A DNA stretch of 44,731 bases from a virus. This document shows, piece by piece, positions 1 through 44,731 of this stretch (the first letter of the stretch is position 1; each line of letters starts with the position of its first letter). Where the stretch lies: positions 1-44,731 of IMG/VR virus record IMGVR_UViG_3300021088_000019. The stretch is one strand, 5' to 3'. Position numbers and translations under genes: made by a program. The notes under the pieces were generated by a model. The model did no database searches and was not told the origin of the DNA. It worked only from the letters and a program-made list of their open reading frames with translations.

Positions 1-144
1 AAGCCCTTTTGCGGCGTTGCGGCGAAGTCATGAAGCTGGCTCTGGCTCATGCTGAGCAGCCCTTTGTTCTTGTCGTATAGCTTATCGGGCGAATGTTCGG
101 CGATTCGCCATCGCCTTCCGTTGCGCTACGGACGTAGCAGGCAT
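1..144. repeat. Contig-end direct repeat, left copy
   Basis: These 144 bases recur at 44588-44731. The only difference is position 18 (T here, G at 44605). The repeat lies within the DUF3008-like gene, and the mismatch is synonymous there (Ala GCA versus GCC). This is what a circular or circularly permuted genome gives after linear assembly. It does not by itself show physical terminal repeats. Unique genome length is therefore about 44,587 bp. Confidence 0.93.
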
Positions 145-377
145 TATCCGTCCACCACTCCAGAGCCGCCAGCGTCTTGCTGCACCGTCTGCTGAACGAT
201 TGGAGCTCCAGGTGTCACGTTGACGGTGATTGCCACTGCGCCACCGCCATTGTGAACAGCGGAACCGCTTATCGTTGCCCCAGCGAATGTCGCGCCCACA
301 GTCGGATTCATGAACTCTGTAAGGGTTATGGTGATTGAACCATCGAGATTGGCTTGTACGTTGTCTACGTGCATCAT
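144..377 (-). CDS. Small beta-rich phage protein (77 aa), function unknown
   Basis: Start ATG at 377 follows a strong ribosome-binding site (GAGAGGAG); a second ATG follows directly. The stop overlaps the ATG of the next gene (TAATG at 146-142), which, across the circular junction, is the DUF3008-like gene at 44731. The protein is rich in Val, Thr, Gly and Ala with alternating hydrophobic residues, which fits a small beta-structured protein. It lies between terminase and portal, where small virion or packaging accessory proteins are common. I do not recognise the family. Confidence 0.75.
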   Translation of the reverse strand: MMHVDNVQANLDGSITITLTEFMNPTVGATFAGATISGSAVHNGGGAVAITVNVTPGAPIVQQTVQQDAGGSGVVDG

Positions 378-386
378 GGGCTCCTC

Positions 387-470
387 TCAGCTCTTGAGCT
401 TGCGTTCGAGTGCTTCTAAGGTCTTTTTATTGACGGGCTGTTTCGGTGGACGGCCTTTAGTTTTGGGCAT
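387..470 (-). CDS. 27-aa basic peptide with an AT-hook-like motif
   Basis: A very short ORF starting at ATG 470, inside the end of the 80-aa gene, and ending 10 bases before the next start. It contains KGRPPK near the N-terminus, which resembles the GRP core of an AT-hook, and is otherwise Lys-rich. Overlap with the upstream gene and the strong ribosome-binding site right after its stop fit the tight packing of this operon. A DNA-binding role is inference from the motif only; the ORF is short enough to be fortuitous. Confidence 0.5.
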   Translation of the reverse strand: MPKTKGRPPKQPVNKKTLEALERKLKS

Positions 471-699
471 CGTTTACCTTTCCGCTCATCTCTTCCATCT
501 TTCGCTTGAACTGGCTGGGTGTGAGGCGTTGGCGCATGTGAACTGGCTCACTTGGGGCTGGCTTCGTGATAGGCGGCAATCCCTTGCTCTCCAGCGCTGC
601 GTCCATTAAGCGGCGAACCTCACTGCGTAGGCGCTCGACTTCCTGCTCTAGAAAGCGGGTATAGGAGGATTTGAACCATTCGCGCCAGTTAGTGGCCAT
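457..699 (-). CDS. Small coiled-coil phage protein (80 aa)
   Basis: The start at ATG 699 (MATNWREW) is chosen over a longer reading from 738 because a 50-aa gene in another frame ends at 689, so this ATG gives the usual short overlap. Residues about 15-35 form a heptad-like charged helix (FLEQEVERLRSEVRRL), followed by a Pro-rich linker. It lies directly downstream of the terminase in an operon continuing to the portal. No family is recognised; a head or packaging accessory role is suggested only by position. Confidence 0.7.
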   Translation of the reverse strand: MATNWREWFKSSYTRFLEQEVERLRSEVRRLMDAALESKGLPPITKPAPSEPVHMRQRLTPSQFKRKMEEMSGKVNDAQN

Positions 700-841
700 T
701 TTGCTGCTTCTCGCTGAGAATGGCTTCCAACTGCTCAAGCGTTATGTAGTAGTCTGATTTTTCTCCCACTACTTGGTTATGCGTGTGAGCGAGCCGAATG
801 GCCGCGCTGTAAACATCTGCGACATTTACGATCCCGCTCAA
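689..841 (-). CDS. 50-aa protein overlapping the terminase stop codon
   Basis: The terminase stop TGA (840-838) overlaps a TTG start at 841 (TTGA), with a purine-rich GCGAGG upstream. The frame stays open for 50 codons and ends at 689, just inside the next gene. The product is acidic and helical with no recognised domain. The TTGA coupling is used repeatedly in this genome, which supports the call. The unusual start codon keeps confidence moderate. Confidence 0.6.
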   Translation of the reverse strand: MSGIVNVADVYSAAIRLAHTHNQVVGEKSDYYITLEQLEAILSEKQQNGH

Positions 842-2421
842 TTCGGCCTCGCAAAGCGCCAGTGTCGCTTCATCCGCGTAGGCCGTGGTGTCCGCATCGT
901 CTCTTCGTGTTCAATCTTGGCTTTGGCCATCATCAGATGTGTCCAACTCGCCTCAGGCTCCGCTGCCCTGATTTGCTGCAATCGCTCTTCTACCCGCAGC
1001 GTGAAAGGCTTCCCGCTAGGTGAGAGCATGTTCTGTAGGCCGTAACGCGCTGAGTCTGCCGCATCATCGCCAACATAGTTCTCGCTGTAATCCACCTTGA
1101 GAACGTCCTCGGAGTTGCGATCCATGTCGCGAATGAGCGTTGGCAGGCACTCAATCAGCTTTGGGCAATCCCGCGAGATAGTCCACATATTGGCATCGAG
1201 CAATTGGTGCATCAGCCGCCAGCCGCTAATGCGCGAACCGGGCGAAGCGTCGGCGGGCGTAGGCTTTGGGATGCCAACAGGAAGCGCCGCGCCAATCATT
1301 TCCGTAATGGACTTGCGAGTGGCTGGATTCAGCTTCCCGAAGGCGTCCCACGATAGCCAGAACTCCACAAAACGCCGCTCACCACACATCTCACCAATGC
1401 GCCGGCCAAGTTCCGCCTCGCCAATCTCCCTGCCCCATAGTTCAGCGAAAGTCGTGATGTGGCCCTTTTCATCCTCAGAATGCAGGTGAATGCAGGCCGG
1501 ATGGTCATGGCCCCAATCACCGGAAATCCAACACTTGTGCCACGGCTTGATGGAAATCTCAGCGGCATCTTTAGTGTGCTTCTCATAACTGAAGTTCGGG
1601 AAGTATTGGCCCTGAAACACGCCCCACTTGCCGAACAGCCAAGCCTCGCGTAGATATGTGTTTGTGATGGCCGCTAGAGACGCCCCGTATTCCGTGCGCT
1701 CGATGAAGTATTCCCTGCGAACATCATTCGGCCAGGAATAAAACTCTTCCTCCGATACGCCGTCGCGCTCCATCTCTTTACGCGCCCATTCGATGTTGTC
1801 CCAGCTAAACGCTTGCAGGAAGGTCCATTTCTGCCGATTCTCTTCCCCGCGTCGATCCGCATCCACCAGAACACGCTTGAGATAGCTCAATCCCTTTGGA
1901 GGTAATCCCGATTCGCTCATTCCCGGCATGAAGGTGTACAAAATGGCTGGATTAATGTTTCCGTTGGATGTGCAGCGATTCGAGCCCGACAGGTTCTCAA
2001 GCTCGCCTTGGCTGAACTCTTGCGCCTCATCCACCATAATGTCTGCGAACTCTGCCGAGTAAAAACTGCTCATGTCCTTTTCGTGTTCAGCAGAACCAAA
2101 AAACAACCTGGAACCGTTTGGGAAAACTATCTCTTTGCGCTGCTCGTTGTACCATTGACGAACCTGAGGGCATTCCTCGAACAACTTCACAATGTGCGAC
2201 CGATACAGCTCCGGGTAAGTCCGCCGCAAGATCAAGCCAGTAGTCTTGGGGTAGTTCAGCCGCCGCAGCAACATGCAGCGGCGTCCACCCCCGCTCTTGG
2301 CTCCGCCACGCGCCCCGCCGAATCCAATGCGCGTAAAGTGCTTGCCGTCCCAAAGATTCCATAGATCAGATTGTTTCGGCTGTAACCGAATCCTGATTTC
2401 GTCGCCCGATGTGCTCAACAA
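838..2421 (-). CDS. terL: Terminase large subunit (packaging ATPase/nuclease)
   Basis: 527 aa, a typical TerL length. The N-terminal ATPase has a Walker A-type loop, GARGGAKS (residues 36-43), with Ala in place of the last Gly, and a Walker B block ending in IMVDEAQ (about 128-134). The C-terminal RNase H-like nuclease shows acidic positions in GDWGHD, WLSWD and DDAADSARY. In this family the ATPase drives DNA into the prohead and the nuclease cuts the packaged DNA. Translation begins at TTG 2421 or the adjacent TTG, inside the small-subunit gene; no ATG precedes the ATPase motifs in frame. Its stop overlaps the next gene. Confidence 0.97.
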   Translation of the reverse strand: MLSTSGDEIRIRLQPKQSDLWNLWDGKHFTRIGFGGARGGAKSGGGRRCMLLRRLNYPKTTGLILRRTYPELYRSHIVKLFEECPQVRQWYNEQRKEIVFPNGSRLFFGSAEHEKDMSSFYSAEFADIMVDEAQEFSQGELENLSGSNRCTSNGNINPAILYTFMPGMSESGLPPKGLSYLKRVLVDADRRGEENRQKWTFLQAFSWDNIEWARKEMERDGVSEEEFYSWPNDVRREYFIERTEYGASLAAITNTYLREAWLFGKWGVFQGQYFPNFSYEKHTKDAAEISIKPWHKCWISGDWGHDHPACIHLHSEDEKGHITTFAELWGREIGEAELGRRIGEMCGERRFVEFWLSWDAFGKLNPATRKSITEMIGAALPVGIPKPTPADASPGSRISGWRLMHQLLDANMWTISRDCPKLIECLPTLIRDMDRNSEDVLKVDYSENYVGDDAADSARYGLQNMLSPSGKPFTLRVEERLQQIRAAEPEASWTHLMMAKAKIEHEETMRTPRPTRMKRHWRFARPN

Positions 2422-2815
2422 TCACCTTGATTGCAATGGCTGTACTAGAACCGGCTGCTACTTTAGGCGCGTAACTCCCTTTCAAGTTGAAGGCGATGTC
2501 CAACGCTTGAAGTCTAGGCCCCCAAGCGACTACGTTCCGTTGGTCAGTGATGCGCCCCTCAAACTTGGCAAATTCTGTCTCTTCTGCTTTGAGCGCTGGC
2601 TTTAGATAGTTTTCTACGAGCGAATCATCCGTGAGTCCATGACGCTCCAATACTTCTGGCATTTTAAGTCTAATAGCCTCAAGCGCTTGCGAACCAAGCT
2701 GGCCAACATAGCCGTTATCTGCATAGCCTGCCGCTCTCGCAGCTTCTGTTATCGACATTCCTTCCGCAAGCTTCTTGACTAGGAGTTTTTGCTGCGGGGT
2801 GAGTTTCTGCTTCAT
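2366..2815 (-). CDS. terS: Terminase small subunit
   Basis: 149 aa. The N-terminus (LTPQQKLLVKKLAEGMSITE, then AARAAGY) is the helix-turn-helix found in small terminase subunits, which recognise the packaging site and regulate the large subunit. The middle is helical and suits oligomerisation. The start ATG 2815 overlaps the preceding stop (ATGA). The 3' end overlaps the large subunit gene by 56 bases in another frame, a common pairing. The family is inferred from the helix-turn-helix signature plus the position directly before terL. Confidence 0.9.
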   Translation of the reverse strand: MKQKLTPQQKLLVKKLAEGMSITEAARAAGYADNGYVGQLGSQALEAIRLKMPEVLERHGLTDDSLVENYLKPALKAEETEFAKFEGRITDQRNVVAWGPRLQALDIAFNLKGSYAPKVAAGSSTAIAIKVIVEHIGRRNQDSVTAETI

Positions 2816-3117
2816 GCTCGCTTCAACGCCTCACGCTCTCTCGCTGGGCCGTTTTCTATGTGCTTGATTATGCGCTGTTTAACGCTAATGTCTCTGACCA
2901 TTGCCAACCACAATGATGCGACTTGCTGTTCTTTGAGCGCAGCATTCTCTTCTGCTCGCTTGATGCTCGGGTTGTTCGCGTGGAAATAGGCTTGGCCGGG
3001 GTAATCTTCGCTGCCGAATCCCTGAGCTTTCGCGCTTAATTGCTGAGCTACACTCGGAGGTATCGCCAAGAGCTGCTCTTTGCGCCACTGTGCGTAATTG
3101 GCTGGCCGACCGCTCAT
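2812..3117 (-). CDS. Conserved-looking phage protein (101 aa) upstream of terS
   Basis: Starts at ATG 3117 and is coupled at both ends by four-base ATGA overlaps. The N-terminus contains GRPANYAQWRKEQLLAI and the rest is mostly charged helix. No domain is recognised. Its place directly before the small terminase makes a packaging-related or late-regulatory role possible, but this is positional inference only. Confidence 0.8.
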   Translation of the reverse strand: MSGRPANYAQWRKEQLLAIPPSVAQQLSAKAQGFGSEDYPGQAYFHANNPSIKRAEENAALKEQQVASLWLAMVRDISVKQRIIKHIENGPAREREALKRA

Positions 3118-3350
3118 GCTGTTTCTGCTTTGTAAAGCTCCGCGACCATCTGCTGAATCATCACTTCGTCTTGCAGGTAGCGCCTGAGAACTGCGCGAAT
3201 GCGGTCCTTGTGCGCTTTCTCACGCTCCCACGCCGCTTGATACATTGAGCCACTGGCAATCGTAGTTTCTATAGCTGGGTAGTCACCGAAAGTCGTGAAA
3301 TCGCCAACGTATTGCGCATTATGAGTTTTAACTGTTTTTGGCTCGCTCAT
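3114..3350 (-). CDS. Hypothetical phage protein (78 aa)
   Basis: ATG 3350 overlaps the previous stop (ATGA) and its own stop overlaps the next start. The C-terminal half is a charged amphipathic helix with RIRAVLRRYLQDEVMIQQM. Small soluble protein, no family recognised. The tight coupling is the main support for it being real. Confidence 0.8.
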   Translation of the reverse strand: MSEPKTVKTHNAQYVGDFTTFGDYPAIETTIASGSMYQAAWEREKAHKDRIRAVLRRYLQDEVMIQQMVAELYKAETA

Positions 3351-3739
3351 GTCTGTAACTGAAGCACCCGCCGCTCAAATTCTTGCGCTGCGTAAGCTGG
3401 ATTGAACTTGCAGCATGGTCCGCTGGGAGTGTCGAGCCGCAAGCCCATTGCCTCGGGCGTTTCCATTAGCTCGCGTAACCGTACTTCGTCGATCTCCCAC
3501 ACGTAATGGCCTGCCAAGTAACGTTTCAATTGCTCGGGCGTGACATTCAATAGCTGCGCGATGCGCTCTAACTCCTTGAAACTGTGGAATATAAATGTCT
3601 TGCGCTGGCCGATGAACTCAAAACGCCCCTCAGCAACCTTGCGCAATTCACCAGCCAGCAGCATCTGCTCTTTCTCTGCCGTGCGCACGCGCTCCGCCGA
3701 TCCGTCTGGGTGATAGATTAAGAATTGCTTGGTGGGCAT
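3347..3739 (-). CDS. Hypothetical phage protein (130 aa), possible DNA-binding helix pair
   Basis: The ATG at 3739 directly follows the stop of the 45-aa gene (TGA then ATG, with no gap), and the gene is coupled downstream by ATGA. Residues about 55-90 (LERIAQLLNVTPEQLKRYL) read like a small helix-turn-helix or other helical bundle; the N-terminal part looks beta-rich (FLIYHPDGSAERV). No family assigned. A regulatory role is possible but unproven. Confidence 0.75.
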   Translation of the reverse strand: MPTKQFLIYHPDGSAERVRTAEKEQMLLAGELRKVAEGRFEFIGQRKTFIFHSFKELERIAQLLNVTPEQLKRYLAGHYVWEIDEVRLRELMETPEAMGLRLDTPSGPCCKFNPAYAAQEFERRVLQLQT

Positions 3740-3877
3740 TCAGTCTGATGTATAGATTTTGAAACGCTCAGGTACTGGCAAATTCGTGTTGATGGCAATC
3801 GCGTCTTTGGGTGCCGTGTAATTCCAGCTTGTTTTCAGCCACTTACGAAGCGTGCGAGTTAGCTTATATCTTCGCAT
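3740..3877 (-). CDS. 45-aa basic protein
   Basis: Found by following the stop that abuts the next gene: the frame from ATG 3877 to TGA 3740 is open and encodes a basic N-terminus (MRRYKLTRTLRKWLKTSW) and a neutral C-terminus. A GAAGGA lies upstream but about 13 bases from the ATG, longer than ideal. The end-to-end junction with the following ATG supports it. Function unknown. Confidence 0.55.
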   Translation of the reverse strand: MRRYKLTRTLRKWLKTSWNYTAPKDAIAINTNLPVPERFKIYTSD

Positions 3878-4055
3878 TAGAGAAAGAAAATCCTTCGGGC
3901 AAATCCACGCCATTACTTCCGACCTTACGCGCTAGGCGGATGCGCGGAACTATTCCCCTTCCAACTCTCGCTTTATCAGGGGCAGGGCTTGGGGTGTGAC
4001 AAGCTGGGCTGCCCCGAGGAGGCATTCGTTGGTTGGTTGCGAATACTGTAGACAA
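3864..4055 (-). CDS. Doubtful ORF in an otherwise gene-poor 200-base gap
   Basis: Between 3878 and 4075 no convincing gene is visible. This frame (63 aa from TTG 4055, or 53 aa from ATG 4025) is open but has no ribosome-binding site, low-complexity composition and no family resemblance. It would overlap the 45-aa gene by 14 bases. The stretch may instead be untranslated; I see no terminator or clear promoter in it. Confidence 0.25.
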   Translation of the reverse strand: MSTVFATNQRMPPRGSPACHTPSPAPDKARVGRGIVPRIRLARKVGSNGVDLPEGFSFSNAKI

Positions 4056-4075
4056 TTATGGGCAGGATTCAAGTA

Positions 4076-4285
4076 CTATTGCGCCAATGTTTTGTTACCA
4101 CTGGCGCGGTCTAGCTTTTCATGGATGGCCTGCTCAATGAATGCCTGCTGTTCGGCTTCAACCAGTGATTCGTCCACGATGCCAGTCGCGGCGCCTCCGT
4201 AGCGCGTGGGCCAAACGTGAACATAGAACTGCCCCACTTGGTTATAGGCTGCTGAAACCTTGAACTTCTCAAATGGTGTGTCCAT
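4076..4285 (-). CDS. Hypothetical protein (69 aa)
   Basis: Starts at ATG 4285 immediately after the stop of the helix-turn-helix gene (TGA at 4288-4286). The N-terminal half contains aromatic residues (FYVHVWPTRYGG) suggesting a beta hairpin, followed by an acidic helix (VEAEQQAFIEQAIHEKL). No known domain. Part of the accessory minus-strand operon. Confidence 0.72.
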   Translation of the reverse strand: MDTPFEKFKVSAAYNQVGQFYVHVWPTRYGGAATGIVDESLVEAEQQAFIEQAIHEKLDRASGNKTLAQ

Positions 4286-4456
4286 TCAATCTCTCCTCAA
4301 TTCCTTCCTGCGAGCCCCGCTAACAATAGCCCAAACATGATGCGTGGATATGCCGAACTCCTTGGCGATAACGCCTGTACGCCGCCCGTAAGCGTGCTGT
4401 TGCCTGATCTGAGCCACTTGCTCGACGGTCAGTAGGCGCTGGCCACGCTTAGTCAA
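4286..4456 (-). CDS. Small helix-turn-helix DNA-binding protein (56 aa)
   Basis: Residues about 9-46 (LTVEQVAQIRQQHAYGRRTG, then VIAKEFGISTHHVWAIV) match the resolvase/homeodomain-like helix-turn-helix pattern seen in small phage proteins. I choose the TTG at 4456, which overlaps the previous stop (TTGA) and follows GGAGAAAGAAG, rather than a longer reading to 4495 that runs far into the zinc-ribbon gene. It probably binds DNA as a regulator or an accessory to a nuclease; the target is unknown. Confidence 0.7.
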   Translation of the reverse strand: MTKRGQRLLTVEQVAQIRQQHAYGRRTGVIAKEFGISTHHVWAIVSGARRKELRRD

Positions 4457-4593
4457 ACTTCTTTCTCCATCGCCAACCAATAAAGGCCCTCGCAAGTCTT
4501 GGAGCAGAAGTCAAAGCGTGCATCCGCATTTGTCTCGTAGTGGCTATATTGCGCCCCGCATTGCTCGCAAATAGAATCCGGCTCTTCGCTCAC
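4453..4593 (-). CDS. 46-aa zinc-ribbon-like protein
   Basis: Begins at GTG 4593 overlapping the upstream stop (GTGA) after a boundary sequence containing AAGGAG. Cysteines are arranged as CEQC near residue 9 and CSKTC near residue 30, a two-knuckle layout that could bind one zinc. Tiny zinc proteins of this kind are common in phage accessory regions and may bind nucleic acid or host proteins. No specific family recognised. Confidence 0.7.
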   Translation of the reverse strand: MSEEPDSICEQCGAQYSHYETNADARFDFCSKTCEGLYWLAMEKEV

Positions 4594-4997
4594 CGCGGCT
4601 CTTTCTCCTTAGCTGCCGCCCTCTCAATACTGCAATACTTTTCGGGGTGATTAAGGATTTCGGTTTCTGGGTCCTGTGCCAAGCACAGCGGCAATCTTTT
4701 TATCCGCAGCAAAACTTCGCCACTCACTGCGTCTTGCATGAAAGCCCATTCAGCCAATCGCAAGACTCTGTATTGCTCCCTCAAATCGGCTGCCTGTTTT
4801 TGGAGCGTTGGCCCCTGCGCCCGCAGCGCCTGAATTTCATTCCACCAAGCCCAAGCAGGGCGGCCATCGGCCATGACTCTATCGTCCTGCGTCGGCCCAA
4901 CTTCTTTCCATTCAAGCTCTTCTGGGAAGCCTGCAAACTCACGTGCTGTTTTTGGCGGCCTATTCTTCAGCTTCTCTACGAATTTCCAGATGCTCAC
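4590..4997 (-). CDS. Hypothetical protein (135 aa), helical
   Basis: GTG start at 4997 (MSIWKFVEKL) 10 bases after the preceding stop; the TAAGGAGAAGCCGTGAG just upstream supplies the ribosome-binding site. The middle is a long helix (LRAQGPTLQKQAADLREQYR). The C-terminus ends KEKEPR, one of the recurring Lys/Glu tails whose DNA encodes the ribosome-binding site of the next gene. No domain recognised. Confidence 0.8.
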   Translation of the reverse strand: MSIWKFVEKLKNRPPKTAREFAGFPEELEWKEVGPTQDDRVMADGRPAWAWWNEIQALRAQGPTLQKQAADLREQYRVLRLAEWAFMQDAVSGEVLLRIKRLPLCLAQDPETEILNHPEKYCSIERAAAKEKEPR

Positions 4998-5004
4998 GGC
5001 TTCT

Positions 5005-5021
5005 CCTTAGCTGCTTGCTCC
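5005..5021. repeat. Boundary repeat, copy 1 (17 bp)
   Basis: On the minus strand GGAGCAAGCAGCTAAGG; the identical 17 bases recur at 5323-5339. Both copies sit at a gene junction and carry the end of a ribosome-binding site. Here the frame encoding EQAAKEKP is not used, because the upstream gene stops at TAA inside the repeat, so the rest of the tail looks like a relic. Confidence 0.85.
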
Positions 5022-5315
5022 CCGCTTGCCCCATCTTGCTGCCGCGTAAAAAGATTCTCCGAATTGAGCATAGAATTGCTCCGGTGTAAGCGGCTGCCAA
5101 TCCTTACAAATGTCGCATATTCTCGCTGGCTTCTGCTCGCCGTAGGTGTACGAGTTGACCACGCATGGTCGCCACTTATGCGGGCACGGTGGCTTTCCGT
5201 AGTACCAGTAAATTACGAACGGCCCAACAATAGCCGTGAGCTTCTTGCCGAAGCGGGTATTCTCGGTCCTCCAGCGCCACTTACAGCCGCCCCATCCTGT
5301 ATAGCGAACACTCAC
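5007..5315 (-). CDS. Hypothetical protein with four cysteines (102 aa)
   Basis: GTG 5315 overlaps the upstream stop (GTGA). The protein has Trp- and Tyr-rich N-terminal strands and cysteines at C-x-H (PPCPHKW), CVV and CDIC, a possible zinc site. The stop falls inside the 17-bp boundary repeat. Not recognised as a known family; placement in the small-gene block suggests an accessory role. Confidence 0.78.
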   Translation of the reverse strand: MSVRYTGWGGCKWRWRTENTRFGKKLTAIVGPFVIYWYYGKPPCPHKWRPCVVNSYTYGEQKPARICDICKDWQPLTPEQFYAQFGESFYAAARWGKRGASS

Positions 5316-5578
5316 TTCGCCCCCTTAGCTGCTTGCTCCAGGGCCCGCAATTCTGTAGCAATCTCCATTGCCTCGGCTACCTTCATAAAACGCCTAGGAG
5401 CGATATAGTCCACAAATGCCCGAGCCGCATCATTCACGGCCTCGTTGTAGGCTTCCAGCCGCTCCGCAGCCAGCGCCCCGGCCAGCATCTCTTCTAGCCT
5501 TGCGGGGTCCCGATCATCAATATGGTCGCACCAAACTTCGTAATCGTGCGCCAGCTCCTTCGCTCTTGCTGTGCTCAT
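5312..5578 (-). CDS. Acidic helical protein (88 aa)
   Basis: The start at ATG 5578 (MSTARAKEL) is chosen because it overlaps the upstream stop (ATGA); an earlier ATG at 5605 lies well inside the upstream gene. Predominantly helical and acidic (DDRDPARLEEMLAGALAAE). It ends EQAAKGAK, one of the recurring tails, and TGA overlaps the next GTG. Function unknown. Confidence 0.8.
   Translation of the reverse strand: MSTARAKELAHDYEVWCDHIDDRDPARLEEMLAGALAAERLEAYNEAVNDAARAFVDYIAPRRFMKVAEAMEIATELRALEQAAKGAK
5323..5339. repeat. Boundary repeat, copy 2 (17 bp)
   Basis: Same 17 bases as 5005-5021. Here the repeat is in frame as EQAAK at the end of the 88-aa gene, and the following GGGGGC provides the ribosome-binding site for the next gene. 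Two copies 318 bp apart flank one whole gene, a layout that would allow that gene to be gained or lost by recombination. Confidence 0.85.
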
Positions 5579-5763
5579 GCCACGCTCTCTTTTGGGATTT
5601 CCCACTCATGCCCAAGCGGACATTCCGCGATAAGGCCATCCAGTGTGTCATTTGGCCGGAATCCCGTATTCAAATCTAGCGTCTTGCAGATTGGACAGAT
5701 GCACAGCGCCGCCAATATCTGCCTACCTGCCACTTCAACATATGTGATTTCACGCTCACTCAA
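5575..5763 (-). CDS. Small zinc-ribbon protein (62 aa)
   Basis: TTG start at 5763 overlaps the upstream stop (CCTTGAG) after GAAGGAGAAG. It contains CICPIC near residue 21 and CPLGH near residue 48, a likely CxxC...CxxH zinc site. No further domain visible. Soluble, probably nucleic-acid or protein binding. Confidence 0.75.
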   Translation of the reverse strand: MSEREITYVEVAGRQILAALCICPICKTLDLNTGFRPNDTLDGLIAECPLGHEWEIPKESVA

Positions 5764-5942
5764 GGCTTCTCCTTCTCGCTAGACGGGAGGACACGCAGCA
5801 TCGGCAGGATGATAAAAACAGCTAGCAAGCCAACGGGCACCAGAATGAACAACGCGCAGAACGCCCAATTCTCCCAGTTGCGCATAACGGGCCAATGGTC
5901 AGAATCGTATGCCATAGCGTATTCAAGCCAGTGTTTAATCAC
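5760..5942 (-). CDS. Small single-span membrane protein (60 aa)
   Basis: GTG 5942 overlaps the upstream stop (AAGTGATT), a start preferred over a longer frame reaching into the neighbour. About 20 polar residues precede one clear membrane segment (FCALFILVPVGLLAVFIILP), then a short charged tail ending SEKEKP, another boundary tail. Likely an inner-membrane protein; effects on host envelope or superinfection exclusion are possible but there is no direct evidence. Confidence 0.75.
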   Translation of the reverse strand: MIKHWLEYAMAYDSDHWPVMRNWENWAFCALFILVPVGLLAVFIILPMLRVLPSSEKEKP

Positions 5943-6592
5943 TTTGCCCCCTTTGGCGGTGGTGCAGCGGCCAGCGCAGCCAAGTCTTGAACAAAACGCT
6001 CCGCCATTTCTAACTGTAAACTTGCCATTTCTCTCGATTGCTCGGTCACGAGCCCGTGGATGCCAACACGCATCTTGTCGATGTATTCGTTCCACTTTGC
6101 CAAGGCTTCCTCTACTTGCTCGCGTGGCTGCTCTTGTTGCCCGCTCACAGTATTTACGAAGCTCACTTGGCGGCGCTCCGCCGCGTTAGGGTTGCTGACG
6201 TGGATGCTATTCTGTGTGGCCTGCTCTTGTTGCCCTGCTGCACGCAACGCCGCGTCAGCGACTCTATCCAGCAATGCTTTCGCTGATTCATCCATCTTGT
6301 TCACGTTCCAGTACATGCTCAATCCGCGTTCGGCCATCGCATCGCCAAGCGCCGCGAGAATGTCATCCTGCCCGTCTAGGCGCGGCTCGCCCACGGCTTC
6401 GCGGGTCTGTGGCTGGCCAGTCTGCAACTGCTGCTCCAGCGTAAGACAATCTGGCTGGCTCGACCAATATCCGATGCCCAGGCCGCAATTTTTGCACGCC
6501 ATGTCATCCCATTTCGCTAAGTCATGTTTGCGTTCTGGCTGGGACACGGGCTTAGTTTCGCTGCCCTGTGGCTGCTCCAGTTTTTCGGTCAT
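5939..6592 (-). CDS. Hypothetical protein with a zinc knuckle and Gln-rich linkers (217 aa)
   Basis: The start at ATG 6592 follows AAAGGGA; the frame continues upstream to 6769 but two other small genes occupy that DNA. Near the N-terminus CKNCGL forms half of a zinc knuckle, with one further Cys (PDCLTL). The central part has repeated GQQEQ motifs and the C-terminus is a long helix. It ends PPPKGAK with the TGA overlapping the next GTG. No function assigned. Confidence 0.75.
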   Translation of the reverse strand: MTEKLEQPQGSETKPVSQPERKHDLAKWDDMACKNCGLGIGYWSSQPDCLTLEQQLQTGQPQTREAVGEPRLDGQDDILAALGDAMAERGLSMYWNVNKMDESAKALLDRVADAALRAAGQQEQATQNSIHVSNPNAAERRQVSFVNTVSGQQEQPREQVEEALAKWNEYIDKMRVGIHGLVTEQSREMASLQLEMAERFVQDLAALAAAPPPKGAK

Positions 6593-6594
6593 GG

Positions 6595-6717
6595 CTACCG
6601 TCCCTTTCTTCCCCGCAGAATCTCCCCTGTGCGACTGCCCCAAAACTCCCAGGCGCGACGAAAATCCCATCCCATGCTCCACATGTTCAAAGCGTAGAAA
6701 AATCGTTGGACGCTCAT
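6595..6717 (-). CDS. 40-aa basic protein
   Basis: ATG 6717 overlaps the stop of the Cys-rich gene (ATGA), and the frame ends with TAG at 6595, three bases before the next start. The peptide is rich in Arg, Trp and Phe (MSVQRFFYALNMWSMGWDF). Found by following stop/start coupling. Function unknown. Confidence 0.55.
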   Translation of the reverse strand: MSVQRFFYALNMWSMGWDFRRAWEFWGSRTGEILRGRKGR

Positions 6718-6893
6718 GGTCGTTTCGGCTCCTCTGCCTGCGCTGGCGGTCCCCATCCTCGGTATCCATGCGCGGTATTGTTCATGTCGATTAGGCTCTC
6801 ACCGTCCAACTCGCCAACGTTGAGCGTTATGATTCGCTGCCAGTGACAGCTACATTTGCAGTCGAGTGGGCACGGATAGTTGCATGGACACAT
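6714..6893 (-). CDS. 59-aa protein with a cysteine-rich N-terminus
   Basis: The ATG at 6893 directly follows the upstream stop (TAA then ATG) after AAAGGAGAAGCCG. The first 16 residues hold six cysteines (MCPCNYPCPLDCKCSC), followed by a soluble tail. Such spacing could bind one or two zinc ions or form a redox-active cluster. I do not recognise the family. It is coupled by ATGA to the 40-aa gene. Confidence 0.68.
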   Translation of the reverse strand: MCPCNYPCPLDCKCSCHWQRIITLNVGELDGESLIDMNNTAHGYRGWGPPAQAEEPKRP

Positions 6894-7322
6894 TTACGGC
6901 TTCTCCTTTGCCTCTACCGCTGTGGGCTGCGACAGTTTGCTCACGACCCATTTCCTCATCCGCTCCCATCGCTGTTGCGGTGTTTCGTCTCGCTGCCATG
7001 TACCTTCGTCGTTCTCATAAACCACTTCCTGCGCCAAGCACGTTGCGATGTTGAAAGAGCTTGCCACTTCCTCGGGTTCTGTCGGGTCAAGTTTCTCCAT
7101 GTCTATGCCGCGTGCCCGCCCAAGACTGCCAAGCGCACAGACCTCTCCGTTTTCTTCCAATTCTTCCGCGATCAAAGCCTTCTCTGGCATGGCATCCAGT
7201 GCCGCGAGCAAATCCCTCAAGAACTGCTGGCCACGCTTCCCACGAATCGCACTAGCAACCATCCCGCGCCACTTAATTAGCTGCCAGTTATCAAGGTCGT
7301 CGCAATATCCAGAACGGCTCAT
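6894..7322 (-). CDS. Conserved phage protein of unknown function (142 aa)
   Basis: ATG 7322 overlaps the upstream stop. The N-terminal block SRSGYCDDLDNWQLIKWRG followed by VASAIRGKRGQQFLRDLLAAL is a pattern I know from many phage hypothetical proteins, but no activity is established. The middle is acidic (EELEENGEVCALG), and the C-terminal half is charged and helical. It ends EAKEKP, a boundary tail. Cytosolic. Confidence 0.85.
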   Translation of the reverse strand: MSRSGYCDDLDNWQLIKWRGMVASAIRGKRGQQFLRDLLAALDAMPEKALIAEELEENGEVCALGSLGRARGIDMEKLDPTEPEEVASSFNIATCLAQEVVYENDEGTWQRDETPQQRWERMRKWVVSKLSQPTAVEAKEKP

Positions 7323-7930
7323 TTGCTCTCCCCCGCCCCCGCTATCCCGCTGCTGGCCCGCGCATTTTCGAGGGCCTCCAGTGCAACGTGGGCTGAAATT
7401 AACCCATCGCGCACGGCGTCTAACAACGAGCCGTCGATTTCCTCGGACAGTTCCTCTCGCGCATCGGCTTGGTAACAGGCTTCGAGCAAATTCTTACTAG
7501 CCTCCATCAGTACTTGCACTCCGTCTAGATTATGTGGCTGCGCCTGCGGCTGCGGCGTTTTCTCGTAGGGCTGCTCCACAGGCTGAGACAGCGGCTCGGC
7601 AGCCCCAAAGTTTAGGAGCACATGCCTTGCAAGCGCACGGTCAAAATCCTTGACGTTCTCTGGCAAATCTTCGTAATTATCCGCATGGCGCACATCGCCC
7701 TGTCGTTTCGCTTCGGCTTGATATATACGATGGAAGTCCGCAGCAAGAGATTCTAAATCTGGTAGCGTCCCTGCTTCGCGGGATGATTCCGCCGTCAGCG
7801 CCGCATCACACACTTTCCAAGCGTCGGCCCTTTGCTGCCATGTTGAACCATTTCCCAGGGCTTTCTTGGCTCGCTCCAAAGCTGCTCGCAAACTATCTTG
7901 CTCCCTCTTTTCACCAACCCCGCCACTCAC
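7319..7930 (-). CDS. Hypothetical helical protein (203 aa)
   Basis: ATG 7930 overlaps the upstream stop (ATGA) and its own stop overlaps the next start. The N-terminal ~60 residues are helical, the centre is a Pro/Gln-rich linker (PQPQAQP), and the C-terminal ~60 residues are again helical. The linker contains VEQPYEK, encoded by a 16-bp sequence repeated in the AAA+ ATPase gene. No domain recognised. Confidence 0.8.
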   Translation of the reverse strand: MSGGVGEKREQDSLRAALERAKKALGNGSTWQQRADAWKVCDAALTAESSREAGTLPDLESLAADFHRIYQAEAKRQGDVRHADNYEDLPENVKDFDRALARHVLLNFGAAEPLSQPVEQPYEKTPQPQAQPHNLDGVQVLMEASKNLLEACYQADAREELSEEIDGSLLDAVRDGLISAHVALEALENARASSGIAGAGESK

Positions 7931-8172
7931 GGCTGCACCTCTTTCAATCCGCGTATCGCTCGCGCCAACGGCTCATTTGGATGCTTAGTCCGCTCGCACG
8001 TTTTGTATCCGCCTGGCTCCGATGAGTCAATAATGCAATAGTGCGTCTCGACGAAAGCCGCAACCTCTTCCAATGTGGCATTGCGTATCATTGTCGCAAA
8101 TGCAGGAAGTCCTGCTGAAGTGTCGATACTTGGCCTCATGAACTTGCGCTCCCTTGCCCCTAGCTCGCTCAT
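7927..8172 (-). CDS. Hypothetical protein (81 aa)
   Basis: The start at ATG 8172 (MSELGARERKF) is selected because it overlaps the stop of the upstream acetyltransferase-like gene (ATGA); a longer reading to 8442 would lie inside that gene. A mixed alpha/beta protein with MIRNATLEEVAAFVETHYC in the middle. Function not known. Confidence 0.78.
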   Translation of the reverse strand: MSELGARERKFMRPSIDTSAGLPAFATMIRNATLEEVAAFVETHYCIIDSSEPGGYKTCERTKHPNEPLARAIRGLKEVQP

Positions 8173-8648
8173 GGCTGGACCTCCGCTTCCCACTTGAGCT
8201 TCTTTTGCTGCGGGTGCGTGTCCACCCTTGGCCTGCTCTCTCGGCTCCATTTGCCGCCTCCCGCTTCTCCGACCAACGTAAACCCCGCTGCGCGTAAGCT
8301 GAAGCCGCCCTCCTCGGGCAGCGTGTAGGTAATCAGCTTTCGATAGCCCATTGCCCATGCCGCACGGCGAGCTGCCCCGTAGAGCATCGAATTGGCGTTC
8401 TTTGTGCCATCCGTGCAGGTGCGATTGACTTCGAGCGTCCATCCGTCATCCAACATCCGACTCACTGGCCTGCCAACGATACACACGCCGCGAATGCCGT
8501 CGTTATTCGCTACGGCCAAGCAAAACTTCGCTCCCGGAACAGGCCGATGATGCCGATGCAACTTCTCGACAAACGCATTCGCCTCGTCCAGCGTCACCGG
8601 CACAAGCTCTAAAAAGTTATCGTCTGCCCCCTGCTCTACGCTGCTCAT
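8169..8648 (-). CDS. XF1762-like GNAT-fold protein (159 aa)
   Basis: The features LHRHHRPVPGAKFCLAV, then GVCIVGRPVSR, LEVNRTCTDGT and NANSMLYGAARRAA match the XF1762-type family, which looks related to N-acetyltransferases and is frequent in phages and mobile elements. Its substrate is not known. Full length for the family. The start is ATG 8648 and the gene is coupled to the next by ATGA. It follows the AAA+ ATPase after a 42-base gap without visible features. Confidence 0.82.
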   Translation of the reverse strand: MSSVEQGADDNFLELVPVTLDEANAFVEKLHRHHRPVPGAKFCLAVANNDGIRGVCIVGRPVSRMLDDGWTLEVNRTCTDGTKNANSMLYGAARRAAWAMGYRKLITYTLPEEGGFSLRAAGFTLVGEAGGGKWSRESRPRVDTHPQQKKLKWEAEVQP

Positions 8649-8690
8649 AAGCCCCCTCCCCGCTAACCTTTCGCCTCGGTCGTGCTGAGC

Positions 8691-9719
8691 TCAGCGTCGG
8701 ATCTGTACTTCCGCCGTCCACGCCTGCGGTGCTTTTGCTTGATTGCTTGCCGAGCCGAATCCGATGTCGCCGGGGTCGTACATATTTGATTTCGGCGTGC
8801 TCTTCATCGTCTTGAGCCGCGCGATTACCTGTTCGTAGGGCTGCTCCAAACAGGTCACCGCCACAACAAGCTCTTTCAGGTGGGCGATGGACATTCCCTC
8901 AGTGTTACGCACCCACTGCGCGACGGGATGCTTTTCCACTTCGCTGTCGAGCAGATGCCAGAGGTATTGTTCACGCATCTCAGCGCTGGGCATTCCTATT
9001 TTCACAACTTCATCGAAGCGCGACGGTCGGTTAATGATTCGTGCGCCCAGCATCTCCGGGTAGTTCGTTGTGGCGATGTTCACCACGTTATCGGTTTGAT
9101 GCTCGCCGTCGAGTAGGGCCAGCAAATCGTGCTCGCCGTGCGCGTTGATGATTTCTTCCACATCCTCAAGCACAACGATTAGCGGTCGTTCCGGCTCAAT
9201 CTTCCGCAGTTGGCGCAAAGCGTGAACAGCAAGGCTCGGATGCTGGACGAGTACGACGATTCCGCCCTGTTTAATTAGGTCCTCAACTAGCAGGGCTAGC
9301 GTCGCTGTCTTGCCGGAGCCTGGAGGTCCCCACATCAGAATGCCGCGCTTGTAGAGAATGCCCCGGTCAATGAATCGCTGTTTGCGCTTCCAGAACAGTT
9401 TTATGCCTTCGATGACGCGGAGCGAATTAGAATTGCCCAAATCAATCAGCGTGTCTGTGAGAATTTTCTTGGCAACGAAAAATATCCCCGCTGGTGTTGA
9501 TTCCAAGCAGTACGCGCCGACCGGAAGATGTTCAGTAGTTGGACCTGCCGCCGCATACATTGCGTTCGGCATCACAACCCACTGAGTGTGCTCGGATGGA
9601 ATCTTGCGCCCTTCGCCTTCGGTAGCTTGTGCCAATTCATCGGGGCGCACGTGGCGCTGTGAACGCGGCGGCGCTGACTCCAGAATCTCTTGCAACTCCG
9701 TCATTTCGTTTTCAGCCAT
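8691..9719 (-). CDS. AAA+ ATPase (342 aa)
   Basis: Walker A GPPGSGKT at residues 131-138, Walker B IVVLEDVEE at 181-189, sensor 1 ATTN at 217-220, and candidate Arg fingers in NRPSRFD. The N-terminal ~120 residues form a variable domain. This is the single-AAA+ domain architecture of remodelling ATPases (FtsH/Cdc48/Bcs1 style) rather than a DnaB-type helicase. The partner and target are unknown; position among early genes suggests a role in DNA metabolism or host takeover. The start at ATG 9719 follows GGGAGAAAGC. Confidence 0.93.
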   Translation of the reverse strand: MAENEMTELQEILESAPPRSQRHVRPDELAQATEGEGRKIPSEHTQWVVMPNAMYAAAGPTTEHLPVGAYCLESTPAGIFFVAKKILTDTLIDLGNSNSLRVIEGIKLFWKRKQRFIDRGILYKRGILMWGPPGSGKTATLALLVEDLIKQGGIVVLVQHPSLAVHALRQLRKIEPERPLIVVLEDVEEIINAHGEHDLLALLDGEHQTDNVVNIATTNYPEMLGARIINRPSRFDEVVKIGMPSAEMREQYLWHLLDSEVEKHPVAQWVRNTEGMSIAHLKELVVAVTCLEQPYEQVIARLKTMKSTPKSNMYDPGDIGFGSASNQAKAPQAWTAEVQIRR

Positions 9720-9828
9720 GCTTTCTCCCTTGTGAAAAGTAAAATCCGTGGCCCACTACAAAACTTTGGTGACAAGTGTTTGGTATTAAGCCCAAAACTC
9801 TTGGTCCCGTTTCATCGCTCTAAAGAAG
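9720..9828 (-). promoter_or_regulatory. 109-base intergenic leader before the AAA+ gene
   Basis: One of the few gaps in the early operon. It holds a weak inverted repeat (TTTGG and CCAAA around TTAATA) and two AGTTTTG words, then the ribosome-binding site GGGAGA. No clear promoter elements are seen. It could be a leader, a processing site or an operator. Confidence 0.3.
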
Positions 9829-10143
9829 TCAGCTCCTTGGACTCAAATGCTCTGCCAGCCATTCCTTTGCCTTGCCGCGCAATACGTCCCTGTTCGCGAA
9901 TACCAGTACCCTCCAGCCCATCATCTGCGCCGTGTTCATCTTCTCCGCATCGTTCGACCAGCCGGCGCCGTGCTTGCCGCCGAAGTGCCCGTTGCACTCA
10001 AATCCGATGCGCCGCTCCAAATCCGCCAAATCGAACATCCATTTGCGTGTCTCGCAGAACCTATGCTCCAGCACCGTGTCTATGCCCAGCTCCCGCAGAT
10101 GCGTCTGGAGCAATAGCTGTGCTTCTGTAGGGTCCTTGCTCAA
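9829..10143 (-). CDS. Vsr/DUF559-like PD-(D/E)XK endonuclease (104 aa)
   Basis: The pattern FDLADLERRIGFECNGHFGG, then HGAGWSNDAEKMNTAQMMGW and RVLVF, corresponds to the short endonuclease fold of Vsr and DUF559 proteins: an Asp on one strand, Glu-x-Asn on the next, and a Lys/Asp helix before a WRV strand. Such enzymes nick or cut DNA; in phages they may serve repair, recombination or junction resolution. The usual second acidic/Lys pair is replaced by ECN, so activity should be tested. ATG 10143 overlaps the previous stop. Confidence 0.82.
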   Translation of the reverse strand: MSKDPTEAQLLLQTHLRELGIDTVLEHRFCETRKWMFDLADLERRIGFECNGHFGGKHGAGWSNDAEKMNTAQMMGWRVLVFANRDVLRGKAKEWLAEHLSPRS

Positions 10144-10574
10144 ACCTTCTCTCCAAAGCGGGTCACGCGGTTGTGGTAGCGCTTGTGCCAGTCAGAACAT
10201 ACCCATAATCCACACGCAGCGCAGTCGCAGCGCCTGCCACCAAGCGTCTTTACGTTGTGGTGCCATTCACCTTCATACCAGCCGACTTCGTGCGTCTCAG
10301 CGCATCCCTGACACATTCCCGGCTTCAAATCCTCCACAGTGCCGACAATGCCGTCATGGAACACCTGTAGGACGCCGCCAGCATTGCGATAGACCTCAGC
10401 CCGTCGCTCAAACTTTCCCGCTGGCCCCAAGTATTCATGTCCTTTGCGCCAATACGTCTCAGTCCCCTTGCGCTTGGCTGGCAGGCCCAGACGTGCTCTC
10501 TTACGCTTATTGCGAGCCTTGCGCAATCGGCGTAGCTTTGTTTCCGTCTCGTATATTTCGCGGTCTAGGCTCAC
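10140..10574 (-). CDS. HNH-like zinc protein (144 aa)
   Basis: A basic N-terminus (about 40 residues, many Arg/Lys) precedes a Cys/His-rich C-terminal half: MCQGC, GEWHH, RRCDCAACGLWVC and WHKRYHNR. This resembles the zinc-stabilised beta-beta-alpha HNH nuclease fold, with the HH and terminal His/Asn as candidate active-site residues. GTG/ATG coupling on both sides. It may cut DNA during packaging or recombination, or be a homing-type nuclease; assignment is from the residue pattern. Confidence 0.65.
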   Translation of the reverse strand: MSLDREIYETETKLRRLRKARNKRKRARLGLPAKRKGTETYWRKGHEYLGPAGKFERRAEVYRNAGGVLQVFHDGIVGTVEDLKPGMCQGCAETHEVGWYEGEWHHNVKTLGGRRCDCAACGLWVCSDWHKRYHNRVTRFGEKV

Positions 10575-10756
10575 GCCGTTTTCCTCTTCGGGCAGTTAAG
10601 CGCGTGCTCGATTCCACAATGCTGGCAGGGCCGCTCAGGATTAGCCTCCGACGTATCATCGCCGTAACATCCGCAAGCTGGCAGCAAGCAATCATCGAAC
10701 GGTGTTACCAACCAAATACGCCTGCAAATTGGGCAGCAACTCATTCCAGCGTTCAT
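10571..10756 (-). CDS. Cys-rich zinc protein (61 aa)
   Basis: Eight or more cysteines in pairs: CCPIC near residue 7, CLLPACGC, and CQHCGIEHALNCP near the C-terminus, suggesting two zinc ribbons. ATG 10756 overlaps the upstream stop, and the gene is coupled to the HNH-like protein, so the two may act together. No family name assigned. Confidence 0.75.
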   Translation of the reverse strand: MNAGMSCCPICRRIWLVTPFDDCLLPACGCYGDDTSEANPERPCQHCGIEHALNCPKRKTA

Positions 10757-10893
10757 GGCTGTTTTCTCGAAGGGAGAGAGCGGACCAGCGCGATAAGCTT
10801 GAGCTGCAAATCCAGCGGCACAGGCGCCAAATCCTTTGACCGTATCGGCTTAGCAAAATTGACATGCTTACCTATCACTGGCTTCGAGCTCAC
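10753..10893 (-). CDS. 46-aa protein
   Basis: I prefer GTG 10893 because GGGGAGGT stands five bases upstream; a longer frame from 11001 would overlap the membrane protein gene. The peptide begins MSSKPVIGKHVNFAKP and ends with a short amphipathic helix. Function unknown. Confidence 0.65.
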   Translation of the reverse strand: MSSKPVIGKHVNFAKPIRSKDLAPVPLDLQLKLIALVRSLPSRKQP

Positions 10894-10945
10894 CCGACCT
10901 CCCCACACTCGCTGACCGTCACCGCTACGCCTTGGCCCCCGACCC

Positions 10946-11239
10946 CTACAGAAATAGGTGATAAATCCACCCGAAAAATAATGCGAACAACGGTGCGACA
11001 ATGCTTAAGGCTGCTGCTTCGCCAAACCCTCGCTTCTCTTTTGCATCGCTGCTACTGCTAGTCATAAAATGCACGACTAGACTCAAACCAAGGGCCTGCG
11101 GTATACGCAAAGGCCCTACTCCGAATGTGGTAACTATGAACCATGCCCATAGCTTCACGAGCACGAAACCCGACCACATAACTTCAAATGGAATCAGGAG
11201 CATCAAAGCTAAAAGCTTCCATCCACTTGTGGAGCTCAT
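10946..11239 (-). CDS. Integral membrane protein with 2-3 spans (97 aa)
   Basis: ATG 11239 overlaps the previous stop (TAATG). Hydrophobic segments lie at about residues 8-32 (LLALMLLIPFEVMWSGFVLV), around 36-58 and at 77-95 (ALSIVAPLFALFFGWIYHLF). A short charged loop with DAKEKRG separates the last two. An inner-membrane protein expressed among early genes; envelope modification or exclusion is possible, with no sequence proof. Confidence 0.78.
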   Translation of the reverse strand: MSSTSGWKLLALMLLIPFEVMWSGFVLVKLWAWFIVTTFGVGPLRIPQALGLSLVVHFMTSSSSDAKEKRGFGEAAALSIVAPLFALFFGWIYHLFL

Positions 11240-11505
11240 TAGTAATTCCTCGCAATCGCCCGCTGTATCTCATGGCACGTAATCTCTCGCTGGTCTATGG
11301 CTTCCATGTCTCGCTGGTTCTTGCATAGCCAGTTCACAACGAATCGCTTCCAGTTCCTGCGCTCGTTCGCTTTCTTTGGATTCGCTTCAATCCATGTCTC
11401 CATCTTCAAGATTTCATGCCCTACGCGAACCTGATTGAATACTTGCTGCCAGCGCTCGATATCTGCATCGGTGATTTCGCTCTGAAAGCGCTCAAGGGCT
11501 GTCAA
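11239..11505 (-). CDS. Small helical protein typical of phage replication regions (88 aa)
   Basis: A TTG start at 11505 with AAGGGG upstream overlaps a TGA (TTGA). Residues about 36-62 (KMETWIEANPKKANERRNWK, then RFVVNWL) form the motif often found in small phage proteins next to helicase loaders or primosomal components, where it ends in a W(L/I)N-type helix. I infer a replication-accessory role from this resemblance only. Confidence 0.7.
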   Translation of the reverse strand: MTALERFQSEITDADIERWQQVFNQVRVGHEILKMETWIEANPKKANERRNWKRFVVNWLCKNQRDMEAIDQREITCHEIQRAIARNY

Positions 11506-12137
11506 GACACAACCCCTTTTTCCCGCAGAGCTCCTGAGGTTGACCTTGAAATCTTTAGTGGCTGGCTTTGGGTACGGCTTCTATTCCCGAAGGCTTGTCG
11601 CTGGTCGTACAGACCCACACGGGCCAGTTTTATAGAAGCTTTCTCCCTAAGATATTCGCCAGTGAATACTGAGGTATCAAAATAAAAACACCCCGCCACA
11701 CATTTGCGGTATGCCAGTTCTCGGATTGGTGGAGATTTCTGGACGGAGTGATCTGTGTGGTTAAAAATTGGCCCACTGCTCCAGCCCATCGCTGGCAGAC
11801 GCTGGCCTGTTGCTGAGACGCTCGCGTTCGCGGGGTCCAACCCTCCGACCCTGTCCGTTGGAATGACGAGGGATTTTGGAGCGTCTCGGTAACAAGCCAG
11901 CCATAAAACGCTATCTGCTCGGTTGTTGGCTGGGAAAGCTGCGTAAGGTTGGATAAATGGTAAGACTTCATTGAACCGTAGCGCTCTCTTCGACAAGAGA
12001 CTTGTGACAGGCAACGGGCTACGGTTCAAAGGTAGGGACGCTGCCTGCCACAAATAGCATCCTGTCGCAATAGCACTTTTATAGTAGTTGCGCGTACCTG
12101 TCAATACCAGTACCGCAATATTTTTTCGTTTTTTCAT
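11502..12137 (-). CDS. Open reading frame of uncertain status (211 codons) overlapping a structured region
   Basis: The frame runs from ATG 12137 (weak GGTGAAG upstream) to TGA 11502, which overlaps the next gene's TTG. A frame this long is unlikely by chance, and the overlap is the style of this operon. Against coding: composition is rich in Ser, Arg and Leu without recognisable domains, a sigma70-like promoter lies inside it, a second frame is open for 113 codons, and strong long-range RNA helices cover its first half. I keep it as a weak candidate. Confidence 0.3.
   Translation of the reverse strand: MKKRKNIAVLVLTGTRNYYKSAIATGCYLWQAASLPLNRSPLPVTSLLSKRALRFNEVLPFIQPYAAFPANNRADSVLWLACYRDAPKSLVIPTDRVGGLDPANASVSATGQRLPAMGWSSGPIFNHTDHSVQKSPPIRELAYRKCVAGCFYFDTSVFTGEYLREKASIKLARVGLYDQRQAFGNRSRTQSQPLKISRSTSGALREKGVVS
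11577..11639 (-). other. Second structured segment: 8-bp stem with inner hairpins
   Basis: Perfect complementary arms GCTTCTAT (11577-11584) and ATAGAAGC (11632-11639) enclose a region with CTGG/CCAG arms (11601-11604 and 11624-11627), a GGTC-GACC hairpin (11603-11615) and, on the minus strand, CCTTCGGG with a UUCG tetraloop. It lies downstream of the U-rich run that may end the larger RNA. It may be a separate domain, a processing site or the leader of the 88-aa gene. Confidence 0.45.
11680..12071 (-). ncRNA. Candidate structured RNA with an interleaved-helix pseudoknot
   Basis: Helix P1 pairs 12055-12042 with 12013-12000 (14 bp; the two non-Watson-Crick positions become G-U only if the minus strand is transcribed). 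Helix P2 pairs 12029-12018 with 11982-11971 (12 bp perfect). They interleave, so they form a pseudoknot or are alternatives. A 6-bp hairpin (12000-11985) sits between. Further stems: 11933-11927/11903-11897 (7 bp), 11887-11879/11823-11815 (9 bp), a hairpin at 11807-11770, and 11760-11754/11702-11696 (7 bp) just before a U-rich run (11689-11679). No known RNA family is recognised. Confidence 0.5.
12076..12104 (-). promoter_or_regulatory. Sigma70-like promoter for the structured RNA
   Basis: A perfect TTGACA at 12104-12099 is followed by TATAAAAG: TAAAAG (12081-12076) is at 17 bases and TATAAA (12083-12078) at 15. Transcription would begin near 12070, about 15 bases before the 5' arm of P1. The position inside an open reading frame supports a separate RNA. 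Confidence 0.5.
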
Positions 12138-12157
12138 CGCTTCACCGACCAGTAAAG

Positions 12158-12370
12158 CTACGCCGTCAACCTAAACTCTTCCGCCAAGCTGTACGTAACT
12201 ATTCTTTTGCCGTTCTCGCGCCGCTCGCTCGATGTAATCTGATACCCTGCTTTGCGTAACTCGCTGATGCGCTTGGTCACGCACATGATTCTGAGCCCCA
12301 TCACTAGCTGCGCTGTGGTCTTGGGGCCTGAGCGTAAAGCGGTAAGGACCTGTAGATTTTGGAAACTCAT
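12158..12370 (-). CDS. Winged helix-turn-helix protein (70 aa)
   Basis: Short segments TTAQLVMGLRIMCVTKRISE and LRKAGYQITSSE followed by a beta hairpin (KRIVTYSL) match the helix-turn-helix domain found in small phage proteins where the recognition helix selects a DNA site and the wing ends in Y-S/T-L. ATG 12370 overlaps the upstream stop (ATGA). Because it is immediately upstream of the structured-RNA segment, it is a candidate regulator of that region; this is inference. Confidence 0.8.
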   Translation of the reverse strand: MSFQNLQVLTALRSGPKTTAQLVMGLRIMCVTKRISELRKAGYQITSSERRENGKRIVTYSLAEEFRLTA

Positions 12371-12546
12371 GGACGACCCCCATGCTTGCTAGAAAATTCT
12401 CGGGCAGGAACCTGCGCTAAGGGTATGACTTCCCATCCGAGTTGTGACGCTCGATATATGCCTATACCGTCGCCACTCTTGCTACGCCATTGCGGGAGGC
12501 TGTTCCTGCCTCTATCGCTTGTCATACTTTGGCCATGCAATGTCAT
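12367..12546 (-). CDS. Hypothetical protein (59 aa)
   Basis: The start at ATG 12546 (MTLHGQSMTS) overlaps the upstream stop (ATGA); a longer reading to 12594 would intrude on the neighbour. Contains RGRNSLPQWRSKSGDG and a Trp-containing C-terminal half. No domain recognised. Confidence 0.65.
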   Translation of the reverse strand: MTLHGQSMTSDRGRNSLPQWRSKSGDGIGIYRASQLGWEVIPLAQVPAREFSSKHGGRP

Positions 12547-12752
12547 CGGCTTGGCCACACCCACCAAATCGCTACGCACAGCAGCACACCCCAAAAGAAT
12601 AGCCTGCGCAGCACAGCGCCAGTAACCTCAAAGCCTGGATATTGCCGCTCGTAAATCACCGTGCGTGCTTTCACCTTGGCGTCCAGGTCCAACTCGTTGC
12701 GCTCTAGCTGCTCCAGGCATACGTCTATTTGGACTTTGGTTGGCTGGGTCAT
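12543..12752 (-). CDS. Small protein with a C-terminal membrane anchor (69 aa)
   Basis: ATG 12752 overlaps the previous stop (TGATG). The first ~45 residues are charged and helical (VCLEQLERNELDLDAKVKAR), followed by one hydrophobic segment (LFFWGVLLCVAIWWVW) and a short basic end. This is the topology of a tail-anchored membrane protein. Function unknown. Confidence 0.75.
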   Translation of the reverse strand: MTQPTKVQIDVCLEQLERNELDLDAKVKARTVIYERQYPGFEVTGAVLRRLFFWGVLLCVAIWWVWPSR

Positions 12753-13057
12753 CAGTTCCCTTCCGCCATTTCGCGCAGCACGCTCTCCGGGGTTTCCTTC
12801 CAGAGCTTTGCCGCTATCGAGATGGCTACCTGCTTGTTGACGATGATTTGCATGAGCCTGTCTTTGCCCTCGTTCAGCTCTGAATAGCCTTCTGGGAAAT
12901 CTGTATCCCATTGGAAGCGCGTCTTTGGTTTCGGCCCAGCATTCTCTTTGCGTTTGCGTGCTTCTTCTTCAATCAGAACAACGTGCGCCTTTTCGTCCCC
13001 CCGGCCATTCCTGACTAGGAAGCGAAGCCGTGCCGCCTCTTCTCGTATCGTGGCCAT
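12752..13057 (-). CDS. Hypothetical charged protein (101 aa)
   Basis: ATG 13057 begins one base after the stop of the 407-aa gene (stop codon at 13061-13059). The N-terminal half is basic and acidic helix (EEEARKRKENAGPKPK), and the C-terminal half contains DRLMQIIVNKQVAISIAAKL. Operon partner of the putative recombination protein; its role is not known. Confidence 0.78.
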   Translation of the reverse strand: MATIREEAARLRFLVRNGRGDEKAHVVLIEEEARKRKENAGPKPKTRFQWDTDFPEGYSELNEGKDRLMQIIVNKQVAISIAAKLWKETPESVLREMAEGN

Positions 13058-13058
13058 G

Positions 13059-14282
13059 TCAGTCCAGAGGAACCTGTGGTTCTTCTTTGGCTGTCTTTGG
13101 CCAGATGTCGCGGTCCATGATTCCTACGCCATCCTCCCAGCGATGATTTCCGAGACTCTCGATGTTGATGATGTTCATAAACTGCTTTCCGTTTTTCTCC
13201 TTCTTGGCGACAACGAAGGTGGCCAACTGACCCACAGCGCTTTGTGTTAGGTACTGCCAGAGGCTTCCATCGGAGAGCTTGAAGTTGTCGAACGAAGAGA
13301 GCGTAAGGGCGCGGTCGTGCTGGTCGAGCATTCCCACTTCCTTGTAATCGCGCTTTTCCTTGGTTTTCTTGTCTACAACGCGCTTCACAATGCCGTGAAT
13401 GTAATCAGTGTCCGGGCCATCACCTGTTTTAGGCTCAGGAGGCGCAGCGGAGGGCACTGGCGGTAGATTGATGCCCCCCGTTGGAATTTGCGCCCTTGGA
13501 ACTAACTCGGCTTTCTTGGATTCGTGCTCGGCAATCTTCTGCTTGGCGACGGCCTGCGCCGCTGCCCTACTTCCCGAGCCATCGCCGTTGTCATGCTCAA
13601 CAATGTCCTCAATGTCTTGGGTGAAGATGCCGGAGGAGCGCGTAGCCGCAATAACCGCGTCGATCTTGGCCCGTTTCTTGGCCATCTTGAGGATGGTATT
13701 TTTCTGCGTGGGGATGTCGTCATTGTAGGATTTCTCGGTGCTTTGTCCCTCAATGGATTTATCGCCATCAGGAAACTTCGCCCCACAGCCGTCCTTCTTC
13801 TTCCAGCAAGTCCACCCACCACCCCACTCTTCTTTGCCGCGAATAATGGCTTCCTTGCCGCACAGGGGACACTTCCGGCGGTTATCCCGATAGAGGTATT
13901 TGCCCTCAAAGGAATTGCAGGAGCCGTAGCCCGCGCCTATAAAACGTTCATCCCGTCGCGTTTTAAGGATGCACTTCACCGTGTAGTCGAACAGTTCCGG
14001 CTTGGTGTCGAAGCGCTCCACAGACTTCTCGATGATGTAGTCGTCGGAAAGTCCGTAGATTTCGCAGAGCTTGTCCGCTCCCGGCTTTAGCAGGGTAGGC
14101 TTTGGTGTGCCTGGAATTGTTCCAAAGTCCTCATCGGGCACCAGATATTCCTTGATGAAAGATTGAAACTCCGCTAGGCGCTGCTTCGCCATCGCAATGT
14201 TCATCACCGGCATCAGCACTAAAGATTCAGCGGCTGGAACGATCTCCGCATCGATTCGTGTGATTGCTCCGTTTTCGCTCAA
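13059..14282 (-). CDS. Putative ssDNA-annealing or recombination protein with zinc ribbon and OB-like C-terminus (407 aa)
   Basis: The start at TTG 14282 overlaps the upstream stop (TTGA) five bases after GGGAGGG; a frame to 14447 would overlap the neighbour. The block KEYLVPDEDFGTIPGTPKPT, then LLKPGADKLCEIYGL and later NTILKMAKKRAKIDAVI, belongs to a widespread phage/bacterial family often next to recombination genes. A zinc ribbon (C138, C141, C159, C166) is inserted. The C-terminal ~90 residues look like an OB fold (YIHGIVKRV, ALTLSSFDNF, NGKQFMNII). Probably binds single-stranded DNA; activity is inferred. Confidence 0.7.
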   Translation of the reverse strand: MSENGAITRIDAEIVPAAESLVLMPVMNIAMAKQRLAEFQSFIKEYLVPDEDFGTIPGTPKPTLLKPGADKLCEIYGLSDDYIIEKSVERFDTKPELFDYTVKCILKTRRDERFIGAGYGSCNSFEGKYLYRDNRRKCPLCGKEAIIRGKEEWGGGWTCWKKKDGCGAKFPDGDKSIEGQSTEKSYNDDIPTQKNTILKMAKKRAKIDAVIAATRSSGIFTQDIEDIVEHDNGDGSGSRAAAQAVAKQKIAEHESKKAELVPRAQIPTGGINLPPVPSAAPPEPKTGDGPDTDYIHGIVKRVVDKKTKEKRDYKEVGMLDQHDRALTLSSFDNFKLSDGSLWQYLTQSAVGQLATFVVAKKEKNGKQFMNIINIESLGNHRWEDGVGIMDRDIWPKTAKEEPQVPLD

Positions 14283-14560
14283 GCTGCCCTCCCCAACATG
14301 TTTTCCCTGCACAGCGACAAAGCCTTGTTCCACAGCAAAGAGGACACCTCGAACCGGACGCGCCACGGCAAGCTCAAATCCAGCCAGACGTACTGGTGGG
14401 CACTGAGCAGGATTCGTGAGGCCTCTTTGTTTTGCATCCGTGCGCAATGGCTCAGCAGTTGCTGGAAGTCAGGGCACTCACACACCCTTTTCAGGCAATC
14501 AGGGCAGTAGCCCTCATCTATTTCTCCGGTGAAGTGGGCTAGCTCAGTTTGCTGGTCCAT
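14279..14560 (-). CDS. Zinc-knuckle protein (93 aa)
   Basis: The start at ATG 14560 follows AGGAGATG; the ORF continues upstream to 14668 but that DNA is used by a 59-aa gene in another frame. CPDCLKRVCECPDF near residue 20 gives four cysteines for a zinc site; the rest is helical (LLSHCARMQNKEASRILL). Coupled by TTGA to the 407-aa gene, so it may assist the same DNA process. Confidence 0.75.
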   Translation of the reverse strand: MDQQTELAHFTGEIDEGYCPDCLKRVCECPDFQQLLSHCARMQNKEASRILLSAHQYVWLDLSLPWRVRFEVSSLLWNKALSLCRENMLGRAA

Positions 14561-14723
14561 TTGGCATCTCCTGTGCTTCTCTTTGGCGCGTCTCGCGGAA
14601 CATAAGGCGTAGCTCGATGCGCGTAGCGATGCTCTCGCTGACAGCCTGAATGTCCTCGCTGCGCTCAAAGAATCCGGCCACGAAGTTCTCGATTTGCTCT
14701 TTCTGCTGCTTGCTCAAGGTCAT
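14544..14723 (-). CDS. 59-aa helical protein
   Basis: ATG 14723 overlaps the preceding stop (ATGA). The frame is open to TGA 14544 and overlaps the start of the zinc-knuckle gene, carrying its ribosome-binding site. Acidic helix with IENFVAGFFERSEDIQAVSE. Function unknown. Confidence 0.65.
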   Translation of the reverse strand: MTLSKQQKEQIENFVAGFFERSEDIQAVSESIATRIELRLMFRETRQREAQEMPNGPAN

Positions 14724-14875
14724 GCGCCCTCCACGAAATGCTTAATGTCCCTTGCGCGCTGAAGGGCATTTTCTACGGCCTGAAGCGACTGCGATAATTC
14801 ATTGCGCGTTTTGGCTAGGACGGCTATTTGCAAAACCAAGTCAGAAAGAATCTGCCCCTTTTGCTGTATCGTCAC
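14720..14875 (-). CDS. 51-aa coiled-coil-like protein
   Basis: GTG 14875 overlaps the upstream stop (GTGA) and the TGA overlaps the next ATG. The sequence is one long helix with heptad-like Leu (LVLQIAVLAKTRNELSQSL). May form a dimer. Function unknown. Confidence 0.65.
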   Translation of the reverse strand: MTIQQKGQILSDLVLQIAVLAKTRNELSQSLQAVENALQRARDIKHFVEGA

Positions 14876-15120
14876 GCTCGCCTCCGCTCTTGCGCTTCAC
14901 ATGGCACCCGTGTAGGCGGCTTAGGCCTCGCGTGACACGCCGTTTCACAAAGTTCTACGCCTAGGGCCTTGTCGCGCTTCGCCTGTAAGCCCATCCTCAG
15001 CAAGTGCCTGCAAGCCTCATCAAAGACGCGCCGGTCATCCGCAACCATGAAGCGCCTGATTTCTTCTCGCATCTCGTCTGTGAGCCTCAGGCGCACAACG
15101 TGCATAAGCTTTTGCTCCAT
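14872..15120 (-). CDS. Ribbon-helix-helix-like protein (82 aa), first gene of the leftward operon
   Basis: The N-terminus has the short strand VVRLRLT followed by DEMREEIRRFMVADDRRVFD and EACRHLLRMGL, the strand-helix-helix order of CopG/Arc-type repressors. The basic C-terminal extension (about residues 60-82) is atypical. ATG 15120 is the first start of the leftward run of early genes, 158 bases from the divergent plus-strand gene. It probably binds operators in this control region, perhaps its own promoter. Confidence 0.65.
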   Translation of the reverse strand: MEQKLMHVVRLRLTDEMREEIRRFMVADDRRVFDEACRHLLRMGLQAKRDKALGVELCETACHARPKPPTRVPCEAQERRRA

Positions 15121-15278
15121 CTGCTAGCTCCAAAAGGGGGGTTCTTGGGGCTTGCAAACCCACTCCAATGTCTGTTTGGCCCGACCTTCTGCTTGCTATA
15201 CCAACCAACTAAACTTTGGCTATTGACAAGCTGTTCACGTAACGTTAAAAAGCCGTCCGCACCGAACCCGGAGGCCAC
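15121..15278. promoter_or_regulatory. Divergent control region between leftward and rightward genes
   Basis: 158 bases between the RHH-like gene (minus) and the 94-aa gene (plus). The plus promoter is listed separately. No convincing minus-strand -35/-10 pair was found; TATAGC at 15202-15197 (minus) has a poor -35. The palindrome TAACGTTA (15240-15247) overlaps the plus -10 and could be an operator. Confidence 0.4.
15223..15251 (+). promoter_or_regulatory. Sigma70-like promoter with an overlapping palindrome
   Basis: TTGACA (15223-15228), a 17-base spacer, then TAAAAA (15246-15251), giving a start near 15258 and a leader of about 20 bases to the GTG at 15279. The perfect palindrome TAACGTTA (15240-15247) overlaps the -10, which is a usual place for a repressor site. 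Confidence 0.6.
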
Positions 15279-15563
15279 GTGAATCTTCCGCCGACGCAGT
15301 ACCTTGTTGAGTGTTCCGTTTCAGCGTTGCAAGAATTGGAATTGAAATCCCTCGACCTAGCCGCGCAGTGCGAAAAACGCGCCAAGCGAGAACTAGCAGA
15401 AGCTGTCTCGTGGAGGGGCCGCGCCGACGTGTACCGCTTCCTGATTGACCATCGAGACGACTTGGTGGATTTGGCAAAGCTGGTGGCAGACGGAAAACAG
15501 CGAATATTGCACTTCACATCGCTGGACACCGATGACATTTTGCTGTGGAGCAAAACGGCGTGA
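15279..15563 (+). CDS. Plus-strand helical protein in the control region (94 aa)
   Basis: GTG 15279 follows a good ribosome-binding site (CCGGAGG, four bases away). Acidic-basic helical protein (ELKSLDLAAQCEKRAKRE, YRFLIDHRDDLVDLAKLV) without recognised domain. Its own promoter, opposite orientation to the rest of the genome and operator-like surroundings suggest a regulator or early antagonist, but no DNA-binding motif is visible. Confidence 0.75.
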   Translation: MNLPPTQYLVECSVSALQELELKSLDLAAQCEKRAKRELAEAVSWRGRADVYRFLIDHRDDLVDLAKLVADGKQRILHFTSLDTDDILLWSKTA

Positions 15564-15565
15564 TA

Positions 15566-15588
15566 TGTTAACTGGAACGTAGTTAACA
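15566..15588. promoter_or_regulatory. Inverted repeat TGTTAACT-N7-AGTTAACA
   Basis: Perfect 8-bp arms with a 7-base spacer begin three bases after the 94-aa gene. Spacing of about two helical turns between arms fits a dimeric regulator site. It lacks a following T-run, so an intrinsic terminator is less likely. Confidence 0.6.
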
Positions 15589-15649
15589 ATAAGCCGTAGA
15601 AAAGACTGGCTTTTTGAGTTTTAGTACTTGCTAACTGGCTGTAGAATGA

Positions 15650-15683
15650 AGAAGTTACGCATGGTACTAGAACTATAACTTCT
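15650..15683. promoter_or_regulatory. Inverted repeat AGAAGTTA-N18-TAACTTCT
   Basis: Perfect 8-bp arms at 15650-15657 and 15676-15683. Lies between two convergent genes. The TATAAC at 15674-15679 inside the right arm could be a -10 element. It may be an operator or a bidirectional stem-loop; no U-run follows. Confidence 0.45.
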
Positions 15684-15702
15684 GGGACCCAAGTATTATT
15701 TA

Positions 15703-15722
15703 CATGACGCTGGGAGGTCATG
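15703..15722 (-). terminator. Weak stem-loop after the RHH repressor-like gene
   Basis: CATGAC and GTCATG (15703-15708, 15717-15722) flank an 8-base loop. On the minus strand it falls just after the stop at 15726 and is followed by TAAATAATA. A short stem with an AT-rich tail, so only a possible weak terminator. Confidence 0.35.
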
Positions 15723-15725
15723 GGC

Positions 15726-15887
15726 TTAGGCCGCTGCTTTCTGTCGGTTGGAAATGTCGTTCAGGACGCAGAGCCGAACATATTCAGAGAGGCGAAGATT
15801 GAGTTTCTTGGCCTGATTGTCAATCAGCCTTCGCTCTGCCGGGGTAGCGCGAAAGCCTGTTGTCTTGGTTTTGTTTTCCCTTGGCAT
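15726..15887 (-). CDS. Ribbon-helix-helix DNA-binding protein (53 aa)
   Basis: Found on the minus strand, ATG 15887 to TAA 15726. The sequence TKTTGFRATPAERRLIDNQA then KKLNLRLSEYVRLCVL is the strand-helix-helix pattern of MobC-like and Arc/CopG-like proteins (short beta strand, helix with LSEYVR). Length suits a minimal RHH repressor. It stands alone between the late terminator and the early genes, with AGTACT and GTTAA motifs around it. I infer a phage regulator, possibly autoregulated; no strong ribosome-binding site is seen. Confidence 0.75.
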   Translation of the reverse strand: MPRENKTKTTGFRATPAERRLIDNQAKKLNLRLSEYVRLCVLNDISNRQKAAA

Positions 15888-15903
15888 GTGAGCAGTGTCT
15901 ACA

Positions 15904-15966
15904 TTTGTTAAACTATTGTCAACGAAAATCTGGGGTATAGTACTAAAAAGGTTGTGGAAAAGTACT
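15904..15966. promoter_or_regulatory. Upstream region of the RHH gene with repeated AGTACT sites
   Basis: Contains TTGACA on the minus strand (15922-15917) as a possible -35 for the RHH gene, although no good -10 is found. TTTTAGTACT (minus, 15948-15939) matches a plus-strand copy at 15619-15628 on the far side of the gene, and a third AGTACT lies at 15961-15966. The flanking palindromes may be binding sites. Confidence 0.4.
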
Positions 15967-15975
15967 CTTAGGGCA

Positions 15976-16010
15976 CAAAAACAAAAGGGGCCAGCGCCGA
16001 GCTAGCCCCT
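15976..16010 (-). terminator. Strong intrinsic terminator of the late operon
   Basis: On the minus strand a 10-bp stem (AGGGGCTAGC / GCTGGCCCCT core, one G-U pair, TCGGC loop; 16010-15986) is followed by TTTTGTTTTTG. The plus reading has a mismatch in place of the G-U, so the structure favours minus transcription. It lies 32 bases after the last gene of the lysis region and marks the end of the late transcript. Confidence 0.88.
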
Positions 16011-16041
16011 CCGACCCTTCTTTCCTAACCTATTACAACGG

Positions 16042-16212
16042 TTAAGGCTTCACGCCGCAATCGCGCAAGAATTGTATATCCTCAGAGGTTAGCGCCCAGA
16101 GATTCGGTACAGTTTTTGTCTCTTTTTGACGAGCCCATTCCATGAATTCTCTCATTTGCTCAAGTTCTGCTGCTTTCCGCTTCTCGCTGAATGCTTGCTC
16201 ATACGGTGGCAT
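16042..16212 (-). CDS. 56-aa helical protein, last gene of the late operon
   Basis: Two ATGs (16215, 16212) follow GAAGGAG; the second has the better spacing. The product is a charged helix (KRKAAELEQMREFMEWAR) ending in a hydrophobic patch. It overlaps the stop of the HNH gene (ATGA type) and precedes the terminator. Function unknown. Confidence 0.7.
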   Translation of the reverse strand: MPPYEQAFSEKRKAAELEQMREFMEWARQKETKTVPNLWALTSEDIQFLRDCGVKP

Positions 16213-16671
16213 CATCTCTCCTTCGGCAGCGGTCCCACATATTTCTCGTAGGCGCTGGGCCAATCTACCATAATAGCCTTTTGCGCGGTCGCCAGATCAA
16301 GCGTCTTGTCGATGCAGACTAGGTGCTTGAGCTTGTTTTCCAGGGCATCTTTCCAGTGGAACTCTGGGGCCATCTGGACCCACAGGTTACGCTCATCGTC
16401 CAGGCCGCCGAGCTCAAGCGGGAGCAAATGGTCTATTTCCATCTTTTCAGCCAGCGGGCATGGTTTGACCTGGTACTCCGCGCAGACATGTTTCTTCATC
16501 GCGGGAGTGGTTTTGCGATAGGGTTTGGTGCGGAAGGACTTGGCGCAGATTTGCTTGGCATCGCTGGTGCACGACACCCGGAGTCAATGCAGGGTCTGGC
16601 TTGGCCTGCCCGTAGGCGCACGAAGCCAGCAGCAGAAACGCGCTAGCCAATCTTCTTAGCTGCTTGCCCAA
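16212..16671 (-). pseudogene. Exported HNH nuclease-like protein, split by a one-base frameshift
   Basis: From TTG 16671 (GGGAGG five bases upstream) one frame encodes a signal peptide with a lipobox-like LASC (MGKQLRRLASAFLLLASC) and KPDPALTPGV. About 16573 the homologous continuation moves to the next frame: SDAKQICAKSFRT, then IDHLLPLELGGLDDERNLW, the HNH core, and LVCIDKTLDL. The full span is 460 bases, one more than a whole number of codons. Secreted proteins with DPALTPG followed by an HNH domain are a known type. Either the gene is broken, the base is a sequencing error, or a shift is programmed; a GTG at 16577 could start the HNH part alone. Confidence 0.72.
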
Positions 16672-16792
16672 TGACCCCTCCCGCCGCACCGAGCGCAGCC
16701 GCGGCCTTTTTCTCGACGTAGCCGCCCCACATAAAACCGCCATAGCCACCTGCCAGCAAACAAGCAACCGCTAGAACGAGATACCAAATCAT
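16643..16792 (-). CDS. 49-aa membrane protein with glycine-rich span
   Basis: ATG 16792 stands four bases after AAGGAGG, one of the best ribosome-binding sites here. It begins MIWYLVLAVACLLAGGYGG, a single membrane segment, followed by an Ala/Gly-rich helix ending KKIG. In the lysis region, so a holin-related or pinholin-like role is possible. Ends inside the start of the exported HNH gene. Confidence 0.75.
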   Translation of the reverse strand: MIWYLVLAVACLLAGGYGGFMWGGYVEKKAAAALGAAGGVIGQAAKKIG

Positions 16793-16801
16793 ATTTCCTC
16801 C

Positions 16802-17434
16802 TTAGTGTTTTGCTGCTATGTAGCCTATGGCCCCGCCAATCACGATGTACTCCATCGCCTTCCAAGTCCTGTGCCACACACTTCCCCCTTTGACCGCTAC
16901 CTGTAAGGCGGTGTTCTCTGTTTTCAGCGAGTCTATTTGCTTCTGCGCGAGGACGGCTTCCTGTTCCCGCGTGGCAGCGTCGGCGGTGAGTTTCGCGTTT
17001 TGGAGCTTGCAATCCTCACAAGCCTGGATGTAGGCTTTCGCCTGTGGGAAATCAATTGAAGAAACTTGTGCAACGGTGGCTGGATTCGGATTGGCGGGCG
17101 TTGCTGCTGGCGTTGACAGGACTATGGGTTGTTTTAAGCCCATCAGCGATGCAATCAGCGAAGCCGTTTGTGCTGGCGTATTTGCTGATTGAAATCGTGT
17201 ATCGAGTGCTTTCAATTGTTGTTGATATTGGCTGTCCCTGTCCGCCATCTGCTTCTGTAAATCGCTGACCTGCTGAGAGTATTGCTGCTGGAGCTGTTTC
17301 TGCGTGTCTTGCACCGCCTGCGCTACGGCCTGTTCGCGTATCTTTGCGTCATGCTCATGCAATCCGACCGCGCCAACAATCACCAGCAGGACAGCCGCGC
17401 CAATCTCCAGCCAGGTTAAAGGGCGAATAGTCAT
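16802..17434 (-). CDS. Spanin-like protein: N-terminal membrane anchor and coiled coil (210 aa)
   Basis: Residues 8-25 (WLEIGAAVLLVIVGAVGL) form an anchor, 30-85 a Gln-rich coiled coil (QDTQKQLQQQYSQQVSDLQK), 115-180 an Ala-rich helix with CEDC, and the last 20 residues (YIVIGGAIGYIAAK) a second hydrophobic segment. The first part resembles inner-membrane spanins; the second segment is unusual and could give a hairpin or both membranes. It overlaps the previous stop (ATGA). Membrane disruption in lysis is inferred. Confidence 0.65.
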   Translation of the reverse strand: MTIRPLTWLEIGAAVLLVIVGAVGLHEHDAKIREQAVAQAVQDTQKQLQQQYSQQVSDLQKQMADRDSQYQQQLKALDTRFQSANTPAQTASLIASLMGLKQPIVLSTPAATPANPNPATVAQVSSIDFPQAKAYIQACEDCKLQNAKLTADAATREQEAVLAQKQIDSLKTENTALQVAVKGGSVWHRTWKAMEYIVIGGAIGYIAAKH

Positions 17435-17700
17435 GGCGGCGATGTCCCCGGAGGCGTTGTGGATTTAGTTCCAAAAGCGGCGGTCACGCGGTTTACGCCG
17501 TACAGCGTGCCGATGAACAGTACCAGCCCACCGAAGTCCGGTAGAGTGGTAGTTTTCCAGACGATGCGCGATACCCATCCAAGCGAAAAAGCGACCACGA
17601 AGCCCGTCGCTACACGCGAAAAGCTAGGTTGGTCGCCATCACTGAATACTCCACGCCAAAATGGTGTGTTCATAGGGGGCTGGGAGCCCTCACCTTTCAT
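17431..17700 (-). CDS. Two-span membrane protein (89 aa), lysis region
   Basis: ATG 17700 overlaps the previous stop (ATGA). Hydrophobic segments near residues 31-46 (ATGFVVAFSLGWVSRIVW) and 58-70 (GLVLFIGTLYGVN) suggest a hairpin topology, with a Pro-rich end (TTPPGTSPP). Candidate holin or antiholin by size, topology and location. Confidence 0.7.
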   Translation of the reverse strand: MKGEGSQPPMNTPFWRGVFSDGDQPSFSRVATGFVVAFSLGWVSRIVWKTTTLPDFGGLVLFIGTLYGVNRVTAAFGTKSTTPPGTSPP

Positions 17701-17945
17701 CGCAAACTTGCCATGTAAGCCTTTGAAAAGTAGCGCACGCTGAAGTGAATCAAGCCCCAGATGAGCAGTGGCAGCGTTACCCAGAACGGCACATAGCGGC
17801 AGACGGCCTGCGTCAGCATGGGAATGTCGTGTTTCTTGTCAATGCCCGCCCACAGCTCCCACACGCCGAAAGCCACCGCCCAGAACAGCCAGAACATGCA
17901 GCGCCAAAGGGTCCAATGCGTGGATAGGCCGGGAAGAGTCGTCAT
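17697..17945 (-). CDS. Two-span membrane protein (82 aa), lysis region
   Basis: The start at ATG 17945 overlaps the stop of the upstream gene; a longer frame to 18083 would lie over that gene. Membrane segments at about 15-33 (MFWLFWAVAFGVWELW) and 52-68 (VPFWVTLPLLIWGLIHF). Size and context fit a holin-like protein. One of three small membrane proteins in a row. Confidence 0.7.
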   Translation of the reverse strand: MTTLPGLSTHWTLWRCMFWLFWAVAFGVWELWAGIDKKHDIPMLTQAVCRYVPFWVTLPLLIWGLIHFSVRYFSKAYMASLR

Positions 17946-18130
17946 CGCAGTACCGGATGACGCGGCCAGTAGCCGCCCAGCAGCCCTGTGAAACTGAGCA
18001 ACCAAATAATGCAGATCACCACGATAATGACAATGGCGATGTTCTTGAACGGCTGCGGAATGGGCAGCAACGTGACCAGCCAATAGAGCAGGCCCATCAC
18101 AATCACCGCTACGAGAAGTTCGATTAACAT
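17942..18130 (-). CDS. Thivi_2564-type small membrane protein, holin candidate (62 aa)
   Basis: The pattern LLYWLVTLLPIPQPFKNIAI then VIIVVICIIWLL, with two membrane helices separated by a LPIPxPFK turn, is characteristic of a small phage/bacterial membrane family that I know as Thivi_2564-like. It starts at ATG 18130, overlapping the upstream TAA (TAATG), after GGAGAAAA. Holin activity is a reasonable guess from size and lysis neighbourhood. Confidence 0.75.
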   Translation of the reverse strand: MLIELLVAVIVMGLLYWLVTLLPIPQPFKNIAIVIIVVICIIWLLSFTGLLGGYWPRHPVLR

Positions 18131-18573
18131 TAATTTTCTCCAGTCAAAGCATCTTGTACTTGCTGGGAATTGTTTGGCCTGTCGCCCGCAATCTCGATGT
18201 CGCACTCGCCGCGCTCGATTGGCCCTTGTGCTTTGGCCCAGAAGTCATCAAACATCTGGCGGGAATTGCCGATGAAGTTTGCTTCCGGCATGGAGCCTCC
18301 GAGCAGGATGCACCCGCGAGTGTCTGCCGCCGTGTTGCCCCAGTGGATTTCAATCTCGCTGCGCCCGGGCACATCCACGAGCTGCGGAACCAGCCGTCCA
18401 AAGTGTGGCGAGGGATACGACACCAGTTTGTAGGTGCCGAGAGGGATAGCGGAGCCGGGCAGACCGTCACGAACAGGAAGCTCTAGCGTCCAGCAGAAAC
18501 GCTCGCCGTCTATGGATAGCTCCCCTTCTGTGCTTACGTCAGTGAAAGTAAAACGTTCTACTTTTAGGTGCAT
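18130..18573 (-). CDS. DUF5675-like protein, candidate lysis or cell-wall protein (147 aa)
   Basis: Key family features are visible: GELSIDGERFCWTLE, IPLGTYKLV, SPHFGRLVPQLVDVPGR, IHWGNTAADTRGCILLGG. The GN.A.DTxGC(I/V) block with Cys and His recalls the L,D-transpeptidase-like active site, but no activity is established for this family. As no classical endolysin is present and holin-like genes follow, this is the best endolysin-position candidate. It begins at ATG 18573. Confidence 0.8.
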   Translation of the reverse strand: MHLKVERFTFTDVSTEGELSIDGERFCWTLELPVRDGLPGSAIPLGTYKLVSYPSPHFGRLVPQLVDVPGRSEIEIHWGNTAADTRGCILLGGSMPEANFIGNSRQMFDDFWAKAQGPIERGECDIEIAGDRPNNSQQVQDALTGEN

Positions 18574-19123
18574 GTTGATGAGAGAACCCCGCTAGTAATA
18601 GGAAAAGGCCAACACATGCGAACGTGGGAAACCACAGATTCAAGCTGTGCCACTTTGGAAGCTCCCAGCCAACAGCGTACCCATAGCTGAAAACCGCCAA
18701 CATGACCCACAGCGCCAGCAAAGTTGCGTACACCATCTGGTCCAGCAGCATGAAAGGCACGGTGAATATCAGCGAAGTGGCCGCCAGCATGAACACAGCG
18801 CCCTGCACGATGGCGATTGCTGAATTGACTGTCGGAGGTCCGGGGAGGGCCAGATAAACCAGCCACGCCGTTCCTATTGCGATAATTCCAGAGGCCCAGC
18901 GTGGCCTGCCGATGTTGAGCGCGGCGGCGAGATTCCAAGGTCTGAGCAGGGCGAACGTCAGCTTGTAGCCGAACGCCTCTACGTCCTGGTGGCAGAGCTG
19001 GAAAGCCAGTTCGATACCCAGCGTGGTCAGCAGCTCTGCCGATAGATACAGCCGTAAGGGTCTACCCTTTGCCCTTGCTAGGGCTATCAGGATGCTGAGA
19101 AGTAGCAGGCTGGGGCGTAGCAT
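18539..19123 (-). CDS. Polytopic membrane protein (194 aa)
   Basis: Five to six hydrophobic segments, for example LRPSLLLLSILIALARA at the start, GIIAIGTAWLVYLALPG, AVFMLAATSLIFTVPFMLL and ACVGLFLLLAGF. The first ~60 bases overlap the previous gene and the last 35 overlap the DUF5675 gene in other frames. Phage genes of this shape are often unassigned inner-membrane proteins. It might be lysis-associated or modify the host envelope. Confidence 0.72.
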   Translation of the reverse strand: MLRPSLLLLSILIALARAKGRPLRLYLSAELLTTLGIELAFQLCHQDVEAFGYKLTFALLRPWNLAAALNIGRPRWASGIIAIGTAWLVYLALPGPPTVNSAIAIVQGAVFMLAATSLIFTVPFMLLDQMVYATLLALWVMLAVFSYGYAVGWELPKWHSLNLWFPTFACVGLFLLLAGFSHQHAPKSRTFYFH

Positions 19124-19250
19124 CTAGCTCGTAGGTCACTCCTTCCACAAGATATTCAATGTCTTTCGGCTTGGACTGCCAAAGCGTTTTGCCGTCCGCC
19201 GTTTTACTCAGCAGCGTTCCTAGAAATGACCCCGGTAATGGTGAGCCCAT
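19062..19250 (-). CDS. Hypothetical protein (62 aa)
   Basis: ATG 19250 follows AAGGAGAATTAAC. The sequence has TADGKTLWQSKPKDIEYLVE then GVTYELD, suggesting a small beta domain, and a Ser/Pro/Gly-rich tail. The 3' 62 bases overlap the membrane protein gene. No family recognised. Confidence 0.65.
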   Translation of the reverse strand: MGSPLPGSFLGTLLSKTADGKTLWQSKPKDIEYLVEGVTYELDATPQPATSQHPDSPSKGKG

Positions 19251-19263
19251 GTTAATTCTCCTT

Positions 19264-19557
19264 TTAGTCGTCTTTGCGAGTTTGAACTGTTCCCATCTTG
19301 CGCTGGTCAGTCATACCGATAAATTGCTCCATGCGAATCAAGATCCTGTCCAGCCGCTCGATAATCTCGTCTTGCTTTTCGGTATGGAGGTCGTGTTTTT
19401 CCTGCCAATCTTCGATATTTTTAACTCGCCAGTGAAAGTCTCGCCACACCCTCACAGCTATTAAGAGGCACGCCAAGCCCCCGATAACGTTCCCCAGGTT
19501 GATGGTCCAATCGAACTTCAGACCTCCACTGTCGAGGAAAATCATGCATAGAGTCAT
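19264..19557 (-). CDS. Membrane-anchored coiled-coil protein (97 aa)
   Basis: One membrane helix at about residues 20-38 (LGNVIGGLACLLIAVRVW) followed by a coiled coil (IEDWQEKHDLHTEKQDEIIE) and a charged tail. This shape occurs in many phage lysis regions next to spikes. It may be a holin partner or spanin-like; the function is unproven. The first possible start is used. Confidence 0.7.
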   Translation of the reverse strand: MTLCMIFLDSGGLKFDWTINLGNVIGGLACLLIAVRVWRDFHWRVKNIEDWQEKHDLHTEKQDEIIERLDRILIRMEQFIGMTDQRKMGTVQTRKDD

Positions 19558-19579
19558 TGGGCTTGGGCCTCATTTGCTC

Positions 19580-19978
19580 CTACTTTCCGAACTTTATAAG
19601 CAAGCCTGCCGCCGCAATGAGAATGCCGACGATGGTGAGCACGTTTCGCAAGGCTGCTTTCTTCAAATCCTCAATCTTGTCCTCAAGTGTTTTGAATCTT
19701 GCATCTGCTTCTACGCGGGGTATCAGCGTTGCCGCTTGGTCCTTTAGGCTCCCGCGAAACTCATTAACGCTATCAAAGCGCTTTTCCGTGGCAACCTCCG
19801 CCTTGGTGACGGCTTTCTCGCTGGACGTGAGAGCAAGTCCGGTCTTTTCGTCAGTGGACTGGAAGCGTTCCCCGTAACGGCGGTCGCGCTCTTCCATCAG
19901 TTCCTTGAAGGCTTTTAGCTGGTCCCTCAAGCCTGCAAGCTGATGCTCGAAATACTCCTTTAGCGCGATAGTGTTCAT
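19580..19978 (-). CDS. Coiled-coil protein with C-terminal membrane helix (132 aa)
   Basis: Starts with ALKEYFEHQLAGLRDQLKAF, continues with the Ala/Glu-rich repeats TSSEKAVTKAEVATEKRFDS and NEFRGSLKDQ, and ends in a hydrophobic helix (VLTIVGILIAAAGLLIKFG). I know this layout (EKAV..AE.A.EKR...NEFR) from many phage proteins lying between tail and lysis genes, with no proven role. Membrane topology suggests a late function. Confidence 0.82.
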   Translation of the reverse strand: MNTIALKEYFEHQLAGLRDQLKAFKELMEERDRRYGERFQSTDEKTGLALTSSEKAVTKAEVATEKRFDSVNEFRGSLKDQAATLIPRVEADARFKTLEDKIEDLKKAALRNVLTIVGILIAAAGLLIKFGK

Positions 19979-19983
19979 GCATT

Positions 19984-21291
19984 TTATTTAAGGCTTACAA
20001 CCCTAGAATTTTTATCGCACGAGCAGGCTAGCTGCCAACTAGCTAAGTCGTGGAAGCTCTTGCCGTTGCTCCACGTATTCAGTCCGCCGCTGTCTTTGAA
20101 CAAGTCCTGATACGTGTTATTGTCCACTGTCGATAGAGTCGTGTTCGGAAAACCCACATCGCCGTTCCCTCCGAATATCACGTTTCCGGTAAACGAGAAA
20201 TTAAGCTGGCCGCTTGCGACTACCCCGGCAGTCTTTCCCGAGTCGATTACGACTAGGTTCTTGGACACGGAGTTTCTCGTCGCGTGTGCCATGTGCGGAG
20301 CGCCAGCGGGATAGACTGTGTTATCCCACCACGCTACTTCGATTGGGATGATGCTGCGCCCGTTCGGTACGTGGAGGCGGTTGCCCGTTATCGAGATTCC
20401 CTCCACATCGCATTGGATGAACACGTAAGCGGTCGTGCAGCACGCGCCAGGGTCGCCGTCGAAGCTGTTTCCGGAGATGACGCCGCCAATAATCGTATTC
20501 CCTGCCCCAATGGCCCACAAATGGATGCCGTCGTGATGGTAAGTATCATTCGTGGAGTCCCACGCAGCGAAGTCGTGGAAGTGATTCCCAGTTATCGTTG
20601 GACCGCTAAACTTACCCGATGCACCGAACGCTACGCCATGATCAACGTGATACGCTTCGGAGTTCTTCACCGTGAGCCCGTTTCCGCCTCCAGCGAACGC
20701 CCAGCCTGCGTCGTGGCACGTTACATGGTCGATTGTGAAATTAGTCGAGTAAGGGAAATAGATGCACGGCACGAGGCTGGCCGATGAAAGCGCTAGGTCA
20801 CTCGCAGACGTTCGCACGTAAAGATTGACGATGGCCAGATTCTTAGTCGTGCAGTTGGCGCACTGGTAGGCGTATACGCCGTTGCTTGGCTTCTGATTGC
20901 CGAGTCCGGTTCCGTTCGCGGTATTCTGGATGACGCCGACGTTCGCACCGTCCACGACGATGTACGAACGCCCAGCAATGTTGACGGCTCCGTACTGACT
21001 CCAATAGGGAGCGGTGAGAATTGCCCCGGGCTCAAACTTGATGGTGATGGGAGCCGTAGCGGTGCCAGAGCCGGTGACCGTGAAGAGTCGCGCACCAGCG
21101 GTGCCGGTAAACGTGCTGCACAGGTGCCACGTATCGCCAGGATTGCCAGCTAGGGCGGACATCGCTTTCGCTGGGTCGGTGCAACTAGCGCCAGAACCTG
21201 TACCCGCCTGCGATATGTAGATGTCACTGGCGCGAGATGGCCGAGCGAGAAGCAGAAGCACTGAGGCGAAAACCAGTCTGCGAATCAACAT
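19984..21291 (-). CDS. Exported right-handed beta-helix protein, spike-like (435 aa)
   Basis: A signal peptide (MLIRRLVFASVLLLLA, cleavage after SRAS) precedes a long parallel beta-helix with short repeats of N-G/N-x-I/V types, such as NLAIVNLYVR, NFTIDHVTCHD, LTVKNSEAYHV, PTITGNHFHDF and ISITGNRLHV. Pectate-lyase-like folds of this kind form phage spikes that bind or cut polysaccharide. A Sec signal on a virion protein would be unusual, so it may instead be exported to the cell surface or periplasm. Confidence 0.8.
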   Translation of the reverse strand: MLIRRLVFASVLLLLARPSRASDIYISQAGTGSGASCTDPAKAMSALAGNPGDTWHLCSTFTGTAGARLFTVTGSGTATAPITIKFEPGAILTAPYWSQYGAVNIAGRSYIVVDGANVGVIQNTANGTGLGNQKPSNGVYAYQCANCTTKNLAIVNLYVRTSASDLALSSASLVPCIYFPYSTNFTIDHVTCHDAGWAFAGGGNGLTVKNSEAYHVDHGVAFGASGKFSGPTITGNHFHDFAAWDSTNDTYHHDGIHLWAIGAGNTIIGGVISGNSFDGDPGACCTTAYVFIQCDVEGISITGNRLHVPNGRSIIPIEVAWWDNTVYPAGAPHMAHATRNSVSKNLVVIDSGKTAGVVASGQLNFSFTGNVIFGGNGDVGFPNTTLSTVDNNTYQDLFKDSGGLNTWSNGKSFHDLASWQLACSCDKNSRVVSLK

Positions 21292-21497
21292 TATTCCCCT
21301 TTCAGCAGCCAGACCATCAGGCGGCGCGTTTCGCTGCCATACAATCCAGCTTCATCAAACAGCTTCTTAATGTGGTAATGGATGGAAGTGCGCGACAGGT
21401 TCAAGGCATTCATCATTTCTTTGTTGGTATAGCCTTCCATGAGCAATTCCCTTACCCGCTGCGCCAACAGCAGATTCGGCTTGCGTCCACGACTCAA
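21291..21497 (-). CDS. LuxR/GerE-type helix-turn-helix protein (68 aa)
   Basis: Residues about 8-50 (LLAQRVRELLMEGYTNKEMM, NALNLSRTSIHYHIKKLFDE, AG) are the four-helix LuxR-type DNA-binding domain, with the NKEMMNALNLSRTSIHYH recognition turn. There is no receiver or ligand domain. It is coupled to its neighbours by ATGA at the 5' end and a one-base overlap at the 3' end, within the spike block, so it may control late or spike expression or act on host genes. Confidence 0.82.
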   Translation of the reverse strand: MSRGRKPNLLLAQRVRELLMEGYTNKEMMNALNLSRTSIHYHIKKLFDEAGLYGSETRRLMVWLLKGE

Positions 21498-21892
21498 AAC
21501 GAGCCCGCTCCACTCATGGAAAATGTTCCGGTCTTGCCGTCTGAGCTGAATGCGAATCGTGCGGCGTAGCTTGTAACCTTGAACGTGGTCCCCGGCACAG
21601 CAGAGGCCAGCGGCAACACCGCCGTGTAATTCAGCCCTGGATGACTGCTAGTCGCGGGAGCCGTAACATGCACGGTGTAAATGTCGAAGGCTAGCGGCAA
21701 AGCGACGTGCGGCCATGCTCCTAATGCTGTCGCTATGATTGCGCCCTTGGAGTCGCTGATAGTCGTGGTTGCGTTCGTGACTTGCGCACCGGAGAACGAG
21801 CCCCAGAACAAGCCCAATTCGAGAAACGTGCTCTGCGCGTGAGCAGGGATTGACAAAAGGAGTAGAGCCGCGAGCAAAAAGGCTGTTTTCAT
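21494..21892 (-). CDS. Exported beta-sandwich protein (132 aa)
   Basis: The start at ATG 21892 gives a clean signal peptide (MKTAFLLAALLLLSIPAHAQ); the frame continues further upstream over the methyltransferase but without support. The mature part is beta-rich (TTISDSKGAIIATAL, FDIYTVHVTAPATSS), similar to a small Ig-like or carboxypeptidase-regulatory module. Its beginning is duplicated after the methyltransferase gene (15-bp repeat). Function unknown; probably extracytoplasmic. Confidence 0.75.
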   Translation of the reverse strand: MKTAFLLAALLLLSIPAHAQSTFLELGLFWGSFSGAQVTNATTTISDSKGAIIATALGAWPHVALPLAFDIYTVHVTAPATSSHPGLNYTAVLPLASAVPGTTFKVTSYAARFAFSSDGKTGTFSMSGAGSF

Positions 21893-21896
21893 GGTT
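21882..21896. repeat. 15-bp direct repeat, left copy flanking the methyltransferase
   Basis: GCTGTTTTCATGGTT spans the start codon of the exported 132-aa gene and is repeated at 22755-22769. The plus-strand methyltransferase gene lies between the two copies. The following bases are also similar (CGTCCTTTCACG against CGCTCCTCACG). Confidence 0.85.
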
Positions 21897-21922
21897 CGTC
21901 CTTTCACGCCGCCTCTGCTAAA

Positions 21923-22741
21923 ATGCCGCGAATGAAAAGACTTGTTGAGACCGTTGCTAAGGCTCTTCTGCCGTTCTCTGTGCGTGACACCATCCGTCCG
22001 TTCTGGCACCGGCTTACGATCCCCTCGGATGAAACGGTTCGAGCTCGCGAGATCGCTAAAGTGGGACCGGCCGCGCGCTGGGCTGCGTTCCAATCCGACG
22101 AGCTCGCCTTTTGGGATTCCGTGCTCAATGGCGACCAGTGGCCAATGGTCAGGCCGGACCGTACGAATCCCGATTTGTCTTTGCAGGGATACTTGATCGC
22201 CGCGATTGAAGCTCCCGAAGGCTCGCGCGTGGAGATTTTGGACGTGGGCGCTGGCCCGTTGACAATGATCGGCAAAAAATGGCCAGGGCGAGATGTGTGC
22301 ATCACCGCCGTCGACCCGATCGCGCCCGCGTACGACGAGCTGCTTGTACGGCACGGCATCACGCCGATCTTCCGCACCACGCTGGGATTCGCGGAGGATC
22401 TGCGGGCGATTCTCCCTCCGGCGTCCTTCGACCTGGTGCATGCGCGAAACAGCATCGATCACTCCAAAGATCCGCTAAAGGCAATCACTGAAATGGTGCA
22501 GATGGCCAAGCCTGGCTGCTACGTGTTGTTGAACCACGTGATTTCCGAAGGGCGCGTGCAGAAATACGAAGGCTTCCACCAGTGGAATCTTTTTCCGCGC
22601 CGCGGTCGCTTTTACATTGACCGTCCAGGCATGCGCGCGGTCGATGTTGGCGAAGCGCTTGGCGCGGTCGCAGAGGTCTCCGTCGGCAGCTCTGCCGACG
22701 GCCCCGAGTGGTTCATCGCGATGATCAGGCGTCGCGCGTAG
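21923..22741 (+). CDS. Class I SAM-dependent methyltransferase (272 aa), cargo gene
   Basis: Motif I is VEILDVGAGPL (about residues 102-112), followed by TAVDPIAPAYDE for motif II and FDLVHARNSIDHSKDP for the Methyltransf_11-type motif, with PGCYVLLNH later. The substrate is unknown; a small molecule, lipid or glycan is as likely as protein. It runs against the flanking genes, looks richer in G+C, and is bracketed by 15-bp repeats. It may start at the second ATG (residue 4). I saw no good promoter or ribosome-binding site. Confidence 0.88.
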   Translation: MPRMKRLVETVAKALLPFSVRDTIRPFWHRLTIPSDETVRAREIAKVGPAARWAAFQSDELAFWDSVLNGDQWPMVRPDRTNPDLSLQGYLIAAIEAPEGSRVEILDVGAGPLTMIGKKWPGRDVCITAVDPIAPAYDELLVRHGITPIFRTTLGFAEDLRAILPPASFDLVHARNSIDHSKDPLKAITEMVQMAKPGCYVLLNHVISEGRVQKYEGFHQWNLFPRRGRFYIDRPGMRAVDVGEALGAVAEVSVGSSADGPEWFIAMIRRRA

Positions 22742-22754
22742 CAGTTCCCTCACT

Positions 22755-22769
22755 GCTGTTTTCATGGTT
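22755..22769. repeat. 15-bp direct repeat, right copy flanking the methyltransferase
   Basis: Second copy of GCTGTTTTCATGGTT. On the minus strand it reads ACC ATG AAA ACA GC, the beginning of an MKTA signal peptide that leads into no gene, consistent with a displaced copy of the neighbouring gene start. Confidence 0.85.
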
Positions 22770-22776
22770 GCGCTCC

Positions 22777-24726
22777 TCACGGTCCGTAGGTGTGTACAAA
22801 GATATTCACGGCGTATTGCAAAGCCGTACCGCTTCCTGCCGCATAACCCGTAGTCGTGAAGTTGATTGCTCCGCCTGAAGTTATCGTGACCAAAGCAAAT
22901 CCACTCACCACCGTACCGTTAGCGCTGGTACTCGCAGTAGACGTGCAGGCTGGCGTTGCCGTAGCTCCAGAATTCAAATCGGTATAAGACAAGTTGAGTG
23001 CTGGCAGCGTCGCACCCGTTGGGGTGTTCGTCGAAATAACTTGGCACTCAACTCGATAGGTACGTGTTGCTGTAGCATTAAGCGCCAACGTCGAACCGAT
23101 ATTTGCGGCTTGCGCGGTCAGCGATTTAATGCCAATGAAGGAGTCTCCCAGCGCCCAGCCAGGTACAGCCGATGTGGGCGCTGGCATTGAAGTGAAATTT
23201 TGATTTCCTGCGACGTAGCATCCAGGCGATGTAAGGTGTGGGGTGCATGAGGGAGTGCCGGCCATAAGCGCTCCTCCACCCCCTGAGGTAGTAATGTTCC
23301 CTGTAATCTGATAGTCCAGCATCGTGGCAGTACTATCCCCGGCGATACCAATGAAATTCGTAGTATGTCCGCTGCCAACCTGTACGATGTTATTTGAAAA
23401 TAGTACTTGTGGAATAACGGCGCTTGAGCCGTTAGCCCCCACATGATAGATCGCAGAAACGCCCTTGGCGGAACAATTCGCCGCATCTTCTTCGTTGGCA
23501 ATAAGGCGATGCCCAACCCCTTGCAGGCGGCTATTCATTCCAAATCCGTATTTCAAAGTGTGAACCTGAGAACCGTAGGACCCCCCGTCGAGAATGCCGA
23601 TGCTTCCGCAGTTACCCGTTCCGCCAACAAAACCGGCAGTCCCTACCGTATCGTTTATAAAATCTATGGTATTTGAACCAGTGGTTGAACCGTTGGGATT
23701 GGCCATGCCGCAACCGCCTACAGTGGAACTGGTAGCGTTTACCGCGTCATAGACGTTCTCTACCGTTCCATCCGCCACCGGATAATCAATGTAGATTGAC
23801 CAAGCGTTACAGTTGTTACCAAGCGTGGCAACAGTTGGACCGAAACCTGGAGCGCCACCAGTGCCCCAAAACTTGACTCCATTGATGCGGAAGTTCAGGA
23901 CCATTGGCTCGACGTAGATTCCCCCCGCGCCCGTCTGTCCGCTACTCCCCACGGCAAGATTCGTGCCGTCAACAAAAACGCCATTACCGTCAATCGAGTA
24001 GGATTGAAAGCTGGGGAAGGTTAAAAGCACGCCAGGAGTATTCACCGGACCAACTTGCACGCAGGATGGGGCCGCCTGAGCACAGTGGATGGTTGCCCAG
24101 TGATGGAGAGCAAATCCGTGTATGTTCGTTAAAGGAAGGACACAATTTGGCGCTGCTAATTTGTAGGCTTTACCGGAACTAGAGCCATAAATAGTCAACT
24201 GCGGGACGCCGGGACCGGCATAGGCATTCATCACCGCAAAAAAGGCCGTGGTTGCAGCACCACAGTTGTCCGTCGAATCATCATCGATCCATTGCAGGCA
24301 GTTGGCGGCTAAGCTGCAATTCGTATTAGAGATGGAGAAAATGGCGGAGGCGGACCCCGAGGAGTTACCGCCGCCAGCGCCAAACCAAGTATTAGACGTT
24401 GCGTCGTACTGGAACTGGCAGTTGGTTGTTGCGCTCGCTGCCGTGTTCACCGTGCAGGGATTGGAGATGTTCCCGCCGAAAGATACGCTAAATCCGCCCG
24501 TAGCATTCTCAGTAAAGAACAGCGTCACTACCTGGCCACCAGTAGGCGAAGTGGAGGAGCTGAGCACAACGCTCGTCACGTTCTGATTGACGATGATCTT
24601 GAAGTTGCTGTTGCGCCCCACATCAGCGGTGACTACTCCAGCGACAATGGGAGTCGGTACTTGCGCGAACAGGCTCCCGCCAATCGCCATGATAAGCAGC
24701 GAGAAAAACAGAATTTTAGTTTTCAT
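22777..24726 (-). CDS. Exported spike-like beta-helix protein (649 aa)
   Basis: A signal peptide (MKTKILFFSLLIMAIGGSLF, cleavage near FAQ) precedes an N-terminal beta domain, then a Gly/Asn/Thr-rich repetitive region with beta-helix turns (NFRINGVKFWG, NTIDFINDTVG, VLFSNNIVQVG, YQITGNITTSGG). The last ~120 residues form a separate beta-sandwich (RTYRVECQVIS ... SGGAINFTTTGY) that resembles the end of the 720-aa protein. Probably a surface-acting or host-recognition protein. No catalytic residues can be assigned. Confidence 0.78.
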   Translation of the reverse strand: MKTKILFFSLLIMAIGGSLFAQVPTPIVAGVVTADVGRNSNFKIIVNQNVTSVVLSSSTSPTGGQVVTLFFTENATGGFSVSFGGNISNPCTVNTAASATTNCQFQYDATSNTWFGAGGGNSSGSASAIFSISNTNCSLAANCLQWIDDDSTDNCGAATTAFFAVMNAYAGPGVPQLTIYGSSSGKAYKLAAPNCVLPLTNIHGFALHHWATIHCAQAAPSCVQVGPVNTPGVLLTFPSFQSYSIDGNGVFVDGTNLAVGSSGQTGAGGIYVEPMVLNFRINGVKFWGTGGAPGFGPTVATLGNNCNAWSIYIDYPVADGTVENVYDAVNATSSTVGGCGMANPNGSTTGSNTIDFINDTVGTAGFVGGTGNCGSIGILDGGSYGSQVHTLKYGFGMNSRLQGVGHRLIANEEDAANCSAKGVSAIYHVGANGSSAVIPQVLFSNNIVQVGSGHTTNFIGIAGDSTATMLDYQITGNITTSGGGGALMAGTPSCTPHLTSPGCYVAGNQNFTSMPAPTSAVPGWALGDSFIGIKSLTAQAANIGSTLALNATATRTYRVECQVISTNTPTGATLPALNLSYTDLNSGATATPACTSTASTSANGTVVSGFALVTITSGGAINFTTTGYAAGSGTALQYAVNIFVHTYGP

Positions 24727-24793
24727 GTGAGCTAAGTACTAACCTCGCGGTCCATTGACGTATTGAGACTGGCCATGCTACAAAGTCGCTCCC
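24727..24793. promoter_or_regulatory. Divergent intergenic region before the SGNH gene
   Basis: 67 bases between two divergent genes. On the plus strand TTGACG (24754-24759) is a fair -35 but the -10 is weak. On the minus strand TTAGTACTTAGC lies just before the 649-aa start and resembles the TTTTAGTACTTGC copy at 15619. Evidence for promoters is limited. Confidence 0.3.
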
Positions 24794-25390
24794 ATGCGAA
24801 TGCTCTTGCCGCTGTGCCTACTGCTCACGGGTTGCGCCGCTACCGCCGATCCCAAGATTACTTTCGGTAAAACGGTATTCATTGGCGATTCCATTACCGC
24901 ATTTTGGGACTTGAAGGCATCATTCCCCGGCCAAGACTTCATCGACATGGGCATCCCATCGCAGGGTACGCCGCTCATCAAAGCTCGTTTTGAGCGCGAC
25001 GTAATCGCCTTCCATCCGCAGACGGTTGTCATTCTTGCTGGCACAGGGGATGTGGTCGGTAGCCGTGGTGATCTATCTAAAGTGGATTTATCTCAGACCG
25101 TTATCAATCTTCGTGCGATGGTAAATGACGCGGTGGCTGCTGGAATTGTTCCCATCTTATGCACCGTTCCGCCCGTAGCCGAAAACATCACGAATATCAA
25201 TCCCGCTGCGGTTGGTAATTTCAATCCACTCATAGATGCGCTGAATGTGCAGATTCTGGAAGTTCCTGTGCTGCACTGTGACTACCATGCGGCGCTCGTG
25301 AACCAAACTGGTGTGTTCAAAGACGGCGTGCATCCGAATGCCGAAGGGTATGTGCTGATGACAGCGGTGATTGATAAGCTCAAGAAGTAG
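24794..25390 (+). CDS. SGNH/GDSL hydrolase lipoprotein (198 aa)
   Basis: The signal peptide has a lipobox (LLLTGC, Cys14). GDSI at residues 31-34 gives the nucleophile Ser33; DGVHPN near the end gives the Asp/His pair. In block III the usual GTND is GTGD (AGTGDV), so the conserved Asn is Gly, which could weaken the oxyanion hole. The family removes acyl or acetyl esters from lipids or polysaccharides. It stands against the flanking spike genes, so it is likely cargo that acts at the cell envelope. Confidence 0.85.
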   Translation: MRMLLPLCLLLTGCAATADPKITFGKTVFIGDSITAFWDLKASFPGQDFIDMGIPSQGTPLIKARFERDVIAFHPQTVVILAGTGDVVGSRGDLSKVDLSQTVINLRAMVNDAVAAGIVPILCTVPPVAENITNINPAAVGNFNPLIDALNVQILEVPVLHCDYHAALVNQTGVFKDGVHPNAEGYVLMTAVIDKLKK

Positions 25391-25391
25391 A

Positions 25392-27554
25392 TCATTGCAT
25401 CGTGCAGTAACTTCCCGGTTGAACTGTTACTGTTCCCACTCCAGTTGCCGACCCCTGCACCTGAACCGTTCCAGCATTTGCTCCATTGCGCAGGCCCATC
25501 GTTATTTCCACGGGAAGGTTCGTAGTCGCTGTCACCGTCGCATTGCCCACAATCTTTGTGCCAAAAGCAGTGGCCACACCGCCTTGCGTGGTCGTCGCCG
25601 TTACAGTTTCTTGGTAGGAATAGATGACCGATGTGGGAGTCGCTGGTCCAGTGATCGTAACGTCAAGGCCCGCTGTAGATGCTGAGCCCTGATAGTAAAG
25701 CTGGCAGACCATCGTATAGTTACGATTGGCCGCAACCGTGAAAGCTAGCCCCGCGATGTTAGAGGGCGTTGTGGTGGCATTGGTGTAGACGCTCGATACC
25801 AATACCGCCTGCGGAACATGCTGCTCGCCTTGGTTGTTTGGGATGTACTTTAGAAAGTGGTCTGTGGAATCAGCCCATTGCACATTGGAGCCGCCAACCC
25901 CGGAGGGAATCGTAGTCTCCACATTCTGTATTCTGCCGCCTAAGAAAAGATTGGTGCCAGCCTGCAATAGTCCAGTAACGCTGAAATCTCCTGCTCCACC
26001 ACTGGCGGAATTGAGTGTTGATTTCGCGGAGTAAGTGCCAGCGGCTATATTGCTAAATCCTGATCCACCATTGCCGAATTGCGAGCCGGTCAGGGTCAGG
26101 CCAACGCAGCAAGCCGTCGTGGAATTGATGAAGGCATTCGTAGTTTGTGCGGGAACAAATTTCCCGCCGCTAAAGTTAACGCTAATAATCGCGCTGCCCA
26201 CTGCCGAGGCTACGGAGACAAGTTCCGTACGACCGCCGCCTGAAGCTATGTCCTCATTAATCCAGCCACCTGTCCAGTTGAGTTCAACGGCGTTTGCCGC
26301 CGCACCAATGGTCACAAAATCTGCGGTAGTCGCACCGTTGGGATTCTCCATGTGCGTTCCGCCGTTCACGTCGATGACCAGATTGACGGCATTAATGGTC
26401 ATCCCACACTGATCGAGAGATACGTTGATAATGCCGAGGTGCATCCCGCCATTTTCAATGTCGAAGCAAGACGTACTGAATCCCGAGCCCTTGTTGCTGA
26501 TGGACCCGCCAGTGAAAAAGATATTTTCCCCGGTGCCTGAAAGCCCAGACGGAAAGTAGACGTTGCGCGTCCCGTTCACGCCGTTGTCATGAATCGAATT
26601 CTGGCTGATTTCCGTGATGTAAACACTGTTCCCGAACTGCAAACCAACGCCAAAACCGCCAATATCCATGCGGTTTAGACCGCAGTAGATGCAGCCGTTC
26701 GTGCCGCCAAGAACTACCCCAATAGTGGAGTTAGAGCCACCTGCGCCAGATAGACTGCATCCAGTTACGCGAGAGCCTGCACTGGTATTGAGGGTCAACG
26801 CTGTTCCGGTTAGAGGCGTGTAATTAAGCTGCGTCGTGGAAGCATTGGAGGTTTGGTTATTCACTACGCCGGGAGCGCATTCAAGAAATAGAGGCTTGCT
26901 GCCAGTTGCGGCGAGAATTGGAGTCGTGAAGTTGTAGACCCCCGGTATCACATGAACATGCACCCCTGTTGAAGCGCCCACTAAATAGGCCGCATTGACC
27001 TGCGAGCCGATGTCACCGCTGCCCCATGCAGCCGCACACGCCCCGCCAACGTATAGAACACCGTTCAGTTGGTCAAAACATGTGGCAGTGTTTAGGCCCG
27101 TGAACGTCTCTGGTCCGGTATGGTTGCCGCCTGCATCGGATTCCGTTCCTGTAAAGGAAATGCTGCCAGTATTAGCGCCAAGAACTACGTTTCCACCTCC
27201 AGTACCTGCCACCGTGGCCGTAACCAGCGTGGAAGTGATGCCACTGCCCGTCACGCTCAGCTTATAGACGCCTGGTGCAGCGAAGATCACTGGGATGTTG
27301 CCATTGCCGTCTGTGGTCACTGGATTGGAAGCAGGAATTGATAGCCCTGCATCCGTGAAGATGCTGGCCAGTGGAGAGCACGGGAAACCCGTTCCCGCAG
27401 AGGTACAAACAGTGATCGTGGCACCAGCGAGCGGCCGGCCGGTAGGCCCGGTGAATTGGATGGGACTGGCAGGGACGCCCCCTTGCCCATAAGCCAGAGT
27501 TGGGCAGATTAGTGCGCAAAACGCCAACATGCAGCGTGTCATTAAGTTTCGCAT
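25392..27554 (-). CDS. Exported spike-like protein with N-terminal carboxypeptidase-regulatory-like domain (720 aa)
   Basis: Signal peptide MRNLMTRCMLAFCALICPTL with a likely cleavage after YGQ. Residues about 30-110 form a small beta domain (GPTGRPLAGATITVC, DGNGNIPVIFAAPGVYKLSV) like those in phage tail proteins. It continues with beta-helix repeats (SVYITEISQNSIHDNG, IFFTGGSISNKG, LGIINVSLDQCG). The C-terminal ~120 residues (NYTMVCQLYYQG ... TVTATTNLPVEITMG) resemble the end of the 649-aa protein. Suggests a secreted or surface spike. Confidence 0.8.
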   Translation of the reverse strand: MRNLMTRCMLAFCALICPTLAYGQGGVPASPIQFTGPTGRPLAGATITVCTSAGTGFPCSPLASIFTDAGLSIPASNPVTTDGNGNIPVIFAAPGVYKLSVTGSGITSTLVTATVAGTGGGNVVLGANTGSISFTGTESDAGGNHTGPETFTGLNTATCFDQLNGVLYVGGACAAAWGSGDIGSQVNAAYLVGASTGVHVHVIPGVYNFTTPILAATGSKPLFLECAPGVVNNQTSNASTTQLNYTPLTGTALTLNTSAGSRVTGCSLSGAGGSNSTIGVVLGGTNGCIYCGLNRMDIGGFGVGLQFGNSVYITEISQNSIHDNGVNGTRNVYFPSGLSGTGENIFFTGGSISNKGSGFSTSCFDIENGGMHLGIINVSLDQCGMTINAVNLVIDVNGGTHMENPNGATTADFVTIGAAANAVELNWTGGWINEDIASGGGRTELVSVASAVGSAIISVNFSGGKFVPAQTTNAFINSTTACCVGLTLTGSQFGNGGSGFSNIAAGTYSAKSTLNSASGGAGDFSVTGLLQAGTNLFLGGRIQNVETTIPSGVGGSNVQWADSTDHFLKYIPNNQGEQHVPQAVLVSSVYTNATTTPSNIAGLAFTVAANRNYTMVCQLYYQGSASTAGLDVTITGPATPTSVIYSYQETVTATTTQGGVATAFGTKIVGNATVTATTNLPVEITMGLRNGANAGTVQVQGSATGVGTVTVQPGSYCTMQ

Positions 27555-27600
27555 TTTGTTTGACTTACCTAAGGTCTACGATAGTAGTACGATTGCTCCA

Positions 27601-27629
27601 TTGTCAGATACATAGTGAATTTTCATAAT
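27601..27629 (+). promoter_or_regulatory. Sigma70-like promoter of the TM/zinc gene pair
   Basis: TTGTCA (27601-27606), a 17-base spacer and CATAAT (27624-27629). The start would be near 27636, right at the ribosome-binding site GGGAGG, so the leader is very short. On the opposite strand CTGACA (27607-27602) overlaps the -35 and could serve the 720-aa gene with TACTAT at 15 bases or TATCGT at 18. Confidence 0.65.
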
Positions 27630-27645
27630 CATCACGGGAGGCACA

Positions 27646-27747
27646 ATGTTGCTTGCAATTTCACTGGCGATACTGGCAACCATGCTGTGGCCTCGTAGCT
27701 GTCAAAATCTTGTGAATTCCTGGTTTCGATGGTGGCAATCCCAATGA
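27646..27747 (+). CDS. 33-aa single-span membrane peptide
   Basis: ATG 27646 follows GGGAGG by four bases. The peptide is a hydrophobic helix (MLLAISLAILATMLW) with a polar Trp-rich end (FRWWQSQ). The TGA overlaps the ATG of the next gene (ATGA). This has the shape of a small membrane toxin or regulator; nothing more specific can be said. Confidence 0.65.
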   Translation: MLLAISLAILATMLWPRSCQNLVNSWFRWWQSQ

Positions 27748-27953
27748 GTCCAACGAAAACCGACGAATCTCCAACAGCCATAGAAGTTGAACGAGCGCTT
27801 CGCAGCGTTGAGGAAGCCGACGATTGCAAGTGCGGCATTCCTAAGTGTCAGGGCCATGAAATTGTGGACGGCTATGCGATTTTCCACGATCATCCAGCCG
27901 CACCTACTCGAAAGGCTCGAATTCGGATGCCGGACGCTGCGTCAAATATTTGA
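27744..27953 (+). CDS. Small Cys/His protein paired with the membrane peptide (69 aa)
   Basis: The start at ATG 27744 (MSPTKTDES) is chosen for its ATGA overlap. Acidic N-terminus, then CKCGIPKCQGHE and FHDHP, a possible zinc site. The last 50 bases overlap the 3' end of the convergent minus-strand gene. The two-gene arrangement and separate promoter suggest a moron; function unknown. Confidence 0.68.
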   Translation: MSPTKTDESPTAIEVERALRSVEEADDCKCGIPKCQGHEIVDGYAIFHDHPAAPTRKARIRMPDAASNI

Positions 27954-29472
27954 CCCATTTCGTTCCATTCGGGCCATCCATGAGTTTGAAATCCACGCCT
28001 TCTTTTAGTCCCGCTAGATCATTACGCGAAATTTTCTGCGGAGTACCGGGATTCCTGCTTTCGGCGTAAGTCTGAGCTTCCTCTGGGCTCATCGTCGCGT
28101 GTGCGTGCGAGCGCTCTAAGTCCATATCTTCCGGTCCCGCAGCGGCATCGTGAACACGGTAGGCATACTGCGGCGGCGAATATGGACCCGCTGCACCACC
28201 AGTTGGCGAATACTGGGCATCGGGTGGTTCGTAAGCTGACCTCGGCCCTCCATACCCTTCCGTCACTGTCGGGGTGGCCGTCATCGGCACTCTTCCTCCG
28301 CCAGCCGGCCGCATTCCCGCCGCATAGAGCATTCCGTGTTGACTCGCTCTTTGGGTTGCGATCCGCTGCATGTTCTCTTCTGCCTGCGCTTCTTCTGGCA
28401 AAAGAACGAGTCGCCCACTTGGTTTCGCCACTGAGCCCTTGACGCCGCTCGGCGGTGCAACTGCTTCAGTGATGCCGGGGACAGGTACAGACGGAGGCTT
28501 ATAAGCCCCAGCTTGCGGAATTGGAATGTCAGCATTCAGTGCGTTGCTCGGCGTTGCGTTTCCAAATGGCGAAGGTTTTATAGGCGGTGCGGGTGCCCGA
28601 GATAGTCCGGGAATGGCAAGAGATGGAGGGCTATACGCGCCAGCGGCCGGCAACGGAACATCCGACAACGGAGCATTGCTTGGGGTGGCACCAGCAAACG
28701 TATTTAGTTGTGGCGACTCCGCAACTGCCGCCTTCGGCATCCGCGTAGAGAGTTTTGCGTAAAATCCGGGATTTTCTTGACTACCCAATGGAGGGGTGAC
28801 GGATGAAGGACCACGATATGCACCTGGAGATTGCGCAGCAGGCACGACGGTAGGCTCTATCGCCGGTTTAGGAATAGATGATGGGCCGCGATAAGGACCA
28901 GGAGACTTTGATGCGGGCACATAAGGCCCTTCCTCCGGTAGCGGCTCGTTGCCCATGCCTCCAAAAAATCCGCCCGCTAGTCCGCCTATCGTGGCTCCGA
29001 TCTGCGCCCCAGCTTCGGGATTGCCAAAAATGTTTCCAATCGCACGTCCACCATAACTTCCAGCCGCAGAGCCACCAGTCGCACCAATGGCCCCTTTCAC
29101 TAGTGGTTTAACCGCGGCTTTCAAACCTTGTTTGGCGATAGTCCTTCCTGCACCCATTGCACCCAAGCCGAGCATGGCAGTATCCATGTCACTGAGAACG
29201 ACGCCGGGTTGGGCTGCGTATGCGCGACGGTAATCCGCTTCTTGCTGTCCAGGAACAAGCGTTGCGGGCATCAGCCTGCGGCCTTGTTGCTGCGTCTGCT
29301 CTTTCGCCTGATTTGCCGCGGACGCTTCCATCCCCGCACCAGTACGTAGGTCTCCGAATGCAGATGGGAAGTCTTTCAGGATTGCCGTGCGGATCGCGTC
29401 ATCCGTGGCATTCGCCGAGAACTTTCCATAGCTTCCATCCGGCAGCTTTATGTACTGATAATCGTCGGCCAT
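27904..29472 (-). CDS. Putative ejection (internal virion) protein with glycine zipper (522 aa)
   Basis: The N-terminus (YQYIKLPDGSYGKFSANATD, DAIRTAI) is a short domain common in phage internal proteins. Residues about 105-175 are a Gly/Ala-rich hydrophobic zipper (AIGATGGSAAGSYGG, AQIGATIGGLAGGFFGG), suitable for membrane insertion. Next comes a Pro-rich region with recurring (G)(A/P)Y(R/S/K)(G/P)PS units. It is the last of four internal-protein-like genes after the tail genes. In podoviruses such proteins leave the virion to help DNA cross the envelope. Confidence 0.72.
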   Translation of the reverse strand: MADDYQYIKLPDGSYGKFSANATDDAIRTAILKDFPSAFGDLRTGAGMEASAANQAKEQTQQQGRRLMPATLVPGQQEADYRRAYAAQPGVVLSDMDTAMLGLGAMGAGRTIAKQGLKAAVKPLVKGAIGATGGSAAGSYGGRAIGNIFGNPEAGAQIGATIGGLAGGFFGGMGNEPLPEEGPYVPASKSPGPYRGPSSIPKPAIEPTVVPAAQSPGAYRGPSSVTPPLGSQENPGFYAKLSTRMPKAAVAESPQLNTFAGATPSNAPLSDVPLPAAGAYSPPSLAIPGLSRAPAPPIKPSPFGNATPSNALNADIPIPQAGAYKPPSVPVPGITEAVAPPSGVKGSVAKPSGRLVLLPEEAQAEENMQRIATQRASQHGMLYAAGMRPAGGGRVPMTATPTVTEGYGGPRSAYEPPDAQYSPTGGAAGPYSPPQYAYRVHDAAAGPEDMDLERSHAHATMSPEEAQTYAESRNPGTPQKISRNDLAGLKEGVDFKLMDGPNGTKWVKYLTQRPASEFEPFE

Positions 29473-30888
29473 TTACGGTTTGAGGTTTGTATAATCGCGC
29501 ACTTTCGCTCCTGGTGGAAGGGTGGTACCTGCATTGTCTGTTTGTTCGGGGAAATTGGCCTTTCCCTGCGTCCCGCGCTCAGTTTGCTGTTTCAAAATGT
29601 TCATCTTGCTCTGTGCGAGAGATTTGTATGCGTCGATCACCGCGAGTGTCTGTGCTGGACTCTGCCGCCCAACGTTGAGCGTCTTTCCAACGGAACCGAC
29701 TTCTGCATCCGTCATGTGGCCCTTGGAAAGCATCGAGGTAACTTCGCGCTGATAAGCGTCGGCAATGGCTTGCGCGGTTACCGGGCCAGTCACCCCAAAT
29801 TCATTACTTAATTTGTTTTTGAGGCTGTTCAATGTTTGTTCATCACCGTTGCCAAGGGCCGAAACCGCGGACTTCAATAAATCGGCGTGCTGCATTGCGG
29901 TCTGGAACGCCGTGGACTGCTTTGCGATGTCGCCGCTGGTTGCTGATTTCAGCGTACTCTTGGCGGCTTGCGTTTCCGCTGACTGCGGAGCGCCCGCGCC
30001 CGCCGCAGCTGCATCCTTAGCCTTAACGTAGGTAATTGATCCGGGATTATTTGGGTCCATGGCGGCTGGGACGTATCGCTCGCCCGGGGCGAACATCATG
30101 CGTGGATTGGAGCCCAGGCGAGCCATGTCCGTAGGATCAGCACCCCGCTTGCGTTCGAACACGCCTTCTTCTGTGTTTACAGTTGTATAGCCACGGTTAA
30201 CAATCTCATTTGCTGTATTTTTCAGTTTCAGCGGAACGCGCTCACCTTCCTGCTTACCGAGCACCTGAGCTTCATCCGCAGATAGAGGCGCTAGTGCATT
30301 CGGATTTACGGGCTGCTTTGTGCGCAGGTCGATTAATCCGAGATTTGGGTCCTCTTTGTAATTTGCTGCTTCTGCTTGGGCGTTTTCTAGGGCGCTTTTT
30401 GCTGGAATAGCGCCTGTTTCGGCCTCTAGCTTTGCGGCATCCGCAGCATTTTTCCTGTTTGTAATGTCGGCGGTCTGCATCGCTCGATTGGTCGCGATAG
30501 CATTGGCGATTAGTTCGTAGTCTCGCTGGGCATTCTCGATGCCTCGATTGCGCCCAGTTTCGCCACTGATAATTCCACCCAATGCTGGATTGTGATTCCC
30601 GACAAAGGCTCCAAGCACTTGCCTTAAAGTTCCGGCGTGCGGCGCAGTGTATGCCGATTCAAGTTTTTGGAACGCATCCGCTTGCAGCGGTGCATAAGGG
30701 TTTGCCGCTGGAGGTGCGGGCACTGATACGGGAGCACTTACCGTTGATCTTGGCGGCGAATATGGTCCGCTTCCATATCCCGAGGGCGGTGCGTTCAGGA
30801 TAGACTCATTATCCATCGGCGGCGCGTAGGCCGCGTCTGGATTGTCGGTTAGTCGCCTGCGAATGTTTGGTAGAAGTGTAGGTGCCAT
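29473..30888 (-). CDS. Putative internal virion protein, coiled coil (471 aa)
   Basis: The N-terminal ~70 residues are Pro-rich with a GPYSPP motif as in the next gene. The middle has a long Ala/Glu/Asn helix (ADITNRKNAADAAKLEAETG), and the C-terminal half is helical (AFQTAMQHADLLKSAVSALG). The gene ends right before the 522-aa gene and overlaps the previous gene by one base. Size, helical content and position match podovirus ejection proteins; direct evidence is lacking. Confidence 0.7.
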   Translation of the reverse strand: MAPTLLPNIRRRLTDNPDAAYAPPMDNESILNAPPSGYGSGPYSPPRSTVSAPVSVPAPPAANPYAPLQADAFQKLESAYTAPHAGTLRQVLGAFVGNHNPALGGIISGETGRNRGIENAQRDYELIANAIATNRAMQTADITNRKNAADAAKLEAETGAIPAKSALENAQAEAANYKEDPNLGLIDLRTKQPVNPNALAPLSADEAQVLGKQEGERVPLKLKNTANEIVNRGYTTVNTEEGVFERKRGADPTDMARLGSNPRMMFAPGERYVPAAMDPNNPGSITYVKAKDAAAAGAGAPQSAETQAAKSTLKSATSGDIAKQSTAFQTAMQHADLLKSAVSALGNGDEQTLNSLKNKLSNEFGVTGPVTAQAIADAYQREVTSMLSKGHMTDAEVGSVGKTLNVGRQSPAQTLAVIDAYKSLAQSKMNILKQQTERGTQGKANFPEQTDNAGTTLPPGAKVRDYTNLKP

Positions 30889-31184
30889 TAAATTAGGAAT
30901 TTGGCGAGCCCCGCCAATCCCCCGCCCTGCGCTGCGCTGATCGCTCCCATTAATCCGCCTTGTCTGCGTTGCTGCTGATTCTGTTGCAAGGAACTCAGGA
31001 AGCCCTGAAATCCGCTGGGCTGCTGAGCGACGTTCATACTGGTGGGCACGGAAGTATCGGGCGAAACGACATAAGTTCCCGATCCTGAGTAGCCGCCGTA
31101 GCCTTGATCTGGAGCATTCTCATACATAGCTCCTGGGATTCTGGGTTTGCCGTAGACGCCACTGAAAAATGAAGGGTCAATCAT
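30888..31184 (-). CDS. Small Gly/Gln-rich structural protein (98 aa)
   Basis: Gly/Tyr-rich N-terminus (DQGYGGYSGSGTY), a Gln-rich stretch (SLQQNQQQRRQGG) and a C-terminal glycine-rich hydrophobic end (AAQGGGLAGLAKFL). ATG 31184 overlaps the preceding stop (ATGA). Likely virion component by context. Confidence 0.72.
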   Translation of the reverse strand: MIDPSFFSGVYGKPRIPGAMYENAPDQGYGGYSGSGTYVVSPDTSVPTSMNVAQQPSGFQGFLSSLQQNQQQRRQGGLMGAISAAQGGGLAGLAKFLI

Positions 31185-31774
31185 ATAAAAGCTCCAACAC
31201 TAGTGCCTAGACTGGAACCCAACCCCTGCCCAAAACTTGACAAGAAACTGCTCTTATTGCGACTACCGTATACCGCTGCCCCTGTTCCTAGCAGTTGGCT
31301 TTGATCGTTGTTCAAAGAATTAAGAAATGATGTATCCACACCATACAGCTGTGCGATTCCTGCCAATCCGGCTGCTTTGCGGCGCTGCTTTTCCTGAGCG
31401 AAGGCAACTTGGTTTTGTCCCTCTTGTGTGGCTACATCCTTGGCCTTGTTTCTGGCCAAGTCTCCGAGCAGTGAGCCGTAGCCTGCGGAATTACCTGTCG
31501 CTGCCAATCTGCGCGAGGCCGCATCTGATGCGCCGCTGTACGCACTGCTGATTGCCCCCGTAGTTCCTTGCGATATGGCCGATTTTTCTTCCGGTGAATA
31601 ACCGGAATCGAGCATGGACTGATAGCCGGGGAGAGCCGATCCCGCTTCACTGCTGCGCTGTCCCAATGTTTGGTTGGTGAGGCCGGACAGGAATCCAGAC
31701 TGCTGCGTAAGTCCTTGGTCTACGCCCTTGCGACTTCCTGAATTGAATCCTATGCCTGGAGAGAATGCGCCCAT
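31181..31774 (-). CDS. Putative internal virion protein (197 aa)
   Basis: Ser/Gly/Ala-rich, helical middle (QVAFAQEKQRRKAAGLAGIA) and glycine-rich hydrophobic end (SFGQGLGSSLGTSVGAF). Proteins with SAYSGASDAASRRLAATG-type stretches occur just after tail genes in other podoviruses and are thought to be carried in the head. Coupled by ATGA to the 98-aa gene. Confidence 0.7.
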   Translation of the reverse strand: MGAFSPGIGFNSGSRKGVDQGLTQQSGFLSGLTNQTLGQRSSEAGSALPGYQSMLDSGYSPEEKSAISQGTTGAISSAYSGASDAASRRLAATGNSAGYGSLLGDLARNKAKDVATQEGQNQVAFAQEKQRRKAAGLAGIAQLYGVDTSFLNSLNNDQSQLLGTGAAVYGSRNKSSFLSSFGQGLGSSLGTSVGAFI

Positions 31775-31781
31775 TTATTCC

Positions 31782-32303
31782 TCACAATGCCAAAGACTTC
31801 TTTGTTGGCGATGACCAGCCGTAGCCTGGAATTTGCGATAATCCGCTGCCGCTGCTTGGTTGCGGAGTTGGCCCCGGACTGGCAGAAAGATTGCCAGCCA
31901 CTACAGCAGTTGGAGTCGTACCTCCAAATGTCACGCGGTTACTCGTTCCGCCAAGGCGTGAGCTTTTGTACCAGCGCCAATAGGTCGTAGTCCCCGGCAA
32001 GTTTCCTATCCTGAAATTCCTTGTGGCTTGCATGGGAACAACGTGAGCGGTAACGAATGCAGGGTCGGTCGCATACTCCGCGAAGTACTCGTCGCCTATC
32101 TGTGGATGCTTGTCGATCAACTGTACGTCGATAATTCCATTGGCTGCGTTTACGCTCATGCCACCAGCGGCAATGGGTTCTCCAGCTCCTCCGAGTGCAG
32201 CTGTGATGATGTTGATGTGCTGGCGCATGGTTTCCAGATCATCGTAAACCGCCGGGTAATCCTTTTTCAGTTGAATCAAATTAGGTAGAGTGAGCTTAGC
32301 CAT
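31782..32303 (-). CDS. Putative tail-associated protein (173 aa)
   Basis: N-terminal helix (LPNLIQLKKDYPAVYDDLET), then a beta-sandwich like a fibronectin type III or Ig module (DEYFAEYATDPAFVTAHVV, FRIGNLPGTTTYWRWYKSSR) and a Ser/Pro/Gly-rich end. Its start touches the stop of the large tail gene by one base. Probably a minor tail or fibre-adaptor protein. Confidence 0.7.
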   Translation of the reverse strand: MAKLTLPNLIQLKKDYPAVYDDLETMRQHINIITAALGGAGEPIAAGGMSVNAANGIIDVQLIDKHPQIGDEYFAEYATDPAFVTAHVVPMQATRNFRIGNLPGTTTYWRWYKSSRLGGTSNRVTFGGTTPTAVVAGNLSASPGPTPQPSSGSGLSQIPGYGWSSPTKKSLAL

Positions 32304-35251
32304 TACACGTTCACTCCACGATGCGGAGCTGAGACGGACGGACGTGCGTAGGCCGAAATACCCTGCATGCTGAAATGGTCGCCCACTCCCACGCTGCCAA
32401 AGCGCATCGCTAGGCGCTCAGTGGTTAGATTGATTTGCCGCTCAAGGTCGCGGAATCCGGTGGACTGCATGAACCAGCTTCGGACATTCCCAAGCCATCC
32501 TTGATCGCCTTTGCGCAGAACAATTCCGAGAGAGCCACTGCCTACTACATTGGCGGTGAGATATCCAAAGTCTAATCGGCCAATATCCTGTGCATATCCT
32601 GACTGCCAATAATCGTTAATCTTCACACCATCATCGGTGAACACAGTGTTTTGGATAATTCCATTGATGAGGATTCCAAGGTCCAACCCGTAAATCTTTC
32701 CATTGCCTGCACTGTTGCCAATGAATAGCGGTTGCGTGCCATCTGCCCGCAGGATGAAGTTTTGCGAGTTCCCTACTATGTTTCCAGTCCACGGAACCCA
32801 TTTGCGTCCGATGCCTGCAATGTTGACCGTGTTCGTAGGGTTGGGATCGCCGAATCCATCCGTATAATCCAGTGTAAGTTTGCGATTGTTGACCGTGGAA
32901 GCGCCGAATGGAACGTCGATGTATACCCGTTTTCGCTTTGTATCCACCTTCACGTCAATCAGATGGCCGAATGCCCAGTTAATCGCATCCCACGTAGGCT
33001 GGATTTCCTGGGATAGTTTTTGCGGTTCGCTGCCGTCGAAGTAGTACACGCCACTCTGCCCAGCGATGATGGCCCATTCGTCGCCTAGACCTACCCCGCG
33101 AACAGAGAGAGTCCCCACCTTTGCGGACACTTCCTGAATGCTCCACAATGCAGCCTCGTTTTCTCCGTCGTCCTGGGTAACATAGAGGCTGCGCTCTTTA
33201 ACCAAATAAATGTTGTTGCGGATTACGAATCCCGTTCGCGTTGCTTGGCCGTTGGAGGGAGCTATGTCCAAAAATCCATCTACACCATCGTAGACTTCCG
33301 GTTGAGAGGCTTTGGACACGCGCACAATCGTTGCGTTATAGGGCTGGGAAGTGGGAAAGAATTCAATGTTGTCCATGATGGCCGCAGCCGCAGAGGTCGG
33401 AGTGCCATCCATATACACACGAAACACTAAGTCGCTAGGTATGACCGTCAATGCTGCGGTGATTTGGCCTATGAATTCTTTATAGGAATTTGTCAGAGAA
33501 CTGGCGGCTACCGTGAAGTTACTGGATATTCCTCCGCTGGCACTGAAAATCTGAAATTGCACATTGCCCTGCGTAAATGGCAAAGAACCTGGCTGATTGA
33601 GCAAGCGAACGCGAATACTGTAAGCCGTCGCCGGCTGAAATATGGGATTCCCCAGATAATCCTGATACGCCGATTGGAAAATCCTTCCTTTAACAGCCGT
33701 CACGCCGTCACCGGAAATCCTGTAAGCATTTCCCCAGATAGCGGTTCCAACAGGAGCCACCGTTCCACCTGTCGAAAAAGTAGAGGACGGGTCGCCAGTC
33801 CAACCAAGCGGCAAGTCGCCACCCCCAACAGCAGCACCTAGAGCGAATCCTCCATCAAAAGTAAGATTGACGAAGTTCCCGCCGTTGGTGTCTTTCTTGC
33901 GCTCGCCAGTCCATAGCAGGCGAGTACCAGACGGAGAAGAAAATACTCCAGAGCATTCTCCAAGTTCTATCTGGCGGAACAGTAGGTCGGCATTCGTTCC
34001 AGAAAGCAGCGTGGTATCGCTGAAATCGAGCGTTACAGAGGTAGTCGTATTGTCATTGACGATGAAGTTTCCGGATATTAGTCCAGCCGTGGAAGTCTGA
34101 TAGAAAAAGCTGGACCCTCCCGAGGCGGTGAATAGCAGAATCCTCTGGACTACATTGGAAGGTCCGATTGGGATGTTGGCTACGATGGCTCGCTTATTTC
34201 CAGCAGAAATCCAACTGCCCGTTGGGGACGGAGCAGTGAAAGCGCCTTGTCGCGTCACGAAGAGGACAGCAACTTTGTGTGTGCCAGCTACTACGTTGCC
34301 GCCTCCTTGGATATTCCCGCCGCCAGATGCCGCCGTGCCAAACGGAACGCTAGATGAGTAAATGTTGCCAACCGTCCCACTGACGGTACCGCGATAGGAA
34401 TAAGTCAGATTGTAGGTTGAAAGCGTGGCTCCGGTTATCGCTACTACTTGCCCAGCCACAAAAGGCATTGCGCTGCTGGTCGTAACCTGAACCATCTGGA
34501 AGATGACTCCGCCCGTGTTCACTAATGGCAGGCCCGTAATGGCACAGATATATTGAAGCTGCGTCGAGCTTAGAATCGCTGAAATCTGAAATGTTCCGTT
34601 ATAGCTTCCAGCGCCAAATACCTGAATGGAATCGCCGACCTGCGACCCTGCCGGAACAATATTCGCCCCTCCTGCGAACGTGGCAGTTACTACGTTGCCT
34701 GCCTCGGTAAAACTTAGAGTTCCGCTCGTGATTAGAGTTAATCCGGTAGGTGATGCAGCGATGGGAATAAGGGCCGTGACTTCATCGGTAACATTAGGAG
34801 GAGCCCCTGGTCCTACTTGGCTTACGCGGTCGAAGTTGGTGTCATCGAATTGACGCGGGATGGATGTTCCGAATTTACCGTCTCCGATGGCCAGGTATTC
34901 CCGGCCAAACTGAGATACGGAATTCGCATAAACCCCAGCATTTTCGATGGTTCCAGCACTTGCGAGCGTCCCTTGCGGATTTTCCTTCCATAGGACGCCA
35001 AGGGAATCGAGCGCCAACATGCGAATCGCCAGAGCATTTGTGATGTAGGTTTTTAGGTAATTGACTGTGGGATTGCTGACTAGCGGAGGGAATTGCGAGG
35101 TGATGCCTGGACGAGTACGAACCAATCCGTAGATGAATTCCACGTCTTGGCAATCAGGAGATGCGAAAATAGGTAAATTCGTAGGGTCAACGAGAGTGTT
35201 GAGTCCTCCAAATTTCTCTATTCTGATTGGTTCGTAACCGTCGTAGGGCAA
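32303..35251 (-). CDS. Large tail (nozzle-like) protein (982 aa)
   Basis: Begins RIEKFGGLNTLVDPTNLPIF, ASPDCQDVEF and VRTRPG, a signature I know from large podovirus tail proteins in the position of tubular/nozzle proteins. The interior contains inserted beta modules (about residues 175-300: VVTATFAGG, GDSIQVFG, NGTFQISAIL) and later a propeller-like part (DEWAIIAGQSGVYYFDG). Probably forms the tail tip tube through which DNA exits. Start ATG 35251. Confidence 0.8.
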   Translation of the reverse strand: MPYDGYEPIRIEKFGGLNTLVDPTNLPIFASPDCQDVEFIYGLVRTRPGITSQFPPLVSNPTVNYLKTYITNALAIRMLALDSLGVLWKENPQGTLASAGTIENAGVYANSVSQFGREYLAIGDGKFGTSIPRQFDDTNFDRVSQVGPGAPPNVTDEVTALIPIAASPTGLTLITSGTLSFTEAGNVVTATFAGGANIVPAGSQVGDSIQVFGAGSYNGTFQISAILSSTQLQYICAITGLPLVNTGGVIFQMVQVTTSSAMPFVAGQVVAITGATLSTYNLTYSYRGTVSGTVGNIYSSSVPFGTAASGGGNIQGGGNVVAGTHKVAVLFVTRQGAFTAPSPTGSWISAGNKRAIVANIPIGPSNVVQRILLFTASGGSSFFYQTSTAGLISGNFIVNDNTTTSVTLDFSDTTLLSGTNADLLFRQIELGECSGVFSSPSGTRLLWTGERKKDTNGGNFVNLTFDGGFALGAAVGGGDLPLGWTGDPSSTFSTGGTVAPVGTAIWGNAYRISGDGVTAVKGRIFQSAYQDYLGNPIFQPATAYSIRVRLLNQPGSLPFTQGNVQFQIFSASGGISSNFTVAASSLTNSYKEFIGQITAALTVIPSDLVFRVYMDGTPTSAAAAIMDNIEFFPTSQPYNATIVRVSKASQPEVYDGVDGFLDIAPSNGQATRTGFVIRNNIYLVKERSLYVTQDDGENEAALWSIQEVSAKVGTLSVRGVGLGDEWAIIAGQSGVYYFDGSEPQKLSQEIQPTWDAINWAFGHLIDVKVDTKRKRVYIDVPFGASTVNNRKLTLDYTDGFGDPNPTNTVNIAGIGRKWVPWTGNIVGNSQNFILRADGTQPLFIGNSAGNGKIYGLDLGILINGIIQNTVFTDDGVKINDYWQSGYAQDIGRLDFGYLTANVVGSGSLGIVLRKGDQGWLGNVRSWFMQSTGFRDLERQINLTTERLAMRFGSVGVGDHFSMQGISAYARPSVSAPHRGVNV

Positions 35252-35261
35252 GAACTATTCC

Positions 35262-35594
35262 TTAGCGGTTGAACTCGAAACCAGCTTCAAATTGAATGTT
35301 TGTGTCGCCAGTAATTCCAGCGGGATAGGCACCAGCGGCTAGCTCCGTGGCGGCTGTAGTGCTGATCTTCACTTTGCCGTTCGCCTGCGTGGTTCCCGGC
35401 ACCCAGCCGAAGGCATATCCGCTTGTACCGCCAATCCAGGCTTGGAATGGCACCTGCGATGATTTGATTCCGAGGCTTTGCAGGTTCAGCGTGTCGCCAC
35501 CTGTTACGTAGCTTCCCGATCCTGCAATTGTCCCCATCACAAACAACTTTTTCCCGTCGTACCACTGCTTCGTTACCGTAAGTGCAAGTGCCAT
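35262..35594 (-). CDS. Small conserved structural protein (110 aa)
   Basis: Begins MALALTVTKQWYDGKKLFVM; then GTIAGSGSYVTGGDTLNLQS and GYAFGWVPGTTQANGKVKI, a beta-rich protein that I know from several phage structural operons between adaptor and tail genes. It may be a decoration or tail-associated protein. The start at ATG 35594 follows AAAGGAG. Confidence 0.75.
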   Translation of the reverse strand: MALALTVTKQWYDGKKLFVMGTIAGSGSYVTGGDTLNLQSLGIKSSQVPFQAWIGGTSGYAFGWVPGTTQANGKVKISTTAATELAAGAYPAGITGDTNIQFEAGFEFNR

Positions 35595-35610
35595 TGCATT
35601 TCTCCTTTAC

Positions 35611-35626
35611 CGACGTGAGAGCGTCG
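35611..35626 (-). promoter_or_regulatory. Leader hairpin before the 110-aa gene
   Basis: CGACG and CGTCG arms with a six-base loop lie in the 43-base gap before the gene, close to its ribosome-binding site. Short stem; could tune translation or be chance. Confidence 0.3.
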
Positions 35627-35637
35627 ATTTGTTTGAC

Positions 35638-36594
35638 TCAGATTGATTGGCCGAATCCGAATCCGTAGCCACGCCCGCGACTGCGGTTGTTTGGCTTGCG
35701 TCTTCCAGTCAGATACTGACGAGCGTGCGCGTGCAGATTCAGAAACTCTTTTATGTCCTCTTCAAACTGCTCTTTCATGCCGGAGGCAAGCGCCGATCCG
35801 CGAGAATTGCCCGCTAGATAGGCTCCGTAAGAGGCCACGGGGTCAAGACATCCCCGCAAGGTCATTACGCTGGTGGCATCTGTAAGCGGAGTCTGTGCGA
35901 CAAAGAATCTCAACAGCACATCGAGAGCATTGCTGGCCCCAGCGAACCAGATTCCGTCCTCGCGCCAGCTCCATACGCCATTCGTGGCGATAGTTGAGCC
36001 CGCTGAGAGCTTGGGCAGGTCATCGCATGGAGACATGGGAGCAAAAGCCTGCCCGGAGCCTGTAATTCGCTCGAACAGTTCACGAGGGGCAAGGAATGTA
36101 GGCGGAAGTTGCGGATTAGTCGAATCTGTAAGGCTCTGCGTATTCGCAGGCATGTTCGTGATGATGATTTCGGAAGTCGCTGACTTGTGCCCCGCTTCAA
36201 GGAATCGCGTCTGCACCTTGCGGTAGGCTTTGTTGACGAAGGGCAACAGCACCGCATCCATGTAGGTGTCGCCCTGAATGAGTAGCGATGCTGTGCCGTT
36301 ACTGGAGCTCGCATTCGCTAGGCCGGTAGTGACGTACGTGAACGTCGTAGGGCCAGGAACCGTGGAAACCGTCTGCGTGCCATTGAAACTGGAATCGGTC
36401 ACGAAGGCGATTTGCACGATGTTATTTTGCTGGAGATTGTGCGGGGCGCTGGTCGTGACCGTCGTGATATTTGCCGCTCGCACGACGGATAGAATCGTGT
36501 TGATGAGCGGAATATCAACGTCGTTCAAGTAGGCGCGGATAAGCTGAAAGGCGTCCCCTGCACTGTTAAAAGCTGTCGTGCCTATGCCGGGCAT
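35638..36594 (-). CDS. Head-tail adaptor-like protein with inserted beta domain (318 aa)
   Basis: Helical ends: residues 10-33 (GDAFQLIRAYLNDVDIPLIN) and about 112-145 (DAVLLPFVNKAYRKVQTRFL) frame an inserted beta module (about 35-105: NNIVQIAFVT, FNGTQTVSTV, TTFTYVTTGL). The C-terminal half includes the recurring head-tail connector pattern (DDLPKLSAGSTIATNGVW, FVAQTPLTDA). The basic tail is RRKPNNRSRGRGYGFGFGQ. Its position after capsid genes and before the nozzle suits the adaptor that links portal to tail. Confidence 0.75.
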   Translation of the reverse strand: MPGIGTTAFNSAGDAFQLIRAYLNDVDIPLINTILSVVRAANITTVTTSAPHNLQQNNIVQIAFVTDSSFNGTQTVSTVPGPTTFTYVTTGLANASSSNGTASLLIQGDTYMDAVLLPFVNKAYRKVQTRFLEAGHKSATSEIIITNMPANTQSLTDSTNPQLPPTFLAPRELFERITGSGQAFAPMSPCDDLPKLSAGSTIATNGVWSWREDGIWFAGASNALDVLLRFFVAQTPLTDATSVMTLRGCLDPVASYGAYLAGNSRGSALASGMKEQFEEDIKEFLNLHAHARQYLTGRRKPNNRSRGRGYGFGFGQSI

Positions 36595-36597
36595 GAA

Positions 36598-37251
36598 CTA
36601 AGTCGCTGCTACCGCCTCAGGCTCATGTTTCTTCGCTGGACGCCCACGCTTCGGCTTCTCTGCTTCGCCAACCAGCCCGTATTTCTTGGCCTTCTCTGCG
36701 TCGAGGATAGCGCCGCACGACTTGCACAGCGCCACGCCCTGCTTGAGTGTTTCGCCGCAAACCGGGCAATCGGATACTTCCTCCGGTGCGGCAAATACCC
36801 AACCACGGCCCTTAGCAGCATTCAATTCAAGTGCCGCCGCCTTCCACTCTCCCGGTATCTCGGAAATGGCCTTTGGGTCGCGGGCATAGGCGTTATCGCC
36901 TTGCTGCACCAGACCTTGCAGGTAAGCCTTGCGTGTGGCTCTGGCCTGCTTCAGCTCTGCCTGCGTAGGTTCCGCGCCAGCCGGAATGAAGCATCCGTTT
37001 TCCCTGAGCTGTTCCGCGCCAAAGAAGTCCGCGATGATCTGCTCAACCGGAATAGTTACCGGAATGTGCTCGGCCTCTTCGTGCTTGTAGGATGTGTGAA
37101 CGATTTTCTCGTCCACCGCATCCGTAAGCCAGATGCTTGTGTACGGAACCGTTGGCCCACAGGCCGGAATCCGCATACCGGACCAGTTGTACGACCGCTT
37201 GATAAAGAATTCACGCGGCGCGATGCTGCAAATCTGCACTCGTTTGCTCAT
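36598..37251 (-). CDS. Structural-operon protein with zinc ribbon and AT-hook-like tail (217 aa)
   Basis: The start at ATG 37251 overlaps the previous stop (ATGA); the longer frame to 37320 lies over the neighbour. The N-terminal part is globular (EFFIKRSYNWSGMRIPAC), residues about 165-195 hold a zinc ribbon (DCPVCGETLKQGVALCKSCG), and the end has KPKRGRPAKKHEP, similar to an AT-hook. Found in capsid operons of related phages. DNA binding is possible; the role is unknown. Confidence 0.7.
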   Translation of the reverse strand: MSKRVQICSIAPREFFIKRSYNWSGMRIPACGPTVPYTSIWLTDAVDEKIVHTSYKHEEAEHIPVTIPVEQIIADFFGAEQLRENGCFIPAGAEPTQAELKQARATRKAYLQGLVQQGDNAYARDPKAISEIPGEWKAAALELNAAKGRGWVFAAPEEVSDCPVCGETLKQGVALCKSCGAILDAEKAKKYGLVGEAEKPKRGRPAKKHEPEAVAAT

Positions 37252-37841
37252 GCTAAAACAATGCCTCCTGAAGTTTTCTTCTCGCAACCTGGAACGATAA
37301 TGTGGGGAGCCTTGGCCCAATCGGGACGTGACATATCCTCGATCATGTCGATTTGCCGATTCTCTTTTTCGCGCTCTTCTTTTTCCCTGCGGTCACGTGC
37401 CGCTTCCATCTTGATTCTGGCGGGTAATTCCTTGTTCATCTTCGCGGTGAGCACGATAGCATCGCAGAGCACTTCTGTAAGGGGCACAAACTCTTTCCTC
37501 AATACTTTCCCTGTCTTTTCGTCCTTGTAGACACGCTCAAGAATTCCAAGATGGGATAGCAGCTCGTACTCGCCATTACCTGGATACGGGCCGAGCGTGT
37601 CAACGAATTGGCCGTCGATGCACTCGCGGAAGTTCTGGTTCCATTGCTCTTCGGTACCGTAGTTTTCCGGTGGACACCAAAGCTCGAAAATGTACCGCTG
37701 TTCCGCTTCGGGATATTTCAGGACGCGCTGCGTGCCGATCCATTCCCCAATGTAGTTTCCATTGGTGTCGTATTTCTTCCATGCACCGCCAATGAAGGTA
37801 AAGCGGTCACAGCCGCGCATAACCCGGAATAGGGGACGCAA
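37248..37841 (-). CDS. Conserved structural-operon protein (197 aa), N-terminus probably displaced
   Basis: The available start is TTG 37841 with only a weak GATGGA before it. The same frame stays open upstream and reads VRLQKRITEIGGLTPDG, which looks like a real N-terminus of this family, but no ATG, GTG or TTG is found before it. The gene abuts the plus-strand HNH insertion, which may have removed the original start. The core (FTFIGGAWKKYD, YIFELWCPPENYGTEEQW) resembles a protein encoded after the capsid gene in related phages. Charged C-terminal coiled coil. Confidence 0.7.
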   Translation of the reverse strand: MRPLFRVMRGCDRFTFIGGAWKKYDTNGNYIGEWIGTQRVLKYPEAEQRYIFELWCPPENYGTEEQWNQNFRECIDGQFVDTLGPYPGNGEYELLSHLGILERVYKDEKTGKVLRKEFVPLTEVLCDAIVLTAKMNKELPARIKMEAARDRREKEEREKENRQIDMIEDMSRPDWAKAPHIIVPGCEKKTSGGIVLA

Positions 37842-37880
37842 TCCATCGGGCGTCAGTCCACCTATCTCAGTGATGCGTTT

Positions 37881-37910
37881 TTGAAGTCTGACCGGAACCG
37901 GCTTTATGAT
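37881..37910 (+). promoter_or_regulatory. Promoter of the HNH endonuclease gene
   Basis: TTGAAG (37881-37886), an 18-base spacer and TATGAT (37905-37910). The start would be about 37917, only five bases before the ATG, so the transcript is almost leaderless, matching the lack of a ribosome-binding site. Confidence 0.55.
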
Positions 37911-37921
37911 AGAATACCTCC

Positions 37922-38530
37922 ATGAATACCGAAGCGTACAAACTCTGGAGAAAAGCCAACAAGGACAAGGTTGCCAAGTACATGCGGACGTGGCGTGCCA
38001 AGCACCCCGACGTAGCTCTGGCTAATTCCCGTAAATGGATTGAGAACAATCGGCAGAAAACGCGAGATGCGGCGAAGTCGTGGTATGACGCGCACCGCGA
38101 AGAGATAAACGCTAAACGACGCGAGGACCGTAAACTGAATCCCGAGAAATATTCCAAGCGCGAAAAACAAAGAGTCCGTGATAAAAACAAGATGGTTAAA
38201 TATCGCGCTAAGCACTACGAGAAACACAAGGAAAGAGTGACTAAAGAGAACGCTGCATATCATAAGGCCCATCCAGAAGTACGACGCACAATTAATTCTC
38301 GTAGGCGTGCAAATCTTCTTAGCGGAGGTAGGCACACAACGCAGCAATGGCTCGACAAACTTGCTGCAATTGGAATGATCTGCGTCTATTGCACGAAGGC
38401 TTTGGATTTTTCTACTCTCACTAAAGACCATGTAATTCCATTGAGCAAAGGCGGGACGGATGACATTGAAAACGTCGTTCCGTCCTGCCTCCGCTGCAAT
38501 CAAACGAAATCTTCCAAACTAGTAAATTGA
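37922..38530 (+). CDS. HNH homing-type endonuclease (202 aa)
   Basis: The first ~125 residues are basic helical repeats (KANKDKVAKYMRTWRAKHPD, KRREDRKLNPEKYSKREKQR), as in phage HNH enzymes whose N-terminus contacts DNA. The C-terminal nuclease has CVYC and CLRCN zinc pairs and the catalytic DHVIPLSKGGTDDIENVVPS. It is in reverse orientation, exactly between the capsid gene and the next gene, and its last 12 bases overlap the capsid stop. This fits a mobile gene that cleaves related genomes lacking it. Confidence 0.92.
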   Translation: MNTEAYKLWRKANKDKVAKYMRTWRAKHPDVALANSRKWIENNRQKTRDAAKSWYDAHREEINAKRREDRKLNPEKYSKREKQRVRDKNKMVKYRAKHYEKHKERVTKENAAYHKAHPEVRRTINSRRRANLLSGGRHTTQQWLDKLAAIGMICVYCTKALDFSTLTKDHVIPLSKGGTDDIENVVPSCLRCNQTKSSKLVN

Positions 38531-39793
38531 ACCAGCAGGAAGAGAAAGGGCTTTGATGTATGAACCGCTGAGCGGATTTCTATTATAAATTTGTAGCCCA
38601 GCTTTAAGATAAAACATCTCGGTAGAAACCAACTGCGTGCCGCCAGAGTATTGCGGCCACAGGATGTTGTTGCCGAACTTCACGAACCCTGTGTCCGTCG
38701 CCACGATGCGGCCCCAGAAGTTCATCATCAGGAAATCAACTCGGGTGCGGTCCTGGTGGATGGACTGCTTCACGGGCACGTTGCTCATGCTCAGCCCGCG
38801 CTGGTTGTTGAACATCAGGTCCACTTTCTGATTGCCTGTGGGGTCTTTGTAAATCACGGATGCGGTGATTGCCAGAGCCTCATAAGCATCAGCCTGCGCC
38901 GGGTGCGCATACGCAACCATCTTGGCGTCATTCTGGTTAAACCAATCATCGCCAAGGTTCATACGTACACGGTTCAGCGCAGCGCGGATAAACGCCGTGG
39001 TCAAAGGGCCAGAAGCCGCATTGACCGAAGGCGTTACGATGTTCGAGAACGTTGCGCGGTTGAGGTTGAGCCACAGGCCGGAAGTCGCATCGCTCTGGTG
39101 ATACTGCACACCAAAGAGAGACGATTGAATGGTCAGTGTGCCGGCCAACCCGCCGATCACCAGCAAATCGGTGGCAATGGTGCCGCCTGGAGCGGCGTCC
39201 ACGGTGACGGTGTGGCCAACCTTGTCGATGCCCACTACGTTCGCGGAGCCGCGATTGGTAGTCAGAGCCGCGTTGTACACCTGCACGTTCTGGCCGATGG
39301 CAAACAACTCTTCCTTGAATCCATCGCTCGTCAGCGTAAAGGTGTTGGTGGCTACCGAGGTGATAGTGCCGATCACGCCGTTACCGGCAGTGTTCAGCAG
39401 CATGTCCTGATAGGCGCGGAATTGGCGAATGCTGAGACGCATAACTTCGCCATCCGCACTCTTTACTCCGCGTTGCTGGCCCGTGGTCGCATACTTCGCG
39501 AGCAGCGTGTAGCTGTATCCGCCTGTGAAGTAGTACGGAGTCAGCGTAGCGACTTGCCACACTGGACCCCCTGTGGGACCGAGGGCTACGCCGTCCATCG
39601 AAACCTGCTGGAACGTGCCCCCAAGCTGTTGCAGCAAGGGAATACGTGTCGGGCGGTTCGATGCCGGGTCCGCTTCCTCTTTGTCCATCAGGGAAAGCAA
39701 AGGTGTGTCCACTTCGAGCAATTCAGGGATGCCCTTCTCGTAGATGATGAGTTCTCGCTCTAGCGGTTGGGCGTTTGCTTCGATTACTGACAT
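38519..39793 (-). CDS. Major capsid protein (424 aa)
   Basis: Follows the scaffold gene and precedes the connector genes. The N-terminus (ERELIIYEKGIPELLEVDTP, LLSLMDKEEADPASNRPTRI), the central beta-rich insertion (about residues 140-215: GTITSVATNTFTLTS, GHTVTVDAAP) and the end (VDFLMMNFWGRIVATDTGF) fit the HK97-like shell proteins of podoviruses. The insertion resembles an I-domain. Assignment rests on length, position and these features. Confidence 0.88.
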   Translation of the reverse strand: MSVIEANAQPLERELIIYEKGIPELLEVDTPLLSLMDKEEADPASNRPTRIPLLQQLGGTFQQVSMDGVALGPTGGPVWQVATLTPYYFTGGYSYTLLAKYATTGQQRGVKSADGEVMRLSIRQFRAYQDMLLNTAGNGVIGTITSVATNTFTLTSDGFKEELFAIGQNVQVYNAALTTNRGSANVVGIDKVGHTVTVDAAPGGTIATDLLVIGGLAGTLTIQSSLFGVQYHQSDATSGLWLNLNRATFSNIVTPSVNAASGPLTTAFIRAALNRVRMNLGDDWFNQNDAKMVAYAHPAQADAYEALAITASVIYKDPTGNQKVDLMFNNQRGLSMSNVPVKQSIHQDRTRVDFLMMNFWGRIVATDTGFVKFGNNILWPQYSGGTQLVSTEMFYLKAGLQIYNRNPLSGSYIKALSLPAGSIY

Positions 39794-39827
39794 TTATTCT
39801 CTTTTCCGAAGAAAGGCATCCCGAAAT

Positions 39828-41078
39828 CTATCGCTTGGCGTAGGCTCCGCTTTCCAGCTCAGAGAAAATATCGTTCATGCCCCGAGGCTTGCCGTTGTTA
39901 GCGGGCGAAGCCGTGGAAGCTGCCGAAGTTGTTCCCTGCGGTCCGGTGCCTACATCCCGCGTGTTTGCGGCGATGGCTTTCTTCTCATCAATTTTCTTTT
40001 TGCTTGTGGCCAAAATGTCTCGCGTCCACTCGTCCATCACGCCCTTGACTACCTTCGGGATAACCAACTTCGCCCGAGAGGTTGCGTAGTTCACGATGGC
40101 TTTATGGTCGGCTATGCTCTGCCTGCCCTTGCGAGCGGCTTCAATCAGGCGATTGGTTTCCGCCACGGTCTGCGGTTGCTGATTCAGCATTTCGCGTGTG
40201 CGGTCCCAGCTTTCCGTAACAATGCGCTTCAATCGCTGTTCCGTAATGTCCGGGAAAGCCTGCTTGATCTGGGCTTCAATCGTACTGATGCCCATATCCG
40301 TTATGGCTTGGTCGGTTTGCTGGAAAAACGATTGATACGCGGTGTCTCTATCGGCCTGATCGCGCTCTTGGAGTTGCCGGCGCAGCTTGGCGGCTTCGCT
40401 GTTATCGGCCCTTGGCTGGGCTACAGAAGAGCCCAACTGGTAACCGAGTCCTTGCGCAGCAACCTTTTGCAGTGCGGCCAGAAAATCCTGGTCGCCTGAC
40501 CGCTGGCCAACATTCCAGAGGTAATCCAGAGCATTGTTGACGTAATACCGAGCTTGTTCGGTGTAGAGTTCCGGCGCTGTTTCGGCTAGAACCTTTGGCA
40601 ATTCCTTGGCGAAGGCGCTGAAGGCTTGCGGGTCACTCTCTTTGAGGCTTTCCACGAAGGTTGGCATATCTTCGCGGAACGTCTTTCCGAAAGTGCGCTT
40701 GGCTTCTGCATCTTCGACAAGTTGCTCGGCATCGGTGATGGTGGGAACGCGCTCGATAATGCTGCGTACTTCCGAGAATGCTCCCAGTTCGCTGAATGCC
40801 TTTTCCCGGCCAAGAATCTGCCTTAGCTCGGGATGTTCCTTGAACAGCGGCTTGTACTTCGGGAAATCTCCGCTGCTTTCAGGAACCTGCTCCAGGTCTA
40901 GCTCGGGTTCGACTTCAGGTGTTTCACTTGGCTGGCCCTCAGTCGGTTGTACCGTTGGAGTTGTCTCCGCTGGCGGCACCGCTGCCGTAGTTTCTTCGGG
41001 CTTTGCCTCTGGATGCACAACAGCAGGTGTAGCCGCTGCCGGTGTCTCCAGTCGTTCCAGTACTTCACTTACGCTCAT
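39828..41078 (-). CDS. Scaffolding-like protein (416 aa)
   Basis: A Pro/Glu/Thr-rich N-terminal 75 residues is followed by long charged helices (AAKLRRQLQERDQADRDTAY, RLKRIVTESWDRTREML) and a Ser/Ala/Asn-rich end with SKKKIDEKKAIAA. A mostly helical, acidic protein just upstream of the capsid gene is the usual podovirus scaffold. It guides prohead assembly. Its ribosome-binding site is AAGGAG, near a leader hairpin. Confidence 0.82.
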   Translation of the reverse strand: MSVSEVLERLETPAAATPAVVHPEAKPEETTAAVPPAETTPTVQPTEGQPSETPEVEPELDLEQVPESSGDFPKYKPLFKEHPELRQILGREKAFSELGAFSEVRSIIERVPTITDAEQLVEDAEAKRTFGKTFREDMPTFVESLKESDPQAFSAFAKELPKVLAETAPELYTEQARYYVNNALDYLWNVGQRSGDQDFLAALQKVAAQGLGYQLGSSVAQPRADNSEAAKLRRQLQERDQADRDTAYQSFFQQTDQAITDMGISTIEAQIKQAFPDITEQRLKRIVTESWDRTREMLNQQPQTVAETNRLIEAARKGRQSIADHKAIVNYATSRAKLVIPKVVKGVMDEWTRDILATSKKKIDEKKAIAANTRDVGTGPQGTTSAASTASPANNGKPRGMNDIFSELESGAYAKR

Positions 41079-41089
41079 TGCTCTCCTTC

Positions 41090-41128
41090 AAGGGCTTGCG
41101 TTTTTAGCGAGTTCGACTCGTTGCCCTT
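41090..41128 (-). promoter_or_regulatory. Nested hairpin in the leader of the scaffold gene
   Basis: Outer arms AAGGGC and GCCCTT (41123-41128 with 41090-41095) enclose a perfect inner hairpin CGAGT-CGA-ACTCG (41120-41108). The 3' outer arm is next to the scaffold ribosome-binding site, so folding could influence its translation. It also lies between two highly expressed genes and could be a processing site. Confidence 0.5.
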
Positions 41129-41162
41129 GTTTCTTCTACTTGGCCCTACTGCCAAAAAACTC

Positions 41163-41573
41163 TTACGCCTTTTTAGGCTTATCGGCTGGCTCATCATCTT
41201 CGGATTTACTCGCAGCCTTGGCCACTTGTTTGGCGATGGAAACCTCCAGCAATAACTCGACTTCCGAGCCTGGAGGCAGGGGCGTATCGCTTGGCGCAGT
41301 CTGTACCTCCGTGAGTTTTACGGTCGCTGCACCAAAATTAAGTTCCTTGAGTGATTCCTTTCCGATGAACAAAGACGCGGTGACTTTCAATGCTCCATTG
41401 CGGTCCACGGAAAACTTAGGGTTGTGCAGCAACCCAGCGGATGCAGCGTGCGGCGCAACTGCATAGCGTTTCTCGCTGGTTTTGGGGTCGGTCCACACGA
41501 CTACGGGAGGGTTAGTCGATAGGTTGGGGTCAAGCGTGTATGTCGAAGGGTCTTTTGGGTCATAAGTAACCAT
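41163..41573 (-). CDS. Small structural protein (136 aa), possible decoration or accessory head protein
   Basis: Start ATG 41573 after AGGAGCAATAAG; the longer frame to 41657 would run into the portal gene. Residues include NPPVVVWTDPKTSEKRYAVA and a beta-rich core (LKELNFGAATVKLTEVQ), ending in a Lys/Glu/Asp-rich tail (SKSEDDEPADKPKKA). It sits between portal and scaffold, a common place for head accessory proteins. No family assigned. Confidence 0.7.
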   Translation of the reverse strand: MVTYDPKDPSTYTLDPNLSTNPPVVVWTDPKTSEKRYAVAPHAASAGLLHNPKFSVDRNGALKVTASLFIGKESLKELNFGAATVKLTEVQTAPSDTPLPPGSEVELLLEVSIAKQVAKAASKSEDDEPADKPKKA

Positions 41574-41574
41574 C

Positions 41575-44022
41575 TTATTGCTCCTGCTCTTGTGGAGGAT
41601 TCTGGGAGTCTTTGGGCTGTGCAGGTTGCGGAGGCTGAATATCTTCCGCGCCGCCAAGGTCTGCTGCGGGGCCTTGCCCCTGCATTCCTTGCGCAGCCAC
41701 TAGCTGTTTAAACTGTTTGGCGAGTCCTAGCTGGTCGCAGGCTTTCTTGTAAGCCTTGACGTTTTCGTAAGCCATCGGCTGCGATTGCTTCAGTTCCATG
41801 CCTTTATCGCTGATGAGCCACTTCTGAGCCGTTTCCGATGCCACCTTCAAATCGTCCACATCAGGATCGGGCTTCACGCTGGGCAAGAATTGCGGCTCTT
41901 GGCCTTGGAATCCTTGCGGCTCCTGCGGGCTTGGAGGACGCGGCGGAACAGCAGGCGTCTGTTGCGGCTCTTCCTGAATAAGTTGCTGGATGTCTTTGTA
42001 CGTCTTGATGCGTTGCTGCTCACCTGGCACCTCTAAGTCGTTCGCGCCCATCTGCCGGAAAACGTATTCGAGGTTTTCAGGGACGGAAATAGTTTGCAGA
42101 GTGAGAGGATTCGACGCCGCATTGTTGTATAAGTTGGTGATGAGCGCTCGAATGTCACTCTGCAAAGTCGGGTACTGGGCGTCCACTTCTGGATAGGCGG
42201 TGATGTTCCCCTTCATGTCGTCAAGACGGATGAAGTCGCTATCGTAATCGCCGGCAGGATTGCTTTGGGGGAGTTCCACATCCTCGGTGCGGTTTTTGGC
42301 GAAGCAGCGCACAGCCTTCGCATCCGTATTGGCGAAAAATATCTGCAATCGACGCCATGCACGGCCTATACGCCCTAAAGCCTGATTCCTTTGAATGGAA
42401 ATGCCCGCTGCGGTATCGTTTCCGCCTGTATCTCCGCCAAACAGGGCGGGAAAGTATCCGCTCAACATCTGCGGAATCTCGTTCAGCAGCATGTCGATGT
42501 ACTTCATCATCGCCACGGAAGGCTCTACCGCGGGAATGAATGACATTTTGGCGCGAATGTCCCCCGCTGGCCCTAATCCTGATTTGGTGGGAGTGATATT
42601 CCCCGCACTGGCGGTCTGCTGCGAGCGGGCCTCGAAGTCGATAACGTCGCAATCCGCAAAGCCTTCAGGAACGCCGTACATCATGATTTCAAAGAGCAGA
42701 TTAATGGCGTCGTTCAACTGCTCCTGAATCGGCATGATCGAGGAAATCAGCGTCTCGCGTAATTGCCCCTCTCCCGGCATCGTGTGCATGGTTTCCCACT
42801 TCTCATCCATGCTTTCGTTGCGCGATTCGCAGTACACATCGTTGAAAAACACGATATGCACGCCTTTCGGGAAGAGTTGCAGGAGCTGGCAGCGCGTACA
42901 GGGTGTTGCTTCGTTCTCAGAATGCCCGCCAATGTTGTACAAAGCCGCTGGGCGAATCCATGCGCGGCGGAACGTGCCCAAATCCTTCAGCGTCATTCCG
43001 GTATGGCGTCCCGTGCCGAGATAGAGCAATCGTCGCGCTATCCGCTCGTAGGTATTGGCCGACCCGCCGTCTGTTTCGCTGCCACCTGAAGTGTTGAGCT
43101 GCGTTTCCTTGTCGGTATAGGTCTGGATAGCCTTCGCTTTGTGCAGGTCCGTAATCCAGTCCATGTACATGAAATCTTGTTGGTCATCCGCCCACATTGT
43201 CCGCTTGAGCTGCAAGGCCGGAACGATGGTTACGACCTCTTGGCCCTTGGGAATAGAAAGCGTGCCGACTGGATGCGGAACCGTGGCCATCTCTGGCGGG
43301 TGATCTTGGAGCGGTTCGCCGCAATCTGGGCACGTTGGTTGTGTTTCCGTCGTGCCTTCCGCCATAAGTCCGCAACTAGGACAGCCCACAAATGGATCAC
43401 CAAGAGGTACTTGCCGAGCTTCCACGATAGTTTGGTCATCGGTGCCAAACTTCTCAGCGTCTGAAACGTAACGGGAATAGGAGCCAAAGAAGCCGTCCGT
43501 GCCCATGAAGTACGTGCATTCATCCACGCGGTTTGACCAATCATTGTTTCGGTGGATGTAATCGGCGGCTTTGGAAGCGTTCTTGGCCATCTGCACATCG
43601 CCGGGATCGGATGCCTTGCTGGGCCAGAAACGGGAATTAGCATTGTTCTGGCTAAGTACGGAGCACAGCCCCAGCAGCGTTGACTGAATGATGTTGGTCA
43701 CATGCTGAAAGGCTGGCTGCTCGTAATCGTTGGGATTGATGCCCGTAGGCGGAACGCTTGGCGGGTACCATTGCCCAGTGTTCGAGTCGCACCACCAATA
43801 CTGTTCGCCACGAAAGAACAGTCGGCGTTTGAGGATTTCCCGTACCTCGTAACGCCGGGGAATCTCATCGGCGGTTTCAAGGTCGTTTACCAGCAAGTCC
43901 CAGAGAGGTTTCCAAAGCGTATCAGGCAGATTGGTAGGGTCTACAGGCGGAGCTTGTTGTGTCTGCTGGTTTTGCTGTTCGGTTTCAGGCGGGGCCTGAA
44001 TTGGAAGGCTTGGAGTTGCCAA
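41575..44022 (-). CDS. Portal protein with an internal zinc ribbon (815 aa)
   Basis: A P22-type long portal by size and position, between terminase genes and scaffold. Features: N-terminal helix (DTLWKPLWDLLVNDLETADE), LKRRLFFRGEQYW, a central body (MPGEGQLRETLISSIMPIQE, QLNDAINLLFEIMMYG), a helix-rich stem (FFANTDAKAVRCFAKNR) and a Pro/Gln-rich C-terminus. Between residues 214 and 234 there are two CPxC pairs, CPSC and CPDC, an inserted zinc ribbon. The portal forms the ring for DNA passage. Confidence 0.88.
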   Translation of the reverse strand: MATPSLPIQAPPETEQQNQQTQQAPPVDPTNLPDTLWKPLWDLLVNDLETADEIPRRYEVREILKRRLFFRGEQYWWCDSNTGQWYPPSVPPTGINPNDYEQPAFQHVTNIIQSTLLGLCSVLSQNNANSRFWPSKASDPGDVQMAKNASKAADYIHRNNDWSNRVDECTYFMGTDGFFGSYSRYVSDAEKFGTDDQTIVEARQVPLGDPFVGCPSCGLMAEGTTETQPTCPDCGEPLQDHPPEMATVPHPVGTLSIPKGQEVVTIVPALQLKRTMWADDQQDFMYMDWITDLHKAKAIQTYTDKETQLNTSGGSETDGGSANTYERIARRLLYLGTGRHTGMTLKDLGTFRRAWIRPAALYNIGGHSENEATPCTRCQLLQLFPKGVHIVFFNDVYCESRNESMDEKWETMHTMPGEGQLRETLISSIMPIQEQLNDAINLLFEIMMYGVPEGFADCDVIDFEARSQQTASAGNITPTKSGLGPAGDIRAKMSFIPAVEPSVAMMKYIDMLLNEIPQMLSGYFPALFGGDTGGNDTAAGISIQRNQALGRIGRAWRRLQIFFANTDAKAVRCFAKNRTEDVELPQSNPAGDYDSDFIRLDDMKGNITAYPEVDAQYPTLQSDIRALITNLYNNAASNPLTLQTISVPENLEYVFRQMGANDLEVPGEQQRIKTYKDIQQLIQEEPQQTPAVPPRPPSPQEPQGFQGQEPQFLPSVKPDPDVDDLKVASETAQKWLISDKGMELKQSQPMAYENVKAYKKACDQLGLAKQFKQLVAAQGMQGQGPAADLGGAEDIQPPQPAQPKDSQNPPQEQEQ

Positions 44023-44024
44023 GA

Positions 44025-44351
44025 TTAGTTAGAGCAAACGCGCATTACGATGGACCCGGAGGCAGCGGTGTAATTGAAGCGGTACAACACCCCAGCGATT
44101 ACTGGTGTTTGTGCTTTGGCCGCAGCTGCGGCTGTCACTAGCGCCGCAGAAAAAGTCGTCCATGTTGTTCCGCCATCCAAGCTAACTTGCAGGTCAGCGG
44201 AGCAGGTTGTAACCGTGCCCGTGACTTGGAATAGTGCCGAGAAATCCCCAGCGGCCTCGTCAAGCTCAAAGGCGAACACGTTCCCAGCGCCAGGAGCCGT
44301 AATTGCCGGGTCAATGACTACTGATTCGCCTACGGGAATGGATGCGCTCAT
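44025..44351 (-). CDS. Beta-rich structural-operon protein (108 aa)
   Basis: Alternating hydrophobic residues and a typical bacterial/phage pattern, SADLQVSLDGGTTWTTFSAA then GVLYRFNYTAASGSIVMRV, common in jelly-roll-like surface proteins. ATG 44351 overlaps the previous stop (ATGA). It may decorate the head or tail; function unknown. Confidence 0.72.
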   Translation of the reverse strand: MSASIPVGESVVIDPAITAPGAGNVFAFELDEAAGDFSALFQVTGTVTTCSADLQVSLDGGTTWTTFSAALVTAAAAAKAQTPVIAGVLYRFNYTAASGSIVMRVCSN

Positions 44352-44545
44352 ATCTTGAACCCTTTCTTCTTACCGCCGTGATTCCACTTGCGGGCGTTGA
44401 GAGCGAATGTCGCTCTCTTGCGCTCTGCGGGATCGGAACTATTCTTGGCTAACTCTTCCTGTTTCTCGGTGAGCTTCTTGCCTTGCGAGACACCGAGGTT
44501 CTTGTGGAGCAGTCCTTTGTGCGAGGGCTTGATGTTGATGCTCAT
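44348..44545 (-). CDS. Small basic phage protein (65 aa)
   Basis: Begins MSINIKPSHKGLLHKNLGV and contains SSDPAERKRATFALNARKW, a pattern found in small phage proteins next to portal genes; no function is known. ATG 44545 overlaps the stop of the DUF3008-like gene (ATGA). Confidence 0.85.
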   Translation of the reverse strand: MSINIKPSHKGLLHKNLGVSQGKKLTEKQEELAKNSSDPAERKRATFALNARKWNHGGKKKGFKI

Positions 44546-44731
44546 ATCGAGAAAGCCCCTTTCTTCTTTTTCTTGGCGTACTGAGGCAAGCCCTTTTGCG
44601 GCGTGGCGGCGAAGTCATGAAGCTGGCTCTGGCTCATGCTGAGCAGCCCTTTGTTCTTGTCGTATAGCTTATCGGGCGAATGTTCGGCGATTCGCCATCG
44701 CCTTCCGTTGCGCTACGGACGTAGCAGGCAT
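44542..44731 (-). pseudogene. DUF3008-like small protein, interrupted by a one-base frameshift
   Basis: From ATG 44731 the frame reads MPATSVAQRKAM, the expected N-terminus, then is lost and stops after 20 codons. One base later in phase it continues as IAEHSPDKLYDKNKGLL, SMSQSQLHDFAA, TPQKGLPQYAKKKKK, the rest of the family. Span 190 bases, one more than 63 codons. The extra base lies in GCGAATCGCC (GCGATCGCC would restore it), and both copies of the contig-end repeat carry it. No alternative start exists for the second half before SMSQSQ. Decay, error or programmed shift are all possible. Confidence 0.8.
44588..44731. repeat. Contig-end direct repeat, right copy
   Basis: Same 144 bases as 1-144 with G instead of T at 44605. 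The gene running off this end continues from position 145 of the window on a circular map: the 77-aa gene there ends with TAATG, which supplies this gene's ATG. Confidence 0.93.

Follow-up and report, generated by a model that had tools for sequence, protein, structure and literature searches.

Few pseudoknot switches are, to our knowledge, known in phage mRNAs. The pseudoknot of the Escherichia coli rpsO leader alternates with a hairpin form, and the repY/repZ leader of ColIb-P9 combines a short leader ORF and a hairpin loop pairing with a downstream tail in mutually exclusive folds. The rpsO (S15) pseudoknot is located in the mRNA leader at the translation start and is stabilised by protein (PMC3858243), and the ColIb-P9 pseudoknot is of the IncI/IncB RepBA type (papers cited in PMC10724649). 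The leader of T4-type gene 32 was described in a 2010 review as possibly the only viral pseudoknot in translational autoregulation (PMC3014915). HK022 put is an RNA that acts in cis and directly follows an early promoter of the phage (PMC9378689).

The window, the whole 44,731-nt stretch analysed, is a virus record with recognisable genes on the minus strand for terminases, an AAA ATPase, a major head protein, and a tail gene; comparison of its first 25 kb gave no near match among annotated phages. The RNA element described below sits in a stretch of approximately 650 nt without a recognised gene. Its features are given in the order of minus-strand transcription and, where relevant, in relation to L029, the one homologous contig found.

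12158-12370: small winged-helix gene (HTH_39, profile match) flanking the RNA
12099..12104, minus strand: -35 hexamer TTGACA (exact motif match), within TTGACAGG, which is common to L029
12078..12083, minus strand: -10-like hexamer TATAAA (motif match), after a 15-nt spacer
12060..12067, minus strand: P0 5' strand CGACAGGA, its last base being the A of the first AUG (fold and covariation with L029)
12039..12055, minus strand: P1 5' strand (helix search and covariation with L029)
12019..12060, minus strand: short ORF MLFVAGSVPTFEP-stop, a possible leader peptide, candidate only, with a weak ribosome-binding site
12019..12035, minus strand: apical hairpin CUAC-CUUUGAACC-GUAG (fold; same in both phages, without variation)
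12018..12029, minus strand: P2 5' strand UUGAACCGUAGC (helix search; same in L029)
12000..12016, minus strand: P1 3' strand (helix search and covariation with L029)
11991..11998, minus strand: P0 3' strand UCUUGUCG (fold and covariation with L029)
11985..12000, minus strand: 6-bp hairpin UCUCUU/AAGAGA, 12000-11995 x 11990-11985, overlapping the P0 3' strand; not conserved
11971..11982, minus strand: P2 3' strand GCUACGGUUCAA (helix search; same in L029)
11686..11965, minus strand: further structured leader (fold), absent in L029, ending near a weak stem and a U-run
11239-11505: 88-aa gene on the other flank of the RNA

Comparison with the known systems showed partial likenesses. The element shares with rpsO a predicted leader pseudoknot, but it has no ribosomal protein gene, its helices are much longer, and a covarying competitor helix (P0) is present. 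Its likeness to the T4-type gene 32 leader is that a pseudoknot would lie close to the 5' end of the mRNA in a phage; its sequence, however, is unrelated, the helices are of 17 and 12 bp, and no gene 32-like or single-strand DNA-binding protein gene was recognised directly downstream of the window element. With ColIb-P9 repY/repZ it has in common a short leader ORF, loop-tail pairing, and mutually exclusive folds, whereas no plasmid replication gene accompanies it and no antisense RNA promoter was found. Nor was the coupled replication initiator of RepBA-type systems found directly downstream, the small proteins of the window being without a rep match and the L029 position being taken by an HNH-type endonuclease. 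Like put, the element follows a phage promoter, but put consists of two stem-loops of approximately 70 nt, and no such pseudoknot is described in the sections of its source used here. Rfam 15 covariance models, applied at the gathering score to the window and L029, gave chance-level matches only and no family, as the sequence-only reading had held, and the pseudoknot riboswitches and self-cleaving ribozymes in Rfam likewise gave no covariance model match. Because gene context and Rfam do not fit, membership in the S15, T4 gene 32, or ColIb-P9 systems is not claimed.

The promoter is TTGACA-N15-TATAAA with 0 mismatches at 12104-12078, the sole exact match in the window. The TTGACA noticed earlier ahead of P1 is thus at 12104-12099 with TATAAA 15 nt further, and a transcript start at about 12071 is predicted from its position. 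The -10 region motif CTWCTATAAAASTG occurs in two exact minus-strand copies 450 bases apart (11638-11625 and 12087-12074); as a genome-wide phage promoter it was rejected, no other close copy being present in the window. On the plus strand, a hairpin at 12087-12130 (TTGCG-GTAC / GTAC-CGCAA, fold z -3.4) followed by TATTTTTTCGTTTTTT could be read as a terminator directly upstream of the minus-strand promoter, and is a candidate end of an antisense RNA.

On minus-strand RNA, P1 comprises 17 bp (12055-12039 x 12016-12000) including 3 G-U pairs, and P2 comprises 12 bp (12029-12018 x 11982-11971), all Watson-Crick. Both helices were found where the sequence-only reading had placed them and they do cross, the 5' to 3' order being P1a-P2a-P1b-P2b; the 14 bp given there for P1 are its core, which grows to 17 bp when G-U pairs are allowed. 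The statement that such helices are very unlikely by chance was borne out by 60 shuffles of the window keeping local dinucleotides, in which crossing helices of at least 12 bp each within at most 110 nt arose 0.017 times (about 0.02) per strand, against one occurrence, P1/P2, on the real minus strand. Minus-strand RNA 12071-11971, the initial 101 nt of the predicted transcript, folded at -44.6 kcal/mol with z = -5.3, and minus-strand 12080-11921 ranked second for excess stability when the entire window was scanned. The top-ranking segment for excess RNA stability was 38401-38560, just after the major head protein gene.

A search of 2.9 million virus contigs with a gapped pattern built on both arms of P2 returned a single matching contig, L029, a 43.8-kb record carrying the element on its minus strand. 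The window and L029 are otherwise far apart, with a few weak protein matches, and share an identical 24-nt core CCUACCUUUGAACCGUAGCCCGUU, identical P2 arms, and the TTGACAGG promoter at nearly the same distance from the element; similarity stops just past P2. P1 differs in sequence in L029 and is still paired. The comparison also exposed a third helix, P0 (12067-12060 x 11998-11991), which extends P1, and both leaders fold alike. P0 is followed by a bulge of one base or a 1x1 loop, then by a GCU/AGY helix of three pairs and a bulge of 3-4 nt; P1 comes next, capped by an apical stem of four pairs with loop CUUUGAACC. The nested 6-bp hairpin of the sequence-only reading is present in the window, but it is not kept in L029 and overlaps the covarying P0.

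Of the 8 pairs of P0, 3 differ between the two phages by compensatory changes and 1 by a one-sided change; of the 14 aligned pairs of P1, 4 differ by compensatory changes and 3 on one side, and no pair is broken in either helix. P0, P1, and the apical stem together hold 26/26 pairs in both phages (7 compensatory changes, 4 one-sided, 0 broken). Moving the 3' partners by 1-3 columns reduced pairing to 33-48%, a clear control, and a shuffle control, limited by there being two sequences only, gave 7 of 500. P2 is invariant between the two sequences, and covariation does not prove its pairing, which is supported by exact 12-bp complementarity and by conservation. The compensatory changes that the sequence-only reading had looked for in both helices were accordingly found in P1, and P2 did not vary. 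Read as plus-strand RNA, only 23 (window) and 21 (L029) of the 26 pairs hold, because of the G-U pairs, and the RNA is therefore assigned to the minus strand; minus transcription, already proposed for the window, is thus favoured by sequence in both phages.

The 211-aa and 113-aa ORFs that overlap the RNA gave no Pfam or PHROG match, the 211-aa ORF had no tblastn relative, and codon log-odds were 0.00 for both compared with 0.17 per codon for the ATPase. A protein-coding explanation of the region was rejected on the basis of these missing relatives and the lack of codon bias, and the situation that would have counted against an RNA, a protein frame conserved without the complementarity, was not seen.

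The element heads a same-strand gene run in both phages, and each run contains a phrog_503/DUF559-like gene, the pair being 36% identical. The directly downstream genes differ, a point against the two-state reading given below: an HNH-type endonuclease (phrog_2340, E 2e-19) in L029, and small uncharacterised genes in the window. Just upstream of the homologue in L029, an ORF at 3366-3983 encodes a long Gly-Tyr/Ser/Asp repeat (GSGYGYGYGSGYG...).

The element is very likely a real, previously undescribed regulatory RNA, and the promoter-proximal 5' leader of the phage operon is probably a cis-regulatory RNA with two states. State A would be a single long hairpin of P0, P1, and the apical stem, taking up approximately the first 80 nt of the transcript; the first AUG would be hidden and the GCUACGGUUCAA tail unpaired. 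In state B, P0 would be open and the apical loop would pair with the tail (P2) to give an H-type pseudoknot with P1, with dimensions for window/L029 of S1 17/16, L1 9/9, S2 12/12, L2 1/1, and L3 17/19. On geometric grounds P0 and P2 should exclude each other, because closed P0 leaves 8 nt (window) or 6 nt (L029) for more than 25 bp. The earlier proposal of a pseudoknot or switch is thus supported in its outline, but P1 and P2 need not be mutually exclusive; it is P0, which had been missed, that excludes P2. Estimated energies, in which the pseudoknot values are rough and include one generic penalty, were -44.6 kcal/mol for state A and about -44.2 kcal/mol for the pseudoknot in the window, and -49.7 and about -44.9 kcal/mol in L029, a gap within about 5 kcal/mol. 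Comparison of the two sequences establishes the arrangement of promoter and RNA, P0 and P1 as minus-strand RNA helices, and the conservation of the core and P2; formation of P2, switching between the states, and control of the downstream genes are inferred. The most likely trigger would be occupation of the P0 5' strand, leaving P2 able to form; the occupant could be a ribosome translating the short ORF or, with equal likelihood, a protein ligand. Such an element would be compact (approximately 135 nt) and attached to its promoter, with the clear prediction that P0 and P2 are rivals, and the proposed switch has the backing of covariation in a pair of phages that otherwise share only distantly related proteins.

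Two further explanations can also be sub-versions of the two-state leader. In one, a phage or host RNA-binding protein on the pseudoknot or apical loop would repress the operon in the manner of gp32 at the T4 gene 32 leader. A variable stem topped by an unchanging loop and core is characteristic of protein-binding RNA, and a 5' pseudoknot operator has phage precedent (PMC3014915); however, the two phages share no candidate binding protein beyond the DUF559-like gene, and such an operator would not need P0; this explanation is somewhat unlikely. If a protein is the route, the element would be another phage pseudoknot operator beside that of T4 gene 32.

In the other, a 13-14-codon ORF (ML...VPTFEP-stop), which runs from P0 to P2 in both phages with its UAG stop inside P2 and has MLSGAVRGVPTFEP-stop as its L029 counterpart, would be translated, perhaps slowed at Glu-Pro-stop, and would thereby open P0/P1 and decide P2, like ColIb-P9 repY/repZ. 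The AUG is at the same place in both phages, the frame is kept despite a one-codon difference in the ORF, and the changes CTA/CTC and GTC/GTA beside the helices are synonymous. Against these points, a Shine-Dalgarno sequence is either lacking or poorly spaced, conservation of the identical core may have to do with the RNA instead, and open in-frame ORFs would occur in both phages by chance in perhaps 3-4% of cases by our own estimate. A leader-peptide switch is likewise somewhat unlikely; it would be an unusual one for a phage if the short peptide is the route. It is doubtful that the two phages represent a novel class of leader in phage mRNAs, with translation of a very small conserved peptide flipping the long hairpin into the H-type pseudoknot and so setting operon expression.

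A promoter-proximal antiterminator acting in cis on RNA polymerase would fit the location: a sigma-70-like promoter lies immediately ahead, the element opens a long series of genes on one strand, and a terminator-like structure follows further down. The placement of putL is the same (PMC9378689). Put has two stem-loops, compared with one long hairpin or pseudoknot here, and this explanation is quite unlikely. Similarly improbable is a free-standing noncoding RNA of approximately 390 nt, from 12071 to about 11686, acting in trans, in which the conserved hairpin would be the 5' domain. The 396-nt stretch folds far below shuffles (minus z = -5.1), includes a 23-nt stem (11901-11879 x 11823-11801) in the strongly structured 300 nt downstream of the element, and lies in a gap without a recognised gene, with a U-run near 11686. 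The plus strand, however, folds about as well (z -4.8), and a separate 390-nt RNA is not claimed because the 3' part has no L029 counterpart and the structure resembling a terminator near 11686 is a weak one (z -0.8 to -1.4). Inverted DNA sites for a DNA-binding protein, suggested by two TTGAACCGTAGC arms identical in both phages, are very improbable, as they leave the P1/P0 covariation with minus-strand G-U pairs unexplained and the conservation extends to the core beyond the arms.

A class defined by the promoter, the P0/P1 hairpin, the CUACCUUUGAACCGUAG core, and P2 comprises the window and L029 as its only two members, its model having been built from both; two sequences back a structure and do not define a family. 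Annotated phages and plasmids gave no matches beyond chance. Carriers of the ACCTTTGAACCGTAGC core among viral contigs (L030-L033) and of the CTACCTTTGAACCGTAG core among GTDB genomes (L036-L038) were without P1/P2 and were attributed to chance. An exact 17-mer of the apical hairpin had three chance matches in 84,980 genomes, no GTDB genome carrying the element, and because of this the element looks rare or divergent elsewhere. The crossing helices of L025 and L026 differ from the element and do not match its model; the same crossing helices occur in both contigs (L025 7982-7890 and L026 2420-2328), where a frame begins whose translation resembles an HNH-type protein.

In phages sharing the ATPase (L001-L005) or the terminase (L006-L010), neither blastn nor nhmmer nor the covariance model detected the RNA. 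L004, L012, and others gave short blastn matches that were rejected as chance, at least the one in L004 lying within a gene. The crossing helices of L004 are inside a predicted gene, and their equal distance from the ATPase is a coincidence. The AAA ATPase gene of L004 (9872-11698), related to window 8691-9719, contains an insertion that weakly matches the Pfam intein splicing domain. Of the other phages sharing the ATPase, L002 has a dense run of about 23 tRNA genes at 16489-20313, and L005, a 188 kb phage contig, has a tmRNA gene at 7709-8086. In the window, a 159-aa ORF at 8169-8648 weakly matched the Mom DNA-modification family, at a level below the cutoff (E 0.0013).
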